The translations under genes were made by a program, and so were the position numbers. From NCBI GenBank assembly GCA_019637445.1, contig JAHBVS010000001.1:434001-498000 (forward strand): a DNA stretch of 64,000 nt, written 5' to 3'. The notes under the pieces are model-generated. The model ran no database searches. It worked only from the letters and a program-made list of their open reading frames with translations, and was not told the DNA's origin. Positions 1 through 64,000 of this stretch are shown here, in pieces. Positions within the stretch are counted from its first letter, which is position 1, and every line of letters starts with the position of its first letter. The DNA is from Gemmatimonadaceae bacterium. GTDB lineage: Bacteria > Gemmatimonadota > Gemmatimonadetes > Gemmatimonadales > Gemmatimonadaceae.

Positions 1-1
1 C

Positions 2-415
2 GCGTCGGTGGACGTGATCATCTCCAACTGCGTGATCAACCTCTCGGCCGACAAGCCCACCGTGCTACGTGAGGCCTTCCGCGTGCTCAAGCCCGGCGGC
101 CGCTTCGCGGTGAGCGACGTGATTGTGCGCGGTGAGGTCCCGGCGGCGGTGCGGCGGTCGATGGAGCTCTGGGTGGGCTGCGTGGCCGGTGCGCTCGAGG
201 AGAGCGAGTTCAAGGCGCTGTTGCGCGACGTCGGATTCGAGGACGTGGACATCGAGCCCACGCGTGTCTACAAGAGCGAGGACGCGCGGGTGTTTCTCGA
301 GGAAGCGGGACTCGACGTGGACGCGAGCATCGCGGACATCGACGGACGCTTCATGTCCGGCTTCGTGCGCGCCACCAAGCCGCGCAACGCTGTCGGCGCC
401 GCAGCGACGGCATGA
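2..415 (+). CDS. arsM: Arsenite methyltransferase, C-terminal part (cut by window edge)
   Basis: This is the 3' end of a SAM-dependent arsenite methyltransferase, which converts As(III) to methylated arsenicals in the cytoplasm. The visible part starts inside the Rossmann domain, with the stretch [11 protein letters not shown], then a Rossmann strand in [14 protein letters not shown], and a later WVGCVAGAL segment. In characterised ArsM proteins three conserved cysteines bind As(III). The two downstream ones sit in exactly these two contexts, so both are present; the first must lie before the window. The stop overlaps the start of arsC by ATGA, and acr3 follows, giving an arsenic detoxification operon. 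No ArsR repressor is visible and may lie upstream. The family call is firm; substrate rests on context and the cysteines. Confidence 0.9.
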
Positions 416-939
416 TGCAGCTGCCGCAGGTACCAGGTGCCTTCCGGGTGCTGGTGCTCTGCACTGGCAACTCGGCGCGCAGCCAGATCGCCGAGGCGCT
501 GCTGGCGACCCGGGGAGCATCACGGGTCGCCGGCCGCGTGGAGGCCGACAGCGCCGGCTCGCGACCCGCGGCGCGCGTGAATCCATTTGCCCTCGAGGAG
601 CTGGCGCGACAGGGAATCAGGTGGGCGGGCCGCGTGCCGAAGTCGATCGACGACGTCGCCGATCAGCGCTTTGGGCTCGTCATCACCGTCTGCGACAACG
701 CGCGTGAGGCCTGTCCGTACTTCCCCGGTGCATTTGCGCAGGTGCACTGGGGACTCCCCGATCCCGCGGACCACACGGAGCCCACTGCGGCGCGGCGCGC
801 CTTCGCCGCCACGTTCGACGCGCTCGCGGAGCGTGTGGACGCGCTGCTGGCCCTGCCACTGCAGGAGCTGGATGACGCCGCCCTGACACAGGCAGCGCAG
901 GCGATTCACGACGCGCGGCAGCAGCCAAGCTTCGAATGA
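412..939 (+). CDS. arsC: Arsenate reductase, thioredoxin-coupled low-molecular-weight phosphatase type
   Basis: This 175-residue cytoplasmic enzyme reduces arsenate to arsenite. The phosphatase-like loop CTGNSARS begins at Cys17. The two relay cysteines are Cys94 and Cys101 in VCDNAREACP, with the same seven-residue spacing as Cys82/Cys89 of the thioredoxin-dependent family. A HWGLPDPAD segment completes the family signature. The ATG at 412 overlaps the arsM stop (ATGA), so translation is probably coupled; a second Met follows immediately. Its product, arsenite, can be methylated by the upstream enzyme or exported by the downstream Acr3. Confidence 0.95.
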   Translation: MMQLPQVPGAFRVLVLCTGNSARSQIAEALLATRGASRVAGRVEADSAGSRPAARVNPFALEELARQGIRWAGRVPKSIDDVADQRFGLVITVCDNAREACPYFPGAFAQVHWGLPDPADHTEPTAARRAFAATFDALAERVDALLALPLQELDDAALTQAAQAIHDARQQPSFE

Positions 940-955
940 CCCCCACCCCCGCACC

Positions 956-2038
956 GTGACCGCTGACACCGCTGGCTCGCCCGACACCGCTACCGCGCCG
1001 GTGCTCCGACGCCTTTCCACGCTCGACCGCTGGTTGCCCGCCTGGATTTTTCTCGCGATGGCTGCCGGCGTGCTGCTCGGCCGTCTGTTCCCGAACCTCG
1101 GTCAGGCGCTCGATCGGGTCCAGGTCGCCGGCGTTTCCGTTCCGATCGCAATTGGGCTGCTGTGGATGATGTATCCCGTGCTGGCCAAGGTGAAATACGA
1201 GACGATTGGCGCGCGCATCGGCGACACCAAGGTGCTGGGCACCTCGCTGCTGTTGAACTGGGTGATCGGCCCGCTGCTGATGGCCGGCCTCGCGTGGGTC
1301 TTCCTCGCCGATCTGCCGGAGTACCGCAACGGACTGATCCTCATCGGGCTCGCACGCTGTATCGCGATGGTGCTCGTCTGGAACACGCTGGCCTGCGGGT
1401 CGGCGGAACTGGCTGCGGTCCTGGTCGCGCTCAACTCGGTGTTCCAAATCCTGACCTATAGCGTGCTGGGTTGGCTCTTCCTTACGGTAATGCCGGGTTG
1501 GATGGGCGCCGAGTCCACGGCGATCGATGTCTCGATGTGGGAGATCGCCAAGAGCGTGCTGATCTTCCTTGGCATTCCGTTGCTTGCGGGCTACGTGACG
1601 CGGCGGACGCTCGTCGCGCGCCGGGGGCGGGAGTGGTACGACGACGAGTTCGCGCCGCGCTTCGGTTCGACCGCGCTGCTGGGCCTGCTCTACACCATCG
1701 TGCTGATGTTCGCGATGCAGGGGAACCGCATTGTGGAGTTGCCGCTCGACGTGCTGCGGATCAGCCTGCCGCTGATGGCGTACTTTGGCCTGATGTTCGG
1801 CGCGGCGTTCTGGCTCGCCCTGCGTCTCGGCTTTGACTACGAGACGACGATATCGCTGAGCTTCACGGCGGCGGGCAACAACTTCGAGCTCGCCATCGCG
1901 GTGGCCGTGGCGACATTCGGCATCGGCTCGGGCGAGGCCCTCGCGGCGGTGGTGGGTCCGTTGATCGAGGTGCCGGCGCTGGTGGGTCTCGTGTACGTGT
2001 CGCTGTGGGCCAGGCGGCGGTTCTTCTCCGCCGCCTAG
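956..2038 (+). CDS. acr3: Arsenite efflux permease, ACR3 family
   Basis: This 360-residue, roughly ten-helix inner-membrane protein exports arsenite using the proton gradient. Family hallmarks are the conserved Cys135 in LARCIAMVL and Glu311 in NNFELAIA, which correspond to the essential Cys and Glu of studied Acr3 proteins. The GTG at 956 is chosen because it lies 16 bases after the arsC stop and leaves a short hydrophilic N-terminus before the first helix (LPAWIFLAMAAGVLLG). The upstream spacer is C-rich and shows no Shine-Dalgarno motif, so the exact start is uncertain. It is the last gene of the arsM-arsC-acr3 run and converges with the next gene. Confidence 0.93.
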   Translation: MTADTAGSPDTATAPVLRRLSTLDRWLPAWIFLAMAAGVLLGRLFPNLGQALDRVQVAGVSVPIAIGLLWMMYPVLAKVKYETIGARIGDTKVLGTSLLLNWVIGPLLMAGLAWVFLADLPEYRNGLILIGLARCIAMVLVWNTLACGSAELAAVLVALNSVFQILTYSVLGWLFLTVMPGWMGAESTAIDVSMWEIAKSVLIFLGIPLLAGYVTRRTLVARRGREWYDDEFAPRFGSTALLGLLYTIVLMFAMQGNRIVELPLDVLRISLPLMAYFGLMFGAAFWLALRLGFDYETTISLSFTAAGNNFELAIAVAVATFGIGSGEALAAVVGPLIEVPALVGLVYVSLWARRRFFSAA

Positions 2039-2056
2039 CCCCACCTTGCGCGCGTC

Positions 2057-3253
2057 CTAGCTCGGCGACCCCGGCAACAACGGCTCGAGATCGGGCGCGG
2101 TCGCGCCGTTCTCCGTGCACAGCGCGAACTTCGTCTCGCCGGCGTGATACATCGCCACGCCGGCGTGCCGGCCCTGCTTGTCGAGCACGAAGAAGCGCAC
2201 GTTGAAGTTCGGCAGCCCGCGCTCGTTCAGCAGCCGTCGCTCCACCGTGTTCTTCTGGATGCGCCGCAGCGCGTCCATTCCGGCGTCCTTGGGCGACATC
2301 CCGCGCCGCAGGTTCTCGACGATCAAGTACGACGAGAGGTTGTAGAGATTGGCCTCGCCGCGACCGGTGGATCCCGCCGCGCCGACATCGTTGTCGACGT
2401 AGAGCCCTGCCCCGAGAATCGGCGAGTCGCCAACACGTCCGGGGATCTTCCACGCGAGGCCGCTCGTCGTCGTCACGCTGGCGAGGTCGCCGCTGGGCGT
2501 AATGCCGCTGCAGTTGATGGTGCCCCAGAACGATCCCTCGCGGATCAACCCGTCGCGCACCATCGAGAGGCCGGCGGCGAGGCCGAGGTCCGGGTCGCGC
2601 TCGTGGGCGGGCCGGTTGTCATCGCGACGGCGGCGGCCGGTACCGTTCGGATCCAACCAGTGCTCCGGATCCACGCGCCGACGCCACTCCATCCACAGGC
2701 GCCGGCTGTCGGCGGTATTGAGATCTTCCTCGATGGCGAAGCCAAGCTGCCGCGCGAACTCGCGCGCGTCGCGGCCGGCGATCAAGTGGTGGTCCGTGAG
2801 GTCCATCACCGCCTTGGCCACGAGCGAGGGCGTGCGCACTCCCTCGATGCTCGCCACCGCCCCGGCGCGGCGCTTGGGCCCGTGCATGCACGAGGCGTCG
2901 AGCTGCACCACGCCGTCCGCGTTGGGCAGCGCGCCGTAGCCGATGCCGTTCTCCGTGGGATCGAGTTCGGGGATGTTGACGCCGGCAATCAGCGCGTCCA
3001 GAACGTCCTCGCCGGCCGTGATGCCGCGGAACGCACGTTCGACGGCGTTCTCCGCCCCGCCGTTCCGGAACTGGAAGCCCGAGTAGTCGGCGATGACGAT
3101 CGGCTTGACGGCGCGGCCGCGCCGAATGGACGGTGCGGATGCGGCGGCCGTTGTCTCGGCGCGGCTTGGTGACGCGTCCGCAGCACGGGTGGGAAGAATT
3201 CCGGCCACACCGGCTGCGGCACTTGTGCGGAGAAAATCGCGACGACTCGTCAT
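2057..3253 (-). CDS. Tat-exported N4-(beta-N-acetylglucosaminyl)-L-asparaginase-like Ntn hydrolase
   Basis: This 398-residue protein resembles glycosylasparaginases (peptidase family T2), which cleave the GlcNAc-Asn bond or related isoaspartyl bonds after autoproteolysis. The N-terminus has a twin-arginine motif (SRRDFLRT) and an Ala-rich hydrophobic stretch, so it is probably folded before export to the periplasm. The likely autocatalytic threonine is Thr245 in WGTINCSG, followed by LASVTTTSGLAWKIPGR and the VGAAGSTGRGE segment typical of the family. The Cys-Ser-Gly after the Thr differs from the GMV of the human and Flavobacterium enzymes. It is monocistronic and faces acr3. Family is fairly sure; substrate is not. 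Confidence 0.85.
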   Translation of the reverse strand: MTSRRDFLRTSAAAGVAGILPTRAADASPSRAETTAAASAPSIRRGRAVKPIVIADYSGFQFRNGGAENAVERAFRGITAGEDVLDALIAGVNIPELDPTENGIGYGALPNADGVVQLDASCMHGPKRRAGAVASIEGVRTPSLVAKAVMDLTDHHLIAGRDAREFARQLGFAIEEDLNTADSRRLWMEWRRRVDPEHWLDPNGTGRRRRDDNRPAHERDPDLGLAAGLSMVRDGLIREGSFWGTINCSGITPSGDLASVTTTSGLAWKIPGRVGDSPILGAGLYVDNDVGAAGSTGRGEANLYNLSSYLIVENLRRGMSPKDAGMDALRRIQKNTVERRLLNERGLPNFNVRFFVLDKQGRHAGVAMYHAGETKFALCTENGATAPDLEPLLPGSPS

Positions 3254-3351
3254 CGGGAATCGGGGTCAGGGAGCACCAGGCCTCGCGCGGTCGCCGAGGC
3301 AGCCGTCCGTAGTGTAGCCCCGACTGGCCTCGCGGACCACGCAGGCGCGCG

Positions 3352-3357
3352 TACATT
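3352..3357 (+). promoter_or_regulatory. Candidate -10 element of the DUF819 gene
   Basis: TACATT lies 8 bases before the ATG at 3366. A transcript starting at the usual distance would begin at or next to the start codon, so the mRNA would be leaderless or nearly so. No good -35 hexamer is visible. Confidence 0.3.
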
Positions 3358-3365
3358 CCCGACCG

Positions 3366-4529
3366 ATGCTCTCGTCACCGCTCGCCGTGCTGGCCGTCTT
3401 GGCACTTGTGGTGCTCGCCTCCGAGTGGCTGGTGCGCCGCACGGTGCTGCGCCACGCGGGCACCGCACTGCTCGGCATCCTGCTCGCGGCGGTGCTGGCC
3501 AACGTCGGGCTGATTCCGGCGGGCTCCACAACGGCGGAGCCCGTGCCGGTCTACGACGGGATTTTCACCTACGTCGCGCCGCTGGCCATCTTCTGGTTGC
3601 TGCTCGGCGTGAACCTGCGCACCGTGCGCAAGGCGGGCGTGCCGATGCTCGCGCTGTTCCTGATCGGCGCCTGGGGCACGGCGGTGGGAGCCTTTGCCGC
3701 GGCCAAGCTCGTCGGCGGCGGCGATGCCCTGCACGGACAGCTCGCCGGCGTCGCGGGAATGTTCACCGGCACCTATGTCGGCGGCAGCATCAACTTCAAC
3801 GCCGTGGCGCTCGAGTACGACGTGGTGCGCGACGGCGTGGTCTACACCGCCAGCATCGTGGCGGACAACATCGTGACGACCATCTGGATGGTGGCGACGC
3901 TGACGCTCCCGCGCCTGCTCGCCCCGATGTTCCGCGGCATCGGCACGACGGTCTCGGCCGGCGATGGTCCCGTGCTCGGCATCGAAGAGGATACCGAGCC
4001 GTTGCATCCGGTGGACCTGGCCGTGGTGCTTGGCCTTGGCGCGGGCGGGGTGTGGATCGCTGAGGTTGTGGCGCTGTGGTTGTCCGGGCGTGGGGTCAGG
4101 GTTCCGACGATGCTGGTGCTCACGGTGATCGCGCTGCTCCTGGCACAGATTCCTGCCGTCGCGCGGCTGCGTGGGCCGCGCGTGATCGGGTTGTTTGCCG
4201 TGTATCTCTTCCTCACGGTGATCGGGGCCTTCTGCGACCTGCGCGCGTTGGTTTCCGTCGGGGAGCTCGGCGTCACGCTCTTGTTGTTCGCGCTGATCAC
4301 GGTCGGCATGCACGGCGTGGTGATCTTCGGCAGCGCGCGGCTGTTCCGGATGGATGCGACGATCGCCGCCATTGCCTCGCAGGCAAACGTCGGCGGCGGC
4401 ACCTCCGCGCTGGCCTGCGCCCGCTCGCTGGGCCGCGAGGACTTGGTGCTCCCCGCGGTGCTGGTGGGATCGGTCGGGAATGCCCTGGGCAACTTCCTCG
4501 GATTCTGGGTCGCCTCGCGTTTGGGCTGA
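3366..4529 (+). CDS. DUF819 family integral membrane protein
   Basis: This 387-residue protein has about ten to eleven predicted transmembrane segments starting at the extreme N-terminus. It matches the DUF819 family by its length and by conserved Gly-rich stretches such as GMFTGTYVGGSINFNAVA, ASIVADNIVTTIWM and, near the C-terminus, SQANVGGGTSALACARSLG. Members of this family have been considered possible transporters, but no substrate is established. The repeated GGxxN patterns in two halves suggest an inverted-repeat carrier architecture, which is inference. It is transcribed divergently from the asparaginase-like gene and 73 bases before the TPR gene. Confidence 0.85.
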   Translation: MLSSPLAVLAVLALVVLASEWLVRRTVLRHAGTALLGILLAAVLANVGLIPAGSTTAEPVPVYDGIFTYVAPLAIFWLLLGVNLRTVRKAGVPMLALFLIGAWGTAVGAFAAAKLVGGGDALHGQLAGVAGMFTGTYVGGSINFNAVALEYDVVRDGVVYTASIVADNIVTTIWMVATLTLPRLLAPMFRGIGTTVSAGDGPVLGIEEDTEPLHPVDLAVVLGLGAGGVWIAEVVALWLSGRGVRVPTMLVLTVIALLLAQIPAVARLRGPRVIGLFAVYLFLTVIGAFCDLRALVSVGELGVTLLLFALITVGMHGVVIFGSARLFRMDATIAAIASQANVGGGTSALACARSLGREDLVLPAVLVGSVGNALGNFLGFWVASRLG

Positions 4530-4602
4530 TTGCGGCACAGGACTTGCTCGGCAAAGACGGCGTGTGCCACGTTTGGAAGTCCGAACGCTGCCGGGAGTCC
4601 TG

Positions 4603-6033
4603 ATGCGCCTTTGCCGTAGCCTGCTCGTCCGCGCCCTGCTCGCTGTCGCCCTGCTCGCCATCGCCCGCGAGCCGCTCGCCGCGCAGTCCGCCGAGGCGCT
4701 GGCCCGACTTGAGGCCGCGCGCGATGCAAAGCCCGAAGACTTCTCCACGCAACGTGCGCTGGGTGTCGCGTATTTCAAGGCTGAGCGTTACGCCGACGCG
4801 ACCGCGCCGCTTCAGGCAGCGCGGTCGCTCGATGCCGCCGATCCGGTCGCCGCGCTCTATGCAGGACTGACTGCAGACCAGCTGGGCGACTACTCCAGCG
4901 CACGCACTGCGTACACAGACTATCTCGCCGTGAAGCGGCCCTGGTACGCGTTCAAGGCCAAGCGCGCCGCAGCACAGGTCCGAGATCGACTCGTGGCCAT
5001 CGCGCATCTGGAATCCGTGGCGGCGGCCAAGGCCGCGGTCGCGGCCGAGGCCACGCTCGCGCCGGGTGGTGGCGACCCGCGCACGATCGCGGTGCCGCCG
5101 ATGCGTTACTCGGGCCCCGACGCCGCGGCGCTGTCACCGCTTGAGCGCGGCCTCGCCGAGTTGGTCATCACCGACCTGGGCAAGTCGAGCCAGCTCGTGG
5201 TCGTCGAGCGCGACCGCATGCAGGCCCTGGCCGACGAGATCGCACTCGGTGCGTCGGGCGCTGTGGACAGCGCGTCCGCCGTGCGCGCGGGCCGCTTGAT
5301 CCAGGCGGGCCGACTCGTCAACGGCAACATCGTGCACGGCGGCGAGACGCTGACGCTCACGTCGAGCATCGTGAGCGTGCGGACGTCCGAGATCTCGTCG
5401 CCGGCGCGGGTCAGTGACGGGATGGACAAGTTCTTCGACCTCCAGAAGGATCTGGTCTTCCAGATCTTCGACCAACTGGGCGTCGTGCTCACGGACGAAG
5501 AGCGGGCGGCCATCGGCGTACGTCACACGCAGAACTTCGAGGCCTTCCTGCTCTACAGCAGTGGCCTCGTGGCGATGGACGCCGGTCGCTTCCAGGACGC
5601 GGCGCGCCTGTTCGAGCAAGCGCGCGTGGCAGATCCCTCGTTTGCAGCCGCCGCGTCTCGCGCCGGCCTGGCGCAGGCGGCGATGGTGGGCGCCGCCGTG
5701 AATGCGACCACGCTGGAATCGGCGATGCCCGTGAGCGAGCGCAACGTCGTCTCCACGGCCGTGCAGGGCGTCGTGCTACCGCCTGCGCCGCCCGCGCTGA
5801 TTCCCGGGCTACCCGGAATTCCGAGGCTCCCGGCGGCACCGGCCGGCCCACTCGGCGCGACGCTCGCGGCGACATCGCTCGGCGTGAACCCGCCCTCGGT
5901 CTCGCCCGTCACCTTTGCGGCGGCACCAGGATCGCCGCCGACGCCGATCTTCGACTTGCCGAGCAACGTGAGTGGCCAGGACCGACTCCGGATCGTATCA
6001 AGCATCCTCGTCTTCGTGCGGGTGCTCCCGTGA
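4603..6033 (+). CDS. Secreted TPR protein with a CsgG-like domain
   Basis: This 476-residue protein has a signal peptide ending around PLAAQS. Residues 20 to about 150 hold TPR-like helical repeats (ALGVAYFKAERYADATAPL, then LYAGLTADQLGDYSSARTAY). The middle section, from about residue 165 (IAVPPMRYSG) through LVVVERDRMQAL and AGRLIQAGRLVNGNIV, has the pattern of the CsgG/TolB-N-like domain found in periplasmic lipoproteins and curli assembly proteins. A further TPR-like pair (SGLVAMDAGRFQDAARLFEQA) precedes a Pro/Ala-rich tail. Unlike CsgG there is no lipobox. The ATG at 4603 is preferred because it begins the signal peptide. The stop overlaps the next start (GTGA), so the pair is likely an envelope unit. 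Exact function unknown. Confidence 0.8.
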   Translation: MRLCRSLLVRALLAVALLAIAREPLAAQSAEALARLEAARDAKPEDFSTQRALGVAYFKAERYADATAPLQAARSLDAADPVAALYAGLTADQLGDYSSARTAYTDYLAVKRPWYAFKAKRAAAQVRDRLVAIAHLESVAAAKAAVAAEATLAPGGGDPRTIAVPPMRYSGPDAAALSPLERGLAELVITDLGKSSQLVVVERDRMQALADEIALGASGAVDSASAVRAGRLIQAGRLVNGNIVHGGETLTLTSSIVSVRTSEISSPARVSDGMDKFFDLQKDLVFQIFDQLGVVLTDEERAAIGVRHTQNFEAFLLYSSGLVAMDAGRFQDAARLFEQARVADPSFAAAASRAGLAQAAMVGAAVNATTLESAMPVSERNVVSTAVQGVVLPPAPPALIPGLPGIPRLPAAPAGPLGATLAATSLGVNPPSVSPVTFAAAPGSPPTPIFDLPSNVSGQDRLRIVSSILVFVRVLP

Positions 6034-7133
6034 GGCGCGCACGCGTGCAGTCGCGCGTCATCGCGCTGGCGACCACCGTGCTGGCCTTCGCTTCACCGCT
6101 CACGGCGCAGGACAGCACGGGCACCACCGTGCTGTTCCAACCGACAGGGATGACGCTGACCTTCGGCGAGGGCGCGACGTCGCGTCGCCTGGAGCAAGCG
6201 TCAATCCCGCTCGCGATGGTCTTTCCGTTCCATCGCCGCTTCTCGGTCGACCTCACCACCGCCGCCGCGTACACGCGCATCGTGCACGGCGACTCCACCC
6301 ACAGCGAGATCTACGGCGGTACCGACACGCAGCTGCGCGCGAACATCCGCATCCTGATGGACCACCTGATGCTGACCCTCGGCGTGAACGCGCCATCCGG
6401 CCAGTACTACATCGACTCGACGCAGGTCGAGGCGGCCAGCACCATCGGCAACGACTTCCTCAGCGTGCCCATCTCCTCGATGGGCAACGGACCCGCCGGG
6501 ACAGCGGGCGTCGCGGCGGCCGTGCGCCTGCTCGGCATCAACCTCGGCGTGGGCGGAAGCCTGAGGAAGTCGATGGAGTTCGTGCCCTACGGCTCCGGCA
6601 GCGAGGAAATCGTCTACCAGCCCGGTGACGAGACGCGCCTGCGCGTCAGCGCCGAGCGTCGGCTGTGGCTGGGCACGGCATCGGTGGCAATGACGTTTAT
6701 GTCGTTCGGTGAGGAGACCGCGAACGCCACGACCTACTCCACCGGTGACCGCACGCTGACCACGCTCGGCTGGTCGCTGCCCGTCTGGAAGGCCAGCGTC
6801 GATTTGGGGCTGTGGAATCTCTCGCGCGAGTCAGGCCAGCAGTTCGGCGGGCCGGCGCCGCCGGAGAACATCCGCAATCTCTCCGCGGCTGTGACGTTGC
6901 CGCTGCGACGCTGGATGATCCGTCCGACGATGGACTCGCGCCGCTGGCAAATCGACGGCGACCTCGCCGGCGAGCTGCGCAGCTACGGCATCGCCATCGG
7001 CATTCCGGTGGGACGGCAGACGATGCTCGTGCCGAGCTACAGCGCGACTAGCGGCACGCTGCACTCCACCAGCGACGCCTCGCAGGCCGACTTCTCAGGC
7101 TGGCAGGCCAGCCTGTTGCTGCGACGGCGCTAG
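6030..7133 (+). CDS. Predicted secreted, beta-strand-rich outer-membrane-like protein
   Basis: This 367-residue protein starts at a GTG overlapping the stop of the TPR/CsgG gene. It has a signal peptide (VIALATTVLAFASPLTAQ). The remainder is made of alternating amphipathic strands with Gly and aromatic positions, for example LQANIRI-type and RRLWLGTASVAMTFMSFG stretches, consistent with a 10 to 14 strand outer-membrane barrel. It ends in LLLRRR rather than the C-terminal aromatic residue seen in many barrels, so a periplasmic beta protein is possible. I do not recognise a named family. Coupling with the upstream gene suggests a joint role at the outer membrane. Confidence 0.7.
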   Translation: MRRARVQSRVIALATTVLAFASPLTAQDSTGTTVLFQPTGMTLTFGEGATSRRLEQASIPLAMVFPFHRRFSVDLTTAAAYTRIVHGDSTHSEIYGGTDTQLRANIRILMDHLMLTLGVNAPSGQYYIDSTQVEAASTIGNDFLSVPISSMGNGPAGTAGVAAAVRLLGINLGVGGSLRKSMEFVPYGSGSEEIVYQPGDETRLRVSAERRLWLGTASVAMTFMSFGEETANATTYSTGDRTLTTLGWSLPVWKASVDLGLWNLSRESGQQFGGPAPPENIRNLSAAVTLPLRRWMIRPTMDSRRWQIDGDLAGELRSYGIAIGIPVGRQTMLVPSYSATSGTLHSTSDASQADFSGWQASLLLRRR

Positions 7134-7197
7134 GGGCGGGCTGCGGGCCAATACGCGCGACGCACTCCCTCGGCGGGCCGGAATTCGCCAGTTTTCT

Positions 7198-8685
7198 ATG
7201 GATATGAACGACCTCGAGCGCCACTTCGCGCCCTTCCGCGCCCAGACCGTCGGCAACGACACGAGCTTCACCACGCCCTACGGCGAGCAGCGGCTGGTGT
7301 ACGCCGACTGGACTGCCAGCGGCCGGCTGTATCGCCCGATCGAGACGGCGGTGGCCGAGCGCTTCGGGCCCTACGTGGGGAACACGCACAGCGAGTCGTC
7401 CGTGACGGGCACCGCGATGACGCTGGCGTACCACGAGGCGCACGCGCGGATCAAGCGACACGTGAACGCCGGCCCCGACGATCTCGTGCTCACGCACGGC
7501 GCCGGGATGACCGGCGCGGTGAACAAGCTGCAGCGCATGCTGGGGCTCAAGGCGCCCGAGGGCCTGCGGCGATTCGTCACGCTGAAGGTCGAGGAGCGCC
7601 CGGTGGTGTTCGTCACGCATCTTGAACACCACTCCAACCAGACCTCGTGGTACGAGACCATCGCCGAGGTGGTGGTGCTGCCGCCGGACGCCGAAGGACT
7701 GGTGGATCTGGCAGCGCTCGACGAGGCGCTGGCGCGGTACCAGGACCGCCCGCTCAAGATCGGCGCATTCAGTGCCTGCTCGAACGTCACGGGCGCGATG
7801 ACGCCGTATCACGAGATGGCGCGGCGCGTGCATCGCGCGGGCGGCATCGTGGTGGTGGACTTCGCCGCCTCGGCGCCGTATGTGGGCATCGATATGCATC
7901 CGGCTGGTGACCCGGAGGCGACGCTCGACGCCATCGTGTTCTCGCCTCACAAGTTCCTTGGTGGGCCTGGCTCTTCGGGCGTGCTGGTGTTCAACAAGTC
8001 GCTGTACCACAACACCGTGCCCGACGAGGCCGGCGGTGGCACGGTCGCGTGGACCAATCCATGGGGGCAGTACGCGTTCCTGGAGGACATCGAGGCCCGC
8101 GAGGATGCCGGTACGCCTGGGTTCCTGCAAGCCATCCGCGCGGCGTTGGCAGTGCAGCTCAAGGACGCGATGACGGTCGAGGCGATGCAGCAGCGCGAGC
8201 GGGAGATCGTCGACTACGCGATGGACCGCCTGACGGCGATGCCGGGCGTGCACGTGTTGGCGCCGAGCGTGCGGCATCGGTTGGCCATCTTCTCGTTCTA
8301 TATCGAGGAGCTGCACTACAACCTCGTGGTGCGGCTGCTCAACGATCGCTTTGGCGTGCAGGCACGCGGAGGCTGTTCCTGCGCCGGCACGTATGGGCAC
8401 TACCTGCTGCACGTGGATCCCACGCGGTCGAAGGCGATCACCGATCGCATCGACCAAGGCGATCTCTCCGAGAAGCCGGGCTGGGTGCGCATCTCGTTCC
8501 ATCCGACGACGCTGATGGACGATGTGCGGTACACGCTGGACGCGGTGGAGCAGATCGCGCGCAACGGGGCGGCCTGGGCGGCGGACTACGAGTATTCGCC
8601 GCGCACGAACGAGTTCGTGCATCGCACGGCGACGGCGGGGCTGCGGGAGACGGTCGCGGACTGGTACGCGGGGGCGCTGGGCTAG
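7198..8685 (+). CDS. Class V aminotransferase (cysteine desulfurase-like PLP enzyme)
   Basis: This 495-residue cytoplasmic enzyme has fold-type I PLP features. THGAGMTGAVNK binds the phosphate, HLEHHSN and SACSNVTGAM line the cofactor pocket, VVDFAASAPY supplies the Asp, and the Schiff-base lysine lies in SPHKFLGG. A cysteine-rich motif, RGGCSCAGTYGHYLL, sits where NifS/SufS enzymes have their catalytic Cys loop, but its sequence differs from both. The protein is about 90 residues longer than typical SufS. It could be a cysteine desulfurase, selenocysteine lyase or another carbon-sulfur lyase; no iron-sulfur genes are nearby. The ATG at 7198 is followed by a second ATG at 7204. Its 3' end overlaps the convergent gene by 4 bases. 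Confidence 0.85.
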   Translation: MDMNDLERHFAPFRAQTVGNDTSFTTPYGEQRLVYADWTASGRLYRPIETAVAERFGPYVGNTHSESSVTGTAMTLAYHEAHARIKRHVNAGPDDLVLTHGAGMTGAVNKLQRMLGLKAPEGLRRFVTLKVEERPVVFVTHLEHHSNQTSWYETIAEVVVLPPDAEGLVDLAALDEALARYQDRPLKIGAFSACSNVTGAMTPYHEMARRVHRAGGIVVVDFAASAPYVGIDMHPAGDPEATLDAIVFSPHKFLGGPGSSGVLVFNKSLYHNTVPDEAGGGTVAWTNPWGQYAFLEDIEAREDAGTPGFLQAIRAALAVQLKDAMTVEAMQQREREIVDYAMDRLTAMPGVHVLAPSVRHRLAIFSFYIEELHYNLVVRLLNDRFGVQARGGCSCAGTYGHYLLHVDPTRSKAITDRIDQGDLSEKPGWVRISFHPTTLMDDVRYTLDAVEQIARNGAAWAADYEYSPRTNEFVHRTATAGLRETVADWYAGALG

Positions 8686-10841
8686 CGTCCGGTTGGCAGC
8701 GGCGACTCGGCGCTGAGCGCGCCGTCGCTCACGCGGATGCGCAGATCCGGCTCGGCGGCATCCAGGTCGATTGGCAGGTAGGCAACAAAAGGCACGCCGC
8801 TGCCATCGGAGAGTTGACCCGAGCGTGCGCGGACGCGCCGCAGTACTCGGCCGTCTGGCGCGAGGAGCTCAACCAAGGGCCCTGCCCCGCTGCCTTCCGC
8901 AGGATCCGCATCGCGGCTGGTGATGGGATAGATCTCGATGCGGTCCCCGTGTTGCATGCCCCTCACGACAGCGACGCGCTGCGGCATCGACGGGAGCTGG
9001 AGAGCCGCTCCCGACATCGCGCGCCACTCGATCAAGGCGCGCATATGATACGGACCGACGAAGCCGCTGCCGCAGTAGCCCATGAAGTCGCCGGTGGTCG
9101 GCGCGATGGTTGGCGCGCTGGTCTGCGTGCCGTGCTCCCAGGCGCTTACCCAGTGCACCCAATTGCCCACGGCGCCATCGGGCACTGGATACGCGGGGTC
9201 CGGCCACGCGGCCGACCCGCACGGGGCGTGACGCAGTCCCATGGCGTGTCCGAGTTCGTGCGAGACCGTGCCCCCGGCAGAAACGGGCGACGTGTACCAC
9301 TCGTGCGAGAGCGCGACCATCGAGCGCGCCATCGGCCCCGTCTCGCTGGCTGAGGACGGAATGTAGGCCATCCCACCCCACGGCGTCCCGGCGTCAGGCG
9401 AGAATCTCGGGATCACGCCGAGCCAGTAGGCCTCGCGCCCGCTGCTGCCGCTTGCCAGCCGCCGGGCATCAACCGCGTCGAGGTACTCTTCGAAGAGCCC
9501 GGCATCGATGCCCGGGCTGGCGCTGCGCTGGTCTCGCGTCGACATCGCGCGCTGCACCGTGAGCGGAGCTTCGATGCGCACGTTGACCTCGCCCAGCGGC
9601 AGGCGAATCCTGGCGATGGAGTCGTACCAGACGCGGTCCGCGTCCGTGAGCGGCGTGATGGCGTTGTCGTTGCCTGCCAACCGCAGCGGCACCAGCCGCA
9701 GATCCAGCGGTGGCGCCGTGAAGCTGCTCAGCGCGCGTGAGCCGCTGCGTGGCCAGGCATCGTTCGCCGCAAGCGCATCAGGGCCTCCGCTACTGTCGCG
9801 GACGACGCGCCACCTTGTCGCCGAGCGAAGCACGGTCCGAGGCACCAGGAACTGCGCGCTTGGGGTGGCGAAGGTCGGCGCGGCAGCCGTATCAGGGTTG
9901 AGTGCCACGCGGTCAGTCCAGATTCGGTTCGACTGCGCATCCCACACTTCCAGCACCACGTCCGAAGGTGCTGCCCCGGGCGTCGCGAACGCCAAGACGT
10001 TCACAGCCGCCGCGCGGCCATTGGAGACCATCGGCACACGCTGCTGCGCGTCCTGCGCGCCTTGGGTCCAGTGTGCGTCGACGATGCCGATGTCCCAGCC
10101 CGCGCCCAGCTCGGCGGCCACGCGGATCGGCAACTCGACCTGCTGCGATCCCGACTGGACGCGAAGCAGCGCGTCGCCGGCTCCAACGGCGCGCACGAGT
10201 CCATCTGACGTCACCGTCGCGACCGAGTTGTCATCGATGCTCCACGCGAAGTCGACGGGATCTCGCGCGAGCAATAGCGGTCCGTTGTCGCGAACAGTGA
10301 GCAGTGCGGTGACGCCGCTGGTCGAGTCCTCGACGGTTGGGGCGCGCAGCCGAAGGGTGTCGGTAGGCGCGTCGAGCGCCCAGCCGGGATCCGCCTCATC
10401 CGTGACGGTGACGCGGTAGATGCCCCAGAGCCCCGGGTAGTGGATCCCGCTTCCCGGCGTCGAACTGCCCCACCAGATCGAGTCGAACTCGCGCTGCGAG
10501 AGACACGCGGCAGCGAGCTCCAGTGTGCCGGCGCCGATCGCGCGCACCCTCGCGCGGTTCGACCGCCTGTCCAGCACCACGCGTCCGTGCGCGGGCACTG
10601 GAGGCGACGATGCGTACCTGTAGGGGACAGCCCACGTCACGCGATGTCCCTTGATCACGCGCCCAAGTTGGTCGAGGCACTCCACCCCGAGCTCGAGGCT
10701 CTGCCCCACTTCCAGCGTCACTGTCGGCCCGTCGAGGAAACGGATCGAGTCGACCTCGAACAGCGGGCCGTTGTCCGAGCAGCCAACCAACGAGAGGGCG
10801 GCGGCCACAAGCGCCGTCTGAGCGAAGTGGAATCTGGGCAC
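8682..10841 (-). CDS. Lipoprotein metallopeptidase with Ig-like domains, possibly M66-like
   Basis: This 719-residue protein has a lipoprotein signal (ALSLVGC), so it is probably membrane anchored. The N-terminal half contains Ig-like, Big2-type segments, such as FLDGPTVTLEVGQSLELG and IDDNSVATVTSDGLVRAVGAG. The C-terminal half is a zinc protease: the motif HELGHAMGLRH runs from His528 to His538, and a later DFMGYC could give the Met-turn. This extended HExxHxxGxxH motif identifies a metzincin. The preceding DLRLVPLRLAGN and IRLPLGEVNVRIEA segments recall StcE-like M66 proteases, although I am not sure of the subfamily. It starts at GTG. The substrate is likely extracellular protein or glycoprotein. 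Confidence 0.75.
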   Translation of the reverse strand: MPRFHFAQTALVAAALSLVGCSDNGPLFEVDSIRFLDGPTVTLEVGQSLELGVECLDQLGRVIKGHRVTWAVPYRYASSPPVPAHGRVVLDRRSNRARVRAIGAGTLELAAACLSQREFDSIWWGSSTPGSGIHYPGLWGIYRVTVTDEADPGWALDAPTDTLRLRAPTVEDSTSGVTALLTVRDNGPLLLARDPVDFAWSIDDNSVATVTSDGLVRAVGAGDALLRVQSGSQQVELPIRVAAELGAGWDIGIVDAHWTQGAQDAQQRVPMVSNGRAAAVNVLAFATPGAAPSDVVLEVWDAQSNRIWTDRVALNPDTAAAPTFATPSAQFLVPRTVLRSATRWRVVRDSSGGPDALAANDAWPRSGSRALSSFTAPPLDLRLVPLRLAGNDNAITPLTDADRVWYDSIARIRLPLGEVNVRIEAPLTVQRAMSTRDQRSASPGIDAGLFEEYLDAVDARRLASGSSGREAYWLGVIPRFSPDAGTPWGGMAYIPSSASETGPMARSMVALSHEWYTSPVSAGGTVSHELGHAMGLRHAPCGSAAWPDPAYPVPDGAVGNWVHWVSAWEHGTQTSAPTIAPTTGDFMGYCGSGFVGPYHMRALIEWRAMSGAALQLPSMPQRVAVVRGMQHGDRIEIYPITSRDADPAEGSGAGPLVELLAPDGRVLRRVRARSGQLSDGSGVPFVAYLPIDLDAAEPDLRIRVSDGALSAESPLPTGR

Positions 10842-10947
10842 GATGCGCTAGCTACCCGTGGACACCGCGCTCCTGTCACCAAGACTCGGGCTCTCGCGAT
10901 GTCGAGCGGCCCAGTCCGGACCAGAGGCCTGCGGCGCTATCGCCTGA

Positions 10948-11988
10948 CTAACGGCTGCCTATCGGCTGCGCGGTGCCGTCGCGGTTCCCGACGCCAGCCA
11001 TCCCCAGGGCGTCCTCCGCGGTAGGGACGTCGGTGCCGATACGGTCGTGGAAGAACTGCAACTGTTCCACGAAATGCTCCGGTGTCACGCGATGGTCGCC
11101 CGGATACCAGCGCAAGGTCGCTCCCGCGGGCGCGGCGCGATGCAGCGCCTCCGCGGCGTGGCGCGAGACGAACTGGTCTTGCCGATTGTTCTGCAGTAGC
11201 AACTTCCTTCCGTCGGCGCGTTGGAGCAGCGCCGTCGCGGACACGGCGTCCAGCGCCCGCGCCCAGGACTCGGCGCCTGCTGGTCCGAGGCGTCGGGCCG
11301 GGCCGCCGACGGAGCCATCAGCCTCGCGGAAATGATCGGCGATGCCGAGGTCCCCGACGGCGAGCGCAAACGCAGCGATGCGCGGCTCGATGCCCGCCAG
11401 GGCCGCGCCGACCGCGGCGCTGTAGCTGATCCCCACGTAGCCGATGCGTGCGGGATCGACGTCGGGACGGGCAATCAATGCGTCAACCGCGCGCCGGAAG
11501 TCCACCAGCGTCTGTACCTGCTCCACGGAATCCTGGCGCGTGAACTGCATCGGGACCTGGGGATCCCGGCGCGCGAACGCGGCGTCCACGGCCAGGACGA
11601 CGGCGCCGCGTCGAGCGAAATAGACGCCGATTCGACGCAACTGCGCCGTGCTCCCCGGCGCGCCGTGCGAGATCACGATGCCCGCCACCCGCGAAGTCGC
11701 GCTCGCGCGACGCGGCACGAAGATCCGACCAGTCACGATGCCGCCCTGCGGGCTCCGGAACTGGACCGACCGCATCTCGACCTCGTCGATCACCTCCATG
11801 ATCGAGTCGCGCCAGCCCAGTGGCTGGCTGGCATCATAGGCGAAGGGATTCGAATCGGCGGCAGGGCCCGACGACTGAGCGTCCAGCCCCTGCCCCCACG
11901 ACCCAGAGACAGCGACGACGACGCCGAGCGTGATGGCGGCACGCGCAAGCGGCCGCGGGTACAGCCATCCGCCCGGCGCGTGCATCAC
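10948..11988 (-). CDS. Secreted alpha/beta hydrolase (dienelactone hydrolase/acetyl-xylan esterase-like)
   Basis: This 346-residue protein has a signal sequence (ITLGVVVAVSGSWGQGLDAQ) and an alpha/beta-hydrolase core. The oxyanion segment is VISHGAPGS. The nucleophile Ser188 lies in GISYS, where the last Gly of the usual GxSxG is Ser190. The acid is probably in NNRQDQFVS and the histidine in PGDHRV. The start is the GTG that overlaps the M28 stop as GTGA, or the ATG one codon later. It is the second gene of a two-gene secreted hydrolase operon with the M28 peptidase. The substrate cannot be read from sequence. Confidence 0.8.
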   Translation of the reverse strand: MMHAPGGWLYPRPLARAAITLGVVVAVSGSWGQGLDAQSSGPAADSNPFAYDASQPLGWRDSIMEVIDEVEMRSVQFRSPQGGIVTGRIFVPRRASATSRVAGIVISHGAPGSTAQLRRIGVYFARRGAVVLAVDAAFARRDPQVPMQFTRQDSVEQVQTLVDFRRAVDALIARPDVDPARIGYVGISYSAAVGAALAGIEPRIAAFALAVGDLGIADHFREADGSVGGPARRLGPAGAESWARALDAVSATALLQRADGRKLLLQNNRQDQFVSRHAAEALHRAAPAGATLRWYPGDHRVTPEHFVEQLQFFHDRIGTDVPTAEDALGMAGVGNRDGTAQPIGSR

Positions 11989-13730
11989 TGACGGCAGCCA
12001 GCGCTGCGGTCAGGCACCGGCTTGTCCACCACCGGCCGCGCATCGGCGCCCGCCACTCGCAGGCCGATCTCGGCGATGAAGCGCGTCACTTCCGCATAGT
12101 GCTCGTAGCGGATGTGCTGTGGCTCGTCGGTCACCTGGTGGTAGTCCGCGTGTCCGCCCGTGGTGAAGAACACCACCGGGATGCCATAGCGCGCATACAT
12201 GTAATGGTCGCTGCGGCAGTAGATGTTCTGCGGGTGTCCATTCGCGTCCATCGCGTAGTCCAGGCGGAACGAGAAGGGCCGCGTGCCGTTCACGTCGTCC
12301 ACGATATCGCCGAGCTCGGTGGAAAGCCGGCGCGAGCCCACCACCTGCAGGTAGCGGACGTCGCCGTGCAGCAGGCCGCCGCTCTTGGCCTCGCCCGTGA
12401 TGTCCTCGGGACCACCCCGACCGATCATGTCGATGTTCAACTGCGCCACGATCGACTCGCGCGGCACCGTCGGGTGTTCCGTGAAGTGGTCGGCTCCCCA
12501 CAGGCCGGCCTCCTCGCCCGTATGCCAGACGAAGAGGATCGAGCGCCGCGGCTTCACCGGCATGGCCGCGAAGGCCTCGGCGATCTCGAGCAGGCCCATC
12601 GAGCCCGAGCCGTCGTCGTCGGCGCCGTTGCGGATGGAATCCACGCGAGGCGTGTGGATGCGGCGCAGCGAGTCGAGCATCGACCGAATGCGCGCCTGCT
12701 CCTCGGCGGTCGCCTGGCGATTCGGCGAGTCGGCGCCCTGGACGCGCACCACGTGGTTGAAGGCGTAGATGGAGTCGTGATCCACCGGCTGGCGCGTGAA
12801 GCCGACGTGGTCGTTGTGTGCGCCGATCGCCACGAACTCGTTCTTGAGCACGGGATCGCTGCCCGGAAGGATGGCCACGAGGTTGCGCGCGCCACCACGG
12901 AGCTTGTCCTGGAACACGATTGTCATGCTGGCCCGCGGGCCGGCCGTACCTGGCGCAAGACCGGCGAGCGGGCGACCCATCAGCGCCTCGGCGCCGGACG
13001 TCGTGACGTTGATCTGGATCAGGCTGTCACCGCTGTTGCGAAGCAACGTAGGATTGCCGCCCTCCTGCGCCGCACGACGGGCCTGCGCTGGGATTTCCGA
13101 GACTGCGACTGGGGCCGCAAGCGCCCCACTCAGCGCCGCACCGAAACGCCGAAAGCCCTCGCTGCGTGTGAAGGCGCGGCCATTGAAGCCCGCCGGAGGC
13201 ACGAAGCCGCTGAACACGACGACCTTGCCCGACCATCGGCCGTCCGTCGGGACGTTCAGCGTGTCGTACAACATGCCGCCGTAGACGACCTCGGCGCTGC
13301 GGATCGTGCGCGTGCCCCCGATGCCAGACACCGCCACGAAGTCGTCGAACGGCTTCAGCTCTCGGTTGCCGACGCGGATCACGGAGCTGGCATCGAGGAC
13401 CCGAACGCCCACCGGGACGTCCTGGAAGAAGCCGTTGTTGCCGGCAGGCTGCAGGCCGATGCGTCGCACTTCCTGCTCGATCAGGTTCGTGGCGCGGTCG
13501 TTCCATTCCGTGCCGACCTGGCGGCCCATCAGGGAGTCGTCGGCATACCGGTAGAGGCGGGTCATCAGATCGCCGGCAGTGATGGCGCTCACGGTGGGCG
13601 GACCGACGTACTTGAGCGGGAGTGGGCTTGGCTGCTGCGCCGCGGTAGCGGCGGGCAGGGTCAGCGCGAGGGCGCAGAGGATGCGCGCGGCGAAGGAGCG
13701 CGCGCGACCGGCCGTGGGCAGTGACTGCAT
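11985..13730 (-). CDS. Secreted M28 family zinc aminopeptidase
   Basis: This 581-residue exported peptidase removes N-terminal residues using two zinc ions. All five expected ligands are visible in order: His and Asp around AIGAHNDHVGF, Asp in GADDDGSGSMG, the Glu pair in WHTGEEAGLWG, Asp in LNIDMIGRGG, and His in TGGHADYHQVTDE. An inserted PA-like apical domain (VVFSGFVPPAGFNGRAF) interrupts the peptidase domain. The ATG at 13730 is chosen over longer in-frame extensions because it begins a clean signal peptide and has GGAG six bases upstream. It is the first gene of the pair with the downstream hydrolase. Confidence 0.9.
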   Translation of the reverse strand: MQSLPTAGRARSFAARILCALALTLPAATAAQQPSPLPLKYVGPPTVSAITAGDLMTRLYRYADDSLMGRQVGTEWNDRATNLIEQEVRRIGLQPAGNNGFFQDVPVGVRVLDASSVIRVGNRELKPFDDFVAVSGIGGTRTIRSAEVVYGGMLYDTLNVPTDGRWSGKVVVFSGFVPPAGFNGRAFTRSEGFRRFGAALSGALAAPVAVSEIPAQARRAAQEGGNPTLLRNSGDSLIQINVTTSGAEALMGRPLAGLAPGTAGPRASMTIVFQDKLRGGARNLVAILPGSDPVLKNEFVAIGAHNDHVGFTRQPVDHDSIYAFNHVVRVQGADSPNRQATAEEQARIRSMLDSLRRIHTPRVDSIRNGADDDGSGSMGLLEIAEAFAAMPVKPRRSILFVWHTGEEAGLWGADHFTEHPTVPRESIVAQLNIDMIGRGGPEDITGEAKSGGLLHGDVRYLQVVGSRRLSTELGDIVDDVNGTRPFSFRLDYAMDANGHPQNIYCRSDHYMYARYGIPVVFFTTGGHADYHQVTDEPQHIRYEHYAEVTRFIAEIGLRVAGADARPVVDKPVPDRSAGCRQ

Positions 13731-13857
13731 CGTTGTCTCCAGGAATGCTTCGTGTCGGACTTCCGGCAACCTAGCCGGCGCGGGATTCGCGGCGGCGCTG
13801 GTACGGCCGTCGTACCCCAAGCGGACCGGCCCGTGATGCTACCGTGGCCGTTGCATG

Positions 13858-13896
13858 AAATAAAGCAGGGGCGCCGGAAGAATCCGGCACCCCTGC
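13858..13896 (-). terminator. Rho-independent terminator of tRNA-Pro
   Basis: A GC-rich inverted repeat, with arms starting GCAGGGG and ending CCCCTGC around an ATTCTT-type loop (13865-13896), is followed on the minus strand by TTTATTTC. It lies 18 bases beyond the tRNA-Pro 3' end, in the correct orientation. Confidence 0.8.
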
Positions 13897-13914
13897 TCAT
13901 TCACTATGCCAACA

Positions 13915-13988
13915 TCGGGACGGCGGGATTCGAACCCGCGACCCCCTGAACCCCATTCAGGTGCGCTACCGGGCTGCGCTACGTCCCG
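13915..13988 (-). tRNA. tRNA-Pro (GGG)
   Basis: The minus strand gives a full cloverleaf with acceptor arms CGGGACG and CGTCCCG, a T-loop GGTTCGAATCC, and anticodon stem CCTGA/TCAGG enclosing ATGGGGT, hence anticodon GGG for proline. The CCA end is not encoded. Confidence 0.95.
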
Positions 13989-14064
13989 TCCGCCGCAGCA
14001 ACCCACGCCCGCGGACAGACTGCGAAACCTAGCGGGTCCAAAGAAAGCAGTCTACCTCTCCCCC

Positions 14065-15114
14065 ATGCGACTTTCCCTGCTTTCGCTCGCCCTGGCGGTC
14101 ACCGCGGCTTGCCGCCCCGCCCCGTCGCCGCTCGAAGCCATCTGGTACGTCCGCAACGACTCCGCGGGCATCGCCAGCTTCGAAGCCAATGCCCAGCGCA
14201 TCAGCGTCATCGCCCCGCAGGTCTATTCCATAGATAGCGCCGGCAACATCCGCGGCGGCACGCACCCGCGCATCGTCGAGATCGCCCGCGCCAACGGCGT
14301 CAAGCTGGTGCCCCTGGTGATGAACCCCGGCTTCGACCTCGGCATCCTGCACCACATCTCCACCGACCCGGTGGCCCGCACCGCCACGGCGCGCAGCCTC
14401 GCCGAGCTGTGTCGACGAGAGAACCCACACGGCATCCAGCTGGACTTCGAGAACCTGCACTTCGACGACCGCGACGCCTTCACGGCGCTGGCCGCAGAGT
14501 CCGTGGACTCGGTGCACCGCGCGGGCTGCGAGCTCTCGGCGGCGGTGGTGCCGCGCCCGAATGACGAGCGCGGCAAGCTTCCCTACCATCACTATCTGTA
14601 CGACTACTGGCGCGGTGCCTTCGACTACAAGGCCCTGGCGGACACGTTGGACTTCATCTCCTATATGACGTACGCCCAGCACACGGGCGGCTCGACGCCC
14701 GGTCCGGTCGCTGGATTCCCCTGGATGCTGGCCTCGCTGGACTACCTACTCGCGACGGGCGCGCCGCCTGCGAAGATCTCGTTGGGCATCCCGGCCTACT
14801 CGGACTACTGGTATCCGCACTACGATCCGCGCAGCGGCCGCGCCCACGCGCGCGGGGATGACATCGGCTATGTGCCGCTGATGCGCATCATCGACGAGGC
14901 CGGCGCGACGCCGCGCTGGGACGACGCGCAAAAGGCGTGGACGGCGAGCTGGGAGACGCACGGGGTGTTCGAGCACGCATGGCTTGAGGACGCGCGGGCG
15001 TTTCGCGAGAAGCTCAAGCTGGTGCGCCAACACGAGTTGCGTGGTTACTCGGTGTGGCTGCTGGGGCTCGAGGATCCGCGGACATTTGAGGTGGTCGGAC
15101 CGGTCCAGCGGTAG
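14065..15114 (+). CDS. Glycoside hydrolase family 18-like lipoprotein
   Basis: This 349-residue protein has a lipoprotein signal (LALAVTAAC) and a TIM-barrel of the GH18 type, as in YaaH/SleL peptidoglycan hydrolases. The active-site strand reads GIQLDFENL, with Asp127 and Glu129 matching the last two acids of DxxDxDxE; the earlier acids are replaced (Gln, Gly). Later landmarks are DFISYMTYAQH and GIPAYSDYWY. The Glu acid/base is retained, so activity on GlcNAc-containing polymers such as peptidoglycan or chitin is plausible. The ATG at 14065 is preferred because longer extensions run through the tRNA-Pro gene. Monocistronic as far as can be seen. Confidence 0.8.
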   Translation: MRLSLLSLALAVTAACRPAPSPLEAIWYVRNDSAGIASFEANAQRISVIAPQVYSIDSAGNIRGGTHPRIVEIARANGVKLVPLVMNPGFDLGILHHISTDPVARTATARSLAELCRRENPHGIQLDFENLHFDDRDAFTALAAESVDSVHRAGCELSAAVVPRPNDERGKLPYHHYLYDYWRGAFDYKALADTLDFISYMTYAQHTGGSTPGPVAGFPWMLASLDYLLATGAPPAKISLGIPAYSDYWYPHYDPRSGRAHARGDDIGYVPLMRIIDEAGATPRWDDAQKAWTASWETHGVFEHAWLEDARAFREKLKLVRQHELRGYSVWLLGLEDPRTFEVVGPVQR

Positions 15115-15223
15115 CGGCGGACCGCCGCGCAATCGCCCAGCACGCCAGCACAGCGCGGGCCGTCGGGAAGGCCACCCGCCCCTCACCCGGGCCCCTTCAC
15201 CTGTCACAGCTTTGCCCGGGGGC

Positions 15224-15277
15224 TTGACGCGCCGAGTGATGCTAATATCTTAGCACCAGACTGCTAAAAATCCAGCA
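15224..15277 (+). promoter_or_regulatory. Promoter and dyad operators of the first blaI/M56 pair
   Basis: TTGACG at 15224 and a -10-like TAATAT at 15243 or TATCTT at 15246 form the promoter. An interrupted dyad at 15237-15258, with arms TGATGCTAA and TTAGCACCA around TATC, covers the -10. A weaker dyad, TGCT-8-AGCA, follows at 15262-15277. This is the expected position for BlaI autorepression. GAGG at 15279 is the ribosome binding site of blaI. Confidence 0.65.
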
Positions 15278-15286
15278 CGAGGTGTT

Positions 15287-15670
15287 ATGGCAGACCCCGG
15301 TTCCCTCTCCCGACGCGAGCGACAGATCATGGACGCGATCTATCGACTAGGCGAAGCCACCGCGCAGGAGGTGCTCGACCACCTCCCCGATCCGCCGAGC
15401 TACTCGGCCGTGCGTGCACTCCTGCGCGTGCTGGTCGAGAAGGGTCACGTGAAACATCGGGAGGACGGCACCCGATATGTGTATGCACCCGTCGTCTCGC
15501 GGGAACAGGCCCGCCGCAACGCCCTGAAGCAGATGGTGCGGACCTTCTTCGACGGATCCGCGGCCCAGGCCGCTGCCGCCCTGCTCAACCTGAAGGACTC
15601 GAATCTCTCGGACGATGAGTTGGATCGCCTCGAAGCCCTGATTGATCGCGCCCGCGCGGAGGACCGATGA
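15287..15670 (+). CDS. BlaI/MecI/CopY family transcriptional repressor
   Basis: This 127-residue winged-helix repressor has the family layout: an N-terminal DNA-binding domain (LSRREREQIMDAIY-like start, then YSAVRALLRVLVEKGHVKH) and a C-terminal helical dimerisation arm (AAALLNLKDSNLSDDELDRLEALI). Family members are released from DNA when a membrane M56 peptidase is activated. The gene overlaps the M56 gene by ATGA, so the two are coupled. Operator dyads lie in its own promoter. It is a general BlaI relative; no beta-lactamase gene is nearby, so the target is probably the operon itself and distant genes. A paralogue lies at 29121. Confidence 0.92.
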   Translation: MADPGSLSRRERQIMDAIYRLGEATAQEVLDHLPDPPSYSAVRALLRVLVEKGHVKHREDGTRYVYAPVVSREQARRNALKQMVRTFFDGSAAQAAAALLNLKDSNLSDDELDRLEALIDRARAEDR

Positions 15671-18207
15671 CCACGCTGATGCTCGCCCTGAAACTGACGA
15701 TCGTGTTCTCCATCGCCGGGCTCGCCACGGCCGCGCTGCGCGAAGGCCGTGCCGCGGCGCGGCACTTGGTCTGGGGACTGGCCCTGGCCGGCGCGCTGGC
15801 ACTGCCCTTCCTCAGTGGCATCTCGCCGCGAATGGAGTTGGCCGTGCTGCCGGCGGACCTGATGGTCGCGAACGCAGCCACCCAGAACTCGACCTTCGCC
15901 GCGGCAGTATCGGATGGGTCGGCGGTGCCAGCCGTCACGGCGAACGCCGCCACGGGGGACGCCGATGCCGCGCAGCCGGGACCCGCGTCAGCCGTCGAAG
16001 CACCGCGTCTCGAAGCTGGCCGCGCCGGACTCGACGCATCGCTGGCCACAGGTCTCCCCTGGCTGCTCGTCGCATGGGCCTCGGGGTCCGCGCTCTTTGC
16101 GCTGCTCGTGTTGGCCTCGATCGTCGCCACGACGCGCTTGGCGCGACGCGGCACGCGCTCGGCAAGCGACCAGCTTGCCCATGAGTTGAACGCCTGCCGC
16201 GCCGCCCTTGGCATCACGCGCCCCGTGCGCCTGCTGGTCTCCGACGAGCAGCTGATGCCAATGACCTGGGGCGCCTGGCGTCCCACGGTACTGCTGCCCG
16301 CGGCGGCCCTCGAATGGAGCGCCGAGCGTCGCCGCGACGTGCTGCTGCATGAACTGGCACACGTGCGTCGCTACGACTGGCTCAGCCAGATCGGCGCGCG
16401 CCTCGTCTGCGCCGCTTACTGGTGGCATCCGCTGGCCTGGTACGCGGCCAAGCGGATGCGTGAGGAACGCGAGCTGGCCTGCGATGACCTCGTGATCGTG
16501 CAGGGCACGAATCCCGCCGAGTACGCGCATCATTTGCTGGCGATCGCGAAGGACCTGCGGGCCTCGCCGGCGACGGCACTGGCCGGGGTCGCCATGGCAC
16601 GGCCCTCGCAGCTCGCGAGCCGACTGCTGGCGGCGCTCGACGCGACGCGTCGCCGCAGCGGTGTGTCGCGGGCCTACGCCGGAATCGCGGCAACGGCAGC
16701 GGCGACGCTGGTGTTGCCGATCGCGGGGCTCACGGCGGTTGCGGCCGACGCACACACGGTGGATGTGCCGACGCAGATCGAGGCCAGCACGCCGACGGCA
16801 GCGGTGGGACTGGACGCAAGGTCGCCGCGTCGCACGATGGACGCGTTCGCACCCATCCTCAACGGCGCCATCCCTGGCACCGTGGCGGCACCCGTGGCGG
16901 CCAACACCCTCTGCCGCTGGGACGCTGACGGCGAGCGCTCCACCTCGCACTCCAACATCAATGATGATCGGGTCACGATCCGCATGGAGTTCAACGACTG
17001 CGAGATGTCGTTGCGCTCACGCGGGCTGGTCCGCTTCAGCGACAACGAACGCGACGTCGAGGAGCTGGGCATCGAGGCCTGGTTCGAGATCGAGGAGCGC
17101 GGGCGTGGTTCGGAGCGTCGGCGCGCCGAGTTCGAACGGCGTGACGGGGGCATCGTGCGCCGCTACTACGTGAACGGCCGCGAGGCCACCTTCGACGCCG
17201 CAGCGCAGGAGTGGTTCGGCTCGGCGATGCTGGTGGTCTTCCGCCGGACCAGCTTCCAGGCGCGCGAGCGCGTGATCCGCATCCACGCGCGGGGCGGCAC
17301 GCAGGCCGTGCTGGCCGAAGTGAACCAGATGTACTCGAGCTCCGCGCTGTCGAGCTACCTGCGGTACCTCGCCGAGCGCGAGCGGTTGAGTTCGGCGCAG
17401 GTGCGGCAGATCGCCAACCTCGCCGGAGAACGCATCACGTCCTCCTCGTCGCTGGCTGCTGTGCTGATCGCGATGCTCGAGAACCCCGGCCTCGACGAGG
17501 ACGCACAGGCGGCCGTCATCGCCGCCACGACGAAGATCAATTCGAGCAGCAACCGGTCGAAGGTGCTCGTGACCGCGGTGGAGTCCCGCCCGCTCTCGCC
17601 GCGGTTGGCAGACGGCGTGCTGCGCTCGGCGAGCGAGATCAGCTCGGCGTCCTCGCGCAGCGAGGTGCTGCTTGCCGTGGGCGCCAAGCTGCCCAGCAAT
17701 GCCACGCTGCCGGCCTCCTACATCGAGGCGGCGAAGGGCATCTCGTCGAGCAGCGCGCTGGGTCGGGTGCTCGTGGCACTCGTGCAGCGCGACCGTCTTT
17801 CGGACGCCAGCCTCAGCAGCGTGCTGGAAGTCGCGGGTCAGATCAGTTCGTCCAGCGAGAAGACCAAGGTCCTTGAGGCGGTGCTGGAGAAGCACCGGCT
17901 CAGTGATCGCACGCGCAGCGACTACTTCAACGTGGTCGATGGCATCAACTCGTCGTCGAACAAGGGCGTCGTGCTGCGCAGCGTGCTGGAGGCGGAGCCA
18001 GATGCGGCGACGACCACGCGTGTGTTCACCGCCGTCGAGACGATCTCGTCGAGTTCGGAGAAAGCGGAGACTCTTGTCACGGCAGCGCGGAAAGGCCTGG
18101 TCTCGTCAGCGGCGTTGCGCACGGCCTACGAACACTCGGCGGCGACGATCACGTCCCGCAGCGAGCGGGAGCGGGCGTTGCAGGCGCTGGGCGACCGGCG
18201 GCTGTAG
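15667..18207 (+). CDS. M56 (BlaR1/MecR1-type) membrane metallopeptidase with C-terminal 34-residue repeats
   Basis: This 846-residue protein begins with three membrane helices, then a zinc peptidase domain facing the cytoplasm: His228-Glu229-x-x-His232 in HELAHVRRYDW, and Glu269 in EERELACDDLV. A fourth helix (IAATAAATLVLPIAGLTAVA, near residue 340) leads to a large extracytoplasmic part. BlaR1 has a penicillin-binding domain there; this protein has none. Instead it carries a beta-rich segment (about 415-550) followed by about eight repeats of 34 residues up to the C-terminus. It is coupled to the upstream repressor (ATGA). By family analogy, a signal sensed outside triggers cleavage of BlaI. 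What the repeats bind is unknown. Confidence 0.88.
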   Translation: MTTLMLALKLTIVFSIAGLATAALREGRAAARHLVWGLALAGALALPFLSGISPRMELAVLPADLMVANAATQNSTFAAAVSDGSAVPAVTANAATGDADAAQPGPASAVEAPRLEAGRAGLDASLATGLPWLLVAWASGSALFALLVLASIVATTRLARRGTRSASDQLAHELNACRAALGITRPVRLLVSDEQLMPMTWGAWRPTVLLPAAALEWSAERRRDVLLHELAHVRRYDWLSQIGARLVCAAYWWHPLAWYAAKRMREERELACDDLVIVQGTNPAEYAHHLLAIAKDLRASPATALAGVAMARPSQLASRLLAALDATRRRSGVSRAYAGIAATAAATLVLPIAGLTAVAADAHTVDVPTQIEASTPTAAVGLDARSPRRTMDAFAPILNGAIPGTVAAPVAANTLCRWDADGERSTSHSNINDDRVTIRMEFNDCEMSLRSRGLVRFSDNERDVEELGIEAWFEIEERGRGSERRRAEFERRDGGIVRRYYVNGREATFDAAAQEWFGSAMLVVFRRTSFQARERVIRIHARGGTQAVLAEVNQMYSSSALSSYLRYLAERERLSSAQVRQIANLAGERITSSSSLAAVLIAMLENPGLDEDAQAAVIAATTKINSSSNRSKVLVTAVESRPLSPRLADGVLRSASEISSASSRSEVLLAVGAKLPSNATLPASYIEAAKGISSSSALGRVLVALVQRDRLSDASLSSVLEVAGQISSSSEKTKVLEAVLEKHRLSDRTRSDYFNVVDGINSSSNKGVVLRSVLEAEPDAATTTRVFTAVETISSSSEKAETLVTAARKGLVSSAALRTAYEHSAATITSRSERERALQALGDRRL
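17341..18207 (+). repeat. Coding tandem repeat, about eight units of 34 codons
   Basis: Residues 559-846 of the M56 protein are built from units of about 34 residues. Each begins S-x-x-x-x-VL-x-A, has a second helix-like half, and ends in I-[SNT]-S-S (for example GQISSS, DGINSS, ETISSS). The pattern is of two helices per unit, suggesting an alpha-solenoid. DNA identity between units is low, so the repeats are old. Confidence 0.8.
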
Positions 18208-18263
18208 TCTCGGACGCGATGGCCTGACGCGCCGCCTGCCCGGTGGCGGCGGCTTTGGGAAAC

Positions 18264-18297
18264 GGCAGGGGCTGGACCGCTTGGTCCGGCCCCTGCC
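18264..18297. terminator. GC-rich hairpin after the M56 gene
   Basis: Arms starting GGCAGGGGC and ending GCCCCTGCC around GCTT form a long, nearly perfect stem 57 bases after the M56 stop. No T-run follows, so it may act as an intrinsic terminator only weakly. Confidence 0.5.
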
Positions 18298-18328
18298 GTG
18301 TTCGGCAACAGCCCGGCGGCCTTTGGCG

Positions 18329-18334
18329 TAGAAT
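18329..18334 (+). promoter_or_regulatory. Candidate -10 element of the DUF4159 gene
   Basis: TAGAAT is located 10 bases before the ATG at 18345. Transcription would start within a few bases of the start codon, giving a very short or absent leader. Confidence 0.3.
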
Positions 18335-18344
18335 CAACGACGCC

Positions 18345-19103
18345 ATGCGACTCCTCACGGCCGCCCTCCTGCTCGCCCTCTCGGCGACGACGCTGCTGGC
18401 CCAACGCGGCCGCCGCGGCGGCGGCTTCGGCGGCGGGCTCGAACCGAACGTGCCGTACACGGGCCAGTTCACCTTCGTACGGCTGCGCTACGGCGCCAAC
18501 GACGGACTCGGCGGATGGGGGCGCTCCGGATGGGCCTTCGACTATCCCGCAATGGAGCGCAACTTCATGACGGTGCTCGCCGACCTGACGACCATGCGGC
18601 CGCGGGTGAAGGAGAGCAACGTGCTCGACATGAACGACCCCGAGCTCACGCGCTTCCCCATCGCGTATCTCTCCGAGCCGGGCTATTGGACGCCGACGCC
18701 GGACGAGGCCGAGGGACTGCGCCGTTGGATCCAGAAGGGTGGGTTTCTGATTGTCGATGATTTCTTCGGGCGCCAGTGGCTGCAGTTCGAGGCGTCGATC
18801 CAGCGCGTGCTGCCCGAGGGACGCATCCAGCGCCTGGATGTCTCGCATCCCGTCTTTCACTCGTTCTTCGACCTGCAGACGCTCGAGGGGATGCACCATC
18901 CGCAGAACCGCGCCTACGCGGCCGAGTTCCTCGGCATCTTCGAGGACAATGATCCGAGCAAGCGGTTGTTGGTGATCATCAACTACAACAACGACATCGG
19001 CGACTACATGGAGTGGTCGGGCCAGGGCTGGTATCCCGTCAACTTCACGAACGATGCGTACAAGTTCGCGACGAACTATCTCGTCTACGCGATGACCCAC
19101 TAG
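18345..19103 (+). CDS. Secreted DUF4159 family protein
   Basis: This 252-residue protein has a signal peptide (LLLALSATTLLAQ) and a Gly/Arg-rich linker. It then follows the DUF4159 pattern: FTFVRLRYG near the start, GWAFDYPAMERNFM, YLSEPGYWTPTPDEAEGL, then GGFLIVDDFFG and a C-terminal INYNNDIGDYMEW. The fold recalls the glutamine-amidotransferase-like domain seen in large membrane proteins of this type, but here it stands alone as an exported protein. The catalytic Cys of amidotransferases is not evident. Function unknown. It lies between two predicted terminator hairpins with the small lipoprotein gene. Confidence 0.85.
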   Translation: MRLLTAALLLALSATTLLAQRGRRGGGFGGGLEPNVPYTGQFTFVRLRYGANDGLGGWGRSGWAFDYPAMERNFMTVLADLTTMRPRVKESNVLDMNDPELTRFPIAYLSEPGYWTPTPDEAEGLRRWIQKGGFLIVDDFFGRQWLQFEASIQRVLPEGRIQRLDVSHPVFHSFFDLQTLEGMHHPQNRAYAAEFLGIFEDNDPSKRLLVIINYNNDIGDYMEWSGQGWYPVNFTNDAYKFATNYLVYAMTH

Positions 19104-19242
19104 GGCACGGACGGCTGAAGGCCGTGGACCGCCCTAGGCCCATGACGGTTGCCCTCCTGTGGCTGGCAATGTCAGGCAGGCATAGATTCGTTGCAGCCAC
19201 CCGGCGTCGCCGACGCCGAACCGCCAACGCCCGAGGATTCAG

Positions 19243-19836
19243 ATGCGCCTGTCCACCAAGCTGCGGCACGCCCTCTGGGCGTTGCCGGTCGTTGTCACGT
19301 TTGCCTGCAGCGACGGTCCCACCGTTCCAGCGATCGTCCTCAGCGACGCCGAGATCGAGGACGCCTTCGGCGCCCTGATGTCCGTGGGCGGCCTGGGCAT
19401 GGACAGCGAGCTCCGCTCGGAGGTTGAGCCGAGCATGGGGTCGGCGTCGATCACACAATCGATGAGCGAGACGACGCCGTGCCCCGCGGGCGGTTCCGTC
19501 CGCCTGAGCGGCAGCATCAGCAGCAACGCCAGCGGGACGTCGTCAACGATCGACCTGCGGCAGCGCCACCTCGTCTGTGCGGTCGAGGGGGAATCCGGCC
19601 GGCTGTGGATATTCAACGGGGACCCGAATATCCGGCTGAAGATGACGGTGCTATTGGACGAACTCGGCGAAGACTTCACGATGACCGGATCGTTCACGGG
19701 CGCGGTGCTCATCGAGTCCGAGGGCAACTCGGGCCGCTGCGCGTTCAACCTCACGATGTCGCTCGGCATCTCCGACGTCAGCGTGTCCGGCACGGTCTGC
19801 GGCCGGGAGTTCAACGAGAGCGTCTCGGGCTTCTGA
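19243..19836 (+). CDS. Small predicted lipoprotein of unknown function
   Basis: This 197-residue protein has a signal peptide with a lipobox (VVVTFAC). The mature part is rich in Ser, Gly and Thr and in alternating beta-strand patterns, for example GGSVRLSGSISSNASG and FTMTGSFTGAVLI. Three mature-region cysteines, beyond the lipid-attached Cys, could form a disulfide (TTPCPAGG, HLVCAVEG, GRCAFNL, plus TVCGREF, four in all counting the last). I recognise no family. It is followed by a strong hairpin terminator and convergently by tRNA-Gly. Confidence 0.7.
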   Translation: MRLSTKLRHALWALPVVVTFACSDGPTVPAIVLSDAEIEDAFGALMSVGGLGMDSELRSEVEPSMGSASITQSMSETTPCPAGGSVRLSGSISSNASGTSSTIDLRQRHLVCAVEGESGRLWIFNGDPNIRLKMTVLLDELGEDFTMTGSFTGAVLIESEGNSGRCAFNLTMSLGISDVSVSGTVCGREFNESVSGF

Positions 19837-19857
19837 CCGCCTGATGGGATACACGAC

Positions 19858-19887
19858 GAAGGCCCCGGCCAGTTGGCCGGGGCCTTC
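19858..19887. terminator. Perfect hairpin between the small lipoprotein gene and tRNA-Gly
   Basis: Arms GAAGGCCCCGGCC and GGCCGGGGCCTTC around AGTT form a perfect 13 bp stem between two convergent genes. It may serve both directions. The minus strand continues with TTCG and no long T-run. Confidence 0.7.
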
Positions 19888-19897
19888 GCATTAGCAG

Positions 19898-19970
<73 letters not shown>

Positions 19971-20044
19971 GTACCTCGGAGTATACCCGGCTCACGAGGC
20001 CCCAGCAAGCCAAAGGCACGGCAATGGGGACTCCACGCGCACTA

Positions 20045-20090
20045 CCAATCGGTGATTGGCAGAGCCCGCGTCACCACGCGAACTTTCGCG
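20045..20090 (+). promoter_or_regulatory. Two short inverted repeats before the CoA-transferase gene
   Basis: CCAATC-GGT-GATTGG at 20045-20059 and CGCGAA-CT-TTCGCG at 20077-20090 lie just upstream of the ATG at 20092. The second would place a hairpin directly at the start codon. They may be operator or translational control sites. Confidence 0.35.
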
Positions 20091-20091
20091 T

Positions 20092-21378
20092 ATGCCCCCT
20101 GCCCCGGACTGGACCTCGCGCGCCGTCTCGCCCGACGCCGCCGTCGCGCACATCAAGAGTGGGATGCGCGTGTTCGTCCACGGCGCCGCGGCCACGCCGC
20201 ACGCGCTGCTCGACGCACTCTGCGCACGAACCGACCTCGAGGATGTCACGCTGTACCATCTGCACACCGATGGTCCGGCGAAGTGGACCGACCCGTCCTT
20301 CGCCGGCCGGATCCGCAGCGTCTCGCTGTTCAATGGGCCAGCGCTGCGCGCGCCGGTGAATGACGGCCGCGCGGACTTCGTGCCCATCTTCCTCTCCGAC
20401 GTGCCGGGGCTCTTCCGCAACGGCGTGGTGCCGCTCGACGCGGCCATCGTGCAGCTGTCACCACCCGACCGCCACGGGTTCTGTTCGCTCGGCACCTCCG
20501 TTGACGCGACGCGGGCCGCCGTGGACAGCGCAGCGGTGGTGATCGCCGAGGTCAATGGACGGATGCCGCGGACGCACGGCAACACGTCGGTTCCGCTCGA
20601 CCGTCTGACCGCCTACACGGCCAGCGACCGTGCGTTGCCGGCGCACACGAGTCCCGACGAGACACCTGAGACGGCGCGCATCGGCGAGTTGGTGGCCGGG
20701 CTCGTCGAGGACGGGGCCACCCTGCAGATGGGCATCGGCGCGATCCCCGACGCGGTGCTCGCCCGCCTGCACGACCGCCACGATCTTGGTGTGCACACCG
20801 AGATGTTCTCCGATCGCCTGGTCGATCTTGTCGAAACCGGTGCGGTGACCAACGCGGCGAAGGCCTTCGGCCGCGGCCGCATCGTCACATCATTCGTGCT
20901 GGGTACGCAGAAGGTGTTCGACTTCGTCGACGACAACCCGGCCGTGCAATTCGAGGGCTGCGACTACACCAACGACACCGGCCGCATCGCACGGAATCCA
21001 AAGGTCACGGCCATCAACTCCGCGCTGCAGGTGGACCTCACCGGCCAGGTCTGCGCGGACTCCATCGGGACGCGCATCTACTCGGGGATTGGCGGGCAGA
21101 TGGATTTCATCCGCGGGGCGGCGCGTTCCGCCGGTGGAAAGCCGATCATCGCCCTTCCGGCGACGGCGGCGCGGGGGACGGTTTCACGGATCGCGCCGGT
21201 GCTGGACGAAGGCGCCGGTGTGGTCACCACGCGCGGGCACGTGCATTGGGTGGTCACCGAGTACGGGGCCGTGAACCTGCACGGGCGGACGTTGCGGGAG
21301 CGGGCGGAGCTCTTGATCGGGATTGCGCATCCGGATTTTCGTGTGGAGTTGGCACGGGCAGCGCGCCGTCAAGGCTGA
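20092..21378 (+). CDS. Acetyl-CoA hydrolase/4-hydroxybutyrate CoA-transferase family protein
   Basis: This 428-residue cytoplasmic enzyme belongs to the family that moves CoA between acyl groups through a glutamyl-CoA intermediate. The nucleophile is expected at Glu237 in LGVHTEMFSD, which matches the position of Glu238 in the Clostridium aminobutyricum enzyme. Further markers are LQMGIGAIPDAV, the C-terminal QMDFIRGAARS and HVHWVVTEYGAVNL. The ATG at 20092 is preferred to upstream TTG. It stands alone between tRNA-Gly and a convergent lipoprotein gene. Whether it uses acetate, succinate or hydroxybutyrate cannot be told. Confidence 0.9.
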   Translation: MPPAPDWTSRAVSPDAAVAHIKSGMRVFVHGAAATPHALLDALCARTDLEDVTLYHLHTDGPAKWTDPSFAGRIRSVSLFNGPALRAPVNDGRADFVPIFLSDVPGLFRNGVVPLDAAIVQLSPPDRHGFCSLGTSVDATRAAVDSAAVVIAEVNGRMPRTHGNTSVPLDRLTAYTASDRALPAHTSPDETPETARIGELVAGLVEDGATLQMGIGAIPDAVLARLHDRHDLGVHTEMFSDRLVDLVETGAVTNAAKAFGRGRIVTSFVLGTQKVFDFVDDNPAVQFEGCDYTNDTGRIARNPKVTAINSALQVDLTGQVCADSIGTRIYSGIGGQMDFIRGAARSAGGKPIIALPATAARGTVSRIAPVLDEGAGVVTTRGHVHWVVTEYGAVNLHGRTLRERAELLIGIAHPDFRVELARAARRQG

Positions 21379-21410
21379 GCACGCCCGACAGTCTTCGCGG
21401 TGATCCCGTC

Positions 21411-23642
21411 CTAGGGGACCACGATGACCTCTATTTGGTATGGCGTCGGAGGGATGCCAACCGAGGTCGAGAAGACCCTAGCGTAGAGACGGCCTCCGGC
21501 CGGCGGGGACGGCACGATGGCACTCGCCACGCCCTCGCCAACAACGTCAACGGTTTCCCACGTAAAGGTCTCGCCCTCGCGCCGAACCTGCATGCGCAGG
21601 CCGTGAGTCGCCGACGCACCGGCAGGAACCGTCAGTGTGAACTCGTAGCTCGCATCGGGAACGGCGGCGACACTGAACTCATCGGAATCAACAGGTGCAT
21701 CGAGCGACTCCGAGGTCGGCACGCCAAGCACCAAGCTGGTGTCGGCAGTCTCAGGCCAGAACGACCAGGCCGAGATCAGCATCTCGTAGCGCGCGGGTTC
21801 GGGGATATCCACGGAGTTTGGAAACGCCTGCACGAGAAGATCTATCAGCCCGGGCTCCGCCACGGTATACGCGAATCCGTACCTGTCGGACGTCGCGAAG
21901 CGAGCCCAGCCGCCCTCCGAGTTCGTTCCAACGCCAGGAACGCTTGAGTAGAGCGAGAACAGCGGTTGGCGCAGCTCGGTGGCGCGAATCTGCAGGTCGT
22001 ACACGCTGAACGGGTCGGCTGTGAAATTGAACCGGTCGAGGTCTCCCGCTTCGTCGAGGGATTCCGTGGTGATCCACACGTTGAGCGGTACCGCGGCAGG
22101 TACAGACTCAGGCGCGGGATCCAAACCGAGGACGCGTAGCTCGTACGGCGTGTCGAAGGCGCGCAACCCGCGAACGTGCAGCTCGTAGCTGCCCGTGGTC
22201 GTCGCTGTCAGCGCACCGTAGAACGTGCTGAGCCCTCCGTCACCAGAAACGCCGAGCCCACCGAGGGTGTCCCCCTCCGGTGTGATGACGGACGCGTGGA
22301 TCTCCTGCTCCGCCGCGAGCGTGGGTGCAGCGAGGAAGTAGTTGAACACGTCCCCGGCGGACAGCGACAGCGAGTACACGTCAAGATCCCCGGGACGGTC
22401 GATGCGCTCCGCGAGGACCGGGACGTCCAAGGCGATAGCGGCAGCGGCCACTTCCGGCGCCGCGGCGACTTGGTAGACCTCGAGGCGGTATTCCGTCGTG
22501 CCAAGCGATGGCGGCACGCGCGTCGGACCGTAGACCCTGATCTGATGAACGCCTGGCGCAGTGACTCGCCACAGGGCGGTACCGACACTGTCCAACGTCG
22601 AGACCACGCGGTCGGTGAGATGCGTCGGGATGATAGACTGCCCGTCAAGGCGAACCTCCAACCCGCTGGCCATCGCCGTGCCGATGGCCACGTTGATGTG
22701 CAGTTCCTGTCCTGCCTCGACCGTGAGCGCAAACTCGTCAATGTCCCCAACAACGTCGAGCGATTCCGTGACGGTATCCCCGGGCGCCAGCGCCACGGGC
22801 GCGGTCTCGGGCGCACGTTCAATGCGGTGCACCCATAGGCTATACGGGCCGCGGTAGCCCGGCAGTGCACCAGGCGCCCCACCAACTGCCCTGGACACCG
22901 TGACGGACTGCATGCCGGTCTGGCTCAATCGGACCGTCGCCGACTTCTCTTCGAAGGAGCGCGTGGACGCGTTGAAGCCAGTGCGATTCAGTACCGTGTC
23001 GTTCACACTCCGAATCTCGATCTGGGCGGACTCACCAGGCCGATCGGTGTCGGTGCGAAGAAACACGATGACTTCGTCTCCCTCCGTCCCGGCAAACTGA
23101 AAACGATCCGACTCGCCTGCGCTGTCGAGCCACTCGCCCGAGGTCGTGTCTCCGTAAGCCAAGAGCGCAGGAACATGCTCGGGTGCGCTGCCAGGGTTGA
23201 AGATCGCAAGCCGATACGGCAACGAGGGTTGGCCGGCGCGCCGGCGAAGCAGGATACGAACGGGCGTCGTCGCCTCCTGCGGTTCGAGGAACAGCTGCTC
23301 ATCGCCAAACGCGACCTGCGAGCCCGCCACGGCGAACGAAGCGAGGGGCAGATCACCAGCCACAGTCCGCACTTCTCCGTGTACACTGTCGGCGACACTT
23401 CCCGTCTCCGTGGAAAGCCACATGCGGAGTCGTGTTGCCGAGGGGAGGGTTGCGACGAACTCGACCACATCGGCGTTCGACACGAGGCCTGACCGAGGGG
23501 AATCGATGACGAGGACAATGGGCGCCGGCGGCGGCTCTGGCTCCTCAACTTCGGTCGGCCCTTCAGATGCGCAGGAGGCGGCGCCGGAGAAGAGCGCTGC
23601 GGTGAGCATGAGGCGCCGAGCGGCGAGGGCAGTGTTCTTCAT
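21411..23642 (-). CDS. Large lipoprotein with repeated PPC-like domains
   Basis: This 743-residue protein has a lipobox (LFSGAASC). The mature part is made of repeated beta domains of about 110-130 residues. Each carries a variant of E-x-L-D-x-x-G-D-x-D-x-F (ESLDVVGDIDEF, ERIDRPGDLDVY, ESLDEAGDLDRF, ESLDAPVDSDEF, EWLDSAGESDRF). This resembles bacterial pre-peptidase C-terminal (PPC) domains, which usually accompany secreted proteases; no protease is present here. The acidic loops could bind calcium. ATG 23642 is chosen; a GTG four codons upstream is also possible. Probably an outer-surface binding or structural lipoprotein; function unknown. Confidence 0.72.
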   Translation of the reverse strand: MKNTALAARRLMLTAALFSGAASCASEGPTEVEEPEPPPAPIVLVIDSPRSGLVSNADVVEFVATLPSATRLRMWLSTETGSVADSVHGEVRTVAGDLPLASFAVAGSQVAFGDEQLFLEPQEATTPVRILLRRRAGQPSLPYRLAIFNPGSAPEHVPALLAYGDTTSGEWLDSAGESDRFQFAGTEGDEVIVFLRTDTDRPGESAQIEIRSVNDTVLNRTGFNASTRSFEEKSATVRLSQTGMQSVTVSRAVGGAPGALPGYRGPYSLWVHRIERAPETAPVALAPGDTVTESLDVVGDIDEFALTVEAGQELHINVAIGTAMASGLEVRLDGQSIIPTHLTDRVVSTLDSVGTALWRVTAPGVHQIRVYGPTRVPPSLGTTEYRLEVYQVAAAPEVAAAAIALDVPVLAERIDRPGDLDVYSLSLSAGDVFNYFLAAPTLAAEQEIHASVITPEGDTLGGLGVSGDGGLSTFYGALTATTTGSYELHVRGLRAFDTPYELRVLGLDPAPESVPAAVPLNVWITTESLDEAGDLDRFNFTADPFSVYDLQIRATELRQPLFSLYSSVPGVGTNSEGGWARFATSDRYGFAYTVAEPGLIDLLVQAFPNSVDIPEPARYEMLISAWSFWPETADTSLVLGVPTSESLDAPVDSDEFSVAAVPDASYEFTLTVPAGASATHGLRMQVRREGETFTWETVDVVGEGVASAIVPSPPAGGRLYARVFSTSVGIPPTPYQIEVIVVP

Positions 23643-23781
23643 GGCAGGACGCAAGTGTGGACGGCCAGAAAATGGCTCGCAATGGAGCGGCGGAATAATA
23701 CCCGCGGATTAGGAGCCAGCAAGAAGCCTAGGTCGCTTGAGCCGGCGACGCCTCGCAACTGCGAACCCGCCCCAGTCGCAG

Positions 23782-23787
23782 CATATT
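23782..23787 (+). promoter_or_regulatory. Candidate -10 element of the GntR-kinase gene
   Basis: CATATT lies six bases before the ATG at 23794, so the transcript would start at about the start codon. No Shine-Dalgarno motif is present, which agrees with a leaderless mRNA. Confidence 0.3.
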
Positions 23788-23793
23788 GGCCCC

Positions 23794-24900
23794 ATGTTCA
23801 CCGACATCGATCCCCGCAGCTCCACTCCGCTCTACCAGCAGTTGGTCGAGAGCGTGCGGCGCTCGGTCGCGCGGGGCGAATCGGTGCCCGGTGAACCGCT
23901 CCCCTCGGTGAAGGCCCTGGCGGCGCGGCTGCGCATCAATCCGTCGGCGGTCTCGCAGGCCTATCGCGAGATGCTGCGCGAGGGCATCGCCGAGGAGGAT
24001 GGCAGCGACAGCCAGCCGTCGGTGCGGATCGCCCGCGCCGCGCCATCGCCGTCGAGCGCGATCGGTGGCGAGCGCGTGACGCGCCTCGAGAGCGGCGAGA
24101 CCATCGAGAGCCGCTTCCGCATCCTGCGCCGGCTGGGTGCCGGCGCGATGGGCGCCGTGTACCTGGCGCGCGACCTCGAGCTGGACGAGGACGTCGCCCT
24201 CAAGGTGTTGCCGCCGGTGGCCGGCGCCGACGAGACGGCGGTGCGGCGCTTCATCAACGAGATCCGCGTGGCCCGCAAGATCTCGCATCCCAATGTCGTG
24301 CGCACGCACGATGTCGGCCGATGGCAGGGCGGGCTCTTCCTGACGATGGAGTTCGTCGCCGGCCGCACCGTACGACAGGAGATCGATGCCCGCGGTGCGC
24401 TGCCGGCCGCCGAGGTCGTGGAGATTGCGCGGCAGTTGGTCGAGGCGCTGATCATCGCGCACGCGAACGGCGTGGTGCATCGCGACATCAAGCCGCAGAA
24501 CCTCGTGCTCGATCAGGCGGGAACGCTCAAGGTGCTCGACTTCGGCATCGCCGTCACCGAGGGCAGCAGCGGACAGCTGACCGAAGCCGGCATGGTCGTC
24601 GGCACGCCGGCCTACATGGCGCCCGAACAACTGCTCGGCGATCCGGTGGGGGCGCCGGCGGACTACTACTCGACGGGCGTGGTCCTGTACGAGATGCTCG
24701 CGGGGCGCCTGCCCTACGAGGCCACCTCGCCCGTGGCCCTCGCGGCACAGATCGTCCAACGCGGGCCGGCGCCACTCAACGCGTCCGCCGTGCAGGCGCC
24801 CGAGCGCCTCACCGCGCTGGTGATGGCGATGCTCCGGCACGAGGCCGCCGCGCGTCCAACGGGACCCGCCGTGCGCGAGGCCCTGCTCGAACTGGGCTAG
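23794..24900 (+). CDS. Fusion of a GntR/YtrA-type winged helix with a Ser/Thr protein kinase
   Basis: This 368-residue protein combines two families. Residues 1 to about 75 are a GntR-type winged helix closely resembling the neighbouring YtrA-like regulator (DPRSSTPLYQQLVESV, LPSVKALAARLRINPSAVSQAYREM). After an Ala/Ser-rich linker, residues 105-368 form a Hanks-type kinase: Gly-rich loop GAGAMGAVYLARD from Gly115, Lys137 in VALKVL, His229-Arg230-Asp231 in HRDIKPQN, Asp249-Phe-Gly, and APEQ. All catalytic residues are present, so it should be active. There is no membrane helix and no extracellular sensor, unlike most bacterial kinases. It probably phosphorylates a regulator or itself to control DNA binding. 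Directly downstream lies the paralogous GntR gene. Confidence 0.88.
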   Translation: MFTDIDPRSSTPLYQQLVESVRRSVARGESVPGEPLPSVKALAARLRINPSAVSQAYREMLREGIAEEDGSDSQPSVRIARAAPSPSSAIGGERVTRLESGETIESRFRILRRLGAGAMGAVYLARDLELDEDVALKVLPPVAGADETAVRRFINEIRVARKISHPNVVRTHDVGRWQGGLFLTMEFVAGRTVRQEIDARGALPAAEVVEIARQLVEALIIAHANGVVHRDIKPQNLVLDQAGTLKVLDFGIAVTEGSSGQLTEAGMVVGTPAYMAPEQLLGDPVGAPADYYSTGVVLYEMLAGRLPYEATSPVALAAQIVQRGPAPLNASAVQAPERLTALVMAMLRHEAAARPTGPAVREALLELG

Positions 24901-24921
24901 CCGCCGGAATCTGCCGGGGGC

Positions 24922-24962
24922 TTGACAGCAGCAGGAGGGTGCTACACTGTATTGGTACAGTG
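24922..24962 (+). promoter_or_regulatory. Promoter and palindromic operator of the ytrA-like ABC operon
   Basis: TTGACA at 24922 and TACACT at 24943 form the likely promoter, with a short 15-base spacer. A perfect dyad, CACTGTA-TTGG-TACAGTG (24945-24962), overlaps the -10 and resembles operators of YtrA-type GntR repressors. The ATG at 24988 follows 25 bases later. Confidence 0.7.
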
Positions 24963-24987
24963 ATACACTCTCCCAGCCTACGGCCGT

Positions 24988-25365
24988 ATGTTCAGCCACG
25001 TTGACCCGCGCAGTCCGACGCCGATCTACGCGCAGATTGCCGACCGCATCCGCGTGGCGGTGGCGGCGGGCGAGCTCGCGCCGGGACAGGACCTGCCCTC
25101 GGTGCGCAGTCTCGCCTCTCGGCTGCGCGTGAACCCCGCCACGGTCGTGCAGGCCTACCGCGAACTGCAGCGCGAGGGGCTGGTCGAGCTGCGGCAGGGC
25201 TCGGGCACCTTCGTGTCCGAGGTCGGCGGCGCGACTAGGGCCCGCGAGCGCGAGCGCGCCGCCCGACGCCTGGTGCGGGACATGTTGGGGGAGGCGGCGC
25301 GACTGGGGATCGGGGTGGACGAGGTCTCGGCCGCGCTGGCCATCGAACTTCCGGAGGCACGGTGA
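24988..25365 (+). CDS. GntR family repressor, YtrA subfamily
   Basis: This 125-residue regulator has only the winged-helix domain (YAQIADRIRVAVAAGELAPG, LPSVRSLASRLRVNPATVVQAY, LVELRQGSGTFVSE) and a short C-terminal dimerisation helix, as in the YtrA subfamily. Those regulators typically repress adjacent ABC transporter operons, and here an ABC ATPase starts at a GTG overlapping its stop. A perfect dyad overlaps its promoter, which indicates autoregulation. It shares clear N-terminal similarity with the fused domain of the kinase upstream, so both may bind the same site. Confidence 0.9.
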   Translation: MFSHVDPRSPTPIYAQIADRIRVAVAAGELAPGQDLPSVRSLASRLRVNPATVVQAYRELQREGLVELRQGSGTFVSEVGGATRARERERAARRLVRDMLGEAARLGIGVDEVSAALAIELPEAR

Positions 25366-26267
25366 GCGACGCGATTCGCGTACGGGACCTGGCGTACCGG
25401 GTGGGCAAGGGCTTTGCCATCCGTGATCTCTCGATGACGGTGCCCACCGGCGCCATTTACGGCTTCCTCGGCCCCAACGGCTCGGGCAAGACCACGACCA
25501 TCCGCCTGATGCTCGGCATGTTGCCGCCGCTGCACGGCGTCATCGAAGTGCTCGGTCACGCGATCCCGCGCTACGCGCACCGTGCGCTGGCGGGAGTGGG
25601 CTACGTGCCGGAGCGCCTACACCTCTACACGCGGTTCACGGTGGACGACGCCATCCGCTACCATCGCACGTTCTTTCCCGGCTTCTCCAATGAGGAGGCC
25701 GAGCGCCTGCGGCGTCGCTTCGGCCTGCGCGAGGACCAGCGCATCGGCGCACTGTCCAAGGGCGAGTCGGGCAAGCTGATGATGCTGCTCGCGCTGGCCC
25801 AGGGCGCGGAGTTGCTCGTGCTCGACGAGCCGACGGACGGTCTCGATCCCGTGATCCGCCGCGAGGTGCTGAGCGCGCTGGTCGAGTACGTCGAGGAGAA
25901 GCGCGCCACCGTGTTCATCTCCAGCCACCTGGTGCACGAACAGGAGCGCATCTGCGATTGGGTCGGCGTGATGGACGGTGGCCGGCTGGTCGCCGAACTG
26001 CCGATGCAGGAGTTCCGCAGCGGCATCAAGCGTCTGCGCGTCGCCCAAGCGCCGCCCGCGCGCGACGCCGCGCCGTTCACCGTGCTCTCGCGCGACGAGG
26101 TCTCCCTGCACTACGAGGACTGGGTGGTGCGCGGCTGGCAGCCGGAGATGCGCGAGTGGTTCCAGCGCGTTGGCGCCGAGGTGCGGGACGTGCAGGACCT
26201 CGACCTCGAGGATTCGTTCGTGGAACTGCTGCGCGGCGCGCGCAGCCCGGACCAGGAGCTGCGATGA
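25362..26267 (+). CDS. ABC transporter ATP-binding protein (YtrB-like)
   Basis: This 301-residue cytoplasmic ATPase has Walker A GPNGSGKTT, Walker B LLVLDEPTDGLDP and the switch His in ISSHLVHEQ. The signature motif is LSKGESGK, a departure from LSGGQ that is seen in YtrB/CcmA-like transporters. The C-terminal 80 residues are an extra domain (YEDWVVRGWQPEMREWF). It is coupled to the regulator upstream (GTGA) and to the permease downstream (ATGA). It should energise the single permease next door. The substrate is unknown; relatives in other phyla respond to cell-wall antibiotics. Confidence 0.92.
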   Translation: MSDAIRVRDLAYRVGKGFAIRDLSMTVPTGAIYGFLGPNGSGKTTTIRLMLGMLPPLHGVIEVLGHAIPRYAHRALAGVGYVPERLHLYTRFTVDDAIRYHRTFFPGFSNEEAERLRRRFGLREDQRIGALSKGESGKLMMLLALAQGAELLVLDEPTDGLDPVIRREVLSALVEYVEEKRATVFISSHLVHEQERICDWVGVMDGGRLVAELPMQEFRSGIKRLRVAQAPPARDAAPFTVLSRDEVSLHYEDWVVRGWQPEMREWFQRVGAEVRDVQDLDLEDSFVELLRGARSPDQELR

Positions 26268-26917
26268 AGTTCGCCATGATCCTGCGGACGCAGTGGACGT
26301 GGACGCGGACCGCGCTGCTGTCGGTGACGGCCTTGGCGTTCCTGCTGCCGATCATCCTGATCCGGCTGTACACCCTCGGCGGAATCTCGAGCACGCTCAA
26401 CGCGATCGTGGAGCAGACGACGCTGCAGACGCCACTGACGCTGTTGGCCATCATCGGTCCCTTCGTGCTCGCGGCGCTGCCCTGGGCCGCGGATGCCGAG
26501 GCCAAGCACGTGTACGCCCTGTCGCTGCCCATCCCCTGGCGCGAGTACGTGGCGTTGCGCTACGGGGCCGGCGCCGTCTTCCTCCTCCTGCCTGCGCTGG
26601 CGCTGTACGTCAGTACGCTGCTGCTGCTCTCGCGCGTCACGCTGCCCGACGTGTTGCACGCGTACCCTGGCGCGTTGGCGCTGCGCTTCCTCCTTGCCTC
26701 GCTGGTGGCCTACTCCGCCACCTTCGCGCTGCAGTACCTCGCCGGACGACGCGGCCCAGCCGTCCTGCTCGGCGTGCTGGTTGGCGCGGTGCTGCTGGGC
26801 GGAGTCGCGGTCGTGAGCGGCCACTCGAGTTGGATCGACGCGGTCCAACGAGGCCTGATTGAGTGGCCAGGCCCCTTCGCGGTGTTCGTCGAGCCGTGGG
26901 TGCTGATTGATGTCTAG
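26264..26917 (+). CDS. ABC transporter permease subunit
   Basis: This 217-residue membrane protein has about six hydrophobic segments: ALLSVTALAFLLPIILI, LTLLAIIGPFVLAALP, VFLLLPALALYVSTLLLL, then FLLASLVAYSATFALQYLAG and VLLGVLVGAVLLGGVAVVS. Between the second and third is EAKHVYALSLPIPWREYVALRYG, the coupling-loop pattern common to export-type permeases. It overlaps the ATPase gene (ATGA), and the next gene starts just before its stop. Single permeases of this size usually dimerise. Start ATG 26264 is set by the overlap. Confidence 0.85.
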   Translation: MKFAMILRTQWTWTRTALLSVTALAFLLPIILIRLYTLGGISSTLNAIVEQTTLQTPLTLLAIIGPFVLAALPWAADAEAKHVYALSLPIPWREYVALRYGAGAVFLLLPALALYVSTLLLLSRVTLPDVLHAYPGALALRFLLASLVAYSATFALQYLAGRRGPAVLLGVLVGAVLLGGVAVVSGHSSWIDAVQRGLIEWPGPFAVFVEPWVLIDV

Positions 26918-27923
26918 GCAGCGGATGCTGGCCGCCGCGGCCTTGCTGTGGCTGACTGCCTCGGTGGAGGGCGCCGCGCAGTCGATGTCGCTCGATTCGC
27001 TTCGGCACGCCACCGCCACGATGGGCGACTCGGTCGACGCGGCGCGGACACGGTGGATCACCAGCGTGCGCCGCGGCACCACCGTCTATGACGACTCGCT
27101 CGTCCACGAGGGCGTGACGCTGCTCTTCGGCCGGTCCTCCATCACGGACGAGTCGATGCTGCGGATTCGCGAGGGGATCACCCAGGGCGTTGCGGCGCTG
27201 GAGCGCCAGTTGCCGGGAGCCGCCGAGATCCTGCTGGCCGGCGATGCCTGGGGAATTCAGCCGTCGAAGATGAGCTTCGAGTTTGCCTCGCAGCGCGAGG
27301 ATGTACTGCGCCTGGCGCCGGGTCGCGACCGATTCGCGCGCGGCGGCCGTACCCTCCGCCTGCCGGTCGACACCAAGGTCGTGCGGGAGTGGGTCGTCGA
27401 TCGCGCCGGCCAGCGTCTGGCCGATCTCCATCCCGGCCTGCGCGCGCTCGTTGGCAACGCGGCCATTCTTGCGACGGACGATGCCGTGCACCGCACGGCG
27501 GCCCGCAGCCTTGCGCTCAGCCGCTCATCCGTCAGCCGCCGTTGCATCACCGGCGTGACCGCGGCCTGCTCCGCCTTGCTGAGTCCTGACGACGCCGGCT
27601 GGTGGGATCCCGAGGAACGCCCACGTATTCGGACGCTGGCGGTGCTGCCCGCCGTCGGGGTGAGCGCGCTCGCCTTCGCCATCGAGGAGGGTGGCAGCGA
27701 CTTCCTCCGCGCCGTGAAGGCCCGTGAGTCCGAATCGCTGGACGCCGTCCCGCTGATCGCCGCGGCCCTGCAGCGCCCGGTGGACGACGTGCTCACGTCG
27801 TGGCTCTCCCGACTGCAATCCGCGCGGATCGCCGCCACGTCGGTCCCTGCCGGACTCCTGTTGAGTTCACTGCTGTGGAGCGTCGCCTTCGCGGCCGTCG
27901 TGGCCATACGGAGGCCGCGATGA
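26910..27923 (+). CDS. Exported, C-terminally anchored protein of the ABC operon, unknown function
   Basis: This 337-residue protein begins at an ATG overlapping the permease stop. It has a signal peptide (AALLWLTASVEGAAQ), a soluble domain of about 270 residues and a C-terminal helix (LLSSLLWSVAFAAVVAIRR), so the bulk should face the periplasm. A TVYDDSLVHEGVTLLF segment and the region EEGGSDFLRAVKARESE are conserved-looking but no catalytic motif is obvious. Three cysteines lie in RRCITGVTAACSALL. I recognise no family. Its position between transporter and the next membrane protein suggests an accessory or sensor role in export. Confidence 0.75.
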   Translation: MSRQRMLAAAALLWLTASVEGAAQSMSLDSLRHATATMGDSVDAARTRWITSVRRGTTVYDDSLVHEGVTLLFGRSSITDESMLRIREGITQGVAALERQLPGAAEILLAGDAWGIQPSKMSFEFASQREDVLRLAPGRDRFARGGRTLRLPVDTKVVREWVVDRAGQRLADLHPGLRALVGNAAILATDDAVHRTAARSLALSRSSVSRRCITGVTAACSALLSPDDAGWWDPEERPRIRTLAVLPAVGVSALAFAIEEGGSDFLRAVKARESESLDAVPLIAAALQRPVDDVLTSWLSRLQSARIAATSVPAGLLLSSLLWSVAFAAVVAIRRPR

Positions 27924-29032
27924 CTCCCCGCGGGCACGTAGCTCGACGCTGGGCGCTGCGCCTCACGGTTCCCGTCGCGATGGTCCTGGCGTGGTGGATG
28001 CTGATGCCCCTGCGGGACGATGAGCGCAGCGGATTCGACACCTACTTCTTGATGACGTTCGGCGAGGATGCCTCCTCGGCGCGTGACTTGTGGGTCGCGC
28101 GCAGCGACTCCCTGCGGGCGCTCCAGGGAGCGCTGCGGCGCACCGAGGCAGCCCAACGGGTCGCGCAGCTGCTGGCCGTGCGCGACGGGCGCCGCGTGAG
28201 TGCCGATGCATGGTTGCCGCGCGAAACACGCACGGCCTTTGTCGCGGCCGTGACGCGGGTGCTCGATTCGATGCCCGAAGACGCCGCCGCCCGGGTGCGG
28301 GTGCACATCGGCAAGACGTCGGACTCGGATCAGGTGGGCTTGGGCCTCGTCTACTCGCTCCCCACGACTGCGGGTGCACCGTGCATCGTGCTCCTCGGCA
28401 TTGGCCCGCAGTTCAGTGAGCGCGTGCAGCCGAGCAGCATTTCGAACCTCCTAGGCCCCTGCGCGTTCTACGCGCGCTTCGGAGCGCCTGGAAGCGGCAT
28501 GCACGCGTGGCTGATGCGGACCTACGGCGCGGCGGCCGGGACGATCGACCCGCCCGTCGATCGACCGGGGACGCTGCGCCGGCGGGCTCGCCTTCGCGAC
28601 GTCCGCTCCGCTGCACTGGTCTCTTGCACCGCCGGGAGACTCGACGCCTGTGAGCGCTACTACTTCCTGGTCGATGCCCGTACCAGCCCGTCCCGATTCG
28701 CCCGGCTCGAGGGGGACGCGCTCGCCCACGTGGTCCTCAGTGATCTGGGCAGCTGGCGAAGGTATCCTGCCGCGAACCTCGCCCGCATCCGGCTTGCCAT
28801 CGGGGACGCGGCCTTCGAGCGTGTCTGGCGCAGCGAGCACGAACCGGTGGAAGCGCTGCGCGTCGCGGAGGGCCGTTCGGCCGGCGCGCTTGCCCACGAG
28901 ATCCTCATGACGATGTACGAGCCCCGTCGGCCAGGGCCGCTACCCGCCGGCCTACCGTTGCTCGCCAGCGCCGTGATGGTCGTGGGGGCCTCGCTGGCCG
29001 GCATGCGCCTGTCCGCGAGGCGGCAGAGCTAG
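27920..29032 (+). CDS. Membrane-anchored protein, last gene of the ABC operon, unknown function
   Basis: This 370-residue protein overlaps the previous gene (ATGA). It has an N-terminal helix (LRLTVPVAMVLAWWMLMPL) and a C-terminal helix (LLASAVMVVGASLAGMRL), with a large domain between them predicted on the outside. Four cysteines occur (APCIVLL, LGPCAFYARF, VSCTAGRLDACERY). The segment RLEGDALAHVVLSDLG and the C-terminal GALAHEILMTMYE hint at a degenerate peptidase-like helical layout shared with the preceding protein, but no HExxH is present. No named family is recognised. Confidence 0.75.
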   Translation: MTPRGHVARRWALRLTVPVAMVLAWWMLMPLRDDERSGFDTYFLMTFGEDASSARDLWVARSDSLRALQGALRRTEAAQRVAQLLAVRDGRRVSADAWLPRETRTAFVAAVTRVLDSMPEDAAARVRVHIGKTSDSDQVGLGLVYSLPTTAGAPCIVLLGIGPQFSERVQPSSISNLLGPCAFYARFGAPGSGMHAWLMRTYGAAAGTIDPPVDRPGTLRRRARLRDVRSAALVSCTAGRLDACERYYFLVDARTSPSRFARLEGDALAHVVLSDLGSWRRYPAANLARIRLAIGDAAFERVWRSEHEPVEALRVAEGRSAGALAHEILMTMYEPRRPGPLPAGLPLLASAVMVVGASLAGMRLSARRQS

Positions 29033-29062
29033 GCCCAAGCGCTGGGAGGCCGAACAGGACGC

Positions 29063-29103
29063 TTGACAGGATCGCCAAGTTGTTTAATACTGCAAAAGCA
29101 GTA
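29063..29103 (+). promoter_or_regulatory. Promoter and perfect dyad operator of the second blaI/M56 pair
   Basis: TTGACA at 29063 and TAATAC at 29085, separated by 16 bases, form a strong consensus-like promoter. The perfect dyad TACTGC-AAAA-GCAGTA (29088-29103) overlaps the -10. AGAGG at 29111, five bases before the ATG, is the ribosome binding site. Confidence 0.75.
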
Positions 29104-29120
29104 CTGACCAAGAGGTAATA

Positions 29121-29495
29121 ATGTCCCAGCCTTACCTGCCCCCCCGGGAGCTCGCCGTCATGAGCTCCCTCTGGCGCCGCGGATCCGCCACCGTCGCCGA
29201 GGTCCGCGAGGACCTCGACGATGAACTGGCCTACACCTCGGTGCTCTCCGCCCTCCAGACGCTCACCGAGAAGGGTTACGTGCGCCACGAGCGCGAAGGC
29301 CGCGCCTACCGCTACTTCCCGGCCCTCAAGGCCGAGGCGGTGGGCCGCACGTCGCTGCGGCGCATCCGCGACGCCGTCTTCCAGGGTTCCGCCGAGAAGC
29401 TGGTGGCGCAGCTGCTCGAGGATCGCGACGTGAGCCCTGAGGAACTGCGGCGACTGCGCGCGCTCCTGGCGAAGCGACTCGAGGAAGGTGCCTGA
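29121..29495 (+). CDS. BlaI/MecI family transcriptional repressor (second copy)
   Basis: This 124-residue repressor has the winged helix (RELAVMSSLWRRGSATVAEV, LAYTSVLSALQTLTEKGYVRH) and C-terminal dimer arm (VAQLLEDRDVSPEELRRLRALL) of the BlaI family. Its stop and the start of the following M56 gene share one base (TGATG), and a perfect dyad overlaps its promoter, so it should repress its own operon. It differs clearly from the copy at 15287 and its dyad sequence differs too, so the two circuits are probably insulated. Confidence 0.92.
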   Translation: MSQPYLPPRELAVMSSLWRRGSATVAEVREDLDDELAYTSVLSALQTLTEKGYVRHEREGRAYRYFPALKAEAVGRTSLRRIRDAVFQGSAEKLVAQLLEDRDVSPEELRRLRALLAKRLEEGA

Positions 29496-30844
29496 TGCGC
29501 GATCTCGCTGTTGTGGGGCTGCTGGCCTCAGTCGTTCTCGTGGTCGCTGCCGCGGGGATCGAAGTCATCCTGCGAGGGACGCGCGCCCCGACGCGCCTGG
29601 CCTGGCTCTCGGCGCTTGTCCTGAGCGCAGCCGCCGTGATGCTCACCGCACTCGGTGTCGACACGCGCGTCGCGCTTCCGGTGGCGCTGCCTGCCATCGT
29701 GCTCGACGGTCGCGACGCGCTCATTGCGATGGGCAGCAGCGCGCTCGGCGCGGACTCGACTGCCGCACGCCGTATCGACCGGGTGATTGCCGCGGTCTGG
29801 ATCGCGAGCGGGATCGGCACGCTGCTGCTGTTCGCCGTGGCGTATCGCCGGCAGTTGCGGATTGCCGCGCGCGGCCCGCGCCGCGCGATCGACGGTGAAG
29901 CCGTTGCCGTCTCGCGTGACCTCGGGCCCGCCGTCCTCGGATTGCATCATCCGGTCATCGTGGTGCCCGACTGGTTGCTCGCACGCCCGGCGAGCGAGCA
30001 GGGTCTGGTCATCGCACACGAACGCGAGCACATCGCGGCGCGCGATCCACTCGTGCTGGCCATCGCCGCCGCCTGCGTGGCGCTGATGGCGTGGAATCCG
30101 TTGCTCTGGTGGGCCTTCGCCCGTCTGCGACTCGCCGTGGAGTTGGATTGCGACAGTCGCGTACTCGCCCGCGGCATCCGCGCGCGGGACTACGGACAGC
30201 TCTTGCTGGACTTGAGTGCCCTGCGCTCGGCCGTGCGTTCGCCGTTGCGCCTCGGCGCCCCGGCTCTGGCGCCCGCTCCCTCACAACTCGAACAGAGGAT
30301 TCGTGCCATGACCACCATCCCAGCCACACCCTCCCGCCGTCGGCTGCGCCTCGCGCTGGCGTCCGCCATTGCACTCGTCTCGGCGACGCTGGCCTGTTCC
30401 GGCACACTGAATCGAGTGGCCGGGCCGGAACCGAAGGCGCAGCCGAGCACGGCCGACATCCACGAGGTCCCACTGCACACGGAGCCCGCCGCGAAGCAGC
30501 CGCCGAAGGCGACCACGGCGACCGAGGACTACGCGGAACACGTTGTCTATTACGACTTCCAGGTGACGGCGCCGGTGCGACCCGCGGACGTGCGCTCGTT
30601 CCCGCAGTACCCAGCCGACCTGCGCGCCCAAGGCATCGAGGGCCGGGTGATGGCGCAGTTCATCGTGGACTCGTTGGGCCAGGTGGTGGTCCCGAGCTTC
30701 AAGGTTCTGGAGTCCACGAACGCGGGCTTCGAGCACGCGGTGCGCGCGGCGCTCGAGGGCATGCGCTTCGAGCCGGCGACGCTCAAGGGGAAGCACGTCG
30801 CGCAGCTGGTGCAGCAACCGTTCGTCTTCCAGCTCGCGCGCTAA
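29495..30844 (+). CDS. M56 membrane metallopeptidase fused to a TonB C-terminal domain
   Basis: This 449-residue protein has three N-terminal membrane helices, a zinc peptidase domain with His175-Glu176-x-x-His179 (HEREH) and an ELDCDSRVL segment holding the third ligand, and a fourth helix (LALASAIALVSATLACSG). The extracytoplasmic part is a Pro/Lys-containing linker and then a TonB/TonB_C domain: FPQYPADLRAQGIEGRVMAQ and AVRAALEGMRFEPATLKG. In BlaR1 the sensor sits at this position, so here the TonB-like fold may be the sensor or a link to outer-membrane receptors. It is coupled to the BlaI repressor upstream. A hairpin follows 70 bases later. Confidence 0.9.
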   Translation: MRDLAVVGLLASVVLVVAAAGIEVILRGTRAPTRLAWLSALVLSAAAVMLTALGVDTRVALPVALPAIVLDGRDALIAMGSSALGADSTAARRIDRVIAAVWIASGIGTLLLFAVAYRRQLRIAARGPRRAIDGEAVAVSRDLGPAVLGLHHPVIVVPDWLLARPASEQGLVIAHEREHIAARDPLVLAIAAACVALMAWNPLLWWAFARLRLAVELDCDSRVLARGIRARDYGQLLLDLSALRSAVRSPLRLGAPALAPAPSQLEQRIRAMTTIPATPSRRRLRLALASAIALVSATLACSGTLNRVAGPEPKAQPSTADIHEVPLHTEPAAKQPPKATTATEDYAEHVVYYDFQVTAPVRPADVRSFPQYPADLRAQGIEGRVMAQFIVDSLGQVVVPSFKVLESTNAGFEHAVRAALEGMRFEPATLKGKHVAQLVQQPFVFQLAR

Positions 30845-30914
30845 CGCGAGGTCGGCGGACGGCACCGGCACGGCCGCCCCGCACGATCGGCAGCAGCGGC
30901 GGCTCCCAACGGCA

Positions 30915-30949
30915 GACGCCCCGCCCGCGCGAAGCGCGGGCGGGGCGTC
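30915..30949. terminator. Perfect 16 bp hairpin after the M56-TonB gene
   Basis: Arms GACGCCCCGCCCGCGC and GCGCGGGCGGGGCGTC around GAA form a very stable stem between the M56-TonB gene and the convergent tRNA cluster. It could end transcription from both sides. No clear T-run is present on either strand. Confidence 0.7.
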
Positions 30950-30969
30950 GTGTCGTTGCCGATGTTGAG

Positions 30970-31041
30970 AGCCACAGGTGGGAATTGAACCCACGACCGC
31001 TCGATTACGAATCGAGTGCTCTACCCCTGAGCTACTGTGGC
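30970..31041 (-). tRNA. tRNA-Thr (CGT)
   Basis: Acceptor arms GCCACAG and CTGTGGC, T-loop GGTTCAATTCC and anticodon stem CTCGA/TCGAG enclosing TTCGTAA are visible on the minus strand, giving anticodon CGT. It is the last gene of the seven-tRNA cluster. CCA is not encoded. Confidence 0.95.
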
Positions 31042-31075
31042 GTGGGGAGAGGTCCCACCGGTCCAGCGAAGCACA

Positions 31076-31157
31076 TGCCCTGGCGCGGACTCGAACCGCG
31101 ACGCCTTGCGGCACCACCCCCTCAAGATGGCGTGTCTACCAATTTCACCACCAGGGC
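31076..31157 (-). tRNA. tRNA-Leu (GAG)
   Basis: Acceptor arms GCCCTGG and CCAGGGC enclose a class II tRNA with a long variable arm (GTGCCGCAAGGCG). The anticodon loop TTGAGGG gives anticodon GAG. CCA is not encoded. Confidence 0.95.
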
Positions 31158-31162
31158 GACTC

Positions 31163-31240
31163 AAGGGAGAACGGTGAATGGTGAACGGCGAATGGAGTCC
31201 GCAGTGGGCAACCGTTCACCTTCCACCTTTCACCTTTAAC
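31163..31240. repeat. Heptanucleotide-repeat inverted element between tRNA-Leu and tRNA-Asp
   Basis: On one side, 7-base units run GTGAATG, GTGAACG, GCGAATG (from 31174). On the other, units CGTTCAC, CTTCCAC, CTTTCAC, CTTTAAC run from 31213. The two arrays are mutually complementary (31173-31188 with 31212-31227, 13 of 16 matches), so the region can fold into a stem-loop. Confidence 0.65.
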
Positions 31241-31248
31241 CCTAAAGA

Positions 31249-31323
31249 CGGGAGCGACGGGGCTCGAACCCGCGACCTCTCGAGTGACAGTCGAGTGCTC
31301 TAACCAAACTGAGCTACGCCCCC
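31249..31323 (-). tRNA. tRNA-Asp (GTC)
   Basis: Acceptor arms GGGGGCG and CGCTCCC (one G-U pair) with discriminator G, T-loop GGTTCGAGCCC and anticodon loop CTGTCAC give anticodon GTC. CCA is not encoded. Confidence 0.95.
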
Positions 31324-31421
31324 ACACCACTAGATCGTACGACAGGCTGGGGACCGAGATCCGACCGCGCGCTGCGACGTCTTCCTACCATCCCTGCCCA
31401 ACCTATCAGGTCAGGGCCGAG

Positions 31422-31493
31422 TAGCCCCAACGGGAATCGAACCCGTCTCTGCACCTTGAAAGGGTGCCGTCCTAGCCGATAGACGATGGGGCC
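31422..31493 (-). tRNA. tRNA-Glu (TTC)
   Basis: Acceptor arms GGCCCCA and TGGGGCT (terminal G-U pair) and anticodon stem GCACC/GGTGC enclosing CTTTCAA give anticodon TTC. CCA is not encoded. Confidence 0.95.
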
Positions 31494-31507
31494 GATTGTC
31501 CTGCAAG

Positions 31508-31580
<73 letters not shown>

Positions 31581-31586
31581 AAACTA

Positions 31587-31673
31587 CAGTTGTGAGTTGT
31601 CAGTGGTGAGTTGTAAGGAACTGCGATGCGGAATACCCATCACTTACAACTCATAACTCATGACTCACGACTG
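31587..31673. repeat. Heptanucleotide-repeat stem-loop between tRNA-Glu and tRNA-Trp
   Basis: The left arm (31587-31617) is made of units of the type GAGTTGT. The right arm (31643-31673) is ACTTACA, ACTCATA, ACTCATG, ACTCACG. The arms are reverse complements over 31 positions with about six mismatches, around a 25-base loop. No coding potential is seen. Confidence 0.75.
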
Positions 31674-31705
31674 CCCTTCTCCACCAAACCATCCCAGCAC
31701 TGAAG

Positions 31706-31778
31706 CAGGCCCGGAGGGAATCGAACCCCCAACCGCCGGTTTTGGAGACCGGTGCTCTACCAATTGAGCTACGGACCT
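31706..31778 (-). tRNA. tRNA-Trp (CCA)
   Basis: Acceptor arms AGGTCCG and CGGGCCT (one G-U pair) with discriminator G, and anticodon stem CCGGT/ACCGG enclosing CTCCAAA, give anticodon CCA. The 3' CCA end is not encoded. Confidence 0.95.
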
Positions 31779-31835
31779 TCACTGCGGTTCCGCGGGGCCC
31801 TGCACCTGCCGGTCGACCTGCCTGCACCCGCTCAG

Positions 31836-31910
31836 GGTGGCTGACGGGATTCGAACCCGCGACCCTCGGAACCACAATCCGATGCTCTAACCGACTGAGC
31901 TACAGCCACC
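31836..31910 (-). tRNA. tRNA-His (GTG)
   Basis: Acceptor arms GTGGCTG and CAGCCAC, an encoded extra 5' G (31910) facing discriminator C, and anticodon loop TTGTGGT give anticodon GTG. It is the first gene of the minus-strand tRNA cluster. CCA is not encoded. Confidence 0.95.
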
Positions 31911-31998
31911 AGAATCCCGGCTGCGGTCCTCCGGGGAATCGTAAAAGTAAGGGCGCAGGGAAGCCGAATCAACTGCCAAGCCCTGCCCCTTCTTCCAC

Positions 31999-32019
31999 CC
32001 TTCATCCTTCATCCTTCAT
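31999..32019. repeat. Three perfect heptanucleotide repeats before the tRNA cluster
   Basis: CCTTCAT occurs three times in tandem, preceded by related pyrimidine-rich heptads. The stretch lies between the 3' end of efp and tRNA-His and belongs to the same 7-base repeat family as at 31163, 31587 and 54189. Confidence 0.7.
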
Positions 32020-32045
32020 CGCCCTGCCGAGAGCCGATGGAGGCC

Positions 32046-32612
32046 TTACTCCTTCGCGCGATCCATGTAATCGCCGGTGCTGGGATTCACCCGCACCCGC
32101 TCGCCCGTCGCGATGAACTCCGGCACGTTCACCGTCACGCCGTTCTCGAGCAGCGCAGGCTTGGAACTCGCCGTCTTCGTCGCCGTCTTCATCACCGGCG
32201 CCGTGTCCGTGATCGTCAGCACGAGGAACTGCGGCAGCTGCACCGACATCGGCTTGCCGTCGTAGAACTCGACCATCACGATCATGTTGTCCTGCATCCA
32301 CTGCGCGTTGTCGCCCAGGGCCTCGGCGTCCATCTCCAGCTGCTCGTAGTTCTCCGTGTTCATGAAGTGGTAGGTATCGCCACTCTTGTACAGGAACTGC
32401 AGCTCGTGCGTCTCCATCGACGCCTTCTCGATGGCGTCGTCGGCGCGGAAGCGATGCTCGAAGTTCGACCCCGAGCGCAGGTTCTTCATCTTGGTCTGCA
32501 CCATCGCGCGGAGGTTGCCGGGCGTGTGGTGCCGGAAGTCCACGACGCGGCAGGGATCGCCCTCAAAGACGATGACCATCCCACGACGGATCTGTGTGGC
32601 CGGAACTGCCAT
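32046..32612 (-). CDS. efp: Translation elongation factor P
   Basis: This 188-residue protein enters the ribosomal E site and relieves stalling at consecutive prolines. All three domains are present: the KOW-like N-terminal domain (IRRGMVIVFEGDPCRVVDF), the middle OB domain and the C-terminal OB domain with the EF-P signature GERVRVNPSTGDYMDRAKE. In the domain I loop the sequence is TPGNLRAM. The residue at the position of E. coli Lys34, which is modified in many bacteria (Arg32 in Pseudomonas), is Asn33. Thus none of the known lysine or arginine modifications can occur at that site. Start is ATG 32612. It lies just upstream of the tRNA cluster on the same strand. Confidence 0.97.
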   Translation of the reverse strand: MAVPATQIRRGMVIVFEGDPCRVVDFRHHTPGNLRAMVQTKMKNLRSGSNFEHRFRADDAIEKASMETHELQFLYKSGDTYHFMNTENYEQLEMDAEALGDNAQWMQDNMIVMVEFYDGKPMSVQLPQFLVLTITDTAPVMKTATKTASSKPALLENGVTVNVPEFIATGERVRVNPSTGDYMDRAKE

Positions 32613-32674
32613 GATAGGACTCGAACTGACGGGTGAAAAACGGGCGTAAACGTAGACAGCCTTTAAGCTTAAGC

Positions 32675-32709
32675 GAGCAGGCCGCTCGGGTCAACCGAAC
32701 GGCCTGCTC
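32675..32709. terminator. Hairpin between the S41 protease gene and efp
   Basis: Arms starting GAGCAGGCCG and ending CGGCCTGCTC, extended by partial pairing inside, form a stem about 75 bases after the S41 stop. On the minus strand it is followed by GCTTAAGCTTAAAGG, with only short T-runs. It probably ends the tesA-S41 transcript. Confidence 0.6.
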
Positions 32710-32783
32710 TACAGCTCATCCGGCGCGCCTCACGCCTTCAGGTAGGCCCGCGGCGGGGCACCCGAAAGTTGGTGAGACCAGCC

Positions 32784-35700
32784 TCAGCGGCGGCCCAGAC
32801 GCTCCAACAGCACCTGTACCGCCCGGTCCAGCTGCGTGTCGCGCTCCCCGTAGCTCTCCCCCATCGGACGATCCACCCGCACGTCCACGGGACGCGGCAC
32901 CAACTCCATGTCCTCTCCCGCCGCATCGCGGATCCGGATGAAGGGCACGCGCAACGAGGTGCCGTCAAACAGCGTCACGTTGCTCGTGTAGATGATCCAG
33001 CCGGAGGTGGGCTCGCCCACCACCTGACCCAGCCCCAGCGCCCGGTAACCTTCCGTGAAGTCCTCGGCGTCGCTCAGCGAGTGCTGATTGGTGACCAGCA
33101 CCGTGGGCTTCTCGTAGGCCCGCTGCCCAAGCTGCAGCCGCGCCGGCGCCTCCACGCCCGTGCCGCGACGCTCCATCGTCAGGTAGGGCCGGCGATTGAA
33201 GATGTCCAGCGCGTAGGCGTTGACGAACCCGCCATTGTTGTTGCGGATGTCGATCACCACGCCATCACGCGCGTGGTTCTCGGCGTCGAGGTCGATGATC
33301 AGCTGCTCCAGCGATCCGGCCCCCATGTCGGCCATGTGCACATAGCCCAGCCGCCCGCGGCTCACGCGGGCCACGTACTCCCGCCGCTCGGCCACCCAGG
33401 CCTCGTAGCGCAGTCGCTTCTCGGCGCCCGTGCTCACGGGCTGCACGCGCAGCTCACGCGGGGCGCGGCCGTCGGCGTTGGCGGAGACGCCAAGCGTCAC
33501 GCGGCGGCCGGCGGTGAACTGCAGCAGCGAATCGAGGTTCGTTGCGGCGGTGATGGCGGTCCCGTCCACTGACACGAGGTAGTCGCCCACCGACGCCCCA
33601 CCCGCGAGGGCGATGGGGCCGAACGGAAGCACTGCCGCGATCCGCAAACGAGACGAGCGCTCATACTCGGCGCGGTCGAAGTCCACGCCGAGCCGACCCG
33701 TGCCGCTGGGCGCGCTGCCCGACGGTCCGCCCACGCCGCTGTGCGACGCGTTGAGCTCGCCGATCATCAACGCCAACGCACGCCGCATCTCATCCGGCGT
33801 CCGCGCGGCATTCACGATTGGCGCATAGCGCGAACGCACCGCGTCCCAATCCACGCCGTGCATCTCCGCGTCGTAGAAGTTCTCGGCCGTCCAGCTCCAG
33901 ACCTGCCGGAACACCTCAGGGCGCTCCTCGGCGAAGTCGCTGTCGACGCGCGCCGTGACGGCCACGCTGCGCTGCTGGCGATTCTCCGCACCGATGGCCT
34001 GCACGCGGCCACCGCTCACAAACCAGAGCTCCTTGCTGTCGGCCGACCACTGCAGGTCGCCCTTGCCGCCGGACGACGACGTCACCTGCCGCAGCTGCGG
34101 CGCCTGCGCGCGCCCTTCCTCGATGGGCCAGGTCCAGACCTGGGTCTGCCCCGCGGCGGCGCCGAGGAAGGCGAGCGTCTTGCCGTCAGGGCTCACGACC
34201 GGCGAGCCCGCGTTCACACCGAGCGGCAGCGAGCTGGCGCGCCGACGTAGGCCCACCGTGTCGATGCGCACCTCAATCGAGGAGCTTCCCGACCCGCTGG
34301 ACGACGCGCGCGCGGACCCGCTCCCTCCACGTGGCGCACTGCTGTCCCCCGGGAAGAGCGCGTCGAAGCGCGACTCCGCAAAGACCGGCGCGCGCGGCAC
34401 GAGGTCCACGCGGATGATCTGGCCGTCCTCCGTGCGCTGCGCGTTGTCGAAGTAGAGCGACTTCGCGTCCGGACTCCAGGCGATGGTGCCGCCGAATGCA
34501 TTGGCGAGGAAGCTCACCTGCTGCGCCACGCCACCGGTGACGGGCACCACGTAGGCGTGCAGGAAGCCACGCTCGCCGATATCGAGATACGCCAGGTGCG
34601 TCCCGTTCGGCGAGAACGCAAAGTTGGCCGATGGCAGGAAGGGCACGCGACCCAACTGCGCGCCGCTCACGACCAAGCGCTCGGAACCGGTGGCGGCGTC
34701 CACCGTGCGCAGCTCTCGTCCACCGCGCACGAAGGCGACGAGCTTGCCGTCCGGCGACCAGGTCGGCAGGACGTCATCGCCGCCGGCGGTGAGGGCGCGC
34801 TCGCTGCGCGTCGCGAAATCGTAGAGATAGAGCCGCGCGGTCCCACCGCGCCACGAGGAGTACACGAGGCGCCGGCTGTCCGGCGCCCAGGCCGGAGAGT
34901 CCTCGGGCGCGACAGTAGAGGTCACCCGTGCGGCGTCACCGCCTTCCTTCGCATCGGCGGCAAACACGTCGCCGCGCATCACCATCGCGATCTTCTTCCC
35001 GTCGGGCGAGAGGGCGAGATCCTGCACACCGGACGTGAGCGTCATCCGCTCGGCCACCGGCGTGGTCGGTGCGCCACGCAAGGTGAATCCCAGCGCCGTC
35101 GCGCTGCTGTCCGCCATCCGATAGACCCAGATGCGGAAGTCGCGCTCGAAGTAGATGCGCCCACCGTCCTTGCTGATGCGCGGCCAGAGCACGCGCCCAT
35201 CGGTGAACTGCGTCAGCGCGCGCGCGTTGCCGCCTGCGGCGGGCTGTGCGTAGAGGTTCTCGGCGTCGTCGCGATCGCTCACGAAATAGAGCGTGCGACC
35301 CTGTGGTCCCCACATCGGCCACACGTCGCGCCCCTTGCCGGGGCGATCGCCCGTCGAAACGCGGGTGTAGCGTGGCGCGCCCGTGAGCGTGAGCGTCCAG
35401 ATCTCCGCCTCGTCGATGTGCGAGGAGCCACGGCGCCACCACTGGCCCGCGTTCACGCCGCGAGCGGTGATGGCCAGCGTGCGACCGTCGGGCGAGGGCG
35501 CTGCCCAATACTCCGAGGCATAGCGGTCGCCCGCGACGCGCACCGGCGTGCCACCGGTCGCGCGAATCCGAAACACGTCCTGCATCCCCGCGATGTCCTG
35601 CGAGTTGCTCGACACATACAGCCACTCGCCGTCGGGCGACCAGGCGTCGAGTTGCTCCGAGCCTTCGTCGAAGGTGAGCCGCCGCAGGACGTTGGTGCCG

Positions 35701-36068
35701 AGGTCGAGCACGTACACGTCGCCGTTGCCGGTGCGCGTGGAGACGAAGGCCAGTTTGCGCCCATCGGGCGACCAGCGCGGCCGGAAGTCGTTGGCCGGGT
35801 GCGCGACGAGCAGTCGCGCCTCGCCGCCATCAGCGGGCCCAACCCAGATGTCGCCGCCGGAGACGAAGGCCAGCTCGCGTCCGTCAGGCGAGGGGTCGGG
35901 CTCGGCGTAGAGCGCGGCGCGTGCGGGGGCCTGCGCGGCCGCCGCCGGCGCCGCCGGCGCCGCTTGCGCCAGAGAAAGTCCGGGCGCCGCGAGAGTAGCA
36001 GCTGCAAAGGCCACCGCGAGCACCAGTGCGTGGCGGCAGGTCCGAAGTCGATCGCGTGTCGTAGTCAT
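32784..36068 (-). CDS. Tricorn-like S41 peptidase with beta-propeller
   Basis: This 1094-residue protein has a signal peptide (VLAVAFAAATLAAPGLSLAQ). Residues 60-650 hold repeated TolB/PD40-type blades, with many copies of WSPDG or SPDGR (for example PRWSPDGRKLAFVSTR). A tricorn core-like helical segment (AVRSRYAPIVNAARTPDEM) and a PDZ-like domain (GDYLVSVDGTAITAATN) follow. The C-terminal S41 domain includes GVVIDIRNNNGGFVNAY and the nucleophile segment NQHSLSDAEDF (Ser near 997), then VGEPTSGWIIYT. Such proteins degrade peptides in the cell envelope. Start ATG 36068 lies four bases after the stop of the upstream esterase gene, so the two are probably cotranscribed. Confidence 0.92.
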   Translation of the reverse strand: MTTTRDRLRTCRHALVLAVAFAAATLAAPGLSLAQAAPAAPAAAAQAPARAALYAEPDPSPDGRELAFVSGGDIWVGPADGGEARLLVAHPANDFRPRWSPDGRKLAFVSTRTGNGDVYVLDLGTNVLRRLTFDEGSEQLDAWSPDGEWLYVSSNSQDIAGMQDVFRIRATGGTPVRVAGDRYASEYWAAPSPDGRTLAITARGVNAGQWWRRGSSHIDEAEIWTLTLTGAPRYTRVSTGDRPGKGRDVWPMWGPQGRTLYFVSDRDDAENLYAQPAAGGNARALTQFTDGRVLWPRISKDGGRIYFERDFRIWVYRMADSSATALGFTLRGAPTTPVAERMTLTSGVQDLALSPDGKKIAMVMRGDVFAADAKEGGDAARVTSTVAPEDSPAWAPDSRRLVYSSWRGGTARLYLYDFATRSERALTAGGDDVLPTWSPDGKLVAFVRGGRELRTVDAATGSERLVVSGAQLGRVPFLPSANFAFSPNGTHLAYLDIGERGFLHAYVVPVTGGVAQQVSFLANAFGGTIAWSPDAKSLYFDNAQRTEDGQIIRVDLVPRAPVFAESRFDALFPGDSSAPRGGSGSARASSSGSGSSSIEVRIDTVGLRRRASSLPLGVNAGSPVVSPDGKTLAFLGAAAGQTQVWTWPIEEGRAQAPQLRQVTSSSGGKGDLQWSADSKELWFVSGGRVQAIGAENRQQRSVAVTARVDSDFAEERPEVFRQVWSWTAENFYDAEMHGVDWDAVRSRYAPIVNAARTPDEMRRALALMIGELNASHSGVGGPSGSAPSGTGRLGVDFDRAEYERSSRLRIAAVLPFGPIALAGGASVGDYLVSVDGTAITAATNLDSLLQFTAGRRVTLGVSANADGRAPRELRVQPVSTGAEKRLRYEAWVAERREYVARVSRGRLGYVHMADMGAGSLEQLIIDLDAENHARDGVVIDIRNNNGGFVNAYALDIFNRRPYLTMERRGTGVEAPARLQLGQRAYEKPTVLVTNQHSLSDAEDFTEGYRALGLGQVVGEPTSGWIIYTSNVTLFDGTSLRVPFIRIRDAAGEDMELVPRPVDVRVDRPMGESYGERDTQLDRAVQVLLERLGRR

Positions 36069-36072
36069 GATC

Positions 36073-36801
36073 TCAGAGGGCGAGTGCACCAGGGATCTCG
36101 CGCAGCACCGGCGCGAGCGTTCTCCACATGTTGCGCGCCGCGAGGCGCGCGCCTTCCTCGGTGGGGTGGATGCCATCCGACTGGTTCATGGCTGGCACGC
36201 CGGCGATGCCATCAAGAAAAAACGGAATCAGCGTCACGCCCTCGTCGCGCGCGACGTTGAGGAACACGTCGTGAAAGGCGCGCGTGTAGCGTTGCCCCAG
36301 ATTCGGTGGCGCCTCCATCTGCGCCAGCAGAATACGCGCGTCGGGATTCGCCGCGCGCACGGCTCGGATGATCGACTCGATGTTCGCCTTCGTGCTGTCC
36401 GGGTTGAGCCCGCGCAGTCCGTCGTTCGCGCCCGTCTCGATCACCACGGCGTCCGAGCGCTCCTGCAGCAGCCACTCGATGCGACGGAGCGCGCCGGCCG
36501 AGGTCTCGCCCGAAAGACCGGCGTTCACGACGGTCACGCGCAGGTTGTTGGCGTCGGCCATGCGCTGGAGGACGGCGGGATACGACGAATCGGGATCCAG
36601 GCCCAGCCCCGCGGTGAGACTGGTCCCCACAAACAGGACTCGCACCCGCGGTGCAACGGTTGCCTCGGCGGGCGTCGCCGTTGTTGATTCCACCGGAACC
36701 TGCGCCGTCGCGGCCGGCTTGGTGTCGGAGCCGCCGCAGGCGCCGATGGCCAGCGCGCCGACGAGCGCGCCCCACGCCATCGCCGACGTCCTCGACCCCA
36801 T
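36073..36801 (-). CDS. SGNH/GDSL esterase, TesA-like lipoprotein
   Basis: This 242-residue protein has a lipobox (LVGALAIGACGG). The SGNH blocks are clear: block I FVGTSLTAGLG with Ser61, block II Gly in NAGLSGETSAG, block III GANDGLRG, and block V DGIHPTEEG. This is the TesA/arylesterase group (thioesterase I and lysophospholipase L1 activities). ATG 36801 gives a basic n-region; ATG at 36813 or 36780 are alternatives. It is divergent from the ybbA/ybbP-like pair, the same arrangement as tesA and ybbAP in Escherichia coli. The start codons are only about ten bases apart. The S41 protease follows downstream. Confidence 0.88.
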   Translation of the reverse strand: MGSRTSAMAWGALVGALAIGACGGSDTKPAATAQVPVESTTATPAEATVAPRVRVLFVGTSLTAGLGLDPDSSYPAVLQRMADANNLRVTVVNAGLSGETSAGALRRIEWLLQERSDAVVIETGANDGLRGLNPDSTKANIESIIRAVRAANPDARILLAQMEAPPNLGQRYTRAFHDVFLNVARDEGVTLIPFFLDGIAGVPAMNQSDGIHPTEEGARLAARNMWRTLAPVLREIPGALAL

Positions 36802-36811
36802 TCGCTGCCCC

Positions 36812-37546
36812 ATGCTCGCTGCCCGCGGACTTACCAAGGAATACCGCAGTGGCACGTCCTCCCTGGCCGTGTTGCGTGACGTGTCCTTCGACATTCCCAG
36901 CGGCGCCTTCGTCGCCATCGTCGGTCCCTCTGGCAGCGGCAAGACAACGCTGCTCGGACTGTTGGCGGGACTGGACCTGCCGTCCCGCGGATCGGTCGAA
37001 CTGGCGGGTGCCGACATCACGAGATTGGATGAAGACGCCCGGGCGAAGCTACGAGGGGAGAAAGTTGGGTTCATCTTCCAGTCGTTTCAACTCATCCCCA
37101 CGCTGACGGCGCAGGAGAACGTCCAGGTTCCGCTCGAGCTACGGGGACGCGCGGATGCCGCGGAGAAGGCCACGGAGCTGCTGACCCGCGTGGGACTGGG
37201 CGATCGCCGCGACCATTTTCCCAGCCAGCTCTCCGGCGGCGAGCAGCAGCGCGTGGCGATCGCCCGCGCCTTCGCCAACGAGCCGCGCATCCTCTTCGCC
37301 GACGAACCCACGGGCAATCTCGACGGCGCCACCGGCCAGCGCATCGTGGCGCTTCTGGACCAGCTCAATCGTGAGTCGGGTGCCACGGTCGTGATCGTCA
37401 CGCACGACCTCTCGCTGGCCGAGCACGCGCAGCGCGTGATCCGGCTGCGGGATGGCGAGGTGGTGGAGGACCGGGAGGGGCGCGGCGGCGCGGTGACGGA
37501 AACTGCCGCGACGCCGACCGGCGCATCGTCCGAGGCGCAGGCGTGA
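36812..37546 (+). CDS. ybbA: ABC transporter ATP-binding protein, YbbA/LolD-like
   Basis: This 244-residue ATPase has Walker A GPSGSGKTT, the signature LSGGEQQRVAIARA, Walker B ILFADEPTGNLD and switch His VTHDL. It belongs to the MacB/LolD/YbbA group, which works with FtsX-type permeases without transporting through a classical channel. The ATG at 36812 is set by the first conserved strand (LAARGLTKEY). Its stop overlaps the permease GTG (GTGA). Gene order relative to the TesA-like gene matches the E. coli ybbA-ybbP-tesA locus, so I name it by synteny plus family; function of that system remains poorly defined. Confidence 0.88.
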   Translation: MLAARGLTKEYRSGTSSLAVLRDVSFDIPSGAFVAIVGPSGSGKTTLLGLLAGLDLPSRGSVELAGADITRLDEDARAKLRGEKVGFIFQSFQLIPTLTAQENVQVPLELRGRADAAEKATELLTRVGLGDRRDHFPSQLSGGEQQRVAIARAFANEPRILFADEPTGNLDGATGQRIVALLDQLNRESGATVVIVTHDLSLAEHAQRVIRLRDGEVVEDREGRGGAVTETAATPTGASSEAQA

Positions 37547-40095
37547 GCCAGCGCGCCAGCATCGGCACGCTCTTCCGCCTCGCCTGGCGCGAGAGCCGTA
37601 CCGCGCGTCGTCGCCTGCTGCTCTACATGAGCAGCATCTCGCTCGGCGTGGCCGCGCTCGTGGCCATCGACTCGTTCGCCGCAAACGTGCAGTCGAGCAT
37701 CAAGGAGCAGTCGCGCGCCCTGCTGGGCGGCGACATCAACCTGCGCGCACGCCAGGGCTGGACGCCGCCGCTGGACACACTGCTCGATTCGCTGCGCGGC
37801 GTCGGCGTCCCGTCGGCGAAGGTGACGAGCTTCGCGTCGATGGGCACGGCGTACCCCTCCGGCATGACGCGCCTGGCGCAGATCCGCGCGGTGGGCGACG
37901 GCTTCCCGTTCTATGGAGAGGTGCTCACGGCACCCGAGGGCGCCTGGTCGCGCCTGCAGCAGGGTCGCTACGCCGTGGTCGATCCCTCCCTGCTCATCGG
38001 CCTCGACGCCGAGGTCGGCGACACGATGAGCATCGGCTTCGCGCGTTTTGAGATCATCGCGGCGGCGACGAACATCCCGGGTGATCCAGGCATCGCCGCG
38101 ACGATCGGGCCACGCGTGTTCATTCCCGAGCGGTTCGTCGGCGAGACGGGCCTGCTCACACTGGGAAGCCGCGCGGAGTACGAGACCGTGCTGCGCCTCC
38201 CGGAGGACGCGCGTCCGCCGCTGTGGGTGGCACCGCTGCGTCCGCGGCTGCAGGCGGCCAACGTGCGCATCCGGACGGTGCAGGAGAACGAGAGCGATCT
38301 GACGGACGCCATCGCACAGCTCGCCCGCTTCCTCAGCGTGGTCGGGTTGATCGCGCTGCTGCTCGGTGGCATCGGTGTCGCGTCGGGCGTGAACGCCTTC
38401 GTGCAGAAGAAGATCGACACGGTCGCCGTACTACGCTGCCTTGGTGCCTCCAGCGCCCAGGTGATGACCATCTACCTCGTGCAGGCCGCGGCGATGGGCT
38501 TTGTCGGCGCCGCCGTGGGCGTGGCGCTCGGCGTGGGCATCCAGTTCGCACTCCCACAGATGCTGGGCGACTTCCTGCCCGTGGACGTGCGCGTGAGCGT
38601 GGTGCCGAACGCGGTGCTGCTGGGGCTCGGCATCGGCGTGTGGGTCGCCGTGGTGTTCGCGCTACGGCCGCTGCTCGTGCTGCGCCGTGTCTCGCCGCTG
38701 CAGGCCATCCGCCGCGACGATGCCGCGCTCTCCGCCGAGAGCCGCCGCGACACGCTCACGCAGCTCACGAATCTCGCGCTGATCCTCAGCGTCCTCGCAC
38801 TGGCCATCGACCGCGCCGAGGACTCGTTCCAGGGGATGATGTATTTCATCGGCATCGTGGCGAGCATTGCCCTGCTCTGGGTCAGCGCCTCGTTGCTGAC
38901 GCGCTTGACGCGGCGCCTCGTCTCGGGCTCCTGGCCCTACGTGTTCCGCCAAGGCATCGCCAACCTGCACCGGCCGCACTCGCAGACGCAGGCGGTGGTG
39001 TTGGCGCTGGGCTTCGGCAGCTTCCTCGTCACGACGATCATCCTGGTGCAGGCCAACCTGTTGAAGGCGTTTGATCTCACGGCCGCCGCCTCGCGCGGCA
39101 ACCTCGTGTTCTTCGATGTGCAGGAGGACCAGGTCGCTGATCTCTCGGCCCTGCTCCGCGAGTCGCAGCAGGAGATCGTGTCGGAAACGCCGATCGTGAC
39201 GATGCGATTCGCCGGCGCGAACGGGCGCGATGCCACCGCGTGGGCCGCCTCCGTGGCGATGAACGCCCGCAGCTGGGCCATCCGCCGCGAGTACCGCTCC
39301 ACGTATCGCGATAGCATCGTGCCGACGGAAACGCTGCTCGAGGGCGAGTGGTTCGGCGCGCGTGCGCTGCCGCCAGGTGTGCACGAGGTCTCGCTCGAAC
39401 GTGACATCGCCGATGAACTCAAGGTGGCGATCGGCGACACGCTCGCCTGGGACGTGCAGGGCGTGACCGTGCGCGTGTTGCTGACGAGCATCCGCGAGGT
39501 GGACTGGGGCCGCTTCGAACCGAACTTCTTCGCTGTGTTCTCGCCCAGCGCCATCCAGGGCGCGCCGAAGCAGTTCGTCACCATCGCCTCGGTGGAGTCC
39601 GACACCACCGTCGGTCGCCTGCAGCGCGAGTCCGTGCGCCGCTTCCCGAACGTGTCGAGCATCGACCTGACGCTGGTGCGGCGCACGATCGATGGCATCG
39701 TGGACAAGGTGACGCTGACCGTGCGCTTCCTCGCCCTGTTCTCGCTGGCGATGGGCATCCCGGTGCTGTTCAGCGCCGTGGCCGCCACGCGTCGCGACCG
39801 ACTGCGCGAGGGCGTGTTGCTCAAGACGCTCGGCGCCACGCGCACGCAGATCGGGCGCATCCTGCTGGCGGAGTACGCGGTGCTCGGGCTCCTCGGCTCA
39901 CTCACGGGAATGGCCTTGGCCGTTGGTGGGGCCTGGGCCCTGGTCACGTTCGTGTTCGAGGGCACGTTCGCGATGGCGCCGTGGCCGGCGTTGGGCATCG
40001 CCGCGGCGATGACAACGCTCGCGGTGACGATTGGCCTGCTGACGGGCCGCGATGTGTTTCGCGAGACGCCGATGGCCGCGCTGCGCGAGGGCTAG
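37543..40095 (+). CDS. ybbP: Large FtsX/MacB-type ABC permease, YbbP-like
   Basis: This 850-residue inner-membrane protein begins at GTG overlapping ybbA. It has an N-terminal helix followed by a periplasmic MacB-PCD-like domain, then two FtsX modules of three to four helices each: VVGLIALLLGGIGVASGVNA onwards, and FLALFSLAMGIPVLFSAVAA with AEYAVLGLLGSLTGMALAVGG near the C-terminus. Between them lies a second membrane stretch and a second periplasmic domain. This layout and length match YbbP of the tesA locus. Such systems are thought to act mechanically on envelope substrates, perhaps lipids or lipoproteins. Confidence 0.9.
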   Translation: MSQRASIGTLFRLAWRESRTARRRLLLYMSSISLGVAALVAIDSFAANVQSSIKEQSRALLGGDINLRARQGWTPPLDTLLDSLRGVGVPSAKVTSFASMGTAYPSGMTRLAQIRAVGDGFPFYGEVLTAPEGAWSRLQQGRYAVVDPSLLIGLDAEVGDTMSIGFARFEIIAAATNIPGDPGIAATIGPRVFIPERFVGETGLLTLGSRAEYETVLRLPEDARPPLWVAPLRPRLQAANVRIRTVQENESDLTDAIAQLARFLSVVGLIALLLGGIGVASGVNAFVQKKIDTVAVLRCLGASSAQVMTIYLVQAAAMGFVGAAVGVALGVGIQFALPQMLGDFLPVDVRVSVVPNAVLLGLGIGVWVAVVFALRPLLVLRRVSPLQAIRRDDAALSAESRRDTLTQLTNLALILSVLALAIDRAEDSFQGMMYFIGIVASIALLWVSASLLTRLTRRLVSGSWPYVFRQGIANLHRPHSQTQAVVLALGFGSFLVTTIILVQANLLKAFDLTAAASRGNLVFFDVQEDQVADLSALLRESQQEIVSETPIVTMRFAGANGRDATAWAASVAMNARSWAIRREYRSTYRDSIVPTETLLEGEWFGARALPPGVHEVSLERDIADELKVAIGDTLAWDVQGVTVRVLLTSIREVDWGRFEPNFFAVFSPSAIQGAPKQFVTIASVESDTTVGRLQRESVRRFPNVSSIDLTLVRRTIDGIVDKVTLTVRFLALFSLAMGIPVLFSAVAATRRDRLREGVLLKTLGATRTQIGRILLAEYAVLGLLGSLTGMALAVGGAWALVTFVFEGTFAMAPWPALGIAAAMTTLAVTIGLLTGRDVFRETPMAALREG

Positions 40096-40099
40096 GCCG

Positions 40100-42661
40100 C
40101 TACTCGATGCGCAGGATGGCGAGCCGCGCCGTGGCCGGCAGGCTCGCCCCACCTGGACCGCGCAGCTCGATCAGCCGCGTGTTGCCGGACACCAGCGGTT
40201 GCAGCTCGATGACGAGAAATCCTCCGGGGACCACGGCGGGCGCAGTGAGCGTGAACTCCGCCGGCGCAATCGGAGTTGGCTGCAACGGGGAGGGTCGGCC
40301 GAATCGCGTCGGCAAGTCGGCGCAGTGCCCGCTGGCCGCACAGAGACCGTCGAACACAGCCGAGAGGTTCCACGAGGGGAGCCGCAGCGTGGCGTCCCCC
40401 GGCACCGCGCCGCCGCGCAGCTCGCTGGCCATCGCCAGTGACCAACGTCCGAGCATCTCGTCCCAACCGCGGCCGGCGCGGGCCTCGAGGTTCGCCAGTC
40501 CCGTCTGCCCGCTGCGCACGAGGTCGCGCACGAAGGTCGCTTCATCGAGCGTGGCGTGGTCCATCGCCCATCGCAGCAACGACCAGGCACTGCCGTAGAA
40601 GGAGACATCGCCGCCGTCTCGCGGACCCAGAGGCGATCCCGCCGCGGGATCGACCAACAGGTCCCACAACCCTTCGAAGTGCGGCAGCATGATGCGCGGC
40701 GACCCCACACAGCCGGGATCGAGCGCGAGCGCTCCGAGTTCACACGCCAGAACGTCGTAGCCCGCGTCGGGTCCGACGGGGACCCGGAACCGCGCGTACA
40801 ACTCCTCGGCGTGGCGGGCCAACGCCTCTTCCAGCCACGGTTCCTCCAGCGGCTGGCCGCGCACGATGCGCTCGGCGTACGACGTGATGTGCTTGAGCTC
40901 GTGCGCCAGCGTGCCTGGCATCTCCCAGCTCCAGCGGGCCTTGGTGCCCACGTCCATCCCTGCAGCGTCGGAGGTCGGTGCCTGCAGGTACACCATCTCG
41001 CCTTGGTTGCTGGCCTGGAACTGCGAGCGCGAGAAGAAGTCGCAGGTGACGACGGCGCCGAGCACGGCGCCGCTGCGCATCTGGTTCATCCGTGGGGTGA
41101 CCACAATGACGATCTTGCCATTGGCGTCGAGGCGGGAATCCATCACCAAGGGATCGCCGAAGCGCTGGGCGATGGGGAACAGCACCGCATCCGCGGCCTG
41201 GGCCAGCGTGACGAGTTCGGCATCCATCCGGCCGGCGAGCGTCGGAGCACCGCCGCTCAGCGTCGCGGTGTCCTCGAGGATCGCAATGCGCGAGCCCTCC
41301 CAGACGAGGCGCGCGCCGATGGAGGCATAGCCGCTGCAGGGCGTTGGTGCCTCGAGATTCGGCACGCGGACCGGCACCACACTGTTCACGGCCGGCAACT
41401 GGAGTGACGGCGCCCGCGCCTCACGTGGGATCGCAACGCCGACGGCCGCCGCGGCCCGCGAAGACTCGAGCAGCGCCAGGTGCGCCGAAGCTGCTGCTGC
41501 ACGACGCGAGGGCAATGCCGGAACGCCAGACGCGCGGCCGAGTGCGGCGCGCCAAGTCTGGCCTGCAGCGCGAAGCGTCGGCGCCGTATGCCCCTCCCCG
41601 CCCTTGCCAACCAAGGAGAGACCTACTGCGCCGGCCCCGAGCGCGCGCGCCGCGTGCTGCACCGTGATCAAGTACCGCCCCGCGCCGTCCACCAACTCAA
41701 GGCAGCTCGCCTCCTGCGGCGTCGTCAGCACGAGTGCCGCGCCCGGGACCAGCGACCGCTGCGGCGCGACGCGCATGCGCGCCGCCGCCGCTCCCACGCC
41801 GCCCGGCGTGCGCAACTGCACCTGCATCGGTCCGCTGGCGATGCAGTACCGTGTCGTCGCCGGCAGCAACGCCGTCACCTGCGTCGCGCTGGCCGCGGTC
41901 ACCGTGGCCGGCAAGCCATCGACCAGGATCTCGTTGCCGCCCACCGTGGGCGCGAAACGTGAGCCGTACAGCGTGAAGGGCAGCCCGGGCTCGATGGTCG
42001 CGCCGCGCACCGAATCAATGATGGGCGATGTCGCGGTCACACCGACATCCACGCGCAGCGGTCGCGCTGCGACGACGCCATCCACGGTCGCGATGACCCT
42101 CGCCTTGCCGGCCGCCTTGGGCGTAACCCGGCCCTCGGCATCCACCGTCGCGATCCGCGTCGCGTCGACGCTCCAGGCAATCGGCGCACCGACCAGGACC
42201 TCGCCGTCCGCGTCGAGTGCGCGAGCGGGCACCGGGGTAGGCGCACCCGGCAGTGCCAGCCGCAGCGTATCGGCATCAAGCTCTATCCCAGCCGCCGGTG
42301 GATTCTCCAGCCGCAGTTCGATCTGCCCGAGGACGCTGCCGGCCACCGCGCGCAGGATGCCGCGTCCTGGCCGCAGCGCGACCACCTCGCCGGCCTCCGA
42401 AACCGTCAGCAAGTCCGGGGTGCTCGTGCTCCACGCGACGGGAACGTCCAGCACCGTGCCTTTGATATCGAGCACGGCCGCGAGCGCCATCATCGAGCGG
42501 CCCGGCCGCAGCACCTGCGAGGGCACGACCACCGCGACGTGCCGCACTTCCCCCTCCACGGGCGGCGTGGGCGTATCACACGCGAGGAACCCGAGGCAAC
42601 TCGCGACGGAGAGGCCAAGCCAGCCTCTCCATCGAGATGGACGTACTGCGGTGGGGCGCAT
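40100..42661 (-). CDS. Large lipoprotein with Ig-like and IPT domains and a HExxH peptidase-like domain
   Basis: This 853-residue protein has a lipobox (SVASCLGFLAC; the second Cys is the likelier lipid site). Residues 25-200 hold two Big2-type Ig-like domains (VSEAGEVVALRPGRG, VDAEGRVTPKAAGKA). An IPT/TIG domain follows (DSVRGATIEPGLPFTLYGSRF). The C-terminal half contains GTLAHELKHITSY, with His587-Glu588-x-x-His591, and a downstream PWLEEALARHAEELYA that could give the third ligand Glu. This resembles the gluzincin M30-like group. Cysteines near AVVTCDFF and in the C-terminal tail may form disulfides. The 3' end meets ybbP convergently, 4 bases apart. Protease activity is likely but unproven. 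Confidence 0.75.
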   Translation of the reverse strand: MRPTAVRPSRWRGWLGLSVASCLGFLACDTPTPPVEGEVRHVAVVVPSQVLRPGRSMMALAAVLDIKGTVLDVPVAWSTSTPDLLTVSEAGEVVALRPGRGILRAVAGSVLGQIELRLENPPAAGIELDADTLRLALPGAPTPVPARALDADGEVLVGAPIAWSVDATRIATVDAEGRVTPKAAGKARVIATVDGVVAARPLRVDVGVTATSPIIDSVRGATIEPGLPFTLYGSRFAPTVGGNEILVDGLPATVTAASATQVTALLPATTRYCIASGPMQVQLRTPGGVGAAAARMRVAPQRSLVPGAALVLTTPQEASCLELVDGAGRYLITVQHAARALGAGAVGLSLVGKGGEGHTAPTLRAAGQTWRAALGRASGVPALPSRRAAAASAHLALLESSRAAAAVGVAIPREARAPSLQLPAVNSVVPVRVPNLEAPTPCSGYASIGARLVWEGSRIAILEDTATLSGGAPTLAGRMDAELVTLAQAADAVLFPIAQRFGDPLVMDSRLDANGKIVIVVTPRMNQMRSGAVLGAVVTCDFFSRSQFQASNQGEMVYLQAPTSDAAGMDVGTKARWSWEMPGTLAHELKHITSYAERIVRGQPLEEPWLEEALARHAEELYARFRVPVGPDAGYDVLACELGALALDPGCVGSPRIMLPHFEGLWDLLVDPAAGSPLGPRDGGDVSFYGSAWSLLRWAMDHATLDEATFVRDLVRSGQTGLANLEARAGRGWDEMLGRWSLAMASELRGGAVPGDATLRLPSWNLSAVFDGLCAASGHCADLPTRFGRPSPLQPTPIAPAEFTLTAPAVVPGGFLVIELQPLVSGNTRLIELRGPGGASLPATARLAILRIE

Positions 42662-42725
42662 CGTCTTTCTAACTATACCGTTGCCGGGAATCGCGGGCGA
42701 GCGGGAGTACCCGTACCTTCCCCGA

Positions 42726-43298
42726 ATGCGCGATGCGATGCGGACCTGGGCCGCCGGCCGATGGTGGCAGTGGCGGCTGCCGTTGCTCCTGCTCCTGCTG
42801 GTGCAGGCCACCCGCCCCCTGCGCGACTTCGACGGGCGAACCAACATTTTCTCGGGCATCACCTTCGGTGCGCACGAGTTCGGCCACCTGTTGTTCGCAT
42901 TTTTCGGCGAATGGTGGACGATTGCCGGCGGCAGCATCACGCAGCTGCTGATTCCCATCGGCGCGGCCGCCGCCGTATCGCGTAGCCGCGACTGGTTTGG
43001 CGTGGCGATCTGCGGACTCTTCCTCGCCGCCTCGCTGGGCGACCTCTCCTGGTACATCGCCGACGCCCGCGCCCGCGAGCTGGACCTCGTGAGCTTCTCT
43101 CCCGATGCCTCGGGCCACGACTGGGCGTACCTGCTGCGCCACGCGGGCTGGCTGCGCTACGACCTGCGGCTTGCCAGCTTCACGCGATTCGTCGGCTGGC
43201 TGGTCACGCTGGCCTCGACGCTGCTGGCCCTGCGCCTGCTGTGGTGGATGAAGACGGAGCCAGCGCCGCGCGATTTCGAGCCAAACACGCCGCTCTGA
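42726..43298 (+). CDS. Small membrane protein with intramembrane HEFGH motif
   Basis: This 190-residue protein has about four hydrophobic segments. His50-Glu51-Phe-Gly-His54 lies in GAHEFGHLLFAFFG, directly before a membrane stretch (ITQLLIPIGAAAAVSR), which recalls the zinc motif of site-2 (M50) proteases. A second-ligand motif of M50 (LDG or NPDG) is not visible; ASLGDLSWYIAD in the third segment might supply an Asp. It may be a minimal M50-like peptidase or a metal-binding membrane protein. ATG 42726 is preferred; another in-frame ATG follows three codons later. It is divergent from the large lipoprotein gene. Confidence 0.7.
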   Translation: MRDAMRTWAAGRWWQWRLPLLLLLLVQATRPLRDFDGRTNIFSGITFGAHEFGHLLFAFFGEWWTIAGGSITQLLIPIGAAAAVSRSRDWFGVAICGLFLAASLGDLSWYIADARARELDLVSFSPDASGHDWAYLLRHAGWLRYDLRLASFTRFVGWLVTLASTLLALRLLWWMKTEPAPRDFEPNTPL

Positions 43299-43337
43299 AA
43301 CGGCGCGCCTGAAGCAGCCAGCCCGAATTGACTATGC

Positions 43338-43607
43338 CTAGCGCGTGACGCAGCGCGGGCGCTCGGGCGGCATCCCGGCGCAGCGGATCGTCTCGTCCAT
43401 CCCCTGCGCGATCGTCCCACAGGCGGTGTTCACTGCCGTCTCCAAGGCCTGTCGCTCGTCGGCACCGGAGGCCGTCGCGCAGTTCGTGCGCCCATTGAAG
43501 GTGACGCAGGCCTCGCACTCCACGCGCTGCGCGGACAGCGTCGAATAGAGCAGCAACGCGGCAAACCCAAACACCAGCGCCAGGGTGATGATCGTGCTTC
43601 GCTTCAT
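43338..43607 (-). CDS. Small exported Cys-rich protein
   Basis: This 89-residue protein has an N-terminal hydrophobic helix (IITLALVFGFAALLLYSTLSAQ) that is a signal peptide or anchor. The short mature part has six cysteines (VECEAC, TNCATA, NTACGT, IRCAGM, PRCVTR) and an Asn-Gly-Arg-Thr motif, suggesting a compact disulfide-bonded domain. Its ATG overlaps the stop of the upstream mannose-1-phosphate guanylyltransferase gene (ATGA), so it is translated with it. I recognise no named family and can state no function. Confidence 0.75.
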   Translation of the reverse strand: MKRSTIITLALVFGFAALLLYSTLSAQRVECEACVTFNGRTNCATASGADERQALETAVNTACGTIAQGMDETIRCAGMPPERPRCVTR

Positions 43608-44779
43608 ACGGAATTGGTGGGGTTGATGCGCATCGATCCCGGCAGCGCGTCGAGCAACGGCCGCAGGTCGGTGGCGCGGTCCAGCGAGGTCACGAAGGTG
43701 AGCCCGTCGAGCGAGACGACCAGCATCCGCGAGAGCCCATACACAACGACCGTGCCGCGCTCGGCGTGCACCACGTTGCACTCGGCTTCCACGAAGTGCA
43801 CCTGACCGATCGCGCCGTTGCCGTCGTCGTCGAGGTCACGGGCCCGCCGCAGCGACGCCCAGGTGCCGACGTCATCCCAGCCGAACTCGCCCTGCAGCAC
43901 CAGCAGGCGTTGCGTGCGCTCGAGCAGGCCGCGCTCCAGCGACGTCGCCCGCACCATCCCGATGTAGCCGGGGATGTTGCCGGCCGCGAGCGCGTCGAGG
44001 CCATCGCGCACCTCGGGCGTGACGGCACGCAGTTCCTTGAGGATCGTCTCGGCGGCACCGACCAGGATGCCGCTGTGCCAGCGTGCGCCGTCCTCCATCA
44101 TCGTCTCGGCCACGGCCTCGCTGGGCTTCTCGACGTAGCCGCGCGTCGTGGCCACGCCACCGCGCGAGAGCGGCTGGTCGGCATCAAGCGCCGGGCCGGG
44201 TAGCACGTACCCGAAACCCGTCTCTGGCCGCGAGGGCAGGACGCCCACCGAGACCAGCGCCCGTTCGCGGGCCGCGAAGCCCGCCGCACGACGCAGCGTG
44301 CGCCGGAACTCCTCGGGGAAATCGACCGCGAGGTCCGCGTGGATGGCGACGCACATCGCGCTGGGACCGGCGCGGCGCGCCAACTCCTGTGCGCCCCAGG
44401 CCAGCGCCGCCGCCGTGCCGATCGGCCGCGGTTCCACCAACACGTTCTCGTCGGGCACGTCCTTCGTGACGGAACGGATGGCCGGCGCAATGTCGCGACT
44501 GGTCAGGATCAGCACGCGCTCCGGCGGGATCGTCGGCTGCAATCGGCCGACGGTTTCCTCGATCAACGTCTGTTCGGAGACCAGGGCGAGCAGCGGCTTC
44601 GGTCGTGCAGGCGTGGACAGCGGCCAGAAGCGCGACCCGATGCCGCCCGCGAAGACCACTGCCCAGAGCGCCACATCCGTTTCCGGCTCGCCGGCGACGA
44701 TGGGCTGCTCCTCGGGCAGGGTGCCGGCCCCTGAGACGGAGGGCGGCTCGCTGGACGGGAACGGATCGCGAAACGTCAT
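43604..44779 (-). CDS. manC: Mannose-1-phosphate guanylyltransferase
   Basis: This 391-residue cytoplasmic enzyme makes GDP-mannose from GTP and mannose 1-phosphate for polysaccharide and glycoconjugate synthesis. The nucleotidyltransferase signature is VFAGGIGSRFWPLS followed by PKPLL. Further family segments are VLVEPRPIGTAAALAW, CVAIHADLAV, GYVEKPSE, HSGILVG, and FGWDDVGTWASL. A left-handed beta-helix-like C-terminal region follows (CNVVHAERGTVVVYGL). The usual bifunctional isomerase domain of long ManC proteins is absent. The N-terminal 35 residues are an acidic, Pro/Ser-rich extension. It is coupled to the small Cys-rich gene. Confidence 0.9.
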   Translation of the reverse strand: MTFRDPFPSSEPPSVSGAGTLPEEQPIVAGEPETDVALWAVVFAGGIGSRFWPLSTPARPKPLLALVSEQTLIEETVGRLQPTIPPERVLILTSRDIAPAIRSVTKDVPDENVLVEPRPIGTAAALAWGAQELARRAGPSAMCVAIHADLAVDFPEEFRRTLRRAAGFAARERALVSVGVLPSRPETGFGYVLPGPALDADQPLSRGGVATTRGYVEKPSEAVAETMMEDGARWHSGILVGAAETILKELRAVTPEVRDGLDALAAGNIPGYIGMVRATSLERGLLERTQRLLVLQGEFGWDDVGTWASLRRARDLDDDGNGAIGQVHFVEAECNVVHAERGTVVVYGLSRMLVVSLDGLTFVTSLDRATDLRPLLDALPGSMRINPTNSV

Positions 44780-44824
44780 TGGATGGCAAACTAGGCGGCA
44801 CCACTGCCGCCTGCCACGGGCGCC

Positions 44825-46144
44825 CTAGCGCAGGAGCACGATGCCCAGGACGCCGACAGCAAACAGCAGCAGCATCCCTGGCACGGCAAAGCGCAGCCAG
44901 CGCCCGTAGGGGACGCCGGCCTTGAGCAGCATCGCCAACAACGCGCCGTTGGTCGGGTTGACCGCGTCCGTCGTCGCGGCGCCTGCCTGGTAGGCCATCA
45001 CGGCCGCGTCGCGGCTGAAGCCGAGGAGGTCCGCCATCGGCGCCATGATGGGCATCGTCAACACGGCCTGCCCGCTGTTCGAAGGCACCGGGATGTGCAG
45101 CAGCGCCTGCACGGGCACCATCAGCACCGCGGCGGCCACCGCCGGCACCTGCTGCAGCGGCGACACAAGGCCATAGACGATGGTATCCAGCACGCGACCG
45201 TCCTCGAGCACCACGCTGATCGCGCGCGCCACGCCCACGAACAGCGCCGCCGAAAGCATCGAGTCCATCCCGGCGAGAAAGCCGCGCGTCGTGTCGTCCA
45301 GTCCCCGGCGCTGCACGAGCCCGACAGCAAAGCCGGCCACAAGGAACAGCGCCGAGAGCACGTTGATGCCCCAATCGTGTCGAAGCACGCCCCACACATA
45401 GAAGAAGATCGGCAGCGTCACGAACGACAGGGCCAGCAGGTCGCGTGCACTCGGAGGCTCCTCCGTGAACACCGCGAGGTCCGGGCGCACGTCGTCCCGC
45501 TTGAGCGAGAGTAGGGTCCAGCCGATCCACAGGGCGCTGGCGAGCACCAAGAGGGCCAACCGAACGCCAACGCCACTCATCGGACCGAGTTCGGCGTAGC
45601 GCAGGGCAATTCCCGCCGCGAAGGGATTCGTGGGCCCGAACGCCGCACCGACGCAGGCGGCGCCGACGCTCATCGACAGCGCCGTGATGGCCCCGAAGCC
45701 GAGCCCTCGGGACAGCACCACGAGCACGGGGACCATCGCGATGATCTCCTCGTGCATGTTCTCCAACGCCCCGAAGGTCGCGAAGACCAGGCTCACGGCC
45801 ACGACGACGAGGCGCGGGTAGCGCGTGCGGCCGACGAGGCTGCCGACGACGCGGCGCAGCGCGCCGGTCGCGTCGAGCAGCGCATACGCCCCGCCGACGA
45901 AGAGAATGGTGATGATGACGTCCGCACCGGCGATGATGCCACGCGGCACGGCCACCAGCGCGGCGAGCAGCCCGACCGGTGCGGAAGGCACGGCGGCGAA
46001 GGTGCCGGGCACGACCAGGTTGAGGCCGGACGCCGCGTCGTGGACGCGCTGGTAGCTACCGGCGGGAAGGATCCAGGTGAGCGCTGCCGCCACCGCGACG
46101 CCGCTCAGCAAGAGGACCATGGGATGCGGCAGGCGGAGCTTCAC
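44825..46144 (-). CDS. YfcC/ArgD-type membrane transporter (C4-dicarboxylate anaerobic carrier family)
   Basis: This 439-residue protein has about 11-12 helices. The start KLRLPHPMVLLLSG and WILPAGSYQRV matches the N-terminus of YfcC-family transporters, which supports the GTG at 46144. Two re-entrant-like segments, SVGAACVGAAFGPTNPFAAG and VPSNSGQAVLTMPIMAPMADLLG, are the family's conserved substrate and sodium motifs. Family members are thought to carry amino acids or dicarboxylates (for example arginine/ornithine exchange), but the substrate is not assigned. It is divergent from the methyltransferase gene. Confidence 0.85.
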   Translation of the reverse strand: MKLRLPHPMVLLLSGVAVAAALTWILPAGSYQRVHDAASGLNLVVPGTFAAVPSAPVGLLAALVAVPRGIIAGADVIITILFVGGAYALLDATGALRRVVGSLVGRTRYPRLVVVAVSLVFATFGALENMHEEIIAMVPVLVVLSRGLGFGAITALSMSVGAACVGAAFGPTNPFAAGIALRYAELGPMSGVGVRLALLVLASALWIGWTLLSLKRDDVRPDLAVFTEEPPSARDLLALSFVTLPIFFYVWGVLRHDWGINVLSALFLVAGFAVGLVQRRGLDDTTRGFLAGMDSMLSAALFVGVARAISVVLEDGRVLDTIVYGLVSPLQQVPAVAAAVLMVPVQALLHIPVPSNSGQAVLTMPIMAPMADLLGFSRDAAVMAYQAGAATTDAVNPTNGALLAMLLKAGVPYGRWLRFAVPGMLLLFAVGVLGIVLLR

Positions 46145-46216
46145 GCGGCGAAACGGTACATCCCATCCCTGAAACGGACAAGCACAGCAGCCGATCGCCG
46201 GCCGGCCCCACGGCAC

Positions 46217-46222
46217 TATAGT
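46217..46222 (+). promoter_or_regulatory. Candidate -10 element of the methyltransferase gene
   Basis: TATAGT is a strong -10 match, nine bases before the ATG at 46232. No Shine-Dalgarno motif lies between them, so a nearly leaderless mRNA is likely. A matching -35 is not obvious. Confidence 0.45.
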
Positions 46223-46231
46223 TTTGGCGTG

Positions 46232-46927
46232 ATGCCTCACTCGTCACTCTCCGGCGCCGTTGCCTCGCAACTCTGGCGCCGCAACCGCACCCGGCTCCGG
46301 AAGCGACTCGGCCTGCCGCGTGCGGGGGCTTGGATGCGCCCCTACGAGGAGGATCTCATCCTCGACATCCTGACCATCCTGCAGCCGAAACGCTGCCTCG
46401 AGTGGGGCGGCGGCTACTCGACGCTGAACTTCCCTGACCTACTGCCTTCGGACGCCACCTGGACCTGCGTGGAGCACGACAAGGACTGGGCGGCCAACCT
46501 CGCCGGGCAGTTGCGGCGCCCGGGGGTGACCGTGCGATTCGTCCCACCGGACGTTCCCAAGTTCACGGGGGACGGCGATGCCACGAGCTTCGCGAGCTAC
46601 CTCGCGGCCGCAAAAGAGGGCGCGCCGTACGACTTCATCCTGGTTGATGGCCGTGCCCGCGCCGCCTGTATCGAGGTCGCCAAGTCGCTGCTAAGTCCGG
46701 AGGGCGTTCTCGTGCTGCACGATGCCAATCGCAGCGCGTATCTCGGCGCCACACAGGGGTTTAAGCAACAAGCGCTTTTTCAGGATCGACGGGCATTTCG
46801 TGGCAATCGCGTGGCTGGCGGGGTATGGCTGGGCAGCCACGGGTGTGAGCTGGAGCAGAAACTCCCGTTGGACTTGCACCGCCGCGTGTGGGCGTTCTAT
46901 CGTGGGATAGGGCGTCTCCTGGCCTAG
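46232..46927 (+). CDS. Class I SAM-dependent methyltransferase-like protein
   Basis: This 231-residue protein has a Rossmann methyltransferase fold: motif I CLEWGGGYSTLNF, an acidic strand end in WTCVEHDKDWAANL, motif IV FILVDGRARAACIEV and LLSPEGVLVLHDANR. The pattern resembles the methyltransferase_24 group often associated with polysaccharide clusters. The substrate is unknown. The mannose enzyme nearby might link both to glycan synthesis, but the two are not in one operon. ATG 46232 follows the -10-like TATAGT directly. Confidence 0.82.
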   Translation: MPHSSLSGAVASQLWRRNRTRLRKRLGLPRAGAWMRPYEEDLILDILTILQPKRCLEWGGGYSTLNFPDLLPSDATWTCVEHDKDWAANLAGQLRRPGVTVRFVPPDVPKFTGDGDATSFASYLAAAKEGAPYDFILVDGRARAACIEVAKSLLSPEGVLVLHDANRSAYLGATQGFKQQALFQDRRAFRGNRVAGGVWLGSHGCELEQKLPLDLHRRVWAFYRGIGRLLA

Positions 46928-46942
46928 GCGCAAGGAGCATCG

Positions 46943-47692
46943 ATGTTCGACTACCTCACGAAGGCAAAGACGGCCGGACGGCTCTCGATGGCGCCCGGCA
47001 CGCTGACGAGCCTCCTGGTGCACGCGGCACTGGTGGTGGGGTTTGTCTACGATCGCGCCCAGCGCGACAACCTCGCGGCCGAGACCTGGGAGGAGACACC
47101 CCAGGGGCTGCTCTACATCGCCCCGCCCGACGTGAACTCGGCGGCCAGCCAAGTGCAGATCACGTTTGAGTCCGGTGGTGGTGCGGAAGGTACCGCGGAT
47201 CCCACGGACGCCACCGATGGCCTTGGGGCGCGGGTACGCGGTTCCGGCCCAGGCGAGAGCGCCGTGGCCAGCGCCAGTTCCGATGACGCCCCCGAGCAGA
47301 TCGCGGTCCCGACGGACGATCCGTACGAGAACGCGTTCTCAAGCGTCGAGGTGGAATCGGCGGCCGAGCGCGATCCTTCGAGCGCTGCGCCGGCCTATCC
47401 GCGCGAGTTGATGCAGGCCGGCATTGAGGGCTACGCGGCGATGCGCTTCGTGGTGGATTCGATGGGTCGGGTCGACCTCTCGTCGGTGCGCGTGCTCCAG
47501 ACCACGCATCCGGAGTTCGCCGCCGCCGTGAAGGCGGCGATGCCCGGCATGCGCTTCACCCCCGCCCGCCTGGGCGACCGGCCGGTGCGCCAGCTCGCGG
47601 AACAGCTGTTCGCGTTCCAGATCCAGCCGACGCCGCCGAAGGTCAGCGAATCCGGAGTACCCGCCACCGCACAGGGACCTCGTAGGCCCTAA
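46943..47692 (+). CDS. TonB-family energy transducer
   Basis: This 249-residue protein has an N-terminal helix (LTSLLVHAALVVGFVYD) that anchors it in the inner membrane, a linker of about 110 residues rich in Ser, Ala, Gly and acidic residues, and a C-terminal TonB domain (AYPRELMQAGIEGYAAMRFVVD, then AAVKAAMPGMRFTPARLG). The linker lacks the Pro-Lys repeats of classic TonB. The RBS AAGGAG lies five bases before the ATG. No exbB/exbD is nearby. Its TonB domain is similar to that fused to the M56 peptidase at 29495. Its last 50 bases overlap the convergent metalloprotease gene. Confidence 0.85.
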   Translation: MFDYLTKAKTAGRLSMAPGTLTSLLVHAALVVGFVYDRAQRDNLAAETWEETPQGLLYIAPPDVNSAASQVQITFESGGGAEGTADPTDATDGLGARVRGSGPGESAVASASSDDAPEQIAVPTDDPYENAFSSVEVESAAERDPSSAAPAYPRELMQAGIEGYAAMRFVVDSMGRVDLSSVRVLQTTHPEFAAAVKAAMPGMRFTPARLGDRPVRQLAEQLFAFQIQPTPPKVSESGVPATAQGPRRP

Positions 47693-49199
47693 CTTGCGCG
47701 GTGAAGCCGGCATCGGCGCCCACGACGCGATACCAGCCCGGGCTGCCGTGTTCCTTGAAGAGGAAGTAGGACTGATTCGACGGTGAGAGCACGGCGTCCG
47801 GGAACCAGCCGTAGCTGCGTCCGCTGAGGTCCCACACGCGCAGCGAGGCGCGGTCCTGGTAGCGCGGGTTCGGCGTCAGGTCGTCGCCGGCGTGTGAGAA
47901 GGTCCAGTCGAGCACCGCATCCGCCGGGTTCCATCGCGCCCCGAACACGTCCTGCATGCGCGCGCTGAGGCCACGCCGCTGCGAGATGCCGTCGCGCCCG
48001 AACCAGCCTTCGATGGCGCCGCGCGACACCGCCCGCAGCGCGTCATCCACAGTCTCGCCACTACCCATTCGCCGCAGGATGAGATCGCGCAGGAAGCCCA
48101 TCGCGTTGTCGAAGCCGGCCGTCAGCGTCCCGCTGGCCGGCTGCGCGCGCAGTTGGAACGACGACATCTCTGGCGTCGCGGCCGGACCGCGCCACTGGTG
48201 GTTGGCGTCGAGGGCAACGCCCGCCCGCCGACGGACGAACTCGTAGGACATCAGGTTCGCGCCGCCTTCGACCGCCCAGAAGCTGGCGCCAGCCACCGAC
48301 GGCAGCTCCGGCGACTGCCGCGTGGCGTGCATGTACTGCCGCTGGTGGTGGTGCGTCATCTCGTGCGCCAGGATGCCGGCCAGGCGCAGCGCGCTCGTCT
48401 CAACGAAGGGGTACAGCTCCATCCACGAGAACACGGTGTCGCCACCAATGTCGCTGAGTCCACGGAACTGCACCGGCGTCTCGCGTTGCAGGACGATGAG
48501 ATACTGGCCGGCCTGGCTCGAGCGCAGCGGCGCGTCCACGAAGGTCGCCTGCCAGAGGGCCGGCATCGCGGAGGCCACGAGGGCGTAGGCCGTGTCGAGC
48601 TGCGCGAGGAAGGCGTCGTCGTCCTCCGTAGCGTCCGTCCAGCGCGCCACCGCGGCGTAACCGTCGTAGAGCCGCACGATGCGTGCGGGCCGCGCCAGTC
48701 CGCTGGCGTCGTCCTCGAGCAGGAACTCCTCGTCGAGTGTCCAGGGCGTCGCGCGGTAGCGCGGGCGGGCGTTCAGAACGCCGTCGCCGGCCTGCGCGGG
48801 GCGCATCACGTCCTGCGCGTGTCGCGACTCGGTCCCGGCCCGAAGCTGCGCATCCGCCACTGCGTCCGGCCCGAAGGGGTCCGCCTCCGGTGCGATGGAG
48901 ATGCCCAGTGGATACGGCTCAAAGCTCGGCTCCGCCCCACTGCGCGCGCCCTCGATCGAACGCACGTCGAGCCAAGCCACCACATACTCCGCCCCAGCGA
49001 CCGCGGCGAACTCACAGCGCGTCTGGGTCTCGCTGGACGGTTGCGCCGCCTGCCCGACCTCGAGCGTGATGGGGCGTGATCCGCAGTAGCGAACGCCATC
49101 CGCGCGGGGCGCGAGGCCGGCATCGCGGCAGGCCAATGCGCCGGTGGCGACGGCGCCCACAAGGAGCGCGAAGACCGTGAGACGAGTTGCGCGGGGCAT
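47643..49199 (-). CDS. Lipoprotein with HExxH metallopeptidase-like domain
   Basis: This 518-residue protein has a lipobox (VATGALAC). A central segment, AGILAHEMTHHHQRQYM, provides His279-Glu280-x-x-His283, and a later FWAVEGGANLMSYEF contains a possible third ligand Glu. This is a gluzincin-like arrangement. The N-terminal part has Cys pairs (VRYCGSRP, TRCEFA) and beta structure; the C-terminal part ends with beta-rich WRVLRIR. I do not recognise the exact family. ATG 49199 begins the signal peptide. It converges on tonB with a 50-base overlap. Confidence 0.75.
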   Translation of the reverse strand: MPRATRLTVFALLVGAVATGALACRDAGLAPRADGVRYCGSRPITLEVGQAAQPSSETQTRCEFAAVAGAEYVVAWLDVRSIEGARSGAEPSFEPYPLGISIAPEADPFGPDAVADAQLRAGTESRHAQDVMRPAQAGDGVLNARPRYRATPWTLDEEFLLEDDASGLARPARIVRLYDGYAAVARWTDATEDDDAFLAQLDTAYALVASAMPALWQATFVDAPLRSSQAGQYLIVLQRETPVQFRGLSDIGGDTVFSWMELYPFVETSALRLAGILAHEMTHHHQRQYMHATRQSPELPSVAGASFWAVEGGANLMSYEFVRRRAGVALDANHQWRGPAATPEMSSFQLRAQPASGTLTAGFDNAMGFLRDLILRRMGSGETVDDALRAVSRGAIEGWFGRDGISQRRGLSARMQDVFGARWNPADAVLDWTFSHAGDDLTPNPRYQDRASLRVWDLSGRSYGWFPDAVLSPSNQSYFLFKEHGSPGWYRVVGADAGFTAQVRAYEVPVRWRVLRIR

Positions 49200-49245
49200 C
49201 GAGAGCCGTACCCGCCGACGCGGCGGTGGCGTCACCGATTACGGC

Positions 49246-50076
49246 TCAGCGCTTCCGGCGCTCGGCGGGCTTCGGCCGGAACGGCATCGTCAGCAGCGCA
49301 GCCACCGTGCTGTGCTCCGCCGGATCCATATGCGTGTCAATGCCGTAGACGATGTCGCGCTCAGGCCGCGACTGGAACGTGCCGAAGAGGCGGTCCCAGA
49401 TCGAGAAGATGTTGCCAAAGTTCGAGTCCGTGTACGGCAGCTCGAAGTGATGGTGCACCTTGTGCATGCCCGGCGAGACGATCACCCACGAGAGCGCACG
49501 GTCCACCACCGGCGGCAGCGTGATGTTGGCGTGGTTGAATTGGCTGAGCACCACACTCATCGCCTGGTAGAGGAACACCATCCACAGCGGCGCGCCGACG
49601 ATCACGACAGCCAGCGCGGTGAAGGCGAAGCGCACAACGCTTTCCCCGGGGTGGTGGCGATTCGCCGAGGTGGTGTCCACGTGCACGTCGCTGTGGTGGA
49701 TGAGGTGCAGCTTCCACAGTGGCGGCGTGTGGTGCGACACGTAGTGCGCCAACCAGGCCGAGACGAGGTCGAGCACCAGCAAGCCGATCGTTGCCTGCAG
49801 CAACAGCGGCATCGCGGGCAGCCAGAACAGCAGGCCAAACTCGTGGGCGATGGTCCACTCCGAGGCCTTCAGCAGCAGGAAGGCCAGCGCGAAGTTCACG
49901 ACGATTGTCGTGGCGGTGAAGAAGAAGTTCACCAGCGCGTGCGACCACTTCCGGTACTCGAAACGAAAGAGCGGCAGGGCGCTCTCCCAGATCCAGAAGA
50001 AGGCGATGCCGCCCGCGAGGATCAGCGCGCGGTGCGAGGACGGGATCGTGGCGAAGTAGTCGGCGATGGCGGTCAC
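49246..50076 (-). CDS. Sterol desaturase/fatty acid hydroxylase superfamily membrane protein
   Basis: This roughly 276-residue protein has four to five helices and the tripartite His cluster that binds two irons: HYVSHH, HLIHHSDVHVDTT, and MHKVHHHFELPYTDSNFG. Family members hydroxylate or desaturate sterols, carotenoids or fatty acids using oxygen. The middle cluster with NRHHPGE is typical of bacterial relatives. Natural substrate here could be a membrane lipid. The start is uncertain: GTG 50076 is taken; an upstream TTG (50100) would add eight residues. It lies next to tRNA-Ile and its terminator. Confidence 0.85.
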   Translation of the reverse strand: MTAIADYFATIPSSHRALILAGGIAFFWIWESALPLFRFEYRKWSHALVNFFFTATTIVVNFALAFLLLKASEWTIAHEFGLLFWLPAMPLLLQATIGLLVLDLVSAWLAHYVSHHTPPLWKLHLIHHSDVHVDTTSANRHHPGESVVRFAFTALAVVIVGAPLWMVFLYQAMSVVLSQFNHANITLPPVVDRALSWVIVSPGMHKVHHHFELPYTDSNFGNIFSIWDRLFGTFQSRPERDIVYGIDTHMDPAEHSTVAALLTMPFRPKPAERRKR

Positions 50077-50173
50077 GGGGCCTGGGCGCGGGACCTCCAA
50101 GGGTACTGGGCGGAACGCTCGGGCGGCAACCGGTCGGGTGGCCGCGGTGCCTGCCGGCCGCGAGGGAAACGAC

Positions 50174-50204
50174 GACGCCCCGCCGAGGATGTCGGCGGGG
50201 CGTC
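50174..50204 (-). terminator. Terminator hairpin of tRNA-Ile
   Basis: Arms GACGCCCCGCCGA and TCGGCGGGGCGTC around GGATG form a perfect stem 15 bases beyond the tRNA-Ile end. On the minus strand it is followed closely by GTTTCCC. Confidence 0.75.
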
Positions 50205-50219
50205 GAGAGATTCCGGGAG

Positions 50220-50293
<74 letters not shown>

Positions 50294-50411
50294 GGCGAGC
50301 CTTGAAATAAATCGGGTTTGGGGGTCCCGGTCAACCGGGACGGCTCCGACTTGCCGATGTTGGTCCACGTCGTATCGTCGGGCCAGCCCCACAGCCCCGA
50401 GGCCCCTCCTG

Positions 50412-51899
50412 ATGTTCACCAGCGCGGAACGCCGCGAGCACCGCATCCCCGACGAGCGCTACGACGAGCTGGTCCCCTCGCTGCGCTCCGCCCTCCTGTC
50501 GGCGCACTTCGGACTCCGGGAGTCGAAGGAGTCGGTGATCGTCATCGTCTCCGGCGTGGACGGTGCCGGCAAGGGCGACCTCGTGCACCAGCTGAACGAG
50601 TGGCTTGACCCACGTGGCGTGGAGACCCACGCCTTCTGGGAGCTCACCGACGAGGAGCGGGCCAGGCCCGAGATGTGGCGTTACTGGCGGGCAATGCCGG
50701 GCCGCGGGCGGGTGGGCATCCTCTTCGGCTCCTGGTACACGCGGCCGATCATCGAGCGCGTGTACAAGCAGCGCAAGCGCCGCAGCTTCGAGGCCGCGCT
50801 CGAGCGCATCCAGCGCTTCGAACGCATGCTCACGGACGGCGGCACGCGGCTGGTGAAGCTCTGGTTGCACCTCGCCAAGGCCGAGCAGAAGAAGCGGCTG
50901 GAGGAGTTGGAGGCCGCCGACCGACTGGGGCCGGACGACTGGAAGCACTTCAAGCTCTACAAGCGATTCCGCGAGGTCTCCGAGCACGCGCTGCAGCGCA
51001 CGCACAGCCGGGAGGCGCCGTGGACGGTGCTCGACGCCCGCGACCGACGCTACCGGGAGGTCACGGCCGGCAAGGCGTTGCTCGCTGCACTGCAGGCCTC
51101 CCGTCCGAGGCGCAGCAGCAAGGCCGCGGCGGCGAAGACGCGAAAGGCCGCGGTGGCGTCAACCCGCGACTACACCCCCGCTGCGTCGCGACTCGACTCG
51201 CTGGACGGCGCCCGCAAACTGGCCAAGGCGACCTATGAGCGTGAGCTCGCAGACCTGCAAGGCCGCTTGAGCACGCTGGCCTGGCAGGCCCGCGAGGCCC
51301 GCCACGCGACGGTGCTCGTGTTCGAGGGATGGGACGCCGCAGGAAAGGGCAGCGCCATCCGCCGCGTCACGCAGGCCATGGACCCGCGCCTCTACCGCGT
51401 GGTCGGCATCGCCGCGCCGACGGACGAGGAGCGGCGGCAGCACTATCTCTGGCGCTTCTGGCGACACGTCCCTCGCGACGGATCGCTGGTCTTGTTCGAT
51501 CGCTCGTGGTACGGCCGCGTGCTGGTCGAGCGCGTGGAAGGCTTCGCCTCCGTCCCCGAGTGGGACCGCTCCTACGGGGAGATCAACGACTTCGAGTCAC
51601 AGCTCACCGGCCACGGCGCGACACTGGCCAAGTTCTGGCTGCAGGTCAGTCCCGAGGAACAGCTGCGCCGCTTCCGCGAACGTCAACGCGTGGCCTGGAA
51701 GCGCCACAAGATCACGGACGAGGATTGGCGGAACCGCGAGAAGTATCCGGCCTACCTGGAAGCCGTGGAGGAGATGCTCGCGCGCTGCTCGCCGCCATCG
51801 GCGCCGTGGACGCTCGTGGCCGCGAACGACAAGCGCCACGCGCGGATCAGCATCCTGCGGACCATCGTCGGACGGTTGGAGGAAGCGCTGAGACGCTGA
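50412..51899 (+). CDS. pap: Polyphosphate:AMP phosphotransferase, double PPK2 domain
   Basis: This 495-residue cytoplasmic enzyme uses polyphosphate to convert AMP to ADP. It consists of two PPK2 domains in tandem. The first has Walker A VDGAGKGD with Lys54, followed by GRVGILFGSWYTRP. The second has WDAAGKGS with Lys312, then LVLFDRSWYGRVLVERVEGF and the lid segment RVAWKRHKITDEDW. Two-domain members are class II PPK2 (PAP of Acinetobacter type), in which the C-terminal domain is catalytic; here the first domain also retains its P-loop. A Lys/Ala-rich linker separates them (about residues 225-260). It is followed by a hairpin that overlaps its stop codon. Confidence 0.92.
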   Translation: MFTSAERREHRIPDERYDELVPSLRSALLSAHFGLRESKESVIVIVSGVDGAGKGDLVHQLNEWLDPRGVETHAFWELTDEERARPEMWRYWRAMPGRGRVGILFGSWYTRPIIERVYKQRKRRSFEAALERIQRFERMLTDGGTRLVKLWLHLAKAEQKKRLEELEAADRLGPDDWKHFKLYKRFREVSEHALQRTHSREAPWTVLDARDRRYREVTAGKALLAALQASRPRRSSKAAAAKTRKAAVASTRDYTPAASRLDSLDGARKLAKATYERELADLQGRLSTLAWQAREARHATVLVFEGWDAAGKGSAIRRVTQAMDPRLYRVVGIAAPTDEERRQHYLWRFWRHVPRDGSLVLFDRSWYGRVLVERVEGFASVPEWDRSYGEINDFESQLTGHGATLAKFWLQVSPEEQLRRFRERQRVAWKRHKITDEDWRNREKYPAYLEAVEEMLARCSPPSAPWTLVAANDKRHARISILRTIVGRLEEALRR

Positions 51900-51925
51900 A
51901 GGGGGCGCCGCGAGGCGCCCCCTTC
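51898..51925. terminator. Bidirectional hairpin after pap
   Basis: Arms GAAGGGGGCGCC and GGCGCCCCCTTC around GCGA form a perfect 12 bp stem overlapping the pap stop codon. It lies between pap and the convergent Asp-rich gene and could end both transcripts. No long T-run follows. Confidence 0.7.
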
Positions 51926-51963
51926 GTATGGCATCGCTGATCGCGGCAGGCTGCCGCGGCGCG

Positions 51964-52257
51964 CTATTCGTCGAAACGCCCGGGATGCGGGCGGTCGTCC
52001 TCGTCCTGGTCGTCGTACTCGTCGTCCAGGTCGATCAAATCGTCGTCGAGATCGTCGTCGTCATCGTCATCGTCGTCGTCGAAATCGTCGTCATCGTCAT
52101 AATCGTCGTCGCTGTCGTCCCCGTCGTCGAGGTCGTCATCGTCGTCGTCCAGATCGTCGTCCTCGTCGTCCTCGTCGAGGTCGCCGTCAAAGCCATCGAG
52201 GTCTTCTTCGTCGTCCGTCGCCTCGAGTGTCCATGGCGACATCACGCTGCCCCGCAT
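51964..52257 (-). CDS. Small, extremely Asp-rich protein
   Basis: This 97-residue protein is overwhelmingly Asp with some Glu and Leu; residues 15-85 are almost purely acidic, with runs of D broken by single L, G, Y, F or I. The DNA is an irregular GTC/GAC-type trinucleotide repeat. Three things support a real gene: an AGGA ribosome binding site five bases before the ATG at 52257, Asp coded by mixed GAC and GAT rather than one codon, and a position 36 bases after typA on the same strand. The N-terminus MRGSVMSPWTLEAT has a conserved look. It may chelate Ca or Mg, or bind basic proteins. Function unknown. Confidence 0.6.
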   Translation of the reverse strand: MRGSVMSPWTLEATDDEEDLDGFDGDLDEDDEDDDLDDDDDDLDDGDDSDDDYDDDDDFDDDDDDDDDDLDDDLIDLDDEYDDQDEDDRPHPGRFDE

Positions 52258-52293
52258 TGTCCTGATTCTCCCGGTGAGATGCCTACGGGCCGG

Positions 52294-54129
52294 CTAGACG
52301 CCGGCCCGTTCCTTCTTCGCTTCGCGGTTCGTGCGCTTGCGGTCGCTCATCTTGAGCATCCGCTTGCGCAGGCGAATCGCCGACGGCGTGACCTCGATCA
52401 GCTCGTCGTCCTCGATATACTCCAGCGCACCTTCCAACGTCAACAGGCGCGGCGGCTCGAGCTGGATGGCGTCGTCCGCACTCTTGGAGCGCATGTTGGT
52501 GAGCTTCTTTTCCTTCGTCGGGTTGACGTCCATATCGCCCGGGCGTGAATTCTCGCCGACGATCATGCCCTCGTAGACCTCGTCACCCGGCTTCACGAAG
52601 AGTGTCGACCGCTCCTGCAGGTTGCCCAAGGCGAAGGCGATGATTGTACCCTGCTCCATCGACACCAGCACGCCGCGGTCGCGGCCGCCCAGCGTGCCCG
52701 CCCAAGGCCCATACTCCAGGAACCGGTGGTGCAGGATGCCCGTGCCACGCGTGTCGGTGAGGAACTCCGAGCGGTACCCGAACAATCCGCGCGCCGGAAT
52801 CTTGTAGACCAGGCGCACGAGACCCTGTCCAGGGTTCTTCATTTCGATCATGGACGCCTTGCGGGGCCCCAGCTTTTCGATGACCGTGCCCATGAACTCC
52901 TCGGGCACGTCGATGGCCAGTTCCTCGTAGGGCTCGAGCTTCTCGCCCTTCTCGCCGATGTGCGTGATCACGCGCGGCCGCGAGACCTGGAACTCGAAGC
53001 CCTCGCGGCGCATGGTCTCCATCAGGATGGAGAGATGCAGTTCGCCGCGACCGGAGACGGTCCAGGTGTCCGTGGAATCCGTCTCCTCCACGCGCAGCGC
53101 CACATTGCGCTCGAGCTCACGCTCCAGCCGCTCCTTCACCTGTCGCGAGGTGACGAACTTGCCGTCCTGGCCCGCGAAGGGGGAGTTGTTGATGAGGAAG
53201 TCCACCGAGATGGTGGGCTCCTCCACCGCGATGCCTTCCAGCCGGTCCTGGTGCTCAGGATCCGTGATGGTCAGGCCGATCTCGACGTGCTCGAAGCCCG
53301 CCAGCGCGACGATCTCGCCCGCCGACGCCGAAGGCACCTCGACCTTCTCGAGTCCCTCGTAGCCGAACAGCTTGGTCACACGGCCCGGCGCGCCCTTGGT
53401 GCTGTGGTCTACCGGTAGCAGGGTCACCGTATCACCGACGTTCACCGTCCCGCGCTCGATGCGCCCGATGGCGAGGCGGCCGAGGTAGTTGGAGTGGTCG
53501 ATGGTCGACACCAGCATCTGGAACGGCGCCGCGGTTTCCGTCGGCGGCTGCGGCACGTGCTTGACGATGGTCTCGAACAGCGGCTTCAAGTCCACCGCCG
53601 GCGTGTCCATCGACATGGTGGACGTACCGTCGCGTCCGGACGCGTACACCACCGGCGCGTCCAACTGCGCCTCGTTGGCCTCGAGCTCGATCAAGAGATC
53701 CAGCACTTCCTCGTGCACGCGCATCGGATCGGCGCCGGGGCGGTCGATCTTGTTGATGCACACGATGACGGTGCGGCCCAAGGCTAGTGCCTTCCGCAGC
53801 ACGAAGCGCGTCTGCGGCATCGGCCCGTCAAAGGCGTCCACCACGAGCAGCACGCCGTCCACCATGCGCAGGATGCGCTCGACCTCGCCGCCGAAGTCGG
53901 CGTGGCCTGGCGTGTCGACGATGTTGAGCTTGGTCTCGCCCCAGCGGACGGACGTGTTCTTGGCGAGGATCGTGATGCCCCGCTCACGCTCGAGCGGGTT
54001 GGAGTCCATCACACGCTCGGCGACGACCTGATTGGCGCGAAAGGCCCCGGCTTGCCGGAGCATCTGGTCCACGAGGGTCGTCTTCCCGTGGTCCACGTGC
54101 GCGATGATGGCGATGTTGCGAATCTGCAT
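52294..54129 (-). CDS. typA: Ribosome-associated GTPase TypA/BipA
   Basis: This 611-residue translational GTPase acts on the 50S ribosome, especially in stress and cold. G motifs are clear: G1 [10 protein letters not shown]3 [11 protein letters not shown]4 NKIDRPGAD and the G2 effector region [11 protein letters not shown]. Domains II, III and V of the EF-G family and the TypA-specific C-terminal domain ([43 protein letters not shown]) follow. Start ATG 54129 fits the N-terminus [13 protein letters not shown] -10-like TATATT lies eight bases upstream, with no Shine-Dalgarno motif, suggesting leaderless translation. The Asp-rich gene is downstream. Confidence 0.97.
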
Positions 54130-54137
54130 AGCCCTGC

Positions 54138-54181
54138 AATATAGCGGAGCAAGGCTCCGCAAAGTGGGGGGGGGTCCCCCC
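54138..54181 (-). promoter_or_regulatory. typA promoter region with hairpin and G9/C6 run
   Basis: On the minus strand TATATT (54143-54138) is the candidate -10. Just upstream, GCGGAGC-CTT-GCTCCGC (54144-54160) is a perfect 7 bp inverted repeat. Nine Gs, a T and six Cs (54166-54181 on the plus strand) follow, an unusual homopolymer that could fold or be length-variable. Confidence 0.45.
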
Positions 54182-54188
54182 GTTTTTC

Positions 54189-54279
54189 ACTCATGACTTA
54201 CAACTCACGACTTACCACTTCCCTCCTCCCTCCTCCCTCCTCCCTCCGCCGTCCTCCGTCCTCCGTCCTCCGTCCTATC
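54189..54279. repeat. Array of about 13 heptanucleotide repeats overlapping the pilT stop
   Basis: The plus strand can be divided without a break into 7-base units: ACTCATG, ACTTACA, ACTCACG, ACTTACC, ACTTCCC, three TCCTCCC, TCCGCCG, three TCCTCCG and TCCTATC. The last unit contains the pilT stop codon. The array fills most of the gap between pilT and typA. Confidence 0.8.
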
Positions 54280-55867
54280 TCCGCCCCGCCCCCGGCTTCG
54301 CCATCCCGGGCTTGGCCGCCCCAGCCGCCCCTCCCGCACCTCCCGCCGGCGCATTGGTCGGATCCCCCTCCACGAAGCTGGTATCGAAACCCTTGGCCTT
54401 GAGCTGATTCACGAAGGAGCCCTTGTCCACCGACTTCATGTAGGCCTCCTTCGGCTCCACCTGCTTGCTCTCCACCAGCTCCAGCAGCGTGTCGTTCATC
54501 GTGATCATGCCGAGCCGCTTGGACGTCTGCATCATGCTCGGGATCTGGAAGGTCTTGCCTTCGCGGATCAGGTTGGAGATCGCCGGCGTGACAAGCAGAA
54601 TCTCCCGCGCCGCCACGCGCCCGCCGCCGATCTTCTTGCAGAGCACCTGCGAGACCACACCCTTGAGCGACTCCGAGAGCATCGTGCGCACCTGCTCCTG
54701 CCGGTCGGCCGGGAACTGGTCGATCAACCGGTCGATGGTGCTGGCCGCCGTGGTCGTGTGCAGCGTGCCGAACACCAGGTGTCCCGTCTCGGCCGTCTCG
54801 ATGGCGATGGCGACCGTCTCCAAGTCGCGCAGCTCACCGACCAGGATGATGTCTGGGTCCTCGCGCAGCGCCGCGCGCAACGCGCTCTTGAACGAGCCCG
54901 TGTGCACCCCCACCTGCCGCTGCGTGATGATGCAGTTCTTGTTCTCGTGCACGAACTCGATCGGGTCCTCGATCGTGATCACGTGGTCCGACCGTGAGCG
55001 ATTTACGAGGTCCACCAGGCCGCAGAGCGTCGTGGACTTGCCCGAGCCCGTGGGGCCCGTGACCAGCACCAATCCCTTGGTCAGGTAGCAGAGGTTCTGC
55101 ACTTCCTGTGAGATGCCCAGCTGCTCGGCCGTGACGATCGTGCTGGGGATGACACGGAAGACCGCCGCCACGCCCTTGCGATCGCGCAGCACGTTCGCGC
55201 GAAAGCGCGCCAGGCCGCTGATCTCGTAGGCGAAGTCCGTGTCGTTGGTCTCGCCAAACTCCTTCGAGTTCCGCTCCGGCATAATGGCGTGCAACAGCGC
55301 CTGCATCGTCTCAGGGTCGAGCTTCGGCTGGCCCTCCACACGCTGCATCTCGCCGCTGCGCCGCAGGATCGGCGGCTCGCCCACCCGCATGTGCAGGTCG
55401 CTGGCCCCCTGCTCCACCAGCAGGCGCAGCAGCTTCTCCATCGCTTCCTTCGACGACGACGGGTCGGCTGCGGCCGTCTTCACGTTCGGCACCTGGTCCG
55501 CCGTCACCGGCGGTTCGTCCGGCACCATCACGCGGGTGAACATCCCGGTCGAGCGCTGGAACTCACCCTCCGCGTCGACCTGCACGTTCACGGAGAGCTT
55601 CTCGCCCTGCAGCATCGCGCGCACCGCGAAGACGCTGTCTTCGCTGGAGTAGCGGAACTTCGTCGGCTGCTTGGCGTCCAGCGCCTGCGCCGACGCGGCC
55701 GGGGCGATCTCCTTGAGCAAGGCGACGATCTGCGCGCCCGAGAGCGGCTTGGTCACCGGCCGTTCCTGCGAGTCGACCATCAGCACCGCAGCCGCGCCCT
55801 CGGCGAGGATCAGCTCGTCGGCGCGGTTGGAGACCATCACGGAGAGGAGGCGGTCGAGTTGCGCCAT
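54275..55867 (-). CDS. PilT-type retraction ATPase with extra N-terminal domain
   Basis: This 530-residue protein belongs to the GspE/PilT secretion ATPases that power type IV pilus retraction. Core motifs: Walker A GPTGSGKSTT, the Asp box IEDPIEFVH, Walker B DIILVGELRD and the His box TGHLVFGTLHTTTAASTIDR. The usual N-terminal domain appears at about residues 145-250 (LVEQGASDLHMRVGEPP). Before it lies another domain of about 130 residues (LSVMVSNRADELILAEG) that looks like a degenerate copy of the same fold, making the protein much longer than PilT (about 350). The C-terminus is a Gly/Ala/Pro tail. It starts on TGATG shared with the CDF gene. Confidence 0.88.
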   Translation of the reverse strand: MAQLDRLLSVMVSNRADELILAEGAAAVLMVDSQERPVTKPLSGAQIVALLKEIAPAASAQALDAKQPTKFRYSSEDSVFAVRAMLQGEKLSVNVQVDAEGEFQRSTGMFTRVMVPDEPPVTADQVPNVKTAAADPSSSKEAMEKLLRLLVEQGASDLHMRVGEPPILRRSGEMQRVEGQPKLDPETMQALLHAIMPERNSKEFGETNDTDFAYEISGLARFRANVLRDRKGVAAVFRVIPSTIVTAEQLGISQEVQNLCYLTKGLVLVTGPTGSGKSTTLCGLVDLVNRSRSDHVITIEDPIEFVHENKNCIITQRQVGVHTGSFKSALRAALREDPDIILVGELRDLETVAIAIETAETGHLVFGTLHTTTAASTIDRLIDQFPADRQEQVRTMLSESLKGVVSQVLCKKIGGGRVAAREILLVTPAISNLIREGKTFQIPSMMQTSKRLGMITMNDTLLELVESKQVEPKEAYMKSVDKGSFVNQLKAKGFDTSFVEGDPTNAPAGGAGGAAGAAKPGMAKPGAGRR

Positions 55868-56922
55868 CAGGAGTGCACCGGGGTGAGGGAACTGGCGAGC
55901 GGTTCGCAGCAGGCGGCGAGCGGCTCCCCTTCAAGCTGGATGGTCGTGTGCTGGATGCCAAATCGGGCCACGGCCCCGTGCAGCTCCTCCAGCACCCGCT
56001 GGTGGTCGCCGTCGGGGGCGATGGCGTGCGCACTCATCGCCACGACACCGGAGGTCAGGGTCCACACGTGCAGGTCGTGCACGGTCTTCACGCCGCGCAC
56101 ATCGAGCAGGGCGCCGCGCAGCGCCTCCACATCCACGTGGGCCGGTGTGCTCTCGAGCAGCACGTCCACCGCCTCGCGCACCAGCCGCCAGGCGCCACGC
56201 ACGATCAACACCGTCACGACGATTGAGGCCACGGAATCCGCCTGCAGCCAGCCGAACCAGCGCACGGCCAGCGCGGCGATGATCACGGCCACGGACCCCA
56301 ACAGGTCCGACAGGACGTGCAGATAGGCACCGCGGAGGTTGAGGCTGGCGTCGGCGCTGGCGTGCAGCAGCCAAGCGCTGAGCGCATTGACGAGCAGGCC
56401 GCCGACGGCGATGCCCAGCATCAGACCACTCTCCACCGGCTCCGGGTTGGCCAACCGGCGGAAGGCCTCCCAGAGGATTCCGAAGGAGAGCACCAACAGC
56501 ACCGCGCCGTTGATCAGCGCCGCGAGGATCTCCCAGCGGAGGTAGCCATAGGTGCGCTTCGGCGTGGCCGGCTGCCGGCTGAACCAGGCCACGAACAGCG
56601 AGAGGGCCAGCGCGCCGACGTCGGTGAGCATATGGCCGGCATCGGCCAGCAGGGCCACCGAGTTCGAGATCCAGCCGCCCACCACCTCGGCCACCACGAA
56701 GGCCGCCGTGATGCCGCAGGCCCAGGCCAGCCGCCGCGTGGACTGGGTGTGGACGTGCGCGTGGTGCCCGCCGTGGGCGTCGTGCCCCGCGTGGTCGTGC
56801 CCCGGCCCTTCGGCGTGGTCGTGCGAATGGCCGTGCGCGACGGCGCCCCCAATCGGGGGCTCCGGCTGGCGACTGATTTGGCAGTCGTCGTACCTTTCGG
56901 TGATGTCGCGCTTGCTAGCCAT
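55867..56922 (-). CDS. Cation diffusion facilitator (zinc/cobalt exporter, CzcD/ZitB-like)
   Basis: This 351-residue membrane protein exports Zn or related divalent metals in exchange for protons. Six helices are present. The metal site residues are in LLADAGHMLTDVGAL (helix II) and YLHVLSDLLGSVAV (helix V). The N-terminal cytoplasmic tail has more than ten His in HGHSHDHAEGPGHDHAGHD and the following residues, typical of CzcD/ZitB. The C-terminal cytoplasmic domain (HDLHVWTLTSGVVAMSAHAI) forms the dimer. ATG 56922 is the only nearby start and has AGGG upstream; it overlaps the divergent gene by 20 bases. Its stop is coupled to pilT. Confidence 0.92.
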   Translation of the reverse strand: MASKRDITERYDDCQISRQPEPPIGGAVAHGHSHDHAEGPGHDHAGHDAHGGHHAHVHTQSTRRLAWACGITAAFVVAEVVGGWISNSVALLADAGHMLTDVGALALSLFVAWFSRQPATPKRTYGYLRWEILAALINGAVLLVLSFGILWEAFRRLANPEPVESGLMLGIAVGGLLVNALSAWLLHASADASLNLRGAYLHVLSDLLGSVAVIIAALAVRWFGWLQADSVASIVVTVLIVRGAWRLVREAVDVLLESTPAHVDVEALRGALLDVRGVKTVHDLHVWTLTSGVVAMSAHAIAPDGDHQRVLEELHGAVARFGIQHTTIQLEGEPLAACCEPLASSLTPVHS

Positions 56923-58216
56923 CGTCGCCCTGCTGGCCCTCAATGCCTTTTTCGTGGCGGTGGAGTTCGCCCTCGTCCGGGCGCGGCGGTCGCGCCTCGA
57001 GGCCATGGTCCGCGGTGGCGACCAGTTCGCCCGCTTCGCGCTGACCGCGACCTCCCGTCGTAATCTCACCCGAGTCCTCTCCGCTGGCCAGTTGGGGATT
57101 ACGCTGGCCTCATTGGGCCTAGGCTGGGTGGCAGAGGGGGCGCTGGGCCATTTCCTCGAGGGTTGGTTCGAGGGCCTGCCGCTGCCGCTGGAGCCGGCCG
57201 TGCGCATCGGCATCGGCGCGGCGGTCGCGATCACCATCGTGACCTACCTGCACGTGGTGTTCGGCGAGCTCGCGCCGCGCGCGCTGTCGCTCAACTATCC
57301 CGAGCACTTCGCCAAGTGGCTGGCGCCGCCCATCCTCGCGTTCACCTGGGTCACCTGGCCCTTCATCTGGCTGCTCAACGGCAGCTCGAACCTCCTGCTA
57401 CGCGCCTTCGGGCAGCACGAGGTGTCCGAGGAGGAGGCGCCGCACTCGCCCGAGGAGATCCGCCTGCTGGTCGAGCGGGCCTCAGAGGGCGGCGCCCTGC
57501 CCGTCTCGGACGCCGAGATTCTGGGTGGTGTCTTTCAGTTCTCCGAGAAGAACGCCCGCGAGGTGATGACGCCCCGGACCAAGATCGTGGCCATTCCGCT
57601 CGAGGCCACGCTGGACGAGGCCGTCGCCGAGGTGGTCGAAGCGGGCTTCTCGCGCTATCCAGTGTACCGCGAAACGCTCGACGACATCGTGGGGATGGTG
57701 CACAGCAAGGACCTGCTGCGCATCCTCCGGAAGCCCCCGGCGGACTTCACGCTGCAGCAGATCGTCCGCACGGTGCACGTGGTGCCCGGTTCACGCGAGG
57801 TCGAGGAAGTGCTCTCCGACTTCAAGCGCCGCAAGGAGCATCTCGCGATCGTGCTCGACGAGTTCGGCGGCACGGCCGGCATGGTCACGATGGAGGACCT
57901 GCTGGAGGAGATCGTCGGCGAGATCCTGGACGAGTACGACGACCCGCTCACGACGAGCTTCAAGACGCAGACCGCTGACGGCACGCGCGTCATTCGCGGC
58001 GACGCGAACATCGGCGAGATCAACGAAGAGCTGGGTCTGACGATTCCCGACGAGGACTACACGACCGTCGGCGGCTACGTGTTCGGGCTGTTGGGCCGGC
58101 TGCCCGTCTCGGGCGACAAGGCCACGGGGGCGGGCGCACAGTTCACGGTGTTGGAGATGGACGGCCGGCGCATCCGCGCGCTCAGCGTGCAGCCGGTGGC
58201 GCCGTCGGAGGGCTGA
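56903..58216 (+). CDS. CNNM/CorC (HlyC/CorC) family transporter
   Basis: This 437-residue protein has the DUF21/CNNM membrane domain (AIVALLALNAFFVAVEFALVRARRS; ITIVTYLHVVFGELAPRALS; ILAFTWVTWPFIWLLNGSSN), two CBS domains (VMTPRTKIVAIPLEA and YRETLDDIVGMVHSKDLL), and a C-terminal CorC_HlyC domain (AIVLDEFGGTAGMVTMEDLLEEIVGEI). Bacterial members transport Mg or Na. ATG 56903 begins helix 1 directly. Its 5' end overlaps the divergent cation exporter by 20 bases, and its 3' end overlaps pdxA by 35 bases on the opposite strand. Confidence 0.92.
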   Translation: MSRLLAIVALLALNAFFVAVEFALVRARRSRLEAMVRGGDQFARFALTATSRRNLTRVLSAGQLGITLASLGLGWVAEGALGHFLEGWFEGLPLPLEPAVRIGIGAAVAITIVTYLHVVFGELAPRALSLNYPEHFAKWLAPPILAFTWVTWPFIWLLNGSSNLLLRAFGQHEVSEEEAPHSPEEIRLLVERASEGGALPVSDAEILGGVFQFSEKNAREVMTPRTKIVAIPLEATLDEAVAEVVEAGFSRYPVYRETLDDIVGMVHSKDLLRILRKPPADFTLQQIVRTVHVVPGSREVEEVLSDFKRRKEHLAIVLDEFGGTAGMVTMEDLLEEIVGEILDEYDDPLTTSFKTQTADGTRVIRGDANIGEINEELGLTIPDEDYTTVGGYVFGLLGRLPVSGDKATGAGAQFTVLEMDGRRIRALSVQPVAPSEG

Positions 58217-59117
58217 GCGCCAGCCGCTGGGCGATGCCTGCGGCCATCAAGAGGGCGTGACGCATCGAGCCGGCGTCCGCGCGACCCGTCCCGGCGATGT
58301 CCAGCGCCGTACCGTGATCCGGTGACGTGCGCGGGAACGGCAGCCCCAGCGTGACGTTTACCGCCTCGCCGAAGCTGGCCACCTTGATGGCCGTCATTCC
58401 CACGTCGTGGTACGGCGCAATCACTGCGTCGAACTCGCCGCGCAGGGCACGCACGAACACCGTGTCGGCGGGGAACGGACCGGCAATGCCCGCCGCGCGC
58501 GCGGCAGGTGCGAGCAGGCGCTCGTCCTCGTCGCCGAAGCGGCCGCCGTCGCCGGCGTGCGGATTCAGCGCGCAGAGCGCGAGGCGCGGCGCGGCGATGC
58601 CGAACCACGTGCGCAGTCCATCGTGAGTGAGCTGCGCGGCCCGCGTGATGGCCGCCGCGTCCAAGGCCTGCGGCACGTCGCGGAGCGGCAGATGCGTGGT
58701 AGCGAGCACGACGCGAAGGCGCGGCGAGGCCAGCATCATTGCCGTGGGCGAGCCGGTCAGCCGCTCCAGCATCTCGGTATGGCCGGGATCGTCGTAGCCA
58801 GCCGCGTGCAGCGCTGACTTGTCGATCGGCGCGGTGACGATGCCCTGCACCGCGCCTTGCTGCGCCAGTGTCACGGCACGCTCGATGGCCTTGCCGGCCA
58901 GAGCACCCGCCGCCGCCGCGCCCGCTGGGTCGCCTCGACCCAGGCCGCCATCCCAACTCCCGATCTCGTTCTGCACCGGGCAGCTCGTGCCGCCCGGCCC
59001 CACAACCACATAGTCAGCGGCGCCCGCGACCTCGGGGTCGGCGAGCGCCGCACGTACAATCTCCGGCCCGATGCCCCGCGGGTCGCCCAGCGTGACCGCG
59101 AGCCGTGGCCGTGTCAC
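58182..59117 (-). CDS. pdxA: 4-hydroxythreonine-4-phosphate dehydrogenase
   Basis: This 311-residue enzyme oxidises 4-phosphohydroxy-L-threonine in the DXP-independent branch of pyridoxal phosphate synthesis. Signature segments are TLGDPRGIGPEIV, APIDKSALHAAGYDDPGHTEML with a metal-binding His, ALNPHAGDGGRFGDED, APYHDVGMTAIK and RTSPDHGTALDIAG. It begins at a GTG that overlaps the surA stop (GTGA). A surA-pdxA order is known from proteobacteria. Other genes of the pathway are not in the window. Confidence 0.95.
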   Translation of the reverse strand: MTRPRLAVTLGDPRGIGPEIVRAALADPEVAGAADYVVVGPGGTSCPVQNEIGSWDGGLGRGDPAGAAAAGALAGKAIERAVTLAQQGAVQGIVTAPIDKSALHAAGYDDPGHTEMLERLTGSPTAMMLASPRLRVVLATTHLPLRDVPQALDAAAITRAAQLTHDGLRTWFGIAAPRLALCALNPHAGDGGRFGDEDERLLAPAARAAGIAGPFPADTVFVRALRGEFDAVIAPYHDVGMTAIKVASFGEAVNVTLGLPFPRTSPDHGTALDIAGTGRADAGSMRHALLMAAGIAQRLALSPPTAPPAAR

Positions 59118-60424
59118 AATCGAATGTCCACGTAGTACTCGCGGCGCAGGATATCGAGCGTGCGGCGCGTGGACTTCTCCTCCTTCAGCTGTCGCCGCAC
59201 GCGCTCCTGATACTCATCGAGCGTCCACTCACCGGCCGGCTTGGCCTCCATCACCTGCGCCACCGCGAACTTGCGCAGGCCCGTGCCCGGGTCCGGCAGG
59301 CCGAACACCTCGGTGAAGGCCCCCGACGGCTTGTCCCGCAGCGCCAGGCGGTACTCGACCGGCAACGAGTCGACCGGGATGCCGTCCGGGATCACCCGCT
59401 CCTCGTTCATGTCGTGGTAGCGCGCGACGAGCGTGTCGTAGGGCGTTCCCGAGCGCCAGAGCGTGAGCACCGTGTCGGCCCTGGCCTTGGCCTTTTCGCC
59501 GTCGGCCGGCTCCATCTTCGGCGTGATGAGCACGTGGCGCGAGCGCACCTCGCCCGGGCGCACCCGGTCCACGCGGATCACGTGGAAGCCATACACGGTC
59601 TCGACCACCGGCGAGATGCGCCCCGGCACCAGGGCGAAGATCATCTGCTCGAACTCGACCACGAGGTCGCCGCGCCGCTTCCAGCCCAGGTCGCCTCCAA
59701 TGGAAGCGGAGCCATCGGCAGAATACGCGCGTGCCACGGAATCAAAGTCCGCACCGGCATTCAGCGCCTGGCGAAGGGAGTCCGCCAACTGCCGGGCCCG
59801 CTCGCGATTCGCCTCGCTGGGCTTCGCCGTGGTCACGATCTGGCGGAACGACACCATCGCCGGCCGGGTGCCCAGCTGCGACTTGAAGCGATCAAAGGCT
59901 TCTTGCACCTCTCGCTCGGTCACGTTCACCGGGGCGAGTCGCCCCAGCGCGCGCAGCGTGTCCAAGGCCTTGGTCTGCAACTGGTCCCGCTGCGCCTGCT
60001 CAATGCTGCGGCGGCGATACTCCTCGGGGGTGCCGAAGCCCTCGCGACGCAGGGCCTCGCGATACTCCGTCTCGGACGCGAACTGCGCCCGCACGCGCTG
60101 CACGCCCTGGTCCACCTGTGCCGACACATCCTGCTCGGGCACGGTCAACTTGTACTCGTTCGCCACGGCGATGAGGACTTCCTCATCCACCAACTGGCCG
60201 AGGATCTGGCGCGCCACCGCCATCTGGCCGGCCGAGTCGCGCGGCACCTGCAGGCCCTGCGCGCGCGCGAGGTTCACGCGCTCGAGCACCTCGCTCATCA
60301 GGATGGGCTTGCTGGCCACCACGGCCACCACGCGATCCACGTCCACAAGCCGCAGGCCGTCCTGCGCCGCCACGGGGGCGGCGAGAACGGCCAGGAGACC
60401 GGCAACAACCAGGGTGCGCAGCAT
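59114..60424 (-). CDS. surA: SurA-like periplasmic chaperone/peptidyl-prolyl isomerase
   Basis: This 436-residue exported protein has a signal peptide (LVVAGLLAVLAAPVAAQ), a SurA-N-type helical domain (VDRVVAVVASKPILMSEVLERV, DEEVLIAVANEYKLTVP) and a parvulin domain (SIGGDLGWKRRGDLVVEFEQ, ETVYGFHVIRVDRV). A second, incomplete parvulin-like part follows (RSRHVLITPKMEPADG). It should escort outer-membrane proteins. The ATG at 60424 is preceded by GTG in the same frame, directly after the upstream stop. It is coupled to pdxA. Confidence 0.88.
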   Translation of the reverse strand: MLRTLVVAGLLAVLAAPVAAQDGLRLVDVDRVVAVVASKPILMSEVLERVNLARAQGLQVPRDSAGQMAVARQILGQLVDEEVLIAVANEYKLTVPEQDVSAQVDQGVQRVRAQFASETEYREALRREGFGTPEEYRRRSIEQAQRDQLQTKALDTLRALGRLAPVNVTEREVQEAFDRFKSQLGTRPAMVSFRQIVTTAKPSEANRERARQLADSLRQALNAGADFDSVARAYSADGSASIGGDLGWKRRGDLVVEFEQMIFALVPGRISPVVETVYGFHVIRVDRVRPGEVRSRHVLITPKMEPADGEKAKARADTVLTLWRSGTPYDTLVARYHDMNEERVIPDGIPVDSLPVEYRLALRDKPSGAFTEVFGLPDPGTGLRKFAVAQVMEAKPAGEWTLDEYQERVRRQLKEEKSTRRTLDILRREYYVDIRL

Positions 60425-60427
60425 CAC

Positions 60428-61876
60428 TTACGGGTTACCCGCCGGCGGCGCGGCCGGTGCCGGCACCGGAACGGCCGAGGAGGGCTCGGCGGCGCGTGCC
60501 GTCGAGTCCGCGACCGACCGCAGACGCGTTGCCTCGGCCAAAGCCTTGTCGAGGCCTGCCGTCACCACGCGGCTCTCAAACTTGTCGCGCAGCACCAGCG
60601 CCACCTGCTCCGGCACTTCCACATACTCACCCTCGTTGCGCAGCAGGCTGCCGAGGTAGGTGTTCACGCGCTCGGCGGCAAGCTTCTCGCGCGCGGCGCG
60701 GTCCTCTCCGGCCTCGGCCAGCTGCGACGGAGCCAGCTGCAGGCCCGTCATCACGCGCATCACGCCGCCCCAGAACGCCGCGCGCACGTCCGCGGCCTCC
60801 GTCGAGTCCAGCGTGATGTTCACCGAGTCCGCCGCCTTCAGCAGCAGCTCGCTGCGCATCAGGTTCTTCACGAAGATCGGGATGATCGTGTCCGGGGCAG
60901 AGAGCACCTGGCCACGCATCTGCGACTGCGGCGGGAAGGCCGCCATCCACTGGGCCACGCGGCCGGCGGTCAGGTTGCCGCGGCGCGAGGTCGCGACCAC
61001 GCTCTTGTCGCCGCGGTAGGTGTCCACGTCCTCGGCGATCGCCTTGACCAGCTTCGGCGCGCTCTCGCGCACCTGCACATTCACGTCCTTCTCCAGCGTC
61101 TCGAAGAAGGTGCTCTCGGCGCGCTGCGCCATGTTGCCGGCGTAGGCCTCGTCGAAGTCGGCCTTCACCTCGGCGTAGGTGTGCCGGCGGATGATGTGGT
61201 AGCCGTACTGCGTCTCGATGACGCCGGTGATCGCACCGGGCTGCACCGACATGATGCCCTGGTCGAACTCCGGCACCATCTGGCCGCGCGGGAACACGCC
61301 GTAGTCGCCGCCGCGGTCCTTGGAGCCCGGGTCCTGCGAACGCTGCTGGGCAAGGCGCGCGAAGTTGGCGCTGGTCACCTGCGTGGCAAGGCGCTCGGCC
61401 TCGCGACGGATGGAGTCGTTCGCCGTCGTACCGAAGCCCTCCGGCTGCTTGGCGAGCAGGATGTGCGCCGCGGCCAGGAGTCCGTCGCCGGCGTTGTAGG
61501 CCGCTTCGAACTGGGTCGAGTCCGGCTGCGGCCAGTCCTTGGAGACCATCTCGTAGTACTTGCGCGTGCGCAGCTGCGCGATCGCGGACCACATACCCAT
61601 GTCGGCGAGGGCGACCGTGCCCAGCGTGTCGCCGGCGGCGCCGGCCTGGCCGAGCAACTGGTAGTTGGTCCAGATCTGGGCGATGGTGCGGGCGACGTCC
61701 GGGCGCAGCGGCACCTCGGAGTTGGCCATCAGCTGGGCCAGCTCGGAGACCGAGAGTTCCTGGTTGCCAGCACGCGCCACAACATCGACGTGCGCGGTCA
61801 TCGCGTCCTTGAAGGCGCCGCACGCCCCGATGGCGAGCACGAGGGTGGCGAGCAGCGAAGTACGAAGGCGAGTCAT
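60428..61876 (-). CDS. PpiC/SurA-type lipoprotein peptidyl-prolyl isomerase
   Basis: This 482-residue protein has a lipobox (LATLVLAIGAC), a helical N-terminal domain and a parvulin domain (AAHILLAKQPEG, RGGDYGVFPRGQMVPEFD, GVIETQYGYHIIRRHTY). The C-terminal 200 residues are helical and end in a Pro/Ala-rich tail. This resembles PrsA-like foldases. As a lipoprotein next to SurA it probably assists the same envelope proteins from the membrane. Its stop lies directly before the surA start, so the two are expressed together, 27 bases after mfd. Confidence 0.88.
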   Translation of the reverse strand: MTRLRTSLLATLVLAIGACGAFKDAMTAHVDVVARAGNQELSVSELAQLMANSEVPLRPDVARTIAQIWTNYQLLGQAGAAGDTLGTVALADMGMWSAIAQLRTRKYYEMVSKDWPQPDSTQFEAAYNAGDGLLAAAHILLAKQPEGFGTTANDSIRREAERLATQVTSANFARLAQQRSQDPGSKDRGGDYGVFPRGQMVPEFDQGIMSVQPGAITGVIETQYGYHIIRRHTYAEVKADFDEAYAGNMAQRAESTFFETLEKDVNVQVRESAPKLVKAIAEDVDTYRGDKSVVATSRRGNLTAGRVAQWMAAFPPQSQMRGQVLSAPDTIIPIFVKNLMRSELLLKAADSVNITLDSTEAADVRAAFWGGVMRVMTGLQLAPSQLAEAGEDRAAREKLAAERVNTYLGSLLRNEGEYVEVPEQVALVLRDKFESRVVTAGLDKALAEATRLRSVADSTARAAEPSSAVPVPAPAAPPAGNP

Positions 61877-61902
61877 GGGGACCTGAAGGGGGAAGAAAGC
61901 AA

Positions 61903-64000
61903 CTACTTGGATTCGGGAACGATGCTGCGCAGTGCCCGGACGATTCCGTCCAGCAATGGGGACCCGCCGAGCCTCGTCAGTTTGAGCGAGAGCGGCTGCA
62001 CCCGGCGGACGTCCACCTGGAACTGCACGTCCCGGAAGGCGGCCGCGAGCGGCTTGAGCCGCGGGACGGCGTCAGCGCGGAAATTAATGCGAGCCTCCTC
62101 TCCACGCACCAGCATGGCCTCTACCCCCAGTGGGGCCCCGAGGAGCCGGAGCTTGGCCACGGTGAGGTAGGCCTCCACCGGCGCCGGGAGGGGGCCGAAG
62201 CGGTCGCGGATCTCCGAGCGGAGCTGGTCCACGTCCTCGGCGCCCCGGGCGGCGCCCAGGCGACGGTAGAGATCCAGTTTGATGGCCTGGCTCTCGATGT
62301 AGTCGTCGGGCAGGTAGTGCGGCTGGTCCAGCGTGACGTCGGCTGGCGGGGGCGGCGGGGCGTCGTCGCCCCGCTTCATCCGGGCCACGGTCTCGTCCAG
62401 CATGCGGAGGTAAAGGTCGAAGCCCACCGTGTGCACGAAGCCCGACTGTTCAGGGCCGAGCAGGTTCCCCGCCCCGCGCATCTCCATGTCCTTGAGGGCC
62501 ACGCGGTAGCCCGCTCCGAGCTCCGTGTGGTGCTCCAGCACGCGAAGCCGGCGCTCGGCGTCCTCGTCCACATGGTCGGGGACCATCAGGTAGCAGTAGG
62601 CGCGACGGTGCGAGCGGCCCACGCGGCCGCGCAGCTGGTAGAGCTGCGCCAGGCCCAGGCGGTCCGCGCGGTCCACGAACATCGTGTTCGCGTTCGGCAC
62701 GTCGATGCCGCTCTCGACGATCAGCGTCGAGACCAGCACATCGATCTCGCCGGCCACGAAGCGGCGCATCACATCCTCGAGCTCGCGCTCCTTCATCTGC
62801 CCGTGGCCCACGGCCACCTTGGCGCGCGGCACGATGCGCTGGATGTGGTCGGCCACCGCGAGGATGGTCTCGATGCGGTTGTGCACGAAGAACACCTGCC
62901 CGCCGCGGTCCAGCTCGCGGTTGATGCCCTCGTCGATCAGCGCGTCGTCCCAGGGCTCGAGGAAGGTGAGCACCGGGGAGCGGTCGCGCGGCGGCGTCTG
63001 CATCAGCGTGAGGTCGCGGAGCCCGGCCAGCGACTGGTGCAAGGTGCGAGGGATCGGCGTCGCGGTGAGCGTGAGCACGTCGGTTTCCAGCCGCAGCTGC
63101 TTGAGGCGCTCCTTGTGCTTCACCCCGAAGCGGTGCTCCTCGTCCACGATGATCAGGCCCAGCTGCTTGAACACCACGTCCGCGCTGAGCAGCCGGTGCG
63201 TGCCGATCACGACATCAACCTTGCCTTCGGCAAGTTCCTTGAGCGCGGCTGCCTGCTCCTTGGCGGTCTGGAAGCGGCTCATCACGGCCACACGCACCGG
63301 GAAGTCGGCGAAGCGGTCGCCGAACGTGCGCGCGTGCTGTTCGGCGAGCACCGTGGTCGGGACGAGCACCGCGACCTGTCGTCCGCTCTGCACCGCCTTG
63401 AACGCCGCACGCACGGCGATCTCCGTCTTGCCGTAGCCGACGTCGCCGACGAGCACGCGATCCATCGGCTTCGCGCCTTCCATATCGCCCTTCACCTGCT
63501 CCGTGGCCGTCCGCTGGTCGGGCGTGTCCTCGAACAGGAACGAGCTCTCCAACTGTCTCTGCCAGGCGCCGTCGGGATGGTGCGCGGCGCGGCTGGTGAT
63601 GGTGCGGCGCGCGTAGAGGTCGAGGAGCTCGGCGGTCATCTCGCGCAGCGCCGAGCGCGTCTTGTCGCGCTGGGCAGCCCAGCGCTTGGCACCGAGCTTG
63701 TGAAGCTTGGGCGGCGGGTTGTCGTCGGACTCGTCACCGGCGGCACGATAGCGCTCGATCTGGTCGAGTCGGTACAGCGGCACGTTGAGCCGGTCACCGC
63801 CCTCGTATTCGATGACCGCGACCTCGAGCTTGGCTTCGCCGTGCTCCACCGTGGTCATGCCGCGGTAGATGCCGACGCCATGCTCGAGGTGCACCACGAA
63901 GTCGCCGGGCTTGAGCGCGGTGACGTGTTCGAGGGCTGCACCGGTGGCATAGCGGCGTGCGCGACGGATGCGCCGCTCGCGACGGAAGATCTCGTGGTCC
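61903..64000 (-). CDS. mfd: Transcription-repair coupling factor, C-terminal two thirds (cut by window edge)
   Basis: This is the 3' portion of Mfd, which removes stalled RNA polymerase and recruits UvrA. The visible part, about 698 residues, begins in the segment DHEIFRRERR just before the RNA polymerase-interacting CarD-like domain (DFVVHLEHGVGIYRGM). Then comes the RecG-like translocase: Walker A VGDVGYGKTEIA, DEEHRFGVKHKERL, TATPIPRTLHQSL, and motif VI in YQLRGRVGRSHRRAYCYL. The TRCF C-terminal domain (LPDDYIESQAIKLDLYRRL) ends the protein. The N-terminal UvrB-like domains lie beyond 64000. Downstream are two chaperone genes and pdxA. Confidence 0.97.
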   Translation of the reverse strand, partial: DHEIFRRERRIRRARRYATGAALEHVTALKPGDFVVHLEHGVGIYRGMTTVEHGEAKLEVAVIEYEGGDRLNVPLYRLDQIERYRAAGDESDDNPPPKLHKLGAKRWAAQRDKTRSALREMTAELLDLYARRTITSRAAHHPDGAWQRQLESSFLFEDTPDQRTATEQVKGDMEGAKPMDRVLVGDVGYGKTEIAVRAAFKAVQSGRQVAVLVPTTVLAEQHARTFGDRFADFPVRVAVMSRFQTAKEQAAALKELAEGKVDVVIGTHRLLSADVVFKQLGLIIVDEEHRFGVKHKERLKQLRLETDVLTLTATPIPRTLHQSLAGLRDLTLMQTPPRDRSPVLTFLEPWDDALIDEGINRELDRGGQVFFVHNRIETILAVADHIQRIVPRAKVAVGHGQMKERELEDVMRRFVAGEIDVLVSTLIVESGIDVPNANTMFVDRADRLGLAQLYQLRGRVGRSHRRAYCYLMVPDHVDEDAERRLRVLEHHTELGAGYRVALKDMEMRGAGNLLGPEQSGFVHTVGFDLYLRMLDETVARMKRGDDAPPPPPADVTLDQPHYLPDDYIESQAIKLDLYRRLGAARGAEDVDQLRSEIRDRFGPLPAPVEAYLTVAKLRLLGAPLGVEAMLVRGEEARINFRADAVPRLKPLAAAFRDVQFQVDVRRVQPLSLKLTRLGGSPLLDGIVRALRSIVPESK

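Follow-up and report, generated by a model that had tools for sequence, protein, structure and literature searches.

Most bacterial Hanks-type Ser/Thr kinases reach genes only via diffusible substrates. PknK of Mycobacterium is a soluble Hanks kinase fused to a part resembling a transcription regulator, with the kinase domain located N-terminally and the MalT/STAND-like part C-terminally (PMC1262709, PMC4601284). The MalT-like M. tuberculosis fusion is recorded in a 2005 survey of prokaryotic kinase architectures whose text contains none of the words GntR, HTH or DNA-binding (PMC1262709). Proteins that combine a GntR head with an enzyme fold are already known from the MocR subfamily, where the enzyme part is a PLP-binding aminotransferase-like domain (PMC5320631); the pairing of a GntR head with a kinase was not met in the literature searched. 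Within the GntR regulators, members of the YtrA subfamily such as CGL2947 and YtrASa carry an N-terminal winged helix and are defined by a C-terminal two-helix dimerisation region of about 50 aa at a total length of 120-130 aa, the two helices making the dimer, and Arg42 of YtrASa has been proposed to contact G (PMC6746942). A functional precedent may be offered by CapK, a GHKL kinase with a STAS domain and an N-terminal HTH that phosphorylates the adjacent winged-helix repressor CapS (STAS-wHTH), relieving the operon. Removing the HTH from CapK made no difference (EMBO J 2026, PMC13373217), a warning that such a head need not matter.

The gene described here joins a YtrA-like GntR head to a Hanks-type kinase. 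It resembles CapK in being an HTH-headed kinase encoded beside a winged-helix repressor before an operon, but its kinase belongs to a different family. Compared with PknK, the kinase is C-terminal with nothing after it, and compared with MocR proteins the GntR head is fused to a kinase instead of an aminotransferase-like fold.

Architecture of the fusion gene

The GntR-kinase fusion is real and a single gene. It lies in a 64,000-nucleotide stretch of DNA from a Gemmatimonadaceae bacterium (the whole stretch analysed, here called the window; Table 1), starts with ATG and runs without interruption. Pfam places GntR at aa 13-67 (E 2.5e-8, above the curated cut-off) and Pkinase at aa 109-358 (E 1.5e-51). 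The GntR match covers only profile positions 1-55 of 64 and therefore misses the wing end. No further domain was found by Pfam, whether HisKA-like, receiver, GHKL, STAS or aminotransferase-like. All catalytic motifs of the kinase, namely the Gly loop, VAIK Lys, HRD, DFG and APE, are present (GAGAMG at 115, ALK at 135-137, HRDIKPQN at 229, DFG at 249 and GTPAYMAPEQ at 270). No membrane segment was called, since even the strongest hydrophobic stretch of 19 residues, with a mean of 1.3, falls short of a membrane helix. Pfam, motifs and hydrophobicity thus agree with the preliminary description, which had seen a GntR winged helix on a complete Hanks kinase without a membrane anchor, and the kinase is predicted to be complete and soluble.

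Head, linker and kinase have third-position GC values of 0.89, 0.94 and 0.91, against 0.63 in a possible TTG extension 5' of the ATG. The joint is therefore coding and the start probably lies near 23794; the even coding bias across the joint also counts against two mis-joined genes. An AlphaFold model of the protein (mean pLDDT 82.8) is confident over the kinase domain, the activation loop excepted, and a structure search with it returned PknA/PknB-type kinases as the best solved matches. In the head the model places helices at 12-27, 39-46 and 50-62 and short wing strands at 66-68 and 77-79, at a lower confidence (about 60-80, the alignment containing a single further head); on this model the winged-helix fold appears to be kept.

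Table 1. Features of the fusion gene and its surroundings, in window coordinates.
Feature	Coordinates	Strand	Basis or remark
Orphan gene, divergent, 747 aa, between acyl-CoA hydrolase and YtrA genes	21411..23654	-	no Pfam match
GntR-kinase fusion gene, 368 aa	23794..24900	+	one open frame; Pfam GntR + Pkinase; even GC3 across joint
YtrA-like GntR helix-turn-helix head (aa 1-68)	23794..23997	+	Pfam GntR, head alignment, AlphaFold helices
Altered wing (aa 65-80)	23986..24033	+	alignment; E-M-R-Q-G-x-G-T-F-V replaced by E-E-D-G-S-D-S-Q-P-S-V
Linker (aa 81-104)	24034..24105	+	GC3 0.94; AlphaFold low confidence at aa 81-94
Hanks-type Ser/Thr kinase domain (aa ~105-368)	24106..24897	+	Pfam, motifs, clade, structure matches
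TTGACA, possible -35 element just 5' of operator	24922..24927	+	sequence; no full promoter match
Predicted operator of YtrA-ABC operon, TGTATTGGTACAGTGATACA	24948..24967		TGTAT-N10-ATACA
Stand-alone YtrA-type GntR repressor, 125 aa	24988..25365	+	Pfam GntR E 8.8e-20; has C-terminal dimerisation region
ABC transporter ATP-binding protein	25362..26267	+	Pfam ABC_tran E 1.2e-23; 74-80% identical in congeners
Putative ABC permease (membrane protein), 217 aa	26264..26917	+	42-52% identical, same place in congeners

Origin of the kinase and of the GntR head

The closest kinase domains among the matches listed are 49-55% identical, and most of the nearest kinases are proteins with a HisKA-like region, a receiver and a C-terminal kinase, the first two being read from sequence motifs and not from a profile scan. 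In the kinase tree the fusion falls inside the receiver-domain kinase clade (support 98/95, branch 1.01), apart from the HAMP-sensor kinases. One receiver-type kinase is encoded in the same genome (C1:1346161-1347084) and is 45% identical to the fusion kinase; together with L005, L009 and L056 it represents the receiver-domain kinases of Gemmatimonadota, whose kinase domains are 45-55% identical to that of the fusion and C-terminal in the same clade. Their roughly 400 N-terminal residues, receiver included, correspond in the fusion to a GntR head and linker of about 100 residues. Because the kinase is C-terminal in these relatives as well, it appears to have kept its place while the GntR head replaced the sensor. 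Tree and alignments show the fusion to be a predicted sensor-kinase catalytic domain joined in frame to a YtrA-like head.

The family with HisKA-like region, receiver and C-terminal Ser/Thr kinase (L005, L009, L056, L178 and others) is widespread in Gemmatimonadota, and HAMP plus kinase proteins form a separate family there. Full-length matches apparently entering the head, such as L011 from residue 23, proved to be receiver-kinases aligned by chance, and the PADLOC matches of the fusion are generic kinase-domain matches.

The head retains the helix-turn-helix core when aligned with other GntR heads, mostly of YtrA type. It departs from them in an acidic wing tip and in a Lys at the position of the Arg that is conserved after LPSV. 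By our own positional reading, this Arg would be equivalent to Arg42 of YtrASa. The whole C-terminal YtrA region is absent from the fusion. Measured against the subfamily, the fusion has the winged-helix domain (above the Pfam cut-off, with a diverged wing end) and the common HTH signature. It lacks the two-helix dimerisation region of about 50 aa, no long palindromic operator precedes its own operon, the site lying before the neighbouring gene, and it carries a kinase. The missing dimerisation helices suggest that the head is probably no classical dimeric repressor. DNA binding by the head is possible and would likely be weaker or altered, and dimeric DNA binding in the manner of YtrA is unlikely.

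The gene downstream, separated from the fusion by 87 bases, encodes a YtrA-type protein that matches the solved YtrA-like chains 4ham, 3neu and 4r1h to about aa 115. The preliminary description had called this neighbour a stand-alone GntR with a similar N-terminus followed by ABC genes, with which Pfam and alignment concur, and had taken the two proteins for paralogues. The similarity of the heads stands (57% identity over 67 aa and 66% of bases), whereas a recent copying of the neighbour does not: the third base is the same at 21 of 38 shared residues, and the head tree joins the fusion head, in a weak grouping (87/88, branch 1.59), to YtrA proteins from a different genus. Tandem duplication of the neighbouring YtrA gene was accordingly rejected as the source of the head, which by these comparisons is not a recent copy of it.

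A lineage-specific gene in a conserved locus

In five of six congeners an acyl-CoA hydrolase gene directly precedes the genes for YtrA, the ABC ATPase and the permease, with a hydrolase-YtrA gap of about 230 bases in congener L044; no hydrolase was matched in the stretch examined of congener L046. The corresponding gap in the fusion genome is 3.6 kb and contains the fusion and the orphan gene. With the hydrolase directly before YtrA-ABC in congeners, fusion and orphan look like a lineage-specific insertion, and the simplest reading is an insertion or rearrangement within a conserved locus. Flanking repeats that might mark an insertion are weak and chance-like. The orphan is absent from 16 congeners; of 60 relatives, only two (genomes G052 and G045) gave distant matches, and its own genome has one distant paralogue (C1:2234057-2235973).

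Two uncharacterised genes without a Pfam match lie 3' of the permease (26907-29032, plus strand). They have diverged homologues (25-33%) downstream of YtrA-ABC in 5-6 of the 6 congeners and so belong to the conserved locus. These are followed by a BlaI/BlaR1-like pair (29121-30844, plus strand; Pfam), made up of a BlaI-type repressor and an M56 peptidase that carries a TonB domain at its C-terminus.

An exact dyad had been noted at 24945 (24945-24962, CACTGTATTGGTACAGTG) and is indeed present; the conserved operator is slightly shifted from it (Table 1). Of 15 orthologous upstream regions, 12 carry TGTAT-N10-ATACA with no more than one mismatch, those of the six congeners all included; the element begins 25-41 bases 5' of YtrA. 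The site in the fusion genome is the sole exact match in that genome. The six congeners lack the fusion and still carry the operator with YtrA; it belongs to the YtrA circuit, present elsewhere without the fusion. The 139 bases upstream of the fusion contain no operator and nothing above chance, and scans for promoters and terminators gave nothing, the consensus scan yielding no complete promoter.

No second fusion was found at any depth of search. All kinase candidates of 16 congeners were scored and none has a GntR head; 178-179 genomes of the family gave no second full-length match (up to 11 candidates scored per genome); full-length and head searches of a 395-genome phylum sample recovered no other fusion; 80 loci from GTDB contigs held no second frame with both domains; and among the matches listed from 199 Acidobacteriota and 296 Actinomycetota genomes there was none. 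The large searches score few candidates per genome and list best matches, being sensitive to similar GntR heads and kinases and missing distant ones, so that absence outside the family is weakly tested. The phylum search also brought up ten long open frames enclosing YtrA heads; on reading, all proved to be frame extensions upstream of ordinary GntR genes and were rejected. A literature search for GntR-kinase fusions returned nothing relevant. The expectation that this domain order is not characterised therefore holds for the genomes and literature searched, in which the source genome is the only one to encode it. By these comparisons the fusion gene is a lineage-specific chimera, and without an orthologue in the genomes searched there is no conservation to back a function.

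Possible roles of the fusion

We tentatively hypothesize that the fusion works as a soluble kinase whose head guides it to DNA or a DNA-bound regulator, which would make its phosphorylation local. The likeliest substrate would be the neighbouring YtrA repressor at the operator, and once phosphorylated YtrA would repress the ABC operon less tightly. In favour of this, the gene stands immediately ahead of the YtrA-ABC operon and its operator, and CapK, which phosphorylates the winged-helix repressor encoded beside it, offers an analogue for a possible action of the fusion kinase on YtrA. Several comparisons speak against this proposal: the gene has no orthologue in the genomes searched and no operator 5' of it, the YtrA-operator unit occurs without it in all six congeners examined, the head has an Arg-to-Lys change, an acidic wing tip and no dimerisation helices (PMC6746942), and the long branches of head (1.59) and kinase (1.01) could reflect relaxed constraint. 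The fuller version, in which a DNA-tethered Hanks kinase made by one domain swap would phosphorylate the repressor sitting at the operator and thereby switch a single operon, is doubtful.

Rated equally likely is a head left over from chance recombination, which would have lost DNA binding and would provide no more than a fold or contact surface, the kinase acting alone on other substrates. This would explain a singleton fusion whose head has a long branch, no dimerisation helices, an altered, acidic wing and the Arg-to-Lys change, but it fits less well with an intact HTH core, a maintained frame and codon bias, and a winged-helix fold kept in the AlphaFold model.

Self-regulation, in which the kinase would phosphorylate the head or linker of its own chain and so alter DNA binding away from the YtrA operator, would suit a protein that has both parts in one chain and several Ser residues in its linker and altered wing. 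It is rather unlikely, as no second site family was identified and no YtrA-type dyad lies upstream of the fusion itself. The preliminary description had proposed that the fusion heterodimerises with YtrA on a shared operator and phosphorylates it, giving a one-component switch with a kinase output. The similar heads and the adjacent genes with a single operator between them agree with such a switch. The fusion, however, lacks the two helices used for YtrA dimers (PMC6746942), which makes heterodimerisation less likely than either a DNA-directed kinase or a leftover head; with the operator kept in six fusion-free congeners and none 5' of the fusion, the proposal is improbable, and its heterodimer was not borne out. 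An assembly or sequencing error joining a YtrA-type gene to a kinase gene is very unlikely: although the fusion was found in no second genome, the assembly has 7 contigs, 100% completeness and 0.16% contamination, the frame is open and its GC3 even from the head across the linker into the kinase, and the head is no recent copy of the neighbouring gene.

The fusion is a test case, limited as a single instance. With a dead head it would only document domain shuffling and have little function. With a head that binds DNA, it would be a clear and recent example of a sensor kinase rewired through exchange of its input module for a DNA-binding head, and the kinase would be aimed at one promoter. A DNA-tethered kinase, if true, would mean that one domain swap can open a direct route from kinase to promoter.
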